NCBI GenBank assembly: GCA_005882295.1
Contig: VBAI01000155.1
Location: 1-38,232, forward strand
Direction: 5' to 3'
Length of the DNA stretch: 38,232 bases
DNA from: Candidatus Segetimicrobium genomatis
Lineage (GTDB): Bacteria > Sysuimicrobiota > Sysuimicrobiia > Sysuimicrobiales > Kaftiobacteriaceae
In this document: positions 1 through 38,232 of the stretch, piece by piece
How the letters are laid out: each line of letters starts with the position of its first letter
Numbering within the stretch: the stretch's first letter is position 1
Made by a program: the position numbers and the translations under genes
The notes under the pieces: generated by a model
Databases searched by the model: none
Told to the model about the DNA's origin: nothing
The model's input: the letters and a program-made list of their open reading frames with translations, nothing else

Positions 1-265
1 CCACCAGTATTGCGCCCAGCCCGATGAGCTCGGTGCCTAATAGAAGGCGATTCTGTCCAGGGATGAGCAGGATGATCGACAGGACAAGGAGACTGAGCAA
101 CTGTCCGAAGCTCTCTCGAGCGCGAGCCAAATGTTCAGGAGTCCCGACTACCCTTCTCAGATTCATGGACAGCCCGACGAACAGGAGGCCAGTCAGCGCG
201 GCGCTCGCGGCCGCGACTGATGCGAATAGAAGTTGCCACGCGTCGGACCTGTAGGCATCAACCAT
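1..265 (-). CDS. Membrane protein of unknown function, N-terminal part only
   Basis: An open frame on the minus strand starts with ATG at 265 and runs off the left edge of the window, giving about 88 residues. The N-terminus begins MVDAYRSDAWQLLFASVA and continues into a hydrophobic segment ending LTGLLFVGLSMNLRR. A second hydrophobic stretch (LLSLLVLSIILLIPG) follows at about residues 54-68, and a third begins at the window edge. The pattern 'AWQ..F..VA.A.AALTGLLFV..S.NL' resembles a family of small bacterial multi-pass membrane proteins without assigned function that I know mainly as hypothetical proteins. No catalytic motif is visible. The family resemblance is from memory, so only 'multi-pass membrane protein' is well supported. 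Confidence 0.6.
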   Translation of the reverse strand, partial: MVDAYRSDAWQLLFASVAAASAALTGLLFVGLSMNLRRVVGTPEHLARARESFGQLLSLLVLSIILLIPGQNRLLLGTELIGLGAILV

Positions 266-325
266 GAGCAGGGAACTATGGACACGCGGTCATCGACTTC
301 GAGCCGATCCATCTGCGATCCTTTT

Positions 326-630
326 CAGCCACCCTGCACCCTCTCCCCAATGGAGAGGGGAAGGAAGATGAGGTCCTGACGGACCTTCCACCATAACTGG
401 CGCGCCCGTAGGGATTTGAACCATTCGACTCGCCCGACCGTTTGTCGGGCTCGCTCATGGCCTTTCGGCCCCCGGCCAGCGCTCGAACTCGCCCTATCGG
501 GCGGCTCGCGCTTCAGGAGGACTGGCGTCCCCCTGATCGCTCGCAACACAAAATCGGATTCTTCTGAGATTTCGGTCGTGCTTGCTGCACCTCTTAAAGC
601 GGTACCGCGGAGGAATTCTTCCTCCGCAGC
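326..630 (-). repeat. tRNA-tail block A: homologous structured block with tRNA-Arg 3' end
   Basis: This stretch fills most of the gene-free gap 266-691 and is homologous to the block at 1299-1583. Read on the minus strand it has: a GCGGTACCGC palindrome (599-608); a 9-bp hairpin at 607-627; a 72-base segment (476-547) identical to block B except at one base; and 25 bases (398-422) identical to the 3' end of tRNA-Arg including CCA. Then come a 6-bp hairpin (371-386) and a CCCTCTCC/GGAGAGGG hairpin (339-359). Compared with block B it carries an insertion of about 50 bases (about 423-475) that breaks the T-stem. It could be an attachment-site remnant or a degraded structured RNA. No gene is supported here. 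Confidence 0.7.
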
Positions 631-691
631 CATGGCAAACGTAGCTGCGCCCAAAATCCTTTGTACCGGTCCGGTACCAGGTACCGTGAGT

Positions 692-1186
692 TCAGGTTTG
701 CAGCCAGCGAGGGCGCAGCCGCCAGTAGATTGCATCGATTGCACCTACTGCGTGGTCTCCCCAGTGTGATTGGAACAAATCCCGCCACAACCAAATGATT
801 TCTGACGGAGAAGCACCGTGTTCAGCAAGTCGCAGACCTTTTGAGAGATCGTGATGTATGTCTGAGATATCATCGGCTAGGCTAGCATGAGCTGGCTCCT
901 CCTTTTCGGTAGAATCGAACACCTTCCAATAATCGTCCGCCGACCCCAATTTGTCTCTCAAGATGCCGTAAATGGACCCCGCGCTTTCGGGTTCGGGTGC
1001 ATTCGTGTCAGTCTCTGGTTCGACGTCGGGTAGACCCATAGCCCCGCTGTACAAATCGGCGATCGCCTGTCCAACCCTCGTGAGGAATTCGAAGGTGGGG
1101 AGTTGTTCGGCTTCTGCGACAACACGCATGAATCGGTTTACCCGCCCGGTAAAGTCTTCGTAGATCCGTCTGTTTTCGTCGCTCAT
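692..1186 (-). CDS. DUF5063 domain protein
   Basis: A 164-residue acidic soluble protein with no signal peptide or membrane segment. The C-terminal half matches the DUF5063 pattern as I remember it: a LADDISDIHHDLSKGL segment (about residues 104-119), then WLWRDLFQSHWGDHAVGAI (about 131-149) rich in Trp and His. The family has no known biochemical function. The gene lies alone between two homologous tRNA-tail blocks. If those blocks are attachment sites, this gene is cargo of a roughly 1-kb insertion. ATG at 1186 is the only sensible start; no strong Shine-Dalgarno sequence precedes it. Codon use is less GC-biased than in the metabolic genes to the right, which fits a transferred segment. Confidence 0.65.
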   Translation of the reverse strand: MSDENRRIYEDFTGRVNRFMRVVAEAEQLPTFEFLTRVGQAIADLYSGAMGLPDVEPETDTNAPEPESAGSIYGILRDKLGSADDYWKVFDSTEKEEPAHASLADDISDIHHDLSKGLRLAEHGASPSEIIWLWRDLFQSHWGDHAVGAIDAIYWRLRPRWLQT

Positions 1187-1298
1187 GATCGGACGCTCAG
1201 AGCTACAGCTTCACGTCATGTTGAGACTATCATGTCCTGGGCCAACGAAGGTTAGCTGTTAATCACGCACATACTCAACAGGGAAACCCCAAAAAGAC

Positions 1299-1583
1299 CC
1301 CTCACCCTGCACCCTCTCCCCAGGGAGAGGGGAATAAGGATCAAGGCCGCCAAAAGGCGGCCTTCTACCAAGACTGGCGCGCCCGTAGGGATTTGAACCC
1401 CCGACCAGCGCTCGCACTCGCCCTATCGGGCGGCTCGCGCTTCAGGAGGACTGGCGTCCCCCTGATCGCTCGCAACGAAGTTACGCCCTTCTCTTGAGAT
1501 GTACCTTGTGCTCGCTGCCCCCTGAAGCGGTACCGCGGGGGAATTCTTCCCCCACAACCCCCTGAAGGTCTGGGGTTCAAATC
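1299..1583 (-). repeat. tRNA-tail block B: homologous structured block with tRNA-Arg 3' end
   Basis: The second copy of the block, lying in the gene-free gap 1187-1620. Read on the minus strand it runs: a 20-base antisense copy of the tRNA-Arg T-arm region (1564-1583); a 9-bp hairpin (1535-1555) beside a GCGGTACCGC palindrome (1527-1536); the 72-base conserved segment (1405-1476); and 27 bases (1375-1401) identical to the tRNA-Arg 3' end with encoded CCA. A 9-bp hairpin (1343-1364) and a CCCTCTCCC hairpin (1312-1331) follow. The hairpin at 1535-1555 differs from its block A counterpart by one compensatory pair (A-T to G-C) and one change to a wobble, so the fold seems conserved rather than just the sequence. 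Confidence 0.7.
1343..1364 (-). terminator. Hairpin downstream of tRNA-like tail in block B
   Basis: A perfect 9-bp inverted repeat (AAGGCCGCC / GGCGGCCTT) with a four-base T loop on the minus strand lies 10 bases beyond the CCA of block B. Block A has a different 6-bp hairpin in the equivalent place. No clean U-run follows, so terminator function is only suggested by position and stem strength. Confidence 0.35.
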
Positions 1584-1655
1584 TGTTTTAGTGTCGCAAG
1601 TAGACAGAGAAGAAAGAACTTGGCGCGCCCGTAGGGATTTGAACCCCAGACCTTC
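1564..1655. repeat. 20-bp perfect inverted repeat spanning the tRNA-Arg 3' half
   Basis: GAAGGTCTGGGGTTCAAATC at 1564-1583 is the exact reverse complement of 1636-1655, which is the variable loop and T-arm of the tRNA-Arg gene. The 52 bases between include the tRNA 3' end. In RNA read from the minus strand the two arms could pair and compete with tRNA folding. In DNA the pair could be a scar of an inverted duplication. An assembly artefact is also possible. Confidence 0.8.
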
Positions 1656-1696
1656 GGCTCCGGAGGCCGACGCTCTATCCGCTGAGCTACGGGCGC
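1621..1696 (-). tRNA. tRNA-Arg, anticodon CCG
   Basis: The minus strand folds as a complete cloverleaf of 76 bases with encoded CCA. The acceptor stem is GCGCCCG / CGGGCGC with discriminator G. The D-arm is GCTC...GAGC. The anticodon stem is TCGGC / GCCGA with loop CTCCGGA, giving anticodon CCG (reads CGG, arginine). The T-arm is TGGGG-TTCAAAT-CCCTA. The 3' end of this gene recurs at 1375-1401 and 398-422, making it a likely integration target. Confidence 0.95.
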
Positions 1697-1788
1697 GTTG
1701 TCCGGAACTACCGCATGATACCGCAGTGCGTATCCTGAATTATATCAGCGTGCCAAAACGCACACAACAAACGCGGAGGTCCACGGGC

Positions 1789-2124
1789 GTGATCGGGTTC
1801 CGCAACGCGACGCTGGTGGATTCGCGCGGGAGGATCGTGGCGTACGCAGACAGACTCGCCATCGGCGCCTCCGCCATCGGAATGAGCAGCGCGACGTTCG
1901 CTCCTTCGATGCTTCCGCGACTCCTCAGGGGGCGGATGCCGCCCGTCACGGTCCTCGAGGCGGGGCGCCCGCGCCTGCGCCTGAACGGGTTGCAGGTCGT
2001 CCTCCCGTCCGGGGAGCGGCGTCTCTCAGGCGGTGGCTGGGCCTGCGATGCCGCCGTCGGCACATTCCAACGGTCCGCATGGTTGTCGGTCCGGACGGGG
2101 ACGCGAAAACGCATCAGTGGCTAA
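1789..2124 (+). CDS. Possible small protein of unknown function
   Basis: A 111-residue open frame from GTG at 1789, preceded at good distance by GGAGGT (1775-1780). The codons show strong third-position GC bias like real genes of this genome. It begins VIGFRNATLVDSRGRIVAYA and includes a Gly/Ser/Ala-rich segment (IGASAIGMSSATFAP). No domain is recognised and no membrane segment or signal peptide is clear. It lies between tRNA-Arg and the DnaB-like gene, so it could be a remnant of the same accessory segment. An antisense frame of similar length exists over the same bases. I regard this gene as possible, not established. Confidence 0.35.
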   Translation: MIGFRNATLVDSRGRIVAYADRLAIGASAIGMSSATFAPSMLPRLLRGRMPPVTVLEAGRPRLRLNGLQVVLPSGERRLSGGGWACDAAVGTFQRSAWLSVRTGTRKRISG

Positions 2125-2273
2125 ACCATAGTCCCAAAGGGTACCGGCCTTCCGCGCTCCGCCCCGAGCGAGCGCAGCGAGCGTGGGGGTTCCCGGCTTT
2201 TGTGTGCAGCGTCTACCCCGCGGCCACGGACGGGCATAAGAGTGTGTGCGAGTCTGATGTGGGGTGTGACGCC

Positions 2274-3791
2274 GTGGAAGAAGCTGCGGTTATCGAACGA
2301 ACCCTCCTGAGTGGATTTATGCGAGACAGGTTCTTGCTGGGCCGGGCGCTGGAAGCAGGATTCCGCCCCGATCTGATGCCCCACGCCCTCGGCCGCACGC
2401 TGGCCAAGCTCCTCGCCGATGTCTACGAGCAAAAAGACACGCCGCTGGAACCGGTGACTGTGCGAGGACTGCTCGGCGAGCGCGGCGCGATGTCCCCAGA
2501 GATGAAACGCTTCGTCGACGCCGTCGAGGCCACTCAGGAGCCGGACGCGGCGCGGGTAATGGCGTACGTCGACTTGCTCAAGGCCCGATCGGCACGGCTG
2601 CGGCTGGTGGAGGTCGGGACCGCGATCACCAACTATCTCGAGCAGGAACGCAGTGAGGGCAAGGACATCGTTGACTTCGTGGGTCAGATCGTTCCCACGC
2701 TCTTTGAGATTCAGCAACAGCGACTGGCGCGCACCGCCCCACCGGCGAATCAGGTCGGGGGCGCCATTGTTCGAGAGATCCTCGAAGGCGATGCCGGGTC
2801 GACACTGGGATACGCGCTCTCCCCATTTGACCGTCTCAGCGAAGTGCTCTCCGGACTGCGTCCGGGCTTCTACTACGGACTGGCGGGGGCGCCCCGGCGG
2901 GGCAAGACGAACCTGGCGCTGGAACTGGCGTCCACGGTGGCGGGGCAGTACAAGGTCCCCGTCCTGTACTACTCCTGGGAGCAGACGAGCCGCGTCCTGT
3001 TCGCACGGCTGCTGGGTCGGGAGACGCTGGTCAACCCCGCCACCTTGCTCTCCGCGGCGTCGCGGTCACCGCAAATCCGGGGGCGGGTCAAGGAATCCTG
3101 GGCGAAGATGGAGAGCCGCCTCAGCACCCTGTTCCTGTTTGAGGCCGGGCGCCGAGACACGGTTGAACGCATCAGGGCGCGGGCTCACAACATGATGCAT
3201 GCGTTCCGCACAGACGCCTGCGTCATCTTCATCGACTACCTGCAGCGGGTTCCCCTGGAAGAGAATGTGCACGACGAGAAGGCCAAAACCGATCTGATCT
3301 CGGCAAAACTTGCCGACCTCAGTCTGGAGCTGGGCTGTCCGGTGTTTGCCATCTCGCCTCTGGATAAGGAAGGTTGCCGGTTGGACGAACGGCCGGCTGA
3401 GGAGATGTCAGAGTTTGTGCGGCCCACCATGCACCATTGCGTCGGCAGCGGCGACCTGGAGTATGACCTGGATGTCGCCATGGTGATGTCAAAAGACTGG
3501 GTGGCCACGAAGAACCTGGAAGATCTGTTGCGGACCGAAGCCAAGGCCGGCCGCGGCGAGAACGACTTCATTCCGAAGATCGACGTGATCGATGTGAATC
3601 TGGACAAGAACCGCGATGCCCCCGAATCAATCGCCAATACCATCCAGTACGCCTTCTTTGTCTCCCTGAACAAGTTTGTGGAGATCGGGTACAAGACCTC
3701 AGAGGAATTCAGCAGCGGGTTCCGGGATTTTGCGAAGATGCAGCAGATTCTCGAGCAACTGCGCGAGGTCGGACTGCTGTCACCCGTTTAG
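2274..3791 (+). CDS. Orphan DnaB-like replicative helicase domain protein
   Basis: A 505-residue protein with a DnaB-type layout. A helical N-terminal region (about 1-150) starts VEEAAVIERTLLSGFMRDRF, and a RecA/KaiC-like ATPase domain follows. Walker A is GAPRRGKT with Lys211. Walker B is VIFIDYLQ with Asp321. The segment DEKAKTDLISAKLADLSLEL then precedes 'CPVFAISPLDKEG', as in the DnaB/DnaB-like helicase core. Bacterial DnaB is about 450 residues, so the size fits, but the core is divergent. The usual replisome neighbours (rplI, dnaG) are absent, so this is likely a phage- or plasmid-type paralogue or a KaiC-like ATPase. GTG at 2274 is chosen because the N-terminal helicase-like pattern starts there; GTG 2259 and ATG 2319 are alternatives. 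Confidence 0.7.
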   Translation: MEEAAVIERTLLSGFMRDRFLLGRALEAGFRPDLMPHALGRTLAKLLADVYEQKDTPLEPVTVRGLLGERGAMSPEMKRFVDAVEATQEPDAARVMAYVDLLKARSARLRLVEVGTAITNYLEQERSEGKDIVDFVGQIVPTLFEIQQQRLARTAPPANQVGGAIVREILEGDAGSTLGYALSPFDRLSEVLSGLRPGFYYGLAGAPRRGKTNLALELASTVAGQYKVPVLYYSWEQTSRVLFARLLGRETLVNPATLLSAASRSPQIRGRVKESWAKMESRLSTLFLFEAGRRDTVERIRARAHNMMHAFRTDACVIFIDYLQRVPLEENVHDEKAKTDLISAKLADLSLELGCPVFAISPLDKEGCRLDERPAEEMSEFVRPTMHHCVGSGDLEYDLDVAMVMSKDWVATKNLEDLLRTEAKAGRGENDFIPKIDVIDVNLDKNRDAPESIANTIQYAFFVSLNKFVEIGYKTSEEFSSGFRDFAKMQQILEQLREVGLLSPV

Positions 3792-3799
3792 AGAACTAC

Positions 3800-3868
3800 C
3801 GGAAACGGGAAGCAGGAAGCGGGAAACAATTGAATTGCCGCTTCCCGTTTCCCGTTCGCCGTTTCCGG
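3800..3868. repeat. STRR inverted repeat R1 (heptamer RGGAARC)
   Basis: Four tandem heptamers of the form RGGAARC (3800-3827) are followed by a 12-base AT-rich loop (3828-3839) and four inverted heptamers (3840-3867; forms GCTTCCC, GTTTCCC, GTTCGCC, GTTTCCG). The arms pair into a long imperfect hairpin just after the stop of the DnaB-like gene. It may terminate transcription, but no U-run is seen. Confidence 0.85.
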
Positions 3869-3918
3869 TCCAGGGCAGGAGCCCGGTCCCGCCGGCGTGA
3901 AATCTCCCCCTGACCCCG

Positions 3919-4335
3919 ATGCTCCAGTTGCTTGCCATCCATGCACTGCCGGTTCTCACCGCTGCGACTGCCGCCGGGAACGCCGTGTTGACCGCCTGGG
4001 CCTTTGTGGCACACCGCCGGCGGCAGGTGGCGCTGGGACGCACATTTTGGATGCTGCTCTTGCTGGTGCTGGTGGTGCTGGCGGGGCAGGTGGTCACCGG
4101 AGCGCTGGTGGCCGTCTCCGGCGCGCGGCCCAGGACATCGCTGCACTATCTGTACGGCGCGCTCGTGACGACCGGGGCGGTCGTGCAGTTCGGCCTCCGG
4201 CCGCAGGGATTTCTCCGCGTGGCGATGACGCGCAACGAGGCACCCTTCCGGGAGCCGCGCTCGCTGGCGATTGTGTGCGTCACGCAGATGCTGCTCATCC
4301 TGCGCGCGTACATGACTGGGGCGTTTGGGCACTAA
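3919..4335 (+). CDS. Small integral membrane protein of unknown function
   Basis: A 138-residue, strongly hydrophobic protein with about four predicted membrane segments: residues 2-24; a Leu/Val-rich run LLLLVLVVLAGQVVTGALVAV (about 46-66); YLYGALVTTGAVVQFGL (about 77-93); and LAIVCVTQMLLILRAY (about 116-131). Short basic loops (HRRRQ, RPQGF) separate them, favouring a cytoplasmic placement of those loops. No family is recognised and no catalytic motif is visible. The gene stands between two repeat elements (R1 upstream, R2 downstream) and probably forms its own transcription unit. ATG at 3919 gives the natural hydrophobic N-terminus. Confidence 0.6.
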   Translation: MLQLLAIHALPVLTAATAAGNAVLTAWAFVAHRRRQVALGRTFWMLLLLVLVVLAGQVVTGALVAVSGARPRTSLHYLYGALVTTGAVVQFGLRPQGFLRVAMTRNEAPFREPRSLAIVCVTQMLLILRAYMTGAFGH

Positions 4336-4340
4336 ATGTC

Positions 4341-4456
4341 GTGATTGGTGATTCGTGATTAGTGATTCGCCGACAACGTTAGCCCTGATTACGGGATCGC
4401 GACCCTCACCATCGAGAGATGCCTTGGCGAATCACTAATCACCAATCACGAGTCAC
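4341..4456. repeat. STRR inverted repeat R2 (heptamer GTGATTN)
   Basis: Four tandem GTGATTN heptamers occupy 4341-4368. A 60-base spacer (4369-4428) follows, then four inverted heptamers (4429-4456; GAATCAC, TAATCAC, CAATCAC, GAGTCAC). It lies 14 bases before the start of the YbaK-type gene. The same family recurs at 7658-7738 and 22977-23065. Confidence 0.9.
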
Positions 4457-4470
4457 TGTGGGGGATTCGT

Positions 4471-4941
4471 ATGACGTGTCGCGAGCGCCTGGAACGGTAC
4501 TTCCGGGAGAACGGGGTTAAATATCAGGTCCACTCCCACCCCGAGGTGTACACTGCGCAGGAGGTCGCGGCCGTGGAGCATGTTCCCGGCCGGTTGATGG
4601 CCAAGGTGGTGATGGCGATGATCGACGGCACGCTCACCGCGCTGGTGCTCCCTGCGCCGCACCGGGTGGAGATGCCGAAGGTGAAGACGGCGCTCCGGGC
4701 GAAGGACGCGCGGCTGGCGCGCGAGCAGGAGTTCGCCACCGTGTTCACAGACTGCGAGGTCGGAGCGATGCCGCCGTTCGCCAACCTGTACCAGGTGCCA
4801 GTCGTCGTCGATCGAGCGCTGACCGAAGATCCGACGATCGTGTTCAACGCCGGGAGCCACCGCGAGACGATGACGGTCACGGCTGCCGATTTCACACGGC
4901 TGGTGTCTCCAACGGTCGCGGAGTTTTCCGTCCCTCGATGA
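4471..4941 (+). CDS. YbaK/EbsC-type aminoacyl-tRNA editing domain protein
   Basis: A 156-residue single-domain protein of the YbaK/ProRS INS-like family, whose members hydrolyse mischarged aminoacyl-tRNAs in the cytoplasm (for example Cys- or Ala-tRNAPro, depending on subfamily). The family pattern is visible: an N-terminal helix then YTAQEVAAVEHVPG (about 29-42), and LMAKVVMAMIDG (about 44-55) with the conserved lysine. Later come the PPFANLYQVPVVVDRAL segment (about 109-125) and the terminal FNAGSHRETMTVTAADF motif. The length is normal for a free-standing editing protein. The exact substrate cannot be read from sequence. The start is ATG 4471, just after repeat R2. The next gene follows after 46 bases. 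Confidence 0.85.
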   Translation: MTCRERLERYFRENGVKYQVHSHPEVYTAQEVAAVEHVPGRLMAKVVMAMIDGTLTALVLPAPHRVEMPKVKTALRAKDARLAREQEFATVFTDCEVGAMPPFANLYQVPVVVDRALTEDPTIVFNAGSHRETMTVTAADFTRLVSPTVAEFSVPR

Positions 4942-4987
4942 CCGCAGGGAGTGGAGTTGGGATATCCATCGCGAGGTGATGCCGATA

Positions 4988-5236
4988 ATGCGCATCGAAC
5001 GCCGCATGCCGCCGGGAGCGCGCCGGCGCGGGTTTGTGGTCCCGGTGCCCCACACCCGGTCGGGGCAGAAACATGTCCAGGCCTACGTGCAGACGCTGCG
5101 CCCGATGGTGGCGGATATTGCCGCGACCCTTCAGATCGACCGCGCCGCGCTGACCCAGCTCGATGATCCTAACGAGATCGGGGCGGTGTATCTGGGCGCG
5201 TTTCTCGACGACCTGGGGCGCCGGCTCACCGGGTGA
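4988..5236 (+). CDS. Short conserved-looking protein, function unknown
   Basis: An 82-residue protein starting at ATG 4988, which has a GAGGTG ribosome-binding sequence eight bases upstream; GTG 4976 would add four residues. The sequence is basic at the N-terminus (RIERRMPPGARRRG) with an acidic C-terminal half (LTQLDDPNEIGAVYLGAFLDDLGRRL). No membrane segment or recognised domain is present. The coupling to the next open frame by a GTGA stop-start overlap argues that both are translated genes. No function is proposed. Confidence 0.5.
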   Translation: MRIERRMPPGARRRGFVVPVPHTRSGQKHVQAYVQTLRPMVADIAATLQIDRAALTQLDDPNEIGAVYLGAFLDDLGRRLTG

Positions 5237-5589
5237 CCCGGCCGGGGCGCTGGCCGCAGCAGCGGCGCCTGGTGGCGCACCTGCGGGAGATCCTGCGCCG
5301 CGAGTTCGGGTGTCAGGACGCCTGGGTGATCATCTCCAGCGGCCGGTGCCGGCTGGAAGTCCGTGTCGACGCCCGGCGCGTCACACTGTTGGACGATGCC
5401 GAAGATGCATTCTGGGCGCGATTCTACGAACCGGTGCAGCGGGAGCGGCTGCGCCTGGGAGAACGCACCCTGGAGACGGAGGCGTGGCGCAGGCCGACGG
5501 CCGATCTTATCGCCATACTCACGCCGTACTGGGCGGATCGGATGGGGCCGCGCCCTCGGCCAGCCCAGGCGCCGAGACGCGACGCATGA
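5233..5589 (+). CDS. Hypothetical protein overlapping the convergent MFS gene
   Basis: A 118-residue soluble protein starting at GTG 5233, which overlaps the stop of the preceding gene by four bases. It is rich in Arg and Trp. The central part looks like a mixed alpha/beta fold (DAWVIISSGRCRLEVRVDAR, then RVTLLDDAEDAFWARFYEPV). No family is recognised. Its 3' end overlaps the 3' end of the minus-strand MFS gene by 71 bases, so either both termini are genuine and overlap convergently or one C-terminus is mis-called. The tail PRPRPAQAPRRDA is low-complexity and could be non-conserved. Confidence 0.5.
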   Translation: MTRPGRWPQQRRLVAHLREILRREFGCQDAWVIISSGRCRLEVRVDARRVTLLDDAEDAFWARFYEPVQRERLRLGERTLETEAWRRPTADLIAILTPYWADRMGPRPRPAQAPRRDA

Positions 5590-6751
5590 GCAGCATGCCG
5601 GTCAGCTGCACCACTGCCGCGGCGGCGAAGATCCACCGCACCCCGATGGAGGGGATCAACGCCCCGGCAATGAACGGCGCCGTGGCGGCCCGGAGACCCA
5701 CCAAGGTGTTGAAGAGCGTGACATAGTGCAGGACCTGGCCGGGCGGCGCGTAGTGGAGCACGGCCGCCAGCCAGCCCAGGTCGATCCCGGCTGACGTTAG
5801 CCCATCGGAGATTCCGGCCAGCTGCACCACCCACGCGTTGGGGCTGAAGAAGTAGACCACGGGCGTCAGCGTGCCGATGGCGAACACGACCTTCGTGGTA
5901 TTGGTCGCCGTCCGCTGGTCGATCATCTTCCCCCAGGAGTAGAACGACAGCATCCACAGGGCCGACGTCACTGCCCCCAGCAGGCCAACCTGGAAGTTCG
6001 TGGCGCGCAGGTCGTCCACCAGGAGAATGGGAACCGCCGGGCTGATCAGCCATCCCCCGAACCCGTACACGAAGAATGCCAGCAGGAAAGGGCGAAACGC
6101 CGTATCGGTCCGGAGGATACGCCAGGTCACGGCGGGGTTGATGTGTTCGGGGGCTTCAATCGTGTCGGGCGTGCGCACCCGGCTGAACACCAGGGCGCTC
6201 GCCATCCCCAGGATGCCGGCGGCGGCAAACACCCATTGGAAGGGCACCATCTGTGTGAGCTGCCCACCGGCCAGGGACCCCAGCACCCAGAACGCCGCCA
6301 TGCCCACCTTGACCAGCGCCATGATGCGGCCGCGCACGTCATCAGGGTAGACGGCGCGCATCACCTGCGCATAGCCGAGAGTGTTGATCGAGCTCACGCC
6401 GTGATACAGGACGATGAGCGCGACATAGGGCGCCGGCGTCTTGATCAACGGCATGAAGAGAAAGAGCAGCCGGCCAAGCAGCGCGGGCCACATCACCAGG
6501 CGGACGGGGTGGACCGGCCGCACGGCGTTGACGATCCAAAACGACAGCAAGAACACGATCGCCGGCGCGGCCACGAGCAGCGACACCTGCAATGGGGTGG
6601 CCCCCAGCCGGCGTCCCATCACCGGAATAAATGGAAGCGTCAGACCGCCGAATGCCCCGTAGAGGATGGCGGCAAGGAAATCGACCTGCGCATTCGCGCG
6701 CGTCCGCGGCGGCATCGGGACGCGCAGCCAGCGTCGCAGGAACGTCATCAC
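5519..6751 (-). CDS. MFS transporter
   Basis: A 410-residue multi-pass membrane protein with the layout of a major facilitator: about twelve hydrophobic segments in two halves separated by a hydrophilic loop near residues 190-210 (RVRTPDTIEAPEHINPAVTW). The N-half contains the loop motif YPDDVRGRIMALV after the fourth segment and Gly-rich helices (FGGLTLPFIPVMGRRLGA). No substrate-specific motif is recognisable, so the cargo is unknown. The ATG start at 6751 gives a short basic cytoplasmic N-terminus (FLRRWLRVPMPPRTR). The gene is divergent from the phosphoesterase gene, with about 160 bases between starts. Confidence 0.85.
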   Translation of the reverse strand: MMTFLRRWLRVPMPPRTRANAQVDFLAAILYGAFGGLTLPFIPVMGRRLGATPLQVSLLVAAPAIVFLLSFWIVNAVRPVHPVRLVMWPALLGRLLFLFMPLIKTPAPYVALIVLYHGVSSINTLGYAQVMRAVYPDDVRGRIMALVKVGMAAFWVLGSLAGGQLTQMVPFQWVFAAAGILGMASALVFSRVRTPDTIEAPEHINPAVTWRILRTDTAFRPFLLAFFVYGFGGWLISPAVPILLVDDLRATNFQVGLLGAVTSALWMLSFYSWGKMIDQRTATNTTKVVFAIGTLTPVVYFFSPNAWVVQLAGISDGLTSAGIDLGWLAAVLHYAPPGQVLHYVTLFNTLVGLRAATAPFIAGALIPSIGVRWIFAAAAVVQLTGMLLMRRVSAPGLAEGAAPSDPPSTA

Positions 6752-6915
6752 GGCTGATCAGATCCGGCGAAGGCGGATCGGTCCCGTTGGCACATGATAG
6801 TCACAATTTTGGGCATGTGGCACAGTCTGGTCAATCATGTTCGGACGGGCGCGCCACAGGAGCCGGTTCTCCGCACCCCGAAGACCACTATATTCCAGCC
6901 ATTCATCGTCTTGGA

Positions 6916-7653
6916 ATGCCGTACGCCATTATCTCCGACATCCATGCCAACCTGGAGGCGCTGGACGTTGTGCTGGCGGATATCGCCGCCCGCCAGCCCG
7001 ACGCCGTGGTCTGCCTTGGCGATTTTGTCGGCTATGGACCCGACCCGGTGGCATGCGTTGAGCGAGTACGCTCCCAGTTACGCGCGGCCGTACTCGGCAA
7101 TCACGATGTGGCGGCGCTGGAAGCGCGAGATACCGTCGCCGCAAAGTTCAATCCCTTCGCGTACGAAGCCGTGGTATGGACCCGGCGGCAGCTGACTGAC
7201 CCGGTACGGCGCTACCTGGAGGGGCTGCCGCTGCGGGCCACACTCGACACGGCCCTGTGCGTGCACGGCAGCGTGCGCGACCCCATCGAAGAGTATATCT
7301 TTGATGTCGCCACCGCCCGGGCGAGTTTCGATGCGGCACCTTTTGCGCTCTGCCTTGTTGGCCACACGCACGTCCCCGCTGTGTTCACGCAGGCGGGGGA
7401 GGCCGTCGTCGGTGAGCCGTTGCTGCCCGGCCAGTCTCTCCGGTTGCAGTCCGACCGGCGTTACATCATCAACGTCGGCAGTGTCGGGCAACCTCGGGAC
7501 GGCGACCCGCGCGCGGCGTACTTGTGGTTGGACACCGCTGAGCAGATCGCGACGCTGGTCAGGCTCGAGTATCCTATTTCTCAGACGCAGCAGAAGGTGC
7601 TGGCAGCCGGCCTGCCCGCGATGCTGGCGGAACGGCTGGCTGTCGGAAGATAA
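6916..7653 (+). CDS. YfcE/MJ0936-like metallophosphoesterase
   Basis: A 245-residue calcineurin-like phosphoesterase. All metal-binding motifs are present in order: DIHAN (Asp8, His10, Asn12), GDFVGYGPDP (about 34-43), GNHD (about 61-64), and near the C-terminus GHTHVP (about 153-158) with an upstream CVHGS. The YfcE/MJ0936 group hydrolyses phosphodiesters in vitro; physiological substrates vary and cannot be inferred here. ATG 6916 is chosen because homology starts immediately (MPYAIISDIHANLEAL). An in-frame extension upstream to 6631 overlaps the divergent MFS gene and is not protein-like. A possible -10 box TATATT lies at 6889-6894, leaving little or no room for a Shine-Dalgarno sequence. 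Confidence 0.88.
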   Translation: MPYAIISDIHANLEALDVVLADIAARQPDAVVCLGDFVGYGPDPVACVERVRSQLRAAVLGNHDVAALEARDTVAAKFNPFAYEAVVWTRRQLTDPVRRYLEGLPLRATLDTALCVHGSVRDPIEEYIFDVATARASFDAAPFALCLVGHTHVPAVFTQAGEAVVGEPLLPGQSLRLQSDRRYIINVGSVGQPRDGDPRAAYLWLDTAEQIATLVRLEYPISQTQQKVLAAGLPAMLAERLAVGR

Positions 7654-7657
7654 CAGC

Positions 7658-7738
7658 GTGACTCGTGATTCGTGATTAGTGATTCGGGCAAAGAGTTTAT
7701 TGTGTCCTTGTCGTTGCGAATCACAAATCACGAATCAC
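7658..7738. repeat. STRR inverted repeat R3 (heptamer GTGATTN)
   Basis: Four tandem heptamers (7658-7685; one is GTGACTC) are followed by a 32-base loop and three inverted heptamers (7718-7738; GAATCAC, AAATCAC, GAATCAC). The element fills nearly the whole gap between the phosphoesterase and the S9 peptidase. Its loop, reverse-complemented, shares the opening GCA..CGAC pattern with the loop of R4. Confidence 0.9.
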
Positions 7739-7759
7739 TGCGCTAAGGGAGTGAACCTC

Positions 7760-9796
7760 GTGAGCAAACGGAAGATCACGATCGATGATTTACTCGCGCT
7801 GAAGTGGGTGAGTGATCCGCAGCTGAGCCCCGTCGGCTCGCGCCTCGTTTTCGTCCAGACCGTGGTCGACCGGGACGCGGACACGTACCGCTCACACCTG
7901 TGGGTCGTGCCGGTGGATGGCGGTGCCCTGCGGCAGTTCACGGCCGGAGAGCACCGTGACTCCCTTCCGCGATGGTCGCCAGATGGCCGGCGGATCGCCT
8001 TCCTGTCCGACCGCGGCACCGCAAAGCCCGACCCCGGCGTCAAGCGGCCGAAGCAGATCTTTGTGATTCCCGCCGACGGCGGGGAGGCACGGCTGCTCGT
8101 ACCTGCCGCCTATCACCCGTCGGACCTGTCGTGGGCGCCGGATGGGCGCAGCCTCGCGTTTGTCGGCAAGCCGGCGCGCGATGAGCCGCACAGCGACGTC
8201 AAGGTCATCACGCGCGTCCGCTACAAGCACGACGGTGAGGGATTCTGGGATGGGCGATACAAGCATCTCTTCCGCGTCTCGATCGACGGCGACGGCTCAC
8301 CACAGCAACTCACCAGCGGAGACTTCGATCACGCCGATCCCGCCTGGTCGCCCGACGGCCGGCATCTGGCGTGTGTCACCAACCGGACCGAGGAGGCCGA
8401 CTTTACCAACGTCACGGACGTCTGGATCATCCCGGTGGATGGCGGAGAGGCCAGGCAGCTGACCGGATCTATCGGGCCCAGTTCGTCCCCGACCTGGTCC
8501 CCCGACGGGCGGGCCATCGCCTACTACGGGCACGACAACGCCTGCATGAACGCCACCAACACCGACGTGTGGATCGCCTCCGCCGGGGGCGGAGACCCGG
8601 TGAACCTGACCGCGGCCGCCGACCGTAGTTTCGAGCACCACATCATCACCGACATGCGCGCCCACCCCGAGATCGGCGGTCCAGTCTGGTCCGCCGACGG
8701 ACAGCGCATCTTTGCGATCGTGGCCGAGGGTGCGATGAACCAGCTTGCTGCAGTTGATGCTCGCGGCGCCGGGGTGACGGTGCTCATCTCAGGGCGTCGC
8801 GAGATCTTTGGTCTGGCCATCGGCGGCAGCGGGGACCGCGCCGTTGTCGCCGCGTCCGATCCGGCGACGCCAGGCGACCTGTGGGTCGTGCCACTGGACG
8901 GCCGTGCGGCGGAGCGCCGCCTCACCCAGGTGAACCAGGCGATCCTCGATCAGGTGATCCTAAGCGTACCGGAGCGGTTTACGTACCAGGGGGCCGACGA
9001 CTGGCCGGTGGAGGGATGGGTGATGCGGCCTGTGGAGTTCCGCGACGGCGCGCGCTACCCGACAGTCCTGCAGATTCACGGCGGTCCCCATGGTGCGTAT
9101 GGGGAAGCATTCTTCCACGAGTTTCAGCTGCTGGCCGCTGAGGGGTTTGCCGTCGTGTACACTAACCCGCGCGGCAGCCAGGGGTACGGGCAGCAGTTTA
9201 CCGCCGCGACGCATCATGACTGGGGCGGCAAGGACTGTGAGGACATCCTGCGCGGACTTGATCAGGCGATCGCGCGCTTCCCGTTCATCGATCCCGACCG
9301 GCTGGGCGTGGCAGGCGGCAGCTACGGGGGTTTCATGACCAACTGGGTCATCGGCCACACGGATCGCTTCAAGGCCGCGGTGTCGATGCGGTCGATCAGT
9401 AACAACCTCAGCCAGTGGGGGACCAGCGATCTGGCGTTCATGAAGGGGTTCTGGGAATTCCCCGGCGACCCGTGGGACGCGCCGACCTGGTACTGGGAAC
9501 GGTCCCCGCTGGCCTACGTCGAGCGCATCACTACGCCGCTGCTGATCCTGCACAGTGAGCAAGACCTGCGCTGCCCGATCGAAGAGGCCGAGCAGTTATT
9601 TGCCGCCCTGCGGAAGCTGCGGCGCGACGTGGTCTTCGTGCGGTTCCCGAACGAGAGCCACGATCTCTCGCGCATCGGGCAGCCCCGCCACCGCGTGGAG
9701 CGGCTACACTGGATTGTAAAATGGCTGGCGGATCACCTGCGCCAGCCAGCTGCGGCAGTGGTTCGGGAGCCGGCGGTCGCCGGCGGTACCGAGTGA
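7760..9796 (+). CDS. S9-family (acylaminoacyl-peptidase-like) serine peptidase
   Basis: A 678-residue cytoplasmic peptidase with a beta-propeller followed by an alpha/beta-hydrolase domain. The N-terminal propeller (about 1-390) shows repeated blades marked by SPDGRRIAF, APDGRSLAF, SPDGRHLAC and SPDGRAIAY. The catalytic triad is recognisable: Ser521 in GGSYGGF, Asp602 in SEQDLRCP and His634 in NESHDLSR. The oxyanion region is HGGPHGAYG. The family removes dipeptides or acylated residues from short oligopeptides. GTG 7760 is chosen because an AAGGGA ribosome-binding site (7745-7750) lies nine bases upstream; GTG 7751 is an alternative. The stop overlaps the GTG of the next gene. Confidence 0.92.
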   Translation: MSKRKITIDDLLALKWVSDPQLSPVGSRLVFVQTVVDRDADTYRSHLWVVPVDGGALRQFTAGEHRDSLPRWSPDGRRIAFLSDRGTAKPDPGVKRPKQIFVIPADGGEARLLVPAAYHPSDLSWAPDGRSLAFVGKPARDEPHSDVKVITRVRYKHDGEGFWDGRYKHLFRVSIDGDGSPQQLTSGDFDHADPAWSPDGRHLACVTNRTEEADFTNVTDVWIIPVDGGEARQLTGSIGPSSSPTWSPDGRAIAYYGHDNACMNATNTDVWIASAGGGDPVNLTAAADRSFEHHIITDMRAHPEIGGPVWSADGQRIFAIVAEGAMNQLAAVDARGAGVTVLISGRREIFGLAIGGSGDRAVVAASDPATPGDLWVVPLDGRAAERRLTQVNQAILDQVILSVPERFTYQGADDWPVEGWVMRPVEFRDGARYPTVLQIHGGPHGAYGEAFFHEFQLLAAEGFAVVYTNPRGSQGYGQQFTAATHHDWGGKDCEDILRGLDQAIARFPFIDPDRLGVAGGSYGGFMTNWVIGHTDRFKAAVSMRSISNNLSQWGTSDLAFMKGFWEFPGDPWDAPTWYWERSPLAYVERITTPLLILHSEQDLRCPIEEAEQLFAALRKLRRDVVFVRFPNESHDLSRIGQPRHRVERLHWIVKWLADHLRQPAAAVVREPAVAGGTE

Positions 9797-10392
9797 CCTC
9801 GAAGCGCGCGCAGGCCAGACCCCGCACGGCGAGAGGATCCGCCGGGCCGCGAATCTACACCCGGACGGGCGACCGCGGCGAGACCGGACTGATCGGCGGC
9901 CGGCGTGTGCCAAAAGACCACCTGCGTGTCGAGGCGTACGGCGCCGTCGATGAGCTGAACGCCCATCTGGGGCTCGTCCGCGCGCAAACCGAGGATGTGG
10001 AGCTTGCCGCGCTGCTGGATGACATCCAGCACCGGCTGTTCGACCTGGGCGCAGAGCTGGCGACGCCGGCGGGCCCAGCGGGCGCCGCTCCCGCCATCGC
10101 GACCGCGGAGATCGAGCAGCTCGAACGCAGCATCGATCGCCACCAGACGTCCCTGCCTCCACTGCGCGAGTTCATCCTTCCCGGCGGGACAGCGCTGGCG
10201 GCCGCTCTCCATGTGGCCCGCACCGTCTGCCGGCGCGCGGAACGGCGGTTGGTCACGCTGGGCAGGGAGGAGCCGGTGCGCGCGGATCTGCTACGGTATC
10301 TCAACCGTCTCTCCGACCTGCTCTTCGTGCTCGCTCGCGTCGTGAATCACCGCGCAGGCCGGTCCGATGTCATCTGGAGGAAAAAGACCTAG
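9793..10392 (+). CDS. PduO-type cob(I)alamin adenosyltransferase
   Basis: A 199-residue ATP:cob(I)alamin adenosyltransferase that makes adenosylcobalamin from corrinoid and ATP in the cytoplasm. The N-terminal signature RIYTRTGDRGETGLIGG (about 24-40) binds ATP. VEAYGAVDELNAHLGLVRA follows, and the C-terminal helices carry VCRRAERRLV and RYLNRLSDLLFVLAR, all typical of the PduO family. About 20 basic N-terminal residues precede the domain. The start is GTG 9793, overlapping the TGA of the peptidase gene, so the two are probably co-transcribed. It implies use of a B12-dependent enzyme elsewhere in the genome; no such enzyme is in this window. Confidence 0.93.
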   Translation: MTSKRAQARPRTARGSAGPRIYTRTGDRGETGLIGGRRVPKDHLRVEAYGAVDELNAHLGLVRAQTEDVELAALLDDIQHRLFDLGAELATPAGPAGAAPAIATAEIEQLERSIDRHQTSLPPLREFILPGGTALAAALHVARTVCRRAERRLVTLGREEPVRADLLRYLNRLSDLLFVLARVVNHRAGRSDVIWRKKT

Positions 10393-10393
10393 G

Positions 10394-10624
10394 ATGTCCC
10401 GCTCCTCAACCGGCAACGGCGGTCCGCCGGATGACGGTGCGTTCCCGGAGCCTGAACTGCTGACCGTCGAGCAGGCCGCCGCCTACCTGCAGATGCACAA
10501 GGTCACCGTCTACAAATATATCCGCACCGGTGTCCTGCCCGCCGCGAAGCTCGGAAAGGTGTACCGGATCTACCGGAAGGACGTGGAAGCGCTGCTGCAG
10601 CGCCTGCGCACTCAGCCGCGATGA
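10394..10624 (+). CDS. Small helix-turn-helix (MerR/excisionase-fold) DNA-binding protein
   Basis: A 76-residue protein. A disordered acidic N-terminus (about 1-24) is followed by an excisionase-type winged HTH: LLTVEQAAAYLQMHKVTVYK (about 25-44), then YIRTGVLPAAKLGKVYRIYR with the typical wing, and a final KDVEALLQRL helix. Such 'helix-turn-helix domain-containing protein, excisionase family' genes are usually small regulators or recombination directionality factors. Here the neighbours are metabolic and no integrase is present, so a local regulator is more likely. ATG 10394 has GGAGGA upstream (10376-10381). The stop overlaps the ATG of the following MFS gene (ATGA), indicating coupling. 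Confidence 0.85.
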   Translation: MSRSSTGNGGPPDDGAFPEPELLTVEQAAAYLQMHKVTVYKYIRTGVLPAAKLGKVYRIYRKDVEALLQRLRTQPR

Positions 10625-11901
10625 TCGTAGGGCTGACCCGCCTGTCCACCTTCTCCGCCTTCCGGCACCGCAACTACCGGCTGTTCTGGACCGGGATGCT
10701 CGGATCACAGGTGGGCACCTGGATGCAGAGCACCGCCCAAAGCTACCTGGTGTGGGAGCTCACGCGGTCCGCCCTGGCGACCAGCCTGGTTACGCTCGTC
10801 TTCTCGTTCCCCTCCACCGTGCTGTCGCTCGTCGGCGGCGTAGTCGCCGACCGCGTGGACCGCCGGCGCCTCGTCCTCGTCACCCAGACGGTGTTTCTGT
10901 TGCAAGCGGTCGCGCTGACGGTGCTGACCTTTGCTGGGCGGATCCGCATCTGGGAAATCTATGTGCTGGCGCTGGCGAACGGCACCGTGATGGCCTTTGA
11001 CTCGCCCGGCCGGCAGTCGATGCTCCCCTCGCTGGTGCCGCGGGAGGACCTCAGCAATGCGGTCGCGCTCAACTCGACCATCTTCAATGCCAGCCGCGTC
11101 ATCGGCCCACCCCTGGCGGGGTTGGTGTATGCGGCCGTGGGACCGGGCTGGTGTTTCGCGGTGAACGCGGTCTCATTCCTGGCCATTCTGTATTCACTGT
11201 GGATCCTCCGCCTGGCTCCCGCGCCGACCGGGATTGTCCGCACCCATCTCTTGGACGATCTGCGCGAGGGCATTGCATACGTCCGTGGTCATCACGTCGT
11301 GCGCACGCTGTTGATTTTGGTGGCGCTGGTGGGGACTCTCGCATTCGTCTACATCGTGCTGATGCCGGTGCTGGCGAGCAAGGTGCTGGGCGGCGGCCCC
11401 GCGGAGAACGGTTATCTGCTCGGAGCGGCCGGAGTGGGCGCGACGATCGGGGCGTTGGGGGTGGCCACGCTGCGCGCGACGCGGCCGGGCCGCCTGATCT
11501 TCGGGTTTGGATACGCCGCTTCGGCGGCGCTGGTCGCCCTGGCGTTCTCCAGGCAGCTGCTGCTCTCGATGGTGCTGACGGCGGCGGTGGCCGGCTGCGT
11601 GATGGCTGTGCTGGCCACCTGCAACGCGACCATCCAGAGCTACGCGGCAGACAGCCTGCGCGGGCGCGTCATGAGCATCTACACACTGGCGTTGATCGGC
11701 AGCGGTCCCCTCAACGCCGCCATCGCCGGGACACTGGGCAACTGGTTGGGAGCGGATCGTGCCATCGGGATCAGCGGGCTGGTGATGGGGCTGGCCGTGG
11801 CCGGCGTGGCCCTGCGCAACCGCCGGCTCGTGGACCTGGATCTGTCGGCGCCTACCGAGACGGAGGAGGCGTTGCCGCTGACGTCTTCCCACGCCCCGTG
11901 A
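10621..11901 (+). CDS. MFS transporter, EntS/enterobactin-exporter-like family
   Basis: A 426-residue transporter with about twelve membrane segments. The opening FRHRNYRLFWTGMLGSQVGTWMQ is characteristic of the MFS_3/EntS-type exporter family. Motif A after the second segment is GGVVADRVDRRRLVL. A mid-protein loop LLDDLREGIAYVRGHHVVR (about 202-220) joins the halves. The conserved SMLPSLVPREDLSNAVALNS segment lies at about 133-152. Family members export siderophores or drugs; the substrate here is unknown. It is coupled to the small HTH gene by an ATGA overlap, which makes that HTH protein a candidate local regulator. The 3' end overlaps the convergent sdhB by 50 bases. Confidence 0.88.
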   Translation: MIVGLTRLSTFSAFRHRNYRLFWTGMLGSQVGTWMQSTAQSYLVWELTRSALATSLVTLVFSFPSTVLSLVGGVVADRVDRRRLVLVTQTVFLLQAVALTVLTFAGRIRIWEIYVLALANGTVMAFDSPGRQSMLPSLVPREDLSNAVALNSTIFNASRVIGPPLAGLVYAAVGPGWCFAVNAVSFLAILYSLWILRLAPAPTGIVRTHLLDDLREGIAYVRGHHVVRTLLILVALVGTLAFVYIVLMPVLASKVLGGGPAENGYLLGAAGVGATIGALGVATLRATRPGRLIFGFGYAASAALVALAFSRQLLLSMVLTAAVAGCVMAVLATCNATIQSYAADSLRGRVMSIYTLALIGSGPLNAAIAGTLGNWLGADRAIGISGLVMGLAVAGVALRNRRLVDLDLSAPTETEEALPLTSSHAP

Positions 11902-12643
11902 GCTTCCGCCACAGCCACAGCACCGGGTCGTAGTGCTGGTCCACGACGCGTTCCTTGAGGGGAATGATGGCGTTGTCGGTGATGTGGATCCCCTCGGGGC
12001 AGACCTCGGTGCAGCACTTGGTGATGTTGCAGAACCCGATCCCGGCGTCCTGTCTGATCTGCTCCACGCGGTTGGCGGTGTCCAGCGGGTGCATCTCGTA
12101 GGCGGCCAGCAGCACAAAGAACCGCGGGCCGGCGAATTTCGGTTTGTTCTCGGGATGATCCCGAATCACGTGGCACACGTCCTGACACAGAAAGCACTCG
12201 ATGCACTTGCGGAACTCCTGTACCCGCTCGACCTCATGCTGATACATGCGGCGCCGGCCGTCCGGGTCACGCGGCGCCGGGCTGAAGGGCGGGATCTCCT
12301 TCGCCTTCTCGTAATTCCATGACACGTCGGTGACCAGGTCCTTCACCACCGGGAATGCGCGCATCGGCGCCACGGTCAGGGGATTGCCTTCGCCGGCCAC
12401 CTCGGTCAGGCGAGTCATGCACGTCAACCGCGGGTGGCCGTTGACCTCCGCGCTGCACGAACCGCATTTGCCGGCTTTGCAGTTCCACCGCATCGCCAGG
12501 TCAGGCGCCTGCGTGGCCTGGATCGCGCGCAGCGCGTCCAGCACCACCATGCCCTCGGCGGTCCGGACCCGGTAGTCCACCAGCCTGCCCGCGGCGGCAT
12601 CACCTCGCCAGACCCGCAGCGTGATCTCCTCGCCCGCGTTCAT
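11852..12643 (-). CDS. sdhB: Succinate dehydrogenase iron-sulfur subunit, Sdh1 type
   Basis: A 263-residue electron-transfer subunit. The [2Fe-2S] ferredoxin domain ligands are Cys55, Cys60, Cys63 and Cys75 (WNCKAGKCGSCS... C). The C-terminal domain holds CIECFLCQDVC (Cys147, 150, 153, 157) and CNITKCCTEVCP (Cys205, 210, 211, 215) for the other clusters. The sequence closely resembles the actinobacterial Sdh1 iron-sulfur subunit (for example the RVWRGD start and EFRKCIECFLCQ) rather than the E. coli type. It is the last gene of fumC-sdhC-sdhA-sdhB, and its ATG overlaps the sdhA stop (ATGA). The extra C-terminus (GRGKTSAATPPPSR) is low-complexity and overlaps the convergent MFS gene. Confidence 0.95.
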   Translation of the reverse strand: MNAGEEITLRVWRGDAAAGRLVDYRVRTAEGMVVLDALRAIQATQAPDLAMRWNCKAGKCGSCSAEVNGHPRLTCMTRLTEVAGEGNPLTVAPMRAFPVVKDLVTDVSWNYEKAKEIPPFSPAPRDPDGRRRMYQHEVERVQEFRKCIECFLCQDVCHVIRDHPENKPKFAGPRFFVLLAAYEMHPLDTANRVEQIRQDAGIGFCNITKCCTEVCPEGIHITDNAIIPLKERVVDQHYDPVLWLWRKLTGRGKTSAATPPPSR

Positions 12644-14442
12644 GTGTGCTCCTCCACGATGCGCTTCAGCTCGTCCGGAATCTGCGGGATGGGTTCCACC
12701 GCCAGCTCGATGGTGCCGTGGCGTTGGGCCGCAACGATGTTCACGCGACCCAGCGCCGCATCCGTCTTCAGATAGTCCGTGCGGCTGTGCCCGCCCCGTG
12801 TCTCCTTGCGTTCCAGGGCCGACCTCGTCACGACTTCAGCCACGGTGAGCATGGAGTGCAGGTCGCGCGTGGCGTGCCACCCTGGATTGTACTGCCGGGT
12901 GCCGCTGACCCGCACGCGGCTCAATCGCTGCCGCAGCGCCGCGATGCGCTCCAGCGCGGTGCGCATCCCCGCCTCCTCCCGGAAGATGCCGACATGCTCC
13001 TGCATCACATCCTGGAGTCCAGTCTGGACATCAAACGGGCTCTCATCCCCCGGCGCAGAAAACGGCGCCAGCAGCGCGGCGGCCGCGTCGTCGATCTGAT
13101 CACGGGAGGCGTTGGGATTGGTGCGAATCGTGCTCACGTACTCCGCCGCGTGCATCCCTGCGCGCCGGCCAAAGACCAGCAGGTCGGTCAGCGAGTTTCC
13201 GCCCAGGCGGTTGGCGCCGTGCAACCCGCCGGCAATCTCCCCGGCCGCAAATAACCCCGGGACCGTGGCCGCCGCGGTATCCGCATTGACGCGCACTCCG
13301 CCCATGCTGTAGTGGCAGGTGGGATACACTTCCATCGCGTCTTTGGTGATGTCGATCCCGGCGAGTTCCAGGAACTGGTGGTGCATCGAGGGCAGCCGGC
13401 GGGTGATGAACTCTGGCGGCCGGCGCGTGGCGATGTCGAGATAGACGCCCCCGTGCGGGCTCCCCCGGCCGGTCTTGACTTCGCGATAGATCGCCCGGGT
13501 GACCTCGTCCCGGGGCAGCAGCTCCGGGGGCCGGCGGTTGCTGCGCTTGTCGGTATACCAGCGATCGGCTTCCTCTTCGCTGGCGGCCGTTTCGGCCCGG
13601 AAGAACTCTGGAATGTACTGAAACATAAAGCGCCGCCCCTCAGCGTTGCGCAGCACGCCCCCGTCGCCGCGCACGCCTTCGGTGACGAGGATGCCGCGGG
13701 CGCCGGGGGGCCACACCATGCCGGTCGGGTGGAACTGGACCATCTCCATGTCGATGAGATCGGCGCCGGCTTCCAGCGCCAGCCCGATCCCGTCGCCGGT
13801 GCTCTCCCAGGACATCGATGTGTATCGCCAAACCTTGCCGAACCCGCCGGTGGCCAGCACCACCGCCTTGGTCGGAAACACCAGCCAGCCCCCGGAGTCC
13901 CGGCGGTACCCGCACGCGCCGGCGATGCGGCCGGCGTCGGTCAGCAGATGGGTAACGGTGCACTCCATGAAGACGTCGACGTGCATGGAGATCATCTTGT
14001 ATTGCAGAGTTCGGATGATTTCCAGCCCGGTGCGATCGCCCACGTGGGCCAGCCGCCCATAGCGGTGCCCGCCGAAATCTCGCTGGGAGATGAGACCGTC
14101 TGGGGTCCGGTCGAACACCGCACCCCACTCCTCCAGCTCCAGGACCCGCTCGGGCGCTTCCTTCGCAAAAAGCTCGACCATCCGCCAGTTGTTGATCAGC
14201 TTCCCCCCGCGCATCGTGTCGCGGAAGTGCACCGCCCAGGTGTCTTCCGGCCAGACGTTGCCAAGCGCCGCGGCGGCGCCGCCCTCGGCCATGACGGTGT
14301 GGGCTTTGCCCAGCAGCGACTTGCAGATCACCGCGGTGCGCGCGCCGCGGGCGGCCGCTTCGATCGCCGCCCGCAGTCCTGCGCCCCCCGCGCCGATGAC
14401 GAGGACATCATAGGGGTGAGTCTCGTACGGCTCGCGCCCCAT
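12640..14442 (-). CDS. sdhA: Succinate dehydrogenase flavoprotein subunit, Sdh1 type
   Basis: A 600-residue FAD-containing catalytic subunit that oxidises succinate to fumarate. The Rossmann motif is VIGAGGAGLRAAIEAA (about 14-29). HTVMAEGG carries the histidine that covalently holds FAD. The active-site region HPTGM and the substrate arginine region GGLHGANRLGGNSLTDLL are intact. The sequence GKAHTVMAEGG...HFRDTMRGGKLINNWRM is like actinobacterial Sdh1. ATG 14442 is the true start: the frame stays open upstream to 15219, but that part is an out-of-frame shadow of sdhC. The start overlaps the sdhC stop by one base (TGATG) and the stop overlaps sdhB, so the three subunits are translationally coupled. 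Confidence 0.96.
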   Translation of the reverse strand: MGREPYETHPYDVLVIGAGGAGLRAAIEAAARGARTAVICKSLLGKAHTVMAEGGAAAALGNVWPEDTWAVHFRDTMRGGKLINNWRMVELFAKEAPERVLELEEWGAVFDRTPDGLISQRDFGGHRYGRLAHVGDRTGLEIIRTLQYKMISMHVDVFMECTVTHLLTDAGRIAGACGYRRDSGGWLVFPTKAVVLATGGFGKVWRYTSMSWESTGDGIGLALEAGADLIDMEMVQFHPTGMVWPPGARGILVTEGVRGDGGVLRNAEGRRFMFQYIPEFFRAETAASEEEADRWYTDKRSNRRPPELLPRDEVTRAIYREVKTGRGSPHGGVYLDIATRRPPEFITRRLPSMHHQFLELAGIDITKDAMEVYPTCHYSMGGVRVNADTAAATVPGLFAAGEIAGGLHGANRLGGNSLTDLLVFGRRAGMHAAEYVSTIRTNPNASRDQIDDAAAALLAPFSAPGDESPFDVQTGLQDVMQEHVGIFREEAGMRTALERIAALRQRLSRVRVSGTRQYNPGWHATRDLHSMLTVAEVVTRSALERKETRGGHSRTDYLKTDAALGRVNIVAAQRHGTIELAVEPIPQIPDELKRIVEEHT

Positions 14443-15206
14443 CAGAGAATCCGAATATCGTGCAGGACGCCCATCGCTACCAGGCGGATGTAGAGGTCGG
14501 TGAGGGCGACGCTGATCATACTGGCCCACGCCACGGCGCCGTGCCGTTCGTTGAGGCGGCTCACGGCCTCCCAGAGCCGGTGCCGGAGGCCCGCCCGCGA
14601 GAAGGCGTCGACGTGACCGCCGCACACGTGCCGGCAGGAGTGGCAGGAGAAGGTGTAGGCCGAGAGCAGGAGGATGTTGGCCAGCATGACCAGGGTGCCT
14701 ACGCCGACGCCCACCCCCTGCGGGAAGCGGAAGGCCAGGAGGGCGTCCCACCACAGGAAGAGCACCACGATGACCGCCAGATAGAAGAAGTACCGGTGCA
14801 CATTCTGGAAGAGAAACGGGAACCGTGTCTCCCCGGCATACGCCTTGGGGAGATCGCGCACGGCGCAGGCGGGAGGCGCCCAGAAGAATGCGCGATAGTA
14901 CGCTTTGCGGTAGTAGTAGCACGTGGCGCGGAAGCCCAGCGGGGCCCACAAGACCAGCAGCGCCGGCGACAGGGTCCACCAGCGGCCGACGAGCGGCAGC
15001 GTCAGATGCTGGCATTGGGCCGCCAGGCAGGGGGAGTAGAACGGCGAGAGGTAGGGCTCCGCGTAGTAGTGATTGTTCACGAAGATGACATACAGCGCGT
15101 AGAGCGTGAATCCACCGAGCAGCGCGATCGTCGGCAGGATCTCCAGCCACCAGGGATCGCGGCGCAGCGTCGCGGCCGGTAGGGCCGCACCCGTATCTGC
15201 CATCAT
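14442..15206 (-). CDS. sdhC: Succinate dehydrogenase membrane anchor, Sdh1 type (single anchor)
   Basis: A 254-residue membrane protein with about five hydrophobic segments (about 23-43, 78-95, 139-159, 165-186, 224-246). No separate sdhD exists, which matches the single-anchor Sdh1 class of actinobacteria. At the end of the fourth segment is a dense Cys/His cluster, SCHSCRHVCGGH (Cys188, His189, Cys191, His193, Cys195, His198), with further CQH (65-67) and NVHRY (His137). Mycobacterial Sdh1 has been reported to carry a membrane-embedded Rieske-type cluster instead of haem; these residues are candidates for such ligands, which is inference. The start ATG 15206 overlaps the fumC stop. Confidence 0.85.
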   Translation of the reverse strand: MMADTGAALPAATLRRDPWWLEILPTIALLGGFTLYALYVIFVNNHYYAEPYLSPFYSPCLAAQCQHLTLPLVGRWWTLSPALLVLWAPLGFRATCYYYRKAYYRAFFWAPPACAVRDLPKAYAGETRFPFLFQNVHRYFFYLAVIVVLFLWWDALLAFRFPQGVGVGVGTLVMLANILLLSAYTFSCHSCRHVCGGHVDAFSRAGLRHRLWEAVSRLNERHGAVAWASMISVALTDLYIRLVAMGVLHDIRIL

Positions 15207-16603
15207 CCGCCGCCCCCACCGTGCAGGCCCGGCGTGGTCATTTTGCCCGGGTCGAGAATCTCGTCGAGCTGCTGGTCGCTCAGCGACAACTGTTCACGGG
15301 CGACCTCGCGGATGGTCCGGCCGGTCCTGTCGGCGAGTTTCGCGATCTCCGCCGCCTTGTCATACCCTACGACGGGGGCCAGCGCGGTCGCCAGCATCAA
15401 CCCGCGTTCCACGAGGTCTGGGCCCGTCCTCGTCGCCGCCAGCCCCGCGATGCATTGTTCGGCGAAGTTCCGGGATGCCGACGCCAGGATCGCAATGGCC
15501 TGCAGGAGGTTGTGGGCGACCACCGGCATCATCGTGTTGAGCTCGAAGTTGCCCCACTGGTTGCCCAGGGCCACGACCTGATCGTTCCCCTGCACCTGCG
15601 CACATACCTGGAGGACCGACTCTGCGATGACCGGGTTGACCTTGCCGGGCATGATGGAGGACCCCGGTTGGACCGCGGGCAGCCGCAGCTCGCCCAGGCC
15701 CGCGCGCGGACCGGAACCCATCCAGCGGATGTCGTTGGCGATTTTCATCAGCGCCGTCGCATACGTCCGCAGCGCTCCTGAGGCGAAGACGAGCGCGTCC
15801 ACCGCCGCCTGGGCCTGAAAATGATTGTCCGTTTCACGGACCGTGACCCCCGCGAGGTCTGACAGCCGCGCGCACGCCCGTGCTGCGAACTCTGGGTGCG
15901 CATTGATGCCGGTGCCGACCGCGGTTCCACCCAGCGGGACCTCGCTGAGTTCCTGCTGCGCATAGCGCAGCCGGCGGATCGCCCGCTGCACCTGGCCCGC
16001 ATACCCCGCGAACTCCTGGCCCAGCCGGATTGGCGTGGCATCCATCAGGTGGGTGCGTCCGGTCTTGATCACGTCGTGAAACGCAACGGCCTTCTGTTGC
16101 AACGCCGCCTGCAGCGCCTGCAGCGCCGGCACGAGGGTGCGCTCGATCTCCATCAGGGCGGCCAGGTGGATGGCCGTGGGGATGACGTCGTTGCTAGACT
16201 GGCACAGGTTGACGTGGTCGTTGGGGTGGACCAGCTTGCTGCCACGGGCGCCGCCCCGCAGCTCAGTGGCCCGGTTGGCGATAACTTCGTTAGCGTTCAT
16301 GTTGGTGGAGGTACCCGATCCGGTCTGAAAGATATCCAGCACGAACTGATCATCCAGCCGGCCGTCGGCGACCTCGGTCGCCGCGGTGACGATAGCGGTT
16401 CCGACCGGACGCTCCAGCAGGCCCAGGTCCATGTTGAGCTCCGCCGCGGCGCGTTTGATGAGTCCCAGCGCCCGGATAAACGGTCGCGGGAAGCGTAGTC
16501 CGCTGATGGGGAAATTCTGGACCGCGCGCGCTGTCGAGGCACCGTAGTACACGTCGGCCGGGACCTCCATCTCACCGAGCGAGTCTCGTTCCACCCGTGC
16601 CAT
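15203..16603 (-). CDS. fumC: Class II fumarate hydratase
   Basis: A 466-residue homotetrameric, iron-independent fumarase interconverting fumarate and malate. The family motifs are intact: TGSGTSTNMNANEVIANRA (about 94-112), HPNDHVNLCQSSNDVIPTA (about 126-144), GRTHLMDATPIRLGQEFAGY with the catalytic histidine, and the flexible active-site loop signature GSSIMPGKVNP. The C-terminal domain ends in PGKMTTPGLHGGGGG; the Gly run is unusual but the MT.PG ending is typical. ATG 16603 (MARVERDSLGEMEVP) is chosen over an in-frame GTG four codons earlier. It is the first TCA gene of the minus-strand operon; fumarate from SdhA feeds directly into it. Confidence 0.96.
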   Translation of the reverse strand: MARVERDSLGEMEVPADVYYGASTARAVQNFPISGLRFPRPFIRALGLIKRAAAELNMDLGLLERPVGTAIVTAATEVADGRLDDQFVLDIFQTGSGTSTNMNANEVIANRATELRGGARGSKLVHPNDHVNLCQSSNDVIPTAIHLAALMEIERTLVPALQALQAALQQKAVAFHDVIKTGRTHLMDATPIRLGQEFAGYAGQVQRAIRRLRYAQQELSEVPLGGTAVGTGINAHPEFAARACARLSDLAGVTVRETDNHFQAQAAVDALVFASGALRTYATALMKIANDIRWMGSGPRAGLGELRLPAVQPGSSIMPGKVNPVIAESVLQVCAQVQGNDQVVALGNQWGNFELNTMMPVVAHNLLQAIAILASASRNFAEQCIAGLAATRTGPDLVERGLMLATALAPVVGYDKAAEIAKLADRTGRTIREVAREQLSLSDQQLDEILDPGKMTTPGLHGGGGG

Positions 16604-16615
16604 CGCCCTCACCAA

Positions 16616-16757
16616 CCCTCACCCTGCCCTCTCCCGTCGGGAGAGGGGAATATGGTTGGGCGCTCCCGCGCCCTCACCGGCCACGGTCTTACTACCCTCA
16701 CCCCGCCCTCTCCCATCGGGAGAGGGGAACATGGTTGGGCGCTCCCGCGCCCTCACC
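16616..16757. repeat. Two 63-bp tandem copies with CCCTCTCCC hairpins
   Basis: Units at 16616-16678 and 16695-16757 are nearly identical. Each has CCCTCACCC, a 9-bp CCCTCTCCC/GGGAGAGGG hairpin with a three-base loop, then a GGTTGGGCGCTCCCGCGCCCTC segment shared by both. Single hairpins of the same type occur at 339-359 and 1312-1331. The second unit supplies the stop codon of the GntR gene (16753-16755). No U-run follows, so a terminator role is unproven. Confidence 0.85.
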
Positions 16758-17454
16758 CTTCGATGTCGGCGCGCATGTCGTCGAGATGCCGCCGCAGTAC
16801 CCGCCGGGCCGCGACGGGCTGCCGGCGCCGTACGGCCTGCAAGATCTGCCGGTGAAATTGCAGCGCCTTGTGAGGACTGGTGGGCCGCCGGCCGGTCTTC
16901 TCGCGCGACCGCAGCCACATCTCGCCGAAATGCCGCATCGCGCTGGCCAGGACAGGGTTGCCAGTCAACTCTGCCAGCTGTGTGTGAAACGTCAGGTCTC
17001 CGGCCACATCGTGTTTCCCCGCGGCCAGAGCTGTCTCCCGCGCCGCCAGCGCCGTCTCCAGGGTGTCCAGGTCGTCGCGGGTGGCGCGGCGTGCGGCGAG
17101 GTGCACGATGCCCTCTTCCAGGATGCGCCGGGCCTCGAGCAAATCGAGGAGGAACGAACGCTCGGACAGCAGGCTATAGAGTGAGGCGTCGACCGGAGAA
17201 GGGGGCGTGGTGGCAACGAACGTGCCCTCGCCGGGGCGGACCACGACCACCCCGAGGTAGTCCAGCACCCGCAGCGCCTCGCGCACGGATTGGCGGCTCA
17301 CGGAGAGCGCATCGGCCAGCTCGCGTTCGCCGGGGAGGCGGTCGCCCGGTTGGAGGTGCTCGGCGGCGATGAGGTCCTGGATCTGCCGGACGATGTCCGT
17401 AGACACCCGGCTGCGCCGGACCGGTTGGAAGAGACTGGCTCCCTGCGTCGTCAC
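16753..17454 (-). CDS. FadR/GntR-family transcriptional regulator
   Basis: A 233-residue regulator with an N-terminal winged HTH and a C-terminal FCD ligand-binding domain. The HTH is [20 protein letters not shown] followed by [20 protein letters not shown] (about 36-75), the classical GntR signature. The FCD domain shows the Asp/His metal-ligand pattern: [26 protein letters not shown] and [15 protein letters not shown] 17454 is chosen because a perfect FadR-type operator (17472-17484) lies just upstream; a longer frame to 17502 would run through that operator. FCD regulators typically bind carboxylates, so a TCA intermediate is a plausible but unproven ligand. It sits first in the fumC-sdhCAB direction, separated from fumC by tandem repeats. 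Confidence 0.9.
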
Positions 17455-17471
17455 GGAAGCGCCTCGGACTG

Positions 17472-17484
17472 CTGGTCTGACCAG
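17472..17484. promoter_or_regulatory. FadR-type operator palindrome
   Basis: CTGGTCTGACCAG is a perfect 13-bp palindrome matching the known FadR/FCD-GntR operator core TGGTCNNACCA. It lies 17 bases before the GTG of the GntR regulator gene and about 60 bases upstream of the proposed icd promoter. It is a natural site for autoregulation and possibly for control of the divergent TCA operon. Confidence 0.7.
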
Positions 17485-17544
17485 TAATCCACATTCCAGC
17501 ATACGCGGCCTGAGACAGGCGCGTCAAGAGGGCCGCGCGCGCAA

Positions 17545-17574
17545 TTGCCACCACATCACGATTTGCGCTACACT
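17545..17574 (+). promoter_or_regulatory. Candidate sigma-70 promoter of icd operon
   Basis: TTGCCA (17545-17550) and TACACT (17569-17574) are separated by 18 bases and lie about 44 bases before the icd ATG. The match to the -35/-10 consensus is fair, not strong. Transcripts would start near 17581. Confidence 0.45.
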
Positions 17575-17617
17575 TGACGCGGTTTGTGTCCGCGCGGTGC
17601 CGCAGGAGGGCCTGCCG

Positions 17618-18865
<1,248 letters not shown>

Positions 18866-18870
18866 AATGA

Positions 18871-18955
18871 CGGGAACGCGGGATCGCGGGAACGCGAACT
18901 GGCAATCCTGTCTCGGTGGTGTCGCGTTCCCCCGTTCCCGCGTTCCCTGTTCCCG
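18871..18955. repeat. STRR inverted repeat R5 (octamer GGGAACGN)
   Basis: Three tandem octamers of the CGGGAACG type (18871-18894; the middle one is CGGGATCG) are followed by a loop and four inverted octamers (18924-18955, NCGTTCCC type). The 34-base core at about 18893-18926, reverse-complemented, matches the core of R6 at 26 of 34 positions. The element separates icd from mdh inside the TCA operon. Confidence 0.9.
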
Positions 18956-18972
18956 TTAGTTTTGAGGTGCCT

Positions 18973-19902
18973 ATGAGACGTCCCAAGGTGTCGATTGTTG
19001 GTGCCGGCATGGTCGGACATACCACCGCGCATTGGCTAGCGGCGGAGGAAGTTGCCGACCTGGTCCTGGTGGACATCATCGAGAAAATGCCGATGGGCAA
19101 GGCCCTGGATCTTACGCAGGCGGCGCCGATCCGCGGCGTGGACGTGCGGATCACCGGCAGCAACGGATATGAGGAGACGGCGGACTCTGATGTCGTCGTC
19201 ATTATCGCCGGCGTGGCTCGGAAACCGGGCATGACGAGAGAACAACTGCTGGACACCAACGCCGGCATCGTGCGCGGGGTCGTCGAGCAGGTGAGCCGCC
19301 ATTCACCGCAGGCGACTCTCCTGGTCGTCACCAACCCGCTGGACGCGATGACCTACCTGACCTACAAGGTGGCCGGCTTTCCTCGTCAGCGCGTGATCGG
19401 CGAGTCCGGGGCGCTGGATTCGACGCGCTTTCGCGCCTTTATTGCCATGGAGGCCGGCGTCTCGGTTGAAGACGTGCACGGGATGGTGATCGGCGCGCAC
19501 ACGGACAAGGATATGGTGCCGCTGCCCCGCTTCGCGCACGTCGGCGGCGTTCCGCTGGCGCACCTGGTCCCAGCCGACCGCATCGAGAGCATTGTGGCCC
19601 GGACCCGCCGGGGCGGCGCGGAGATCACCGAGCTGATGGGGAGCAGCGCGTTCTTTGCGCCGGGAGCGGCAATTGCCCAGATGGTCGAGGCCATCGTGCG
19701 CGATAAGAAGCGGCTGATTCCGTGCAGCGTCTACCTGGATGGGGAATACGGGCAGCGCGACGTCTGCATCGGAGTCCCCATCGTGTTGGGGCGGGACGGA
19801 GTGGAGCGGATCATCGAGCTGCCCCTCGACGCGCGCGAGCGGGCGGCGTTCGGCGCCTCGGTTGGCGCAGTGCGGGAACAGCTTGGTTCTTTGAAACTCT
19901 GA
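18973..19902 (+). CDS. mdh: Malate dehydrogenase, LDH-like type
   Basis: A 309-residue NAD-dependent malate dehydrogenase of the LDH-like group, oxidising malate to oxaloacetate. The NAD site is VGAGMVGHTTA (about 9-19) and VLVDI, with Asp at the end of the second strand favouring NAD. Arg83 in ARKPGMTREQLL is the position where lactate dehydrogenases have Gln, so malate is the expected substrate. TNPLDAMTYL and the Asp/His pair are present. The catalytic His176 stands in GAHTDKDMVPL, one residue longer than the usual GGHGDTMVPL loop. ATG 18973 follows TGAGGTG. It probably shares a transcript with icd despite the repeat between them. Confidence 0.94.
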   Translation: MRRPKVSIVGAGMVGHTTAHWLAAEEVADLVLVDIIEKMPMGKALDLTQAAPIRGVDVRITGSNGYEETADSDVVVIIAGVARKPGMTREQLLDTNAGIVRGVVEQVSRHSPQATLLVVTNPLDAMTYLTYKVAGFPRQRVIGESGALDSTRFRAFIAMEAGVSVEDVHGMVIGAHTDKDMVPLPRFAHVGGVPLAHLVPADRIESIVARTRRGGAEITELMGSSAFFAPGAAIAQMVEAIVRDKKRLIPCSVYLDGEYGQRDVCIGVPIVLGRDGVERIIELPLDARERAAFGASVGAVREQLGSLKL

Positions 19903-19978
19903 CGGACTCAGTTCCTATTGACGGCGACCGTGCCCCCCAGAGGCTCGTGAAGCGTTGAGTGCCGCGGAGCCCGCGGGC

Positions 19979-20596
19979 ATGGAGATCCGCCCGGTCGTGC
20001 TGGAGGGCCGGGTCGTCCGACTCGAGCCGCTGTCGATGGACCACCACGCCGCCCTGTGCGAGGTCGGGCTCGATCCCCAGTTGTGGCGATGGACGCACAG
20101 CCTCGTCCGGACGAACGAGGAGATGGCCCGCTACATCCAGGCGACGCTCGACGCGCAGGCGCAGGGCCGCGAGCTGCCGTTTGCCACGTGCGAGCGTGCA
20201 TCCGGCCGCGTCGTGGGCAGCACACGCTTCGGGAACATCGACCGCGCGAACCGCCGCGTGGAAATCGGCTGGACCTGGATCGCCGGGCCCTGGCAGCGCA
20301 CCGCCGTGAACACCGAAGCAAAGTATCTCATGCTGCGGCATGCGTTTGAGCAGTGGGGGTGCGTGCGGGTGGAGCTGAAGACCGACGTGCTGAACGAGGC
20401 GTCTCGCCGCGCGATCCTCCGGCTCGGCGCGAAAGAAGAGGGCGTGCTCCGCCAGCACATGATCACCGCCAGCGGCCGCCTCCGCGACACGGTCTATTAC
20501 AGCATCCTCGACGGCGAGTGGCCGGGGGTGAAAGCCACACTCGAGGAAAAACTGCGAGGCCCGCAGCCCGGAGCCCGGAGCCCGACGACTCGATGA
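19979..20596 (+). CDS. GNAT-family N-acetyltransferase (RimJ/RimL-like)
   Basis: A 205-residue acetyltransferase of the Acetyltransf_3 (RimJ/RimL) group. The pattern is typical: an N-terminal VVLEGRVVRLEPLSMDHHAAL, then FATCERASGRVVGSTRFGNI, then VEIGWTWIAGPWQRTAVNTE (about 90-109) for acetyl-CoA binding. The C-terminal ending is RVELKTDVLNEASRRAILRL with GAKEEGVLRQHM. The substrate (protein N-terminus, antibiotic or small molecule) is not predictable. ATG 19979 with GGAG upstream is preferred over an in-frame TTG at 19955. The gene interrupts the TCA series between mdh and sucC, and its TGA overlaps the sucC ATG, so it is co-translated. Confidence 0.88.
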   Translation: MEIRPVVLEGRVVRLEPLSMDHHAALCEVGLDPQLWRWTHSLVRTNEEMARYIQATLDAQAQGRELPFATCERASGRVVGSTRFGNIDRANRRVEIGWTWIAGPWQRTAVNTEAKYLMLRHAFEQWGCVRVELKTDVLNEASRRAILRLGAKEEGVLRQHMITASGRLRDTVYYSILDGEWPGVKATLEEKLRGPQPGARSPTTR

Positions 20597-21729
20597 AACT
20601 CCACGAGTATCAAGCCAAGGAGCTGTTTGCCAGGTACGCCATCCCCGTCCAAAACGGGGTCGTCATCGAGCGTCCCCAGCAGGTGGAGGGCATTGCGCTC
20701 ACATATCCGCTGGTGCTCAAGGCCCAGGTGCTGGTGGGCGGCCGGGGCAAGGCCGGGGGGATCAAGCTGGCCTCGACGCCCGACGAGGCCAAGCGGCACG
20801 CCGCCGCGATCCTGGGGATGCAGATCAAAGGCGAGAAGGTCCGCCGGTTAGTGGTCGCCGAAGCGGCGGAGATCGGCGCCGAGTACTATCTGGCGTTCAC
20901 AATCGACCGCCCGGCCCGGCGCATGGGTGTGATCGCATCGGCTGCCGGAGGTATAGACATCGAGGAGGTCGCCCGCTCCACCCCCGACAAGATCGCCCGC
21001 GGCACCGTCGATCCGTTTTTTGGATTTCACCCCTATCAGGCCCGGCAGCTCGGCCGCCGCCTCGGGCTGGGCGGCTCATTGCTGTCTGACTTTGTCGCCG
21101 TGGCCACGGCGCTGTACCGGGTGTGCGTCTCCGAGGATGCTGAGCTGGTGGAGGTCAATCCTCTGGCCGTCGTGACGGGCAGACCCTTCGACGCCGCTGG
21201 GGGCCCGAGGCTGCTGGCGGTAGATGCGAAGGTGATCCTCGACGACAACGCCGTCTACCGGCACTCCGGCCTGCCGAAGAATGAGGAGCTGACCGAACTG
21301 GAAGCGGCGGCACGGGCGGAGGGACTGTCGTACGTGGAGCTGGATGGGGATCTGGCGATCATCGGCAACGGCGCGGGTCTGGTGATGGCCACGCTGGACA
21401 TGGTGGCACACTTCGGCGGCCGGCCGGCCAACTTCCTCGACGTCGGAGGCGGCGCGACGACGGAGAACATGAAGCAGGCGATCGAGATCGTGGTCCGCAA
21501 ACCCGGCGTGCGCGGCCTGCTCATCAACATCTTTGGGGGCATCACCCGGTGTGATGACATCGCCCGCGGCATCGTGGATGCGCGATCACCCGTGGACATG
21601 GTGGTGCGTCTCACCGGCACCAATGAAGACGAGGGGCGGCGCATCCTCGAGTCGGCGGGCATTCACGCCTACGTCGATCCACAGGAAGCCGCCCGGCGGG
21701 TCGTGGCGCTCGTGGCGCACGGCGCATGA
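20593..21729 (+). CDS. sucC: Succinyl-CoA synthetase, beta subunit
   Basis: A 378-residue ADP/GDP-forming succinyl-CoA ligase beta subunit. The ATP-grasp start [19 protein letters not shown] is diagnostic, followed by [20 protein letters not shown] for nucleotide and Mg binding. The C-terminal CoA-ligase domain carries [19 protein letters not shown] and [19 protein letters not shown]. The length matches the usual 380-390. ATG 20593 overlaps the GNAT stop (ATGA); the in-frame upstream extension to 20353 is a shadow of the GNAT gene. The partner sucD follows with another ATGA overlap, as expected for a 1:1 complex. Confidence 0.97.
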
Positions 21730-22592
21730 GCATCCTCATCAGCAAGGACACGCGGGTACTCGTGCAAGGCATCACGGGCTATCAGGGCGAGTTCCATACC
21801 GCCCGGATGCTTGAGTTCGGCACGCGGGTCGTCGCCGGGGTCACGCCGGGCAAAGGCGGAACGCAGGTGCACGGCGTGCCGGTGTTTGACACCGCGGCCG
21901 AGGCCGTGCAGGCTGCCGGGGCGACCGCCGCGTGCATTTTTGTCCCGGCCAGGTTCGCGAAGGATGCCGCGCTTGAAGCCATCGAGGCGCGGCTCGATCC
22001 CGTGGTGGTGATCACCGAGGGCGTCCCGGTGCACGACGCGCTGCAGATCGTCGAATTCGCCCGCCGGCAGCAGGTCCACCTGGTTGGTCCGAACTGTCCC
22101 GGCCTGACCGTTCCCGGTCAGTGCAAAATCGGGATTATGCCCAACCACCTGTTCGCGCCGGGGCCGGTGGGGGTCGTCTCCCGCAGCGGCACCCTCACCT
22201 ACGAGATCGTGGCGGCGCTGACGCGGGAAGGGATCGGGCAAAGCATGGCGCTGGGACTCGGCGGGGATCCTGTGGTCGGCCTCAGTTTCACCGACGCGCT
22301 GCGCATGTTCCAGGACGACCCGCACACCGCGGCGGTGATTCTGATTGGGGAAATCGGCGGCAGCGCGGAAGAAGAGGCGGCGCGGTTCATCTCCGCCCAC
22401 GTGCGCAAGCCCGTGGTGGGGTACATCGCCGGCCGCACCGCTCCGCCGGGCAAGCGGATGGGACACGCCGGCGCCGTCATCTCCGGCACGGAGGGCACGG
22501 CCGGCTCAAAGATCGAGGCGCTGCAGGCGGCCGGGGTGACGGTGGCCACGCTGCCGGGCGAGGTGGCGGCGCTGGCGCGGGCTGTGGTGTGA
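21726..22592 (+). CDS. sucD: Succinyl-CoA synthetase, alpha subunit
   Basis: A 288-residue alpha subunit. The N-terminal CoA-binding domain begins with [20 protein letters not shown]. The phosphorylated catalytic histidine is His247 in [11 protein letters not shown], equal to His246 of E. coli. [19 protein letters not shown] (about 119-137) and [18 protein letters not shown] follow the family pattern. Together with SucC it makes ATP or GTP from succinyl-CoA. It is the last TCA gene of the plus-strand set; 22 bases separate it from the next gene. No 2-oxoglutarate dehydrogenase or citrate synthase is in the window. Confidence 0.97.
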
Positions 22593-22614
22593 ATCGGGCG
22601 AAGGAGGTGGTTCG

Positions 22615-22953
22615 GTGCAGAGTTTTGTGTTGCGCTGGCTCGTCAACTCCGTGGCGATTTATCTCACCACGCGCATTATTCACGGGGTGCGCATTCCTGA
22701 CTTCGGCGCCGCCATCGTCGCGGCACTGGTGCTGGGGATTGTCAATGCGTTCATCCGTCCCCTTGTCCTCATCCTAACGCTGCCGGTGAACATCCTGACC
22801 CTGGGACTGTTCACCCTGGTCATCAACGCCCTGATGCTGTACATCGTGGCCGCGGTGACCGCGCTCTCTGTGACGAGTTTCTGGTCGGCGCTGGTGGGCG
22901 CCTTGCTCATCGCCCTCATCAGCACGCTGTTGAGCCACGTCCTTATTCGATAG
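22615..22953 (+). CDS. Phage holin family 4 / YvlD-like membrane protein
   Basis: A 112-residue protein made almost wholly of four hydrophobic segments (about 5-19, 32-49, 56-82, 86-110). The sequence FVLRWLVNSVAIYLTTRII with GIVNAFIRPLVLILTLPVNI and LGLFTLVINALMLYIVA is characteristic of the widespread 'phage holin family / YvlD' membrane proteins. Despite the name these are mostly chromosomal genes of unknown function. The start is GTG 22615, preceded by a near-perfect AAGGAGGT at 22601-22608. It may be co-transcribed with sucCD, followed by repeat R4 before rapZ. Confidence 0.9.
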   Translation: MQSFVLRWLVNSVAIYLTTRIIHGVRIPDFGAAIVAALVLGIVNAFIRPLVLILTLPVNILTLGLFTLVINALMLYIVAAVTALSVTSFWSALVGALLIALISTLLSHVLIR

Positions 22954-22976
22954 AGATGGTACACTTGAGGAAAGAA

Positions 22977-23065
22977 GTGATTGGTGATTAGTGATTCGCG
23001 ATTCGCAGGCGACGGCAACAAATGGATAGTGCGCAGCGAGTCACGAATCACGATTCACGAATCAC
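22977..23065. repeat. STRR inverted repeat R4 (heptamer GTGATTN)
   Basis: Four tandem heptamers (22977-23004; the last is GCGATTC) are followed by a 33-base loop (23005-23037) and four inverted heptamers (23038-23065; GAGTCAC, GAATCAC, GATTCAC, GAATCAC). It ends just before the ribosome-binding region of rapZ. Confidence 0.9.
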
Positions 23066-23080
23066 GGCAGGGGGTTGAAT

Positions 23081-23983
23081 GTGGCCAGGCCATCGACGGT
23101 GCGGCGCCTGCGGCCCATCGCCGACCTCCAGTTTGTGATCATCACCGGGCTATCCGGCGCGGGGAAGTCGAACGCCATGAAGGTGTTTGAGGACCTCGGC
23201 TTCTTCTGCGTGGACAACCTGCCTCCGGCGTTGCTGCCGAAGTTCGCCGAACTCTGCCTGCAGTCTGAAGGTCGTGTCCAGCGCGCGGCGCTGGCCATCG
23301 ACGCGCGCGGGGGGGAGTTTTTCAACGATCTGTTCACCTCGTTGAACGCCCTTGAAGCGATGGGGCTGGACTATGTCATCCTCTTCCTCGATGCGGCCGA
23401 CGATGTGCTGGTCCGCCGCTTTGAAGAGACGCGCCGCAAGCACCCCCTGGCCCAGGCGGGCGGCATCATGGACGGCATCCGTGCCGAGCGGCACCGGCTG
23501 GAGGCCGTGAAAGAGAAAGCCGACAAGATCATCGACACGTCCACCCTCAGCGTGCGCGAACTGCGCAACACGATCGTGGACGCGTTCGTGCGCGGTCCGG
23601 ACGCGGTCACACTCACCGTCACCGTGCTCTCGTTTGGGTACAAATATGGCATTCCGCTCGACGCCGACCTCGTGTTCGACGTGCGGTTCCTGCCCAACCC
23701 GCACTACGACGAGGCGCTGCGCCCCCTGCCCGGCAACAGCCCGCAGATCCGCAACTTTGTGCTCCACGCCCCCGCGACGCAAGAGTTCATGCGCCACCTG
23801 ACCCAGTTGATGGACTATCTGCTGCCGCAATATGTGGAAGAGGGCAAGGCCCACCTGACGGTGGCGCTCGGGTGCACGGGTGGCAAACACCGTTCTGTGG
23901 TGCTGGCGGATGCACTGGCCGACCACCTTTCCCGCGGGGGTTACCGCGTCACGGTCCGGCATCGCGACATCGGGAAGGAGTAG
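23081..23983 (+). CDS. rapZ: RNase adapter / nucleotide-binding protein RapZ (YvcJ)
   Basis: A 300-residue P-loop protein. Walker A is GLSGAGKS (23-30). VFEDLGFFCVDNLPPALLPK follows at once, a hallmark of the family. The C-terminal domain carries FGYKYGIPLDADLVFDVRFL and LGCTGGKHRSVVLADAL. In E. coli RapZ guides RNase E to GlmZ and so controls amino-sugar synthesis; in Bacillus YvcJ is a GTP/ATP-binding protein of looser function. GTG 23081 is chosen because a CAGGGGG stretch lies just before it at suitable distance; TTG 23075 is an alternative. The neighbour yvcK starts five bases after the stop. Confidence 0.94.
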   Translation: MARPSTVRRLRPIADLQFVIITGLSGAGKSNAMKVFEDLGFFCVDNLPPALLPKFAELCLQSEGRVQRAALAIDARGGEFFNDLFTSLNALEAMGLDYVILFLDAADDVLVRRFEETRRKHPLAQAGGIMDGIRAERHRLEAVKEKADKIIDTSTLSVRELRNTIVDAFVRGPDAVTLTVTVLSFGYKYGIPLDADLVFDVRFLPNPHYDEALRPLPGNSPQIRNFVLHAPATQEFMRHLTQLMDYLLPQYVEEGKAHLTVALGCTGGKHRSVVLADALADHLSRGGYRVTVRHRDIGKE

Positions 23984-23987
23984 TCCA

Positions 23988-25316
23988 GTGCCCACGAGGC
24001 TCCGCCGCCTCGCCCAGTGGCTGGCCCCAGGACTCGGCGTGAAGCGCTGGGTCGTGTTGATGGCTGCCGGCATCGTGTTGCTGTCCGCGGGGGTCCTGCT
24101 CATCGTCAACGTCCGGCCGCTGGGCTGGATGGAGTTCTCGATGTTCCGCCTGGCCGTGGCGGTGCTGACCTGGAGTCGCGGCGCACTGTCACCAAGTTGG
24201 CTCGGGGTGGCATTCATTGGAGGCGGGTTGCTGGCCGTGTTCGCCGGCCTGCAGGGAACGGTCCGCGCCATCGCCGGTGCCCTCCTTCCGCCCGGCCAGC
24301 ACCAGCTGGTCGATGTCCTCGCCCAACAACGCCAGCGTCGCCGTGGCCCCCGCATCGTCGTCATCGGCGGCGGCACGGGTCTCTCCACGCTGCTGCGCGG
24401 GTTGAAGGAATTTACCAACAACCTTACGGCTGTGGTCACGGTGTTCGACGACGGCGGAAGTTCCGGCCGGCTGCGGCGCGAGCTGGGCATTCTGCCTCCC
24501 GGCGACATTCGGGACTGCCTGGTGGCGCTGGCGGAGTCCGAGCCGCTGATGACCCAGCTGTTTGAGTACCGCTTCCAGGGCGGGGCGCTGGACGGCCATG
24601 CGTTCGGCAACCTGTTCATCGCCAGCCTCGCCGGCGTCACAGGTGATCTGGAGAGTGCCGTGAAGGAGACCAGCAAGGTGCTGAACATTCGCGGCCGGGT
24701 GCTGCCGTCTGCCGCCCAGGACGTGGTGTTGTGGGCGGAGTTCACCGACGGCACCATGGTCGAAGGCGAGTCGCAGATTCCGCGAGCCCGCAAGCGCATC
24801 CGGCGCGTCGGCTTGAAGCCCGCGGACGTGGCGCCGCTGCCGGAGGTCCTGGCGGCGATTGAGGACGCGGAGCTGATTGTGCTGGGACCAGGCAGCCTCT
24901 ATACGAGCGTGATTCCGAACCTGCTGGTGGGCGGCGTGGCCGACGCCATGCGGAGCAGCCAGGCCCGGCGGGTCTACGTATGCAATGTGATGACCCAGCC
25001 CGGAGAGACCGACGGATTTTCCAGCAGCGATCACGTCCGCGTGCTGCGTGAGTTGATCGGCCCGAGGCTGTTCACCCACGTGCTGGTGAACACCCGGCGC
25101 CCACGCAACCGTGCGCTGCTGGCGCGCTATGAGGCCGAGGGTGCGCGGCCGGTGGAACCGGACCTGGAGGCGATCCGCGCGGAGGGAGTCGTGCCGATTG
25201 GCGACGCGCTGATCAGCGAGGAGCACCTGGTCCGTCATGAGCCCCGGCTGGTGGCCCGCGCGCTGCTGCAAGTGCTGGAGACTCTCCCGGCGGACGCCCA
25301 GGTCGCTGCGCTGTAA
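23988..25316 (+). CDS. yvcK: Gluconeogenesis factor YvcK with N-terminal membrane region
   Basis: A 442-residue CofD/YvcK-like protein. Two hydrophobic segments (about 20-40 and 70-92) precede the YvcK domain, which begins at VVIGGGTGLSTLLRGLK (GGGTG at 127-131). TVFDDGGSSGRLR, PPGDIRDCLVALAE and LIVLGPGSLYTSVIPNLLV all match the family. Bacillus YvcK is soluble and about 317 residues, so the N-terminal extension is an added membrane anchor also seen in some other phyla. YvcK binds UDP-sugars and affects cell shape and gluconeogenic growth. GTG 23988 has AAGGAG at 23975-23980. The usual third partner, whiA, is not present. Confidence 0.94.
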   Translation: MPTRLRRLAQWLAPGLGVKRWVVLMAAGIVLLSAGVLLIVNVRPLGWMEFSMFRLAVAVLTWSRGALSPSWLGVAFIGGGLLAVFAGLQGTVRAIAGALLPPGQHQLVDVLAQQRQRRRGPRIVVIGGGTGLSTLLRGLKEFTNNLTAVVTVFDDGGSSGRLRRELGILPPGDIRDCLVALAESEPLMTQLFEYRFQGGALDGHAFGNLFIASLAGVTGDLESAVKETSKVLNIRGRVLPSAAQDVVLWAEFTDGTMVEGESQIPRARKRIRRVGLKPADVAPLPEVLAAIEDAELIVLGPGSLYTSVIPNLLVGGVADAMRSSQARRVYVCNVMTQPGETDGFSSSDHVRVLRELIGPRLFTHVLVNTRRPRNRALLARYEAEGARPVEPDLEAIRAEGVVPIGDALISEEHLVRHEPRLVARALLQVLETLPADAQVAAL

Positions 25317-25329
25317 CGACGTAAACTAA

Positions 25330-25400
25330 CGGGAACGCGATACTGCCGAGAGAGGATTACTTCTTCGCGTTCCCGTGTTCCCGCGATCCCGTGTTCCCGT
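25330..25400. repeat. STRR inverted repeat R6 (octamer GGGAACGN), one arm short
   Basis: The left arm has one full octamer (CGGGAACG, 25330-25337), while the right arm has four (25367-25398). The 34-base core between CGCG and CGCG (about 25336-25369) matches the reverse complement of the R5 core at 26 of 34 positions. It lies between yvcK and nuoA; the rest of that 195-base gap holds nothing recognisable. Confidence 0.85.
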
Positions 25401-25511
25401 CAGTTCGCTCTTCAGCAGGGGTCCACTCCTCGGCGCGCGAATGTCTAGGACCGGTGCCCCGCCAGAATCCACGGAGATTTTCGACGGGGTGTTCACAGGC
25501 CGTCGTCCTCG

Positions 25512-25877
25512 ATGCCGAAAGTGCTGCTGGACTGGTTTTACGTGGCCGTGTTCGCGGTCGTCGGCACCCTCATGGCCGTGCTGCCGCTGGTCGTGGTATG
25601 GTTGCTGGCGCCCCGTGCAGACCTCCCCCAGAAGACCATCACGTACGAGTCCGGCGTGATCCCCTTTGGTCAGGCCTGGGCCCAGTTCAACGTCCGCTAC
25701 TATCTGTTCGCGCTGGTCTTCGTGGTTTTTGACGTGGAGGTGATCTACCTCTACCCCTGGGCGGTGGTGTTCCGGCAGTTGGGCACCTTCGCCTTCGCGG
25801 AGATGCTGCTCTTCTTGCTGGTGCTCCTTGTGGGGCTCGCGTATGCGTGGCGTAAGGGCGCGCTGGAGTGGGTGTGA
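25512..25877 (+). CDS. nuoA: NADH-quinone oxidoreductase subunit A
   Basis: A 121-residue membrane subunit with three hydrophobic segments (about 10-32, 64-82, 90-112). The diagnostic loop is ESGVIPFGQAWAQFNVRYYL followed by FALVFVVFDVEVIYLYPWAV, with the conserved acidic residues of the quinone-site loop. No clear ribosome-binding sequence precedes ATG 25512. The gene begins a nuo cluster. In normal operons nuoB follows immediately, but here nuoH comes next after 42 bases. Confidence 0.95.
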   Translation: MPKVLLDWFYVAVFAVVGTLMAVLPLVVVWLLAPRADLPQKTITYESGVIPFGQAWAQFNVRYYLFALVFVVFDVEVIYLYPWAVVFRQLGTFAFAEMLLFLLVLLVGLAYAWRKGALEWV

Positions 25878-25919
25878 CCTTCTCCCAAGTCGAACGCTCT
25901 CGTAGACCAGATTCCTGAG

Positions 25920-27119
25920 ATGCCCTGGTTGATCGAACTGCTCAAAGCCATCGGCCTGGCCGTGGTGATCTTCACGTTCCTCGCCGTTGTCGCCGCGATG
26001 CTCGGGGTCTATCTGGAGCGCAAGATCAGCGGGTGGATCCAGGCGCGGCTGGGCCCAAAGCACATCGGACCGCAGGGGCTGCTGCAGACCGTTGCCGACA
26101 CCGTCAAGTTGTTGCAGAAGGAACACATCACGCCGCGCCATGCCGACGCGCTCATCTTCAACGTGGCCCCGGTGATCGTCGCCGTGGCGGCCCTGCTGGA
26201 CTGGGTCGTCATCCCGTTTGGCAAGCTCGGCGACCGGGTGTTGGTGGTGCGGGATATCAACATCGGCGTGCTCTATTTTGCCGCCATGGCCTCCGTCACC
26301 GTCGTCGGCATCATCGCCGGCGGGTGGTCGAGCAACAACAAGTACGCGCTCTTGGGCGGGCTGCGCTCGGCCTCGCAGATGATTAGCTACGAGATCCCGC
26401 TGGCCCTCGGCATCCTGTGGGCGGCGATGGTGGCCGGGACCCTGTCGACGGTGGGCATCGTCGACGCGCAGGTCAGACAGGGCAGCTGGTTTATGTTCAA
26501 GCTCCCCTCGCCGATCGGGTGGTTCGGGCTCCCGTTTGGGATCCTGGCCAGCCTGACCTTCCTGACCGCCGCCACGGCGGAGGTCAACCGGGTCCCATTC
26601 GATTTGCCAGAGGCCGAGTCCGAACTCGTCGCCGGGTATTTTGCCGAGTACACCGGCATGCGGTTCGCCCTGTTCCAGTTGGGCGAGTACGGTGAGATGT
26701 TCGGGATGGCGGCGGTGGCGACGATTATGTTCTTCGGCGGCTGGACCGAGCCGCATCTGCAGCCGTATATGTGGCTGCTGGTGACGCTGGGCTGTCTGGT
26801 GGTGGCGGCGGTGATCCTGACCACCGGCCTGCGCCAGACCCTGCTGGTTCGCCCGATCTTGATGCTGGCGGGGCTGGGACTCCTGCTGAGCCTGGTGATG
26901 TTCTTCGGGACGCGGGCCGGACTGTCGCAGGTCTTGCCGTCGCTGATGTGGTTCCTCGCCAAAATGTTCGCCTTGGTGTTCTTTCTGATGTGGATGCGGT
27001 GGACGTACCCCCGGCTGCGGCTGGACCAGCTGCTGACCCTGTCCTGGAAGGTGTTGCTGCCCTTAGGGTTGCTCAACCTGCTGGCGACTGGTTTCGTGCT
27101 GACGGTGTGGGGGCGGTAG
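25920..27119 (+). CDS. nuoH: NADH-quinone oxidoreductase subunit H
   Basis: A 399-residue membrane subunit forming the quinone chamber. It has about eight hydrophobic segments. The conserved first loop is YLERKISGWIQARLGPKHIG with PQGLLQTVADTVKLLQKE. The quinone-site segment is AEVNRVPFDLPEAESELVAG with YFAEYTGMRFALFQLGEY. The length is above the usual 320-370, the surplus lying in the C-terminal half. ATG 25920 is the only plausible start. It lies three bases upstream of nuoJ; the nuoI gene that normally intervenes is missing. Confidence 0.96.
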   Translation: MPWLIELLKAIGLAVVIFTFLAVVAAMLGVYLERKISGWIQARLGPKHIGPQGLLQTVADTVKLLQKEHITPRHADALIFNVAPVIVAVAALLDWVVIPFGKLGDRVLVVRDINIGVLYFAAMASVTVVGIIAGGWSSNNKYALLGGLRSASQMISYEIPLALGILWAAMVAGTLSTVGIVDAQVRQGSWFMFKLPSPIGWFGLPFGILASLTFLTAATAEVNRVPFDLPEAESELVAGYFAEYTGMRFALFQLGEYGEMFGMAAVATIMFFGGWTEPHLQPYMWLLVTLGCLVVAAVILTTGLRQTLLVRPILMLAGLGLLLSLVMFFGTRAGLSQVLPSLMWFLAKMFALVFFLMWMRWTYPRLRLDQLLTLSWKVLLPLGLLNLLATGFVLTVWGR

Positions 27120-27122
27120 GCC

Positions 27123-27614
27123 GTGGGTGAACTCGCCGCATTCATGATCCTGTCGCTGGTGACCCTCATCCCGGCGGTCGTGGTGGTCACCTCCAGCAAC
27201 ATCGTGCGTGCCGCCCTGTCGCTCGTTCCCACGTTCCTGGGTGTGACGGGCCTGTATGTCATGCTGCAGGCCGAGTTTGTGGCTGGCATCCAGGTGCTCA
27301 TCTACGCCGGGGCGATCACGGTGCTCATTCTGTTTGTGATCATGCTCACCGAGGGTGGGACCGGCGTGCGCACCCGCCAGCTCAATGACCAGGTGCCCCT
27401 GGGTGCCATGGCCGCGGTCTGGCTGGCGTTCGTGCTCATTGTTATTTTCACCCGCACGGGCTGGCCGACCGCCGCCGGCGTGCTGCCGGCCTACAACGTC
27501 GTCGCGGTCGGGAACGCCTTCCTCAGCGACTACGTGCTCATCTTCGAGGTGACGAGCGTGGTGTTACTGGTGTCCCTGGTCGGCGCGATTGTGATTGCGC
27601 GGAGGGAAGACTGA
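27123..27614 (+). CDS. nuoJ: NADH-quinone oxidoreductase subunit J
   Basis: A 163-residue membrane subunit with five hydrophobic segments. The opening AAFMILSLVTLIPAVVVVTS and the AALSLVPTFLGVTGLYVMLQ then AEFVAGIQVLIYAGAITVLI run are typical, followed by FVIMLTEG. It carries the pi-bulge region of the third helix (YAGAITVLILF). The start is GTG 27123, three bases after nuoH; its stop abuts the nuoK ATG exactly. Confidence 0.94.
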   Translation: MGELAAFMILSLVTLIPAVVVVTSSNIVRAALSLVPTFLGVTGLYVMLQAEFVAGIQVLIYAGAITVLILFVIMLTEGGTGVRTRQLNDQVPLGAMAAVWLAFVLIVIFTRTGWPTAAGVLPAYNVVAVGNAFLSDYVLIFEVTSVVLLVSLVGAIVIARRED

Positions 27615-27926
27615 ATGCAGGTTGGTCTGACCAGCTATCTGATCGTCGCTGCCCTCCTGTTCTGTCTGGGCCTGTACGGCGTCCTGACGCGGCGCAACGC
27701 GGTGGCCATCCTCATGGGCATCGAGTTGATGCTCAACGCCGCCAATATCAATCTGGTGGCGTTCAACCGGTTCGTCGCCCCCGCGGCGGTCGCCGGCCAG
27801 GTCTTCGCCCTGGTCATCATTACCCTGGCCGCGTGTGAGGCAGCGGTCGGCCTGGCCCTGGTGATGGCGGCGTACCGCAGTCTGGAGACCATCCAGGTCG
27901 ACGAGATCAACTTGATGAAGTGGTGA
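27615..27926 (+). CDS. nuoK: NADH-quinone oxidoreductase subunit K
   Basis: A 103-residue, three-helix membrane subunit. The conserved acidic residues of the proton path lie in [20 protein letters not shown] (about 28-47) and [18 protein letters not shown] (about 73-90). ATG 27615 directly follows the nuoJ stop. The first codons contain TGGTCTGACCA (27623-27633), the same 11-base palindrome found in the FadR-type operator at 17472-17484. Confidence 0.95.
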
Positions 27927-27936
27927 TGGAGACGCG

Positions 27937-29865
27937 ATGTTGCAAGTCGCCTGGCTGATTCCGCTCCTGCCGTTCATCGCCTTCTGGGTGATCCTCTTCC
28001 GGGGCCGGCGGTTGCCTGGGGAAGGGGCCTACGTGGCCATCGGCGCGCTGGGGCTGTCCGGTCTCCTGTCGCTGGTGATTCTGGGGCAGGTCATGTTCGG
28101 CGGACGGTACCAGGCCACGATGGTCTGGGCGATGATGGGCGACCGTCCCCTGGCGGTCGGCTACGCAGTCGACCCGTTGACCGCGGTGATGCTCTTTGTG
28201 GTGACCGTGGTCGGCTCGCTGATCTTCATCTATTCCGTCGGCTACATGCACGGCGATCCACGGTACCCGCGCTTCTTTGCCTACCTGTCGCTGTTTGCCG
28301 CCTCGATGCTGTTGCTGGTGCTGGCCAACAACTTCCTGGTGCTGTATGCGGGGTGGGAGCTGGTGGGCCTGTGCTCCTACCTGCTGATCGGGTTCTGGTT
28401 CGAGCGCCCCGCAGCGGCACGGGCGTCGATGAAGGCGTTCGTCACCACCCGGGTGGGCGACTTTTTCATGTTCCTGGGTATCCTGCTGCTCTTCTTCACC
28501 GTGGGGTCGCTGCAGTTCGATGCGGTCTTTGCCGCCGTGCAGACCGGATCGCTGGCCGGTCCGCTGCTGACCCTGGCGGCCGTGTTGATCTTCGGCGGGG
28601 CGGTGGGCAAGTCGGCGCAGATCCCGCTGCACGTGTGGCTCCCGGATGCGATGGAAGGTCCCACGCCGGTGTCGGCGTTGATCCACGCCGCCACCATGGT
28701 GGCGGCCGGAGTCTACCTGGTCGCGCGGACGTACGCGTTGTTCTTTAGCAGTCCCGACCATCTCGCGCTGACCGTGGTCGCCTACATCGGGGGCCTCACG
28801 GCGCTGATGGCCGCCACCATCGGCATCGTGCAGGACGATATCAAGCGCGTGCTGGCCTACTCGACGATCAGCCAGCTCGGATATATGATGCTGGGCCTGG
28901 GCGTGCTGGGGTATACCGCGGGGGTCTTTCACCTCATGACCCATGCGTTCTTCAAGGCGCTGCTGTTCCTCGCCGCAGGCTCGGTGATCCACGCCATGAA
29001 CACGAATGACATCAAGGAGATGGGCGGCCTGGCGAAGGTCATGCCGGTGACGTATGTGACCATGCTGGTTGGGGGTCTGGCGCTGGCCGGCGTGCCGCCG
29101 TTTGCGGGCTTCTGGAGTAAAGATGAGATCTTGCTGGAGGCGTATCACCACGACCGGACGCTCTTCTACCTGGGCGCGGCGGGGGCATTTGTCACCGCAT
29201 TCTACGTGTTCCGGATGATCTTCTACACCTTCACCGGATCGCTGCGCAGCCACACCGCCCACCCGCACGAATCCCCTCAGGTGATGACGGTGCCGCTGAT
29301 CGTCCTGGCCGCCTTCTCCGGGGTGATTGGGCTGGTGGGCGCGCCGTGGCCGCTGGTGGGCAACATGTTTCACCGTTTCGTCCACTTCGAGGCCGCCGAG
29401 GGCGCGCCGTTCGATCTGCGCTTTGCTGCCCTCTCCACGGCGATCGCCGGGGCGGGCATCCTGGCCGCGGCCGTGGTGTACCGGTGGCAGCTGGTCTCAT
29501 CGGCGACGCTGCGCCGGGTGCTGGCGCCGGCGTACGCGGTCCTGGTCCACAAGTACTGGTGGGACGAGTTCTACGCGGTCAGCGTCGTCCGGCCCGTGGT
29601 CTGGGTCGCGCAGCAGCTGCGGACGTTTGATGTCTATGCCATCGACGGCGCCGTGAATGCGATCGGGGTCGTGTTCGTGTGGCTGTCGCGTCTGTACCGC
29701 GTCTTCGACCTGTATGTGGTGGACGGCGCGGTCAACCTCGTCGGCTGGCTGGCCAAAGCCGCCGGCGGTAGGCTGCGCCACGTGCAAACGGGTCGCGCCC
29801 AGAACTACCTGCTGGTCATCGCGCTCGGGGTGATTGTCCTGGCGGTGATCGGATTAACACGCTGA
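27937..29865 (+). CDS. nuoL: NADH-quinone oxidoreductase subunit L
   Basis: A 642-residue antiporter-like subunit with about sixteen hydrophobic segments and the long lateral helix expected at the C-terminus. The key glutamate is in YAGWELVGLCSYLLIGFW. The proton-channel helices show GGAVGKSAQIPLHVWLPDAM with EGPTPVSALIHAATMVAAGV, and DIKRVLAYSTISQLGYMMLG contains the channel lysine and histidine region. ATG 27937 starts ten bases after nuoK. Subunit M follows after 19 bases. Confidence 0.97.
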   Translation: MLQVAWLIPLLPFIAFWVILFRGRRLPGEGAYVAIGALGLSGLLSLVILGQVMFGGRYQATMVWAMMGDRPLAVGYAVDPLTAVMLFVVTVVGSLIFIYSVGYMHGDPRYPRFFAYLSLFAASMLLLVLANNFLVLYAGWELVGLCSYLLIGFWFERPAAARASMKAFVTTRVGDFFMFLGILLLFFTVGSLQFDAVFAAVQTGSLAGPLLTLAAVLIFGGAVGKSAQIPLHVWLPDAMEGPTPVSALIHAATMVAAGVYLVARTYALFFSSPDHLALTVVAYIGGLTALMAATIGIVQDDIKRVLAYSTISQLGYMMLGLGVLGYTAGVFHLMTHAFFKALLFLAAGSVIHAMNTNDIKEMGGLAKVMPVTYVTMLVGGLALAGVPPFAGFWSKDEILLEAYHHDRTLFYLGAAGAFVTAFYVFRMIFYTFTGSLRSHTAHPHESPQVMTVPLIVLAAFSGVIGLVGAPWPLVGNMFHRFVHFEAAEGAPFDLRFAALSTAIAGAGILAAAVVYRWQLVSSATLRRVLAPAYAVLVHKYWWDEFYAVSVVRPVVWVAQQLRTFDVYAIDGAVNAIGVVFVWLSRLYRVFDLYVVDGAVNLVGWLAKAAGGRLRHVQTGRAQNYLLVIALGVIVLAVIGLTR

Positions 29866-29884
29866 CTGGCACTGGAGGGATGCA

Positions 29885-31378
29885 ATGCTCAGCCTGATCA
29901 TCTTCCTGCCCCTGGTGGGTGGGATCATCATCCTGTTCACGTCCAAGACCAACGAGACGTTGCTGAAGGGGATCGCCCTGGGCGCCTCGCTGGCATCGTT
30001 CGTCCTCTCGCTGTTCATGACGGCCTTGTTCAAGATCGGCGGCGGGTTCCAGTTTCTCGAGCTGGGCAACTGGATCCCCAGCCTCGGCATTCACTACCAT
30101 CTCGGCGTGGATGGATTGAGCCTGCCCCTGATCGTGCTCACGGCCCTGCTGAGCCTGCTGTCGGTCGCCTACTCCTGGCGGATCGAGCTGCGGTTGAAGG
30201 AATATCTGTTCCTCTTCCTGCTGCTGGAGACCGGGATGCTGGGAGTCTTTGCCGCGCTGGACTTCTTCCTCTTTTATATCTTCTGGGAAATCACCCTGGT
30301 GCCCATGTATTTCCTCATCGGCATCTGGGGCGGCCCGCGCAAGGAGTACGCGGCCATCAAGTTCTTCCTGTATACGCTGGTGGGATCGCTGGCCATGCTC
30401 CTGGCCATCCTGGTGATGTACTTCAATGCGCAGCCGCACACGTTCAACATGCTGACGCTGATCGAGCAGCAGCCGCTGGCCGCCAAACCCGTACTGGCCG
30501 CGCTGGCGTTCTGGGGGTTCTTCCTCAGCTTCGCGATCAAGGTGCCGATGTGGCCCTTTCACACCTGGTTACCGGACGCGCACGTGGAGGCGCCGACGGC
30601 CGGGAGCGTCATCCTGGCCGGCGTGCTTCTGAAGATGGGGACGTACGGGTTCGTGCGGGTGAGTTTGCCCATGTTGCCCGAGGCGTTCCGCATTTACGCG
30701 CCGGCGGTGGCCGTGCTGGCCCTGCTGGGGATCGTGTACGGCGCGCTCGTGGCCATGGCCCAGACCGATCTGAAGAAGCTGGTCGCCTACAGCTCGGTCA
30801 ACCACATGGGCTACGTGATGCTCGGCGTTGCGTCCGCCGCGGCGGCCGCCGGCATCCCGGAGAAGGCCGTCGCCGCCGCTACCGCGCTCAACGGGGCGGT
30901 CTTCGAAATGGTGGCTCACGGCGTCATCACGGGCGCGCTGTTCTTGATCGTCGGGGTCCTCTATGATTTCCGGGCCCACACCCGGGGCGTGGATGAGTTC
31001 GGCGGACTGGGCGCCCGCCTGCCGATGTACACGGGCATCACCATGGTGGCGATGCTCGCGTCGCTGGGCCTGCCGGGGTTGATGGGGTTCGTCGCCGAGT
31101 TCTTCATCTTTGTCGGTTCGTTCGGCATCTTCCCATACCTGACGGTGGTGGCGGTGACCGGTGTGATCTTTACGGCGGCGATGTTCTTGTGGACGATCCA
31201 GCGCATCTTCCTGGGGCCATTTAACGAACGATGGGCCGGGCTCCCGGACATGGACACGCGTGAGAAGATTTCGCTGGTGCCACTGGCAGTCCTGATGGTC
31301 ATCTTCGGACTGTATCCCCGGCCGCTGCTGGACGTGATCAATGCCGCGATGACCACCCTGGTCGCTATGGTGCGGTAG
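29885..31378 (+). CDS. nuoM: NADH-quinone oxidoreductase subunit M
   Basis: A 497-residue antiporter-like subunit with about fourteen hydrophobic segments. Motifs include LGVDGLSLPLIVLTALLSLL, FYIFWEITLVPMYFLIGIWG with the central glutamate, IKVPMWPFHTWLPDAHVEAP and DLKKLVAYSSVNHMGYVMLG with the channel lysine. ATG 29885 has GGAGGG upstream. The nuoN start lies five bases after the stop. Confidence 0.97.
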   Translation: MLSLIIFLPLVGGIIILFTSKTNETLLKGIALGASLASFVLSLFMTALFKIGGGFQFLELGNWIPSLGIHYHLGVDGLSLPLIVLTALLSLLSVAYSWRIELRLKEYLFLFLLLETGMLGVFAALDFFLFYIFWEITLVPMYFLIGIWGGPRKEYAAIKFFLYTLVGSLAMLLAILVMYFNAQPHTFNMLTLIEQQPLAAKPVLAALAFWGFFLSFAIKVPMWPFHTWLPDAHVEAPTAGSVILAGVLLKMGTYGFVRVSLPMLPEAFRIYAPAVAVLALLGIVYGALVAMAQTDLKKLVAYSSVNHMGYVMLGVASAAAAAGIPEKAVAAATALNGAVFEMVAHGVITGALFLIVGVLYDFRAHTRGVDEFGGLGARLPMYTGITMVAMLASLGLPGLMGFVAEFFIFVGSFGIFPYLTVVAVTGVIFTAAMFLWTIQRIFLGPFNERWAGLPDMDTREKISLVPLAVLMVIFGLYPRPLLDVINAAMTTLVAMVR

Positions 31379-31383
31379 CACCG

Positions 31384-32832
31384 ATGAACCTGGCGAGCCT
31401 GCAGGCGGATCTCTGGACCGTAGCGCCGGAGCTCTGGCTGCTGGGCGTCGGCCTGCTCACCCTCCTCCTGGACCTCGTCGTGCCCGCAGGCCGCAAGGCA
31501 GCCGTCGGGCTGACGGCGGTCGTCGGGTTGGTGCTGGCGCTGATTCCCACGTCCTCGATGGTGCTCTGGCAGCCGCGCACGGTGCTGTTTGGTACGTATG
31601 CGGTGGACGGCTTTGCGGTCTTCTTGAAGATTATCGCCATCGTGACGACGATCCTGGTGATTCTGTCCGCCACGGACTCCATGGGCCGGCAGACTCGCTT
31701 CGAGGGCGAGTTTTACGCCTTGCTCGTCTTCACCGCGCTGGGGCTGATGCTGATGGCCGCCAGTACCGACCTCATTCTGCTGGCGCTGTCCATCGAGTAC
31801 GTCAGCCTCACCTCCTACGTGCTGGCCGGGTTTTTGAAGGGTAACCCGAAGAGCAACGAGGCCGGCATCAAGTACTTCCTGTTCGGCGCCACCGCGTCTG
31901 CGGTGATGTTCTATGGATTCTCGCTCGTCTACGGTCTGACCGGCACGACGAACCTCTACCAGATCGCCCAGCGGTTGAGCGCGGCGCCGGTGCCGGCTCT
32001 CTACCTGGCCGTGGCCCTGATGCTGGCCGGGTTTGGTTTCAAGATCTCGATGGTCCCATTCCACCAGTGGACCCCTGACGTCTACGAAGGCGCGCCCACC
32101 CCGGTGGCCGCGTTCCTGTCGGTGGGGTCCAAGGCGGCGGGCTTTGCCGCGCTGGTCCGCGTCCTGGTGGTGACCCTCGATCCGTCACGGGTCAACTGGG
32201 TGCTCCTGATCGCGGTATTGTCCGCAGCGTCGATGACGCTGGGGAACCTGCTGGCCCTGCCGCAGCGCAACATCAAGCGCATGCTGGCCTACTCCAGCAT
32301 CTCGCACGCCGGCTTCCTGTTGATCGGGGTGGCGGCGTTCCGGGGCGACTTCGGCACGCCGGGAGTGCTGGTGTATCTGCTGGGCTACACCTTCACGCAG
32401 CTGGGCGCATTTTTCGTGGCCACGCTGATCGGCTCGCAGCTCGGCACCGATGAGATCCCCGACTATGCCGGCCTGGCGCGGCGGGCTCCGGTCTTGGCGT
32501 TGCTGATGGCGGTGTTCATGCTCTCGCTGACGGGGCTGCCGCCGACGTCGGTCTTTCTTGGAAAGTTCTATGTTCTGGCTGCGGCCATCGACAACGGCCT
32601 GCTGTGGCTGGCCGTGGTAGGGATCATCAACAGCGTCATCTCCCTGTACTACTATGCCGGTGTCATCCGGGCCATGTATATCATGCCGGCAGCCTCGGAG
32701 GCGCCGCTCGCGGAGCCGGCCGGGCTGCAGGTGGCTTTGGGGGTGACCGGCCTGGGGACGCTCATCATGGGAATTTACCCACAGCCCCTCATTGATCTGG
32801 CGCGGTCGGCGGCCGTCTTGCTGCGCCTGTAG
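31384..32832 (+). CDS. nuoN: NADH-quinone oxidoreductase subunit N
   Basis: A 482-residue antiporter-like subunit. ALSIEYVSLTSYVLAGFLKG, GFGFKISMVPFHQWTPDVYE with GAPTPVAAFLSVGSKAAGFA, and NIKRMLAYSSISHAGFLLIG are the family motifs. It closes the nuo membrane-arm cluster. Downstream come repeat R7 and the promoter of the ATPase operon; no nuoBCDEFGI gene follows. Confidence 0.97.
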   Translation: MNLASLQADLWTVAPELWLLGVGLLTLLLDLVVPAGRKAAVGLTAVVGLVLALIPTSSMVLWQPRTVLFGTYAVDGFAVFLKIIAIVTTILVILSATDSMGRQTRFEGEFYALLVFTALGLMLMAASTDLILLALSIEYVSLTSYVLAGFLKGNPKSNEAGIKYFLFGATASAVMFYGFSLVYGLTGTTNLYQIAQRLSAAPVPALYLAVALMLAGFGFKISMVPFHQWTPDVYEGAPTPVAAFLSVGSKAAGFAALVRVLVVTLDPSRVNWVLLIAVLSAASMTLGNLLALPQRNIKRMLAYSSISHAGFLLIGVAAFRGDFGTPGVLVYLLGYTFTQLGAFFVATLIGSQLGTDEIPDYAGLARRAPVLALLMAVFMLSLTGLPPTSVFLGKFYVLAAAIDNGLLWLAVVGIINSVISLYYYAGVIRAMYIMPAASEAPLAEPAGLQVALGVTGLGTLIMGIYPQPLIDLARSAAVLLRL

Positions 32833-32839
32833 GCGCAGC

Positions 32840-32943
32840 CGGGAACGCGAGAACTGGGGAACGGGGGAACGCGGAACTGCACGCGCACAGATCGCCCCAG
32901 TGTCGCGATCCCGCGTTCCCACGTTCCCGCATTCCCGTCAGTT
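32840..32943. repeat. STRR inverted repeat R7 (octamer GGGAACGN)
   Basis: Five degenerate octamers (32840-32879) are followed by a short loop and four inverted octamers (32905-32936; GCGATCCC, GCGTTCCC, ACGTTCCC, GCATTCCC). The right border CCCGTCAGTT is shared with R6 and nearly with R5. The loop ends (CGCGACAC and GCAGTTC on the minus strand) match R5. It fills the gap after nuoN and may act as its terminator. Confidence 0.88.
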
Positions 32944-32946
32944 ATC

Positions 32947-32976
32947 TTGACTGTCTTCTCGCGCGTTTGTTATGAT
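32947..32976 (+). promoter_or_regulatory. Sigma-70-type promoter of the V-ATPase operon
   Basis: TTGACT (32947-32952) and TATGAT (32971-32976) are separated by 18 bases, close to consensus and the best promoter match in the window. Transcription would begin near 32983, just before a strong leader hairpin. Confidence 0.7.
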
Positions 32977-32990
32977 GTGCGCGTGTTTGC

Positions 32991-33035
32991 GGAACCCAGG
33001 AACATGCGGGGCGACCCGTGGTTCCTGGGTTTTCC
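32991..33035 (+). promoter_or_regulatory. Leader hairpin of the V-ATPase operon
   Basis: An 11-bp perfect stem (AACCCAGGAAC, 32993-33003, with its complement at 33021-33031) encloses an inner CGGG-GCGA-CCCG stem-loop with a GNRA tetraloop (33007-33018). A T-run (33030-33033) ends the structure. It is at the very start of the expected transcript and 35 bases before the first ATG. It may be an attenuator or a stabilising 5' structure. Confidence 0.55.
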
Positions 33036-33069
33036 GTGCAGAGGATCCCAGCGCAGTGGGTGGCGGCGA

Positions 33070-33411
33070 ATGACAGGGAAGCACGGCCCCTCGGATGACA
33101 ACCTTCTCCACGTAATCGCTGCCACGGAAAAAGAACTTGAGGCGAAGGTTGCCCAGGCGAAAGTGGACGCGCAGCGCATCGTCGAGGAGGCGCAGCGGCA
33201 GGCCGACGCCGTGCGCGAGCAGGCTCGCCGCGAGGCCGAGGAACTGGCAGCGCGCGTGCGGGCGGAGATCGCTCGTGAAACCGAAACGCTCGCCGCGCAG
33301 CGGTTGGCCACGGCGCAGGCCGAGGTCCAGCGCGTGCGTTCGCGCGCGTCCGAACGGATCCGGGAGGCTGCGGAGCTGGTGGTCAAACGCGTGCTCGGTG
33401 GGTTGTCATGA
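33070..33411 (+). CDS. atpG: V/A-type ATPase subunit G/H (peripheral stalk)
   Basis: A 113-residue, highly charged coiled-coil protein. From about residue 14 it is a continuous Glu/Arg/Ala heptad helix (EKELEAKVAQAKVDAQRIVE onward), as in the stalk subunit G of Thermus V-type ATPase. It dimerises with subunit E. ATG 33070 is chosen; the frame is open upstream through the leader hairpin (ATG 33004), but that part is not protein-like. Its stop overlaps the subunit I ATG (ATGA). It is the first gene of the operon. Confidence 0.82.
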   Translation: MTGKHGPSDDNLLHVIAATEKELEAKVAQAKVDAQRIVEEAQRQADAVREQARREAEELAARVRAEIARETETLAAQRLATAQAEVQRVRSRASERIREAAELVVKRVLGGLS

Positions 33412-35423
33412 TCGTCGAGATGAGCCGCGTGCTCGTCCTCGGCCCCAAGCGGCTGCTGGGGCAGGTGATCGACGAGGTTCAGCGGCTGGGGACGTTACAC
33501 GTCGACCGGATCGAGTCGGAAGAGGCGCCTGAGGTCAGCGCGCTGCAACTCGCCGAAGAGGATGCGAAGACGGTAGCCGTCCTGGAGCGGGTTCTGACGC
33601 GCGCCGACGGCCTGCTGGTGTTGTTACCGCCCGGGTCTGCCGAACCCGGTGATGCTCCGGGCGACGCCTCGGTCGATGCGCTCGACGCCGAGGTCGCCGA
33701 GCTCGAGCGGCGGGTCAGAGATCTCACCCGGACGCGCCTTGAGCTCGACGAAGAGCGCCAATTGATCGCGTCCTACGAGGGCGCGGTGCGCGTGCTGTCC
33801 CCGCTGCTGGGCGCCCTCTCCCAGAGCCGGGCTTTGGAGTCCGTCGGGTTCCTCCTCAACACCAAGGACCTCACCGTTGTGGCCGCGCTGCGGAACGAGT
33901 TGACGAAGGCGACGGAAGGGCGGGTCGAAGTCATCAGCCGTATAGTGGATGAACACCGCATCGGCGTCGTGATCGCCTTCCTGCGGCACGAGGGCGAACG
34001 GGTACGCGCAATCTTATCTCGCGCCGGGGCGACAGAACTGCGCCTGCCGGCGCGTTTCGCGCGAGAGCAGGCTACCGAGACGATCGCGGCCATGGAGCGG
34101 CGGAAGGCGGAGATCCCGGCGGAGATCGAGCGCATCGACCGTGAGTTGAGCGGCATCGCGTCGTCAGCCCGCCCGCGCCTGCTGGCCGTTCGCGCCTGGC
34201 TGGCCGACCGGCTGGCCCAGATGAAAATCGTTCCCGAGCTGGCCCAGTCCCGGTACACATTCATCCTGCATGGGTGGGCGCCGACCCGCGCGGTAAGCGA
34301 AATACGGGGCGTATTGCGGGCGCGCTTTGGCAGTGACATCGTGGTGCACGACGAGCCGGTCGACGCCCACGATGAGCCGGAGCGCATCCCGGTGCTGCTC
34401 GATAACCATCCTCTGATCCGTCCATTTCAGCGCCTCCTGGCACTGTTTCAACCGCCGCGCTACGGGGCGTGGGATCCCAGCCCGGTGATGGCCGTCACCT
34501 TTCCCATCTTCGTCGGTTTGGTCATCGGGGATGTCGGCTACGGGTTGCTGCTCCTGCTCCTCGGGTGGTGGCTCAGGGGCCGGGCCAGGAGTGGGCGTGC
34601 GCTGAACATCAACTTTCTCAGCATGCGGTTCGCGCCGCTGTTGCTCGCGGATCTGTCATACTTGCTGCGCGTGCTCGCATTTTGGGTGATCCTGTTTGGC
34701 GGAGTGTACGCAGAGTTCTTCGGCAATTTGCCGGAGTTGCTCTTCCACGTTGAACCGTTGTATGACCGGGTCCGTCAGGCAGACAGCTATTTCATCGTTG
34801 TCATCATTGCGGGAATTCTGATGATCTTCTTTGGCCTGCTGGTGCATCTCACCCAAGCGGTCCGGCACAGACATCCCGTGGGCGTGTTTGAATCGATCGT
34901 GCTGATGCTCGGTACCAGCGGGCTTCTCCTGTTTCTCGGAGCGCGTGGAGGAAGGCTGCCGATGGAGCTCAGCCCAATCGGACTCTATCTCTTTCTCGCG
35001 GCCGTCGTCGTGGCGCTGGTGTCTCTGGTTGTTGATCGGGACGTCATGAAGCGCTTCTTATGGCTGCTGGAAAGCACGTCGGGGTTCGGTCACATTCTCT
35101 CTCATGCACGGTTGATGGCATTTGGCCTGGCGGCCGCCGCGCTGGCCACGGCCGCGAATCAGCTGGGACCCGAGATGGTGAGAGAGTTTGGAAGGCAGTT
35201 CCCGTCCCTCGGCTTCGTGTTCACTGGATTCGTCGGACGCGTTGTCGGGGTATTGATCACCGTGGTCTTTCAAACGTTGTTCCTCGCGTTCACCATTCTG
35301 GGGCACATGATTCAGCCGGCTCGTCTCCATTGGGTGGAACTGTTTACGAAATTCAAGTACCATGAGGAAACTGGCCGGGCGTACCGTCCGTTTCAGAGAT
35401 CGGCGGCACCCGGCCGCTCGTAA
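33408..35423 (+). CDS. atpI: V/A-type ATPase subunit I (a subunit)
   Basis: A 671-residue subunit with a cytoplasmic N-terminal half (about 1-345, with coiled-coil arms) and a membrane C-terminal half of seven to eight helices (from about 360). The two arginines needed for ion transport are conserved: Arg568 in ILSHARLMAFGLA and Arg639 in MIQPARLHWVELFTKF. GDVGYGLLLLLLG and GVYAEFFGNLPELLF are family features. It forms the stator half-channels against the proteolipid ring. ATG 33408 is coupled to subunit G. Confidence 0.95.
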   Translation: MIVEMSRVLVLGPKRLLGQVIDEVQRLGTLHVDRIESEEAPEVSALQLAEEDAKTVAVLERVLTRADGLLVLLPPGSAEPGDAPGDASVDALDAEVAELERRVRDLTRTRLELDEERQLIASYEGAVRVLSPLLGALSQSRALESVGFLLNTKDLTVVAALRNELTKATEGRVEVISRIVDEHRIGVVIAFLRHEGERVRAILSRAGATELRLPARFAREQATETIAAMERRKAEIPAEIERIDRELSGIASSARPRLLAVRAWLADRLAQMKIVPELAQSRYTFILHGWAPTRAVSEIRGVLRARFGSDIVVHDEPVDAHDEPERIPVLLDNHPLIRPFQRLLALFQPPRYGAWDPSPVMAVTFPIFVGLVIGDVGYGLLLLLLGWWLRGRARSGRALNINFLSMRFAPLLLADLSYLLRVLAFWVILFGGVYAEFFGNLPELLFHVEPLYDRVRQADSYFIVVIIAGILMIFFGLLVHLTQAVRHRHPVGVFESIVLMLGTSGLLLFLGARGGRLPMELSPIGLYLFLAAVVVALVSLVVDRDVMKRFLWLLESTSGFGHILSHARLMAFGLAAAALATAANQLGPEMVREFGRQFPSLGFVFTGFVGRVVGVLITVVFQTLFLAFTILGHMIQPARLHWVELFTKFKYHEETGRAYRPFQRSAAPGRS

Positions 35424-35541
35424 CCGATCTGTCTTACCAGGTCTTGACGTGGGCTTCACGCCGACGTGAGACGATGGATTCGAACCACGGTGACGTGATG
35501 AACAGAACGATTAGCGCCCAGACGGGCGGGAGGTGGGGGGT

Positions 35542-35859
35542 TTGAAGACGGCAGGAGTCGTGATGATAGTCGCGCTGGTTCTGACCCTCGCGATGGCCGG
35601 GATGGCTGCGGCGCAGGAGGCGGGAGCAGCGAAACCCGCCGGCGCGAATGCGGGACTGCTGGGCCTCGCAGCGGCCATCGCCGTGGGCCTGGGCGCGATC
35701 GGGACGGCATGGGCGCAGTCCCGCATTGGGGCGGCCGCGGCGGGCGCGATTGCAGAGCGGCCGGAAATGGGCGGGTTGATGCTGGTCTTCCTGGCACTGC
35801 CGGAGACCATGGTAATCCTCGGCTTCCTGGTGGCATTCTTCGTCATCGGCAAGATTTGA
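35542..35859 (+). CDS. atpL: V/A-type ATPase proteolipid subunit (K/L, c-ring)
   Basis: A 105-residue proteolipid. An N-terminal hydrophobic segment ending AGMAAAQ|EAG looks like a cleavable signal peptide, then a two-helix hairpin follows. Helix 1 contains GTAWAQSRIGAAAAGAIAER with Gln59. Helix 2 holds the ion-binding Glu88 in FLALPETMVILGF. Gln in helix 1 plus Glu-Thr in helix 2 resembles sodium-type rings, though proton-coupled V-type rings can look alike. TTG 35542 has GGAGGTG at 35529-35535; GTG 35533 or ATG 35563 are alternatives. The TGA overlaps the next ATG by one base. Confidence 0.92.
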   Translation: MKTAGVVMIVALVLTLAMAGMAAAQEAGAAKPAGANAGLLGLAAAIAVGLGAIGTAWAQSRIGAAAAGAIAERPEMGGLMLVFLALPETMVILGFLVAFFVIGKI

Positions 35860-36437
35860 TGTCGTCGGAGCTTATAACCATCCTGGAGAAAGAAGCCGCC
35901 GGCGAGATTGATCGAATCCTGGGAGAGGCGCGGGTCCAGGCGGAACGGGTGGTGGCCGAGGCGACGCGGCAGGCGCAGGAGTATCTGGCCGCTCAGCGCC
36001 AGCAGCTGGAGGCCGAGCGCCAGGCGGCGAAGGTCAGAGCGCTGAGCGCGGCGCAGGTGCGGGCCTCCGCCCTCGTTCTCCAGGCCAAAGATGAAGCTCT
36101 TCATGAGGTGCTCTCGGTCGCCGAGGAAGAGCTCGCCCGCGTGCAGCAGGACAAGGCCCGCTACGGGCCGATCCTTCGCGGGTTGATCAGGGAGGCGTCG
36201 GGCGCGCTATCCGGGCGGATGACGGTCGAAGCGAACCCCAAAGACCTGGACTTAGCTAAGCAGGCGGTCCGGGACCTGAAACTGGACGCCGAGGTGAAGG
36301 CGGCCGACGATGTCAGCGGCGGCGTCCGCCTGATCGCAGATGATAGCCGCTTCATCGTCGAGAACACCCTGGCCTCGCGCGTCGAGCGTGTGAAGACGCT
36401 CCTGGCGCCCGAAATTGCTACTCTCTTATGGGGATGA
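35859..36437 (+). CDS. atpE: V/A-type ATPase subunit E (peripheral stalk)
   Basis: A 192-residue stalk protein. A long N-terminal coiled coil (about 5-100, rich in Ala/Glu/Arg/Gln) is followed by a globular C-terminal domain. Its hallmark segments are GGVRLIADDSRFIVENTLAS (about 157-176) and RVERVKTLLAPEIATLLWG. It pairs with subunit G to form the stators holding the A3B3 head. ATG 35859 overlaps the proteolipid stop by one base. Confidence 0.92.
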   Translation: MSSELITILEKEAAGEIDRILGEARVQAERVVAEATRQAQEYLAAQRQQLEAERQAAKVRALSAAQVRASALVLQAKDEALHEVLSVAEEELARVQQDKARYGPILRGLIREASGALSGRMTVEANPKDLDLAKQAVRDLKLDAEVKAADDVSGGVRLIADDSRFIVENTLASRVERVKTLLAPEIATLLWG

Positions 36438-36439
36438 TC

Positions 36440-36471
36440 CGCGACCGCGCGACCACGCGACCGCGCGTCCA
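36440..36471 (+). repeat. Four tandem octamers CGCGACCR, single arm
   Basis: CGCGACCG, CGCGACCA, CGCGACCG and CGCGTCCA run in tandem between atpE and atpC; the last base is the A of the atpC start codon. There is no inverted partner arm. It has the same unit length as the GGGAACGN elements but a different sequence. Confidence 0.7.
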
Positions 36472-37502
36472 TGCCTGATTTCCCGTATATCAACGCGCGC
36501 GTTCGCGCCATGCGCAGCCGTCTGCTCGAGGCCGGCCGGATGGAGGAGCTGCTGGGGTTGCCGACGCTGGATGCCTTCTTGCAGGCGTTGGGGACCACAC
36601 CGTACAGCCGGGAACTTCAGGAAGCCCTCAGCCGCACCAGCGATGCCGTGCGGGCGGTCGACCAGGCGCTGGCCCGCAACTTCTCCCTTACCACCAGCAG
36701 GATCCTGAGTTTCGCCGATGGGAAGGCGCGGGAACTCATCGAGCTCGTACTAATGCGCTGGGATCTTGTCAATATCCGTGTTATTTTGCGCGCGAAACAT
36801 GCGGGCCGGCATAACGACGAAATCCTTGCCAACCTGATTCCGGCGGGTCGTTTGAACGAACCCGCGCTCAAAGAGGTCGCCGGCCAATCTGACGTGACCG
36901 GGGTCGTGGGTGCGCTGGGAGGTCTTGATTATCCACTGGCGTTGCCGCTGGCAGAGGGACTGGCGGCGTATCGAGAGTCAGGTGACCTGCTCAGCCTCGA
37001 GCTTCGACTGGAACGCTTCTACGCTGCCTACGGATTGCGGATCGCGCCGGGGCGGGGGCACGACGAGCAGGTCGTGCAGGGCCTGCTGCAGTACCAGCTC
37101 GATGCCACCAACGTCAAGACGGCTGTCAAGCTTCAGCAGGTTGAGGCGCTGTCTAGAGAAGAAAAGCTGAAGTTCTTTATCCCCGGCGGCCGGTTGACGG
37201 AATATGCTTTTCTCCAGCTGGCGGATCGCGCCACCGCAGAGCAGGGGCTGCACGCGGTGCGCGTGCTGGGTTTTCCGGTGAAAGTTGCCTTCGACGATCC
37301 CGCGACCTTCGAGCGCGACATCGACGTGGCCATGCTGCGGGCGCAGATCGACCTCTACCTGCAGGACCCCCTGGGCATTGATGTGGTCATCGCCTACCTG
37401 GCGATGAAATACAATGAGGTGGTCAACCTCCGGTTGATCGCGAGGGGCAAGGCGCTGGGGATTCCTCGCGACCGGGTGAGGAAAGAGATGGCCGTGGTGT
37501 AG
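36471..37502 (+). CDS. atpC: V/A-type ATPase subunit C (central socket)
   Basis: A 343-residue alpha-helical protein of the AC39/VatC family, which caps the proteolipid ring and connects it to the rotor. The start PDFPYINARVRAMRSRLLEA and the ending IDLYLQDPLGIDVVIAYLAM then KYNEVVNLRLIARGKALGIP are diagnostic. LIELVLMRWDLVNIRVILRA and YQLDATNVKTAVKLQ are further helical repeats of the family. ATG 36471 comes right after the octamer repeat. The subunit F gene starts 11 bases after the stop. Confidence 0.94.
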   Translation: MPDFPYINARVRAMRSRLLEAGRMEELLGLPTLDAFLQALGTTPYSRELQEALSRTSDAVRAVDQALARNFSLTTSRILSFADGKARELIELVLMRWDLVNIRVILRAKHAGRHNDEILANLIPAGRLNEPALKEVAGQSDVTGVVGALGGLDYPLALPLAEGLAAYRESGDLLSLELRLERFYAAYGLRIAPGRGHDEQVVQGLLQYQLDATNVKTAVKLQQVEALSREEKLKFFIPGGRLTEYAFLQLADRATAEQGLHAVRVLGFPVKVAFDDPATFERDIDVAMLRAQIDLYLQDPLGIDVVIAYLAMKYNEVVNLRLIARGKALGIPRDRVRKEMAVV

Positions 37503-37513
37503 GAGGCGGGAGG

Positions 37514-37834
37514 GTGGCATATAGGATCGCCGTGATCACCGATCCGGAAACCGCCACCGGCTTCCGGCTGGCGGGCGTGGAAGTCCGGGAGGCCGCCGAT
37601 GCCAAGGCAGCCCTCGAGCACCTCCGCGCGCTGGTGTCAGTCGATTACGGGCTCCTCGCGGTGAACGAGGACCTCCTGCAGGGGACCGAAGATGAGGTCG
37701 CTCGCCTGATGCGGGACCGGGACATACCGATCATCATTCCCTTCCCGGCTCCGAAGGCACAGCTGGAGAGCGGCGAAGACTACATTGCCAGACTGGTCAA
37801 AGAGCATATCGGATTCTATGTGAAGTTGCGCTGA
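37514..37834 (+). CDS. atpF: V/A-type ATPase subunit F
   Basis: A 106-residue Rossmann-like central-axis subunit. The motifs AVITDPETATGFRLAGVEVR and YGLLAVNEDLLQGTEDEVAR then PIIIPFPAP are typical; F binds subunit D and tunes the rotor. The start is GTG 37514 with GGCGGGAGG just upstream. Repeat R8 separates it from subunit A. Confidence 0.94.
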   Translation: MAYRIAVITDPETATGFRLAGVEVREAADAKAALEHLRALVSVDYGLLAVNEDLLQGTEDEVARLMRDRDIPIIIPFPAPKAQLESGEDYIARLVKEHIGFYVKLR

Positions 37835-37846
37835 CAACGAAATGGC

Positions 37847-37916
37847 GGGACTGGGGACTGGGGACTAGTAAGAACTTCACGCGGTTACCAGTCCCAAGTC
37901 CCCAGTCCCTAGTCCC
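37847..37916. repeat. STRR inverted repeat R8 (heptamer GGGACTN)
   Basis: Three tandem GGGACTN heptamers (37847-37867) are followed by a loop with a GTAA...TTAC extension and four inverted heptamers (37889-37916; CAGTCCC, AAGTCCC, CAGTCCC, TAGTCCC). It lies inside the ATPase operon, ending six bases before the ribosome-binding site of atpA. Confidence 0.9.
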
Positions 37917-37935
37917 GTAGTGGAGAGGTGTTGAG

Positions 37936-38232
37936 ATGTCCATCAAGGGTTCAATCATCAAGATCGCCGGGCCCGCCGTCATTGCGCGCGGGATGACGGG
38001 CGCGCGAATGTACGACATTGTCAGGGTCGGCGCCGAGGGCCTGCTGGGCGAGATCATCCGGCTGGATGGCGACACCGCGTTCATTCAAGTGTATGAAGAT
38101 ACGTCCGGTCTGCATGTGGGCGAGCCGGTGGAGAGTACCGGCAATCCGCTGACCGTCGAACTCGGGCCAGGGCTGCTGACCGGCATCTACGACGGCATCC
38201 TCCGGCCTTTGGAAGCCATCCGCAAGCAGAAG
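37936..38232 (+). CDS. atpA: V/A-type ATPase catalytic subunit A, N-terminal part
   Basis: The first 99 residues of the catalytic A subunit, cut by the window end. [40 protein letters not shown] and [20 protein letters not shown] are the N-terminal beta-barrel of A subunits. [20 protein letters not shown] then begins the domain with the long insertion typical of A but not F-type beta subunits. The ATP-binding P-loop lies beyond the window. ATG 37936 has GGAGAGGTG upstream. Subunits B and D are expected next. Confidence 0.96.

What the first reader, a model, noticed from the sequence alone, without database searches (positions are those of the whole stretch)
326..1583. Blocks A and B contain a covarying hairpin and end in a tRNA-like tail: candidate structured RNA
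On the minus strand both blocks share a hairpin (607-627 and 1535-1555) whose stem differs by one compensatory pair (A-T versus G-C) and one change to a wobble, with the GAA loop unchanged. A 72-base segment is 71/72 identical and itself folds (GGGGGAC-GCCA-GTCCTCC and CGCCC-GATA-GGGCG). Each block ends in T-arm plus acceptor strand plus CCA and is followed by hairpins of different sequence at the same place. That is the organisation of a small RNA with a tRNA-like 3' end and a terminator. Block A has an insertion that breaks the T-stem, so it may be a pseudogene.
Basis: partly seen in the sequence, partly recalled or inferred. Interest (0 to 1): 0.65.

Follow-up and report, generated by a model that had tools for sequence, protein, structure and literature searches.

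The report
tRNA-nested structured RNA repeat elements
In one group of uncultured bacteria, many tRNA genes are followed by a small structured-RNA repeat that carries a backwards copy and a forwards copy of part of that same tRNA; it looks like a new kind of tiny tRNA-targeting mobile element or tRNA-linked RNA, and what it does is not known.

Summary
Blocks B (1375-1583) and A (398-650) lie on the minus strand behind tRNA-Arg(CCG) (1621-1696) and belong to a repeat family found in 8 of 43 Sysuimicrobiota (CSP1-3/ANGP1) genomes and in none of about 343 genomes outside the phylum. About 40 units were examined. Most sit directly behind a tRNA or the tmRNA (about 20 anticodons). The layout is: tRNA...CCA; often a 20-22 bp hairpin starting in CCA; an inverted copy of that tRNA's variable loop, 5' T-stem strand and T-loop; a G-rich structured core; a weakened copy of the same stretch; and a near-perfect copy of the tRNA's T-loop-to-CCA end, then often a terminator. 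The core covaries strongly (27 of 38 pairs with double changes). G-U far exceeds A-C mismatches in the CCA hairpin (28:3), which points to RNA made from the tRNA strand. The inverted copy fits its own tRNA. No Rfam family covers the core; no reverse transcriptase, IS110 or dedicated integrase was found in the window's genome. Best reading: a new non-autonomous element that inserts at the T-loop of tRNA genes, restores the tRNA 3' end and is co-transcribed as structured RNA. Mobility and RNA function are inferred, not shown.

The parts
1621..1696 (-). tRNA-Arg(CCG), intact host gene of the unit; T-loop-to-CCA part at 1621-1644
   Evidence: ARAGORN and Rfam RF00005, 69.1 bits
1584..1620 (-). spacer behind the tRNA CCA; in most other units this place holds a 20-22 bp hairpin that starts in CCA, absent here
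1564..1583 (-). inverted copy of the tRNA's variable loop, 5' T-stem strand and T-loop, 20/20 to tRNA 1636-1655
   Evidence: the repeat finder I2; own-tRNA match 16/16
1406..1566 (-). core of unit B, type I
   Evidence: model R1 152.2 bits, model R2 38.9 bits
1464..1520 (-). GCAGCGAGC, 36 variable bases, GCGAGCGATC of B (helix P2 with tandem G-A; variable loop of fixed length)
1444..1463 (-). core hairpin H2 of B, AGGGGGACGCCAGTCCTCCT
1409..1440 (-). core helix P3 of B, CGCCC-GATA-GGGCG inside
1399..1407 (-). weakened copy of variable loop and 5' T-stem strand (GGTCGGGG against GGTCTGGGG in the tRNA)
1375..1398 (-). direct copy of the tRNA's T-loop to CCA end, 24/24
1343..1364 (-). terminator-like hairpin behind unit B
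692..1186 (-). DUF5063 protein gene, 164 aa, between units B and A
   Evidence: Pfam PF16702, E 8.9e-23
477..638 (-). core of unit A, type I; no inverted T-arm copy before it
   Evidence: model R1 125.3 bits
607..627 (-). core hairpin H1 of A
422..460 (.). dispersed palindromic repeat that interrupts the T-arm copy of A
   Evidence: same pattern behind tRNA-Ser in L186
398..421 (-). direct copy of the tRNA's T-loop to CCA end in A
371..386 (-). terminator-like hairpin behind unit A

Best explanation
A new family of small (about 200-260 bp) elements without genes of their own, nested in the 3' ends of tRNA and tmRNA genes of Sysuimicrobiota. Shown: the architecture, the match of the arms to the host tRNA, the covarying core, the restricted distribution. 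Inferred: each element inserts at the T-loop sequence (GTTC) of a tRNA gene, supplies a fresh T-loop-to-CCA end so that the tRNA stays intact, and pushes the old end to its far side, as tRNA-nested islands do. It moves between tRNA genes and on arrival takes sequence from the new host tRNA, which gives both the inverted arm and the displaced end. It is transcribed with the tRNA, and its core folds as RNA; the inverted arm and the weakened copy can close a stem around the core. The enzyme that moves it is unknown and may be supplied in trans (Xer or an element not in these assemblies) or lost.
For: About 33 of 86 tRNA/tmRNA loci first examined carry an inverted T-arm copy (at least 13/16), the rest sit at background, and other-tRNA pairing reaches 14 in only 4 of 430 trials. 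Over 41 units the arm fits its own tRNA strictly best in 26, ties in 13 and is not best in 2. Arm:tRNA covariation score is 0.503 against at most 0.144 for slid controls. The displaced end starts at the T-loop and is 24/24 or nearly so in most of 19 units, the T-loop site class known for tRNA islands (PMC4383910). Core covariation. G-U:A-C 28:3 in the CCA hairpin and 22:9 in the core. Units of one genome at different tRNAs group together (G014, G005), while others group by tRNA. The same tRNA carries different core types in different species. In the window's genome units favour C34 tRNAs, 8 of 9 against 2 of 20, p about 9e-5, as expected if insertions survive best in replaceable tRNAs.
Against: No clean empty/filled pair was obtained and no excised circle seen. 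The window's genome has only two tyrosine recombinases, both with Xer-like settings, no reverse transcriptase and no IS110. Many units are orthologous by tRNA across species, so movement must be slow. The C34 bias is weaker in G001 (p 0.06). How arms would be rewritten for each new tRNA is not explained by any known mechanism.
Confidence: 0.5

Rival explanations
1. A host-owned cis-acting RNA domain of tRNA transcripts. The long hairpin at CCA and the arm complementary to the T-arm form a switch or processing device that controls maturation or folding of the upstream tRNA; the second 3' end is part of the device.
For: CCA hairpin kept at 20-22 bp with different sequence at each tRNA and a strong G-U bias. 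The arm pairs better with the intact tRNA (15.1 of 16) than with the weakened copy (11.5 of 16). Arm and tRNA change together between orthologues (tmRNA and Gly-CCC, G000 against G001). No mobility enzyme found.
Against: Presence differs between species for the same tRNA. Core types are exchanged at the same tRNA. Arm:tRNA mismatches show no G-U excess (5:7), unlike a selected RNA helix. Most tRNAs of the same genome lack it.
Confidence: 0.27
2. A DNA-level attachment or recombination site family: tRNA T-loop half-sites in direct and inverted orientation that fold as single-stranded or cruciform DNA and collect gene cassettes behind tRNAs.
For: Half-site logic meets at GTTC in the tRNA, in the inverted copy and in the direct copy. 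Genes lie between units or between a tRNA and its displaced end: DUF5063 here, SIR2-like in L113, GIY-YIG in L196. No G-U bias in the arm.
Against: G-U over A-C bias in the CCA hairpin and core points to RNA of one strand. No integron-type or island integrase in the window's genome; folded-site activity untested.
Confidence: 0.15
3. Neutral debris: remnants of tRNA islands and palindromic repeats, with the inverted copies kept perfect by template switching in quasi-palindromes.
For: tRNA 3' ends are insertion hot spots; truncated units and other palindromic repeats are common here.
Against: Consistent order of parts over dozens of units and three families of the phylum. Core covariation far above slid controls. 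Correction would have to skip the acceptor part, which is not kept, and restore the arm beyond it.
Confidence: 0.08

Closest known systems
Integrative islands nested in tRNA/tmRNA genes (Islander; T-loop site class, PMC4383910)
   Same: Intact tRNA followed by inserted DNA and a displaced 3' fragment; crossover region at the T-loop.
   Different: Only about 200-260 bp, no integrase or cargo in most units, many tRNAs of one genome occupied by one homologous core, and an extra inverted copy of the host tRNA's other half.
REP/REPIN and MITE repeats of bacteria (PMC3116915, PMC2817692)
   Same: Short, multi-copy, palindrome-rich, no gene inside.
   Different: Tied to tRNA 3' ends and carrying sequence of each host tRNA; no terminal inverted repeats shared between copies; REP-transposase link not tested.
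Bacterial structured non-coding RNA families of Rfam, such as tRNA-adjacent GOLLD
   Same: Conserved, covarying RNA near tRNA genes (GOLLD from own knowledge).
   Different: No Rfam 15 family matches the core above its threshold; much smaller; arms copied from the neighbouring tRNA.
Split and intron-bearing tRNA genes of archaea (PMC3293823, PMC4033280)
   Same: tRNA fragments separated by inserted DNA, and helices that join tRNA-derived parts.
   Different: Here an intact tRNA precedes the unit and no splicing is needed, except possibly at one interrupted tRNA-Ala(TGC) in the window's genome (C121).

Membership tests
tRNA-nested integrative island | intact tRNA plus displaced 3' fragment of the same tRNA at the far end | tested here: met
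   19 units with both, displaced end mostly 22-24 of 24 identical
tRNA-nested integrative island | own tyrosine (or serine) integrase between them | tested here: not met
   units hold no such gene; the window's genome has two tyrosine recombinases, both Xer-like in sequence and setting. Serine integrases not searched
MITE | terminal inverted repeats common to the copies and a related full-length transposon | tested here: not met
   the ends are host-tRNA sequence, different at each tRNA; no full-length partner seen
REP/REPIN with RAYT transposase | REP-type Y1 transposase in the genome | not tested
   PF01797 was not searched
Group II intron or retroelement | reverse transcriptase in the genome | tested here: not met
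   PF00078 absent from 7 of the 8 unit-bearing genomes, present only in G007
IS110/IS1111 bridge-RNA element | IS110 transposase in the genome | tested here: not met
   PF01548 absent from G000, G001, G005, G007 and G012, present in G002, G004, G014
Known Rfam RNA family (T-box, tmRNA, group I/II intron and others) | match at or above the gathering score | tested here: not met
   only tRNA matches; weak matches below threshold
Structured RNA | helices supported by compensatory changes above controls | tested here: met
   A7 was fitted to the model, A8 was not
Folded single-strand attachment site (attC, CTX type) | recombination on a folded single strand by a tyrosine recombinase | not testable with these tools
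   needs an assay

The most novel reading that the evidence does not exclude
A categorically new mobile or regulatory RNA that copies part of whichever tRNA it sits behind, so that each copy carries an antisense arm and a spare 3' end made from its own host tRNA; movement or action is guided by RNA pairing with the tRNA or its gene and needs none of the known mobility enzymes.
Probability: 0.3. Interest if true: 0.88.

Novelty: new variant of a known kind. Interest (0 to 1): 0.7.

Why it matters
A covarying RNA family with arms tailored to about 20 different host tRNAs has no precedent that I found in Rfam or in the papers searched. If the elements move, they adapt their arms to each new tRNA, which no known tRNA-targeting element of this size does. 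If they are host-owned, they are a tRNA control layer unknown so far. Either way the units give a direct handle on how tRNA 3' ends become hot spots, and they may mislead tRNA and small-gene annotation in this phylum.

Tried and rejected
T-box: a GGTACCGCGG stretch on the plus strand recalled a T-box; no Rfam match and not conserved in other copies. Variable 36-base stretch of type I cores as a guide to its own tRNA: mean rank 0.53, no signal; as a hairpin: mean z -0.36, SE 0.21, weak at best. Intron in tRNA: in the window's genome the only tRNA-Ala(TGC) match is interrupted by a core at the variable loop (C121), but the assembly is 93% complete and the contig is short and rearranged, so splicing is not claimed. 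Tyrosine integrase, reverse transcriptase and IS110 as movers: not supported. Phages, plasmids and viral contigs: no match. Empty-site comparison gave inversions, truncations and core swaps rather than one clean site. One genome-contig scan with a strict type I pattern found only relatives and one contig of a MAG labelled Nitrospirae that is probably misbinned.

Full report
What was checked. Block B begins with a 20/20 inverted copy of part of that tRNA (1564-1583) and ends with a direct copy of its T-loop-to-CCA end.

A family, not a pair. A search of the window's own genome and relatives with block B found homologous blocks behind tRNAs for Gly, Ala, Val and Arg and behind the tmRNA. A covariance model from 11 copies (R1) and a second from core types II/III (R2) found units in eight genomes: G000, G001, G002 (same genus as the window), G004, G005, G007 (same family), G012 and G014 (other families of the order). 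Among 386 genomes no genome outside the phylum matched. A strict pattern scan of the GTDB contigs hit relatives labelled ANGP1/Armatimonadetes and one contig of a Nitrospirae-labelled MAG. The lineage corresponds to Sysuimicrobiota/CSP1-3 (PMC11604079; the link of ANGP1 to that name rests on my own knowledge).

Anatomy. Call the tRNA stretch from variable loop to T-loop L and the stretch from T-loop to CCA R. Most units read: L-R(CCA) - hairpin - degenerate inverted R - inverted L - core - weakened L - R(CCA) - often a terminator. In 23 units with a CCA hairpin the stem is about 20 bp, its sequence differs from tRNA to tRNA, and mismatches are 28 G-U to 3 A-C (p about 5e-6). The Arg(CCG) units of the window lack this hairpin. 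The inverted L is at least 13/16 in about 33 of 86 tRNA loci and at background in the rest; pairing with downstream regions of other tRNAs gave 14 or more in 4 of 430 trials. In 19 units with both parts, inverted L pairs 15.1 of 16 with the intact tRNA and 11.5 of 16 with the weakened L, while the displaced R is mostly 22-24 of 24 identical (the two tmRNA units are lower). The arm and its tRNA covary (score 0.503 against at most 0.144 slid), and in tmRNA and Gly(CCC) they changed together between G000 and G001. Mismatches within this arm show no G-U excess (5:7), so the match may be kept by copying at DNA level rather than by an RNA helix.

Core. On 54 distinct rows 93.1% of cells are paired, 27 of 38 pairs have double changes, and the score is 0.213 against 0.030-0.056 for slid structures. 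That alignment was fitted to the model, which favours it. The small hairpin of types II/III, cut out without the model, gives 96.7% and 0.784 against at most 0.254. Type I cores hold a hypervariable stretch of mostly 34-39 bases between GCAGCGAGC and GCGAGCGATC; it shows neither a match to the own tRNA nor a clear hairpin.

Mobile or owned by the host? For movement: homologous cores at about 20 tRNA species, each with arms of its own host; different core types at the same tRNA in different species; trees in which units of G014 or G005 at different tRNAs group together while others group by tRNA (single short alignment, weakly supported); genes between units or between a tRNA and its displaced end (DUF5063 here, SIR2-like, GIY-YIG); enrichment in C34 tRNAs in G000 (8 of 9 against 2 of 20) but only a trend in G001. 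Against: no mobility enzyme that follows the distribution and no clean empty site. Tandem repeats of R-hairpin-inverted L behind the displaced R in L065 and L210 fit either circle integration or unequal crossing-over at the R repeats.

Verdict. The structured RNA is supported; 'small RNA with a tRNA-like tail' should be replaced by 'structured element nested in the 3' end of its host tRNA gene'. I hold insertion at the T-loop with co-transcription as most likely (0.5), a host-owned cis-RNA second (0.27), a DNA recombination site third (0.15). Transcription, processing and movement have not been observed by anyone in the data at hand.

Limits. All genomes are metagenome assemblies; several contigs are short and rearranged (notably C121). 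E-values from the two models are rough because calibration was shortened. Only open-licence papers could be searched, so absence of precedent is a search result, not a proof.

Noticed in passing
L051 (G000:C121:1-3987): The only tRNA-Ala(TGC) match in the window's genome is interrupted at the variable loop by a core without the inverted arm; joining the halves would give a good tRNA. A second 3' part of tRNA-Ala lies 2.6 kb further on. Missing gene, rearrangement or intron-like state cannot be told apart.
   Followed up: partly
window 422-460 and L186 913-950: A palindromic repeat CATTCGACTCGCC...GGCTCGCTCATGG sits in block A and directly behind a tRNA-Ser; another, TGCACCACTCGC...GCATGG, follows many tRNAs of the genus.
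   Followed up: partly
window 1303-1337 and 330-360: CACCCTGCACCCTCTCCCC...GGAGAGGG repeats lie behind both blocks and behind many units; weak, sub-threshold likeness to whalefall-1 RNA.
   Followed up: no
L196 1262-1525: In G001 a GIY-YIG gene lies between tRNA-Ser(CGA) and a displaced copy of its 3' end, with no core; relative to G000 the tRNA-bearing segment is inverted.
   Followed up: partly
L113: A contig of a MAG labelled Nitrospirae carries two type I cores, a SIR2-like gene and a tyrosine-recombinase-like fragment; probably misbinned or transferred.
   Followed up: partly
L201 466-1461: A frame overlapping the XerC/D-like gene holds a LAGLIDADG-like stretch (by eye).
   Followed up: no
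L180 about 1246-1310: In G001 tRNA-His the core breaks off behind GCGAGCGATC and an ATG frame follows at once.
   Followed up: no
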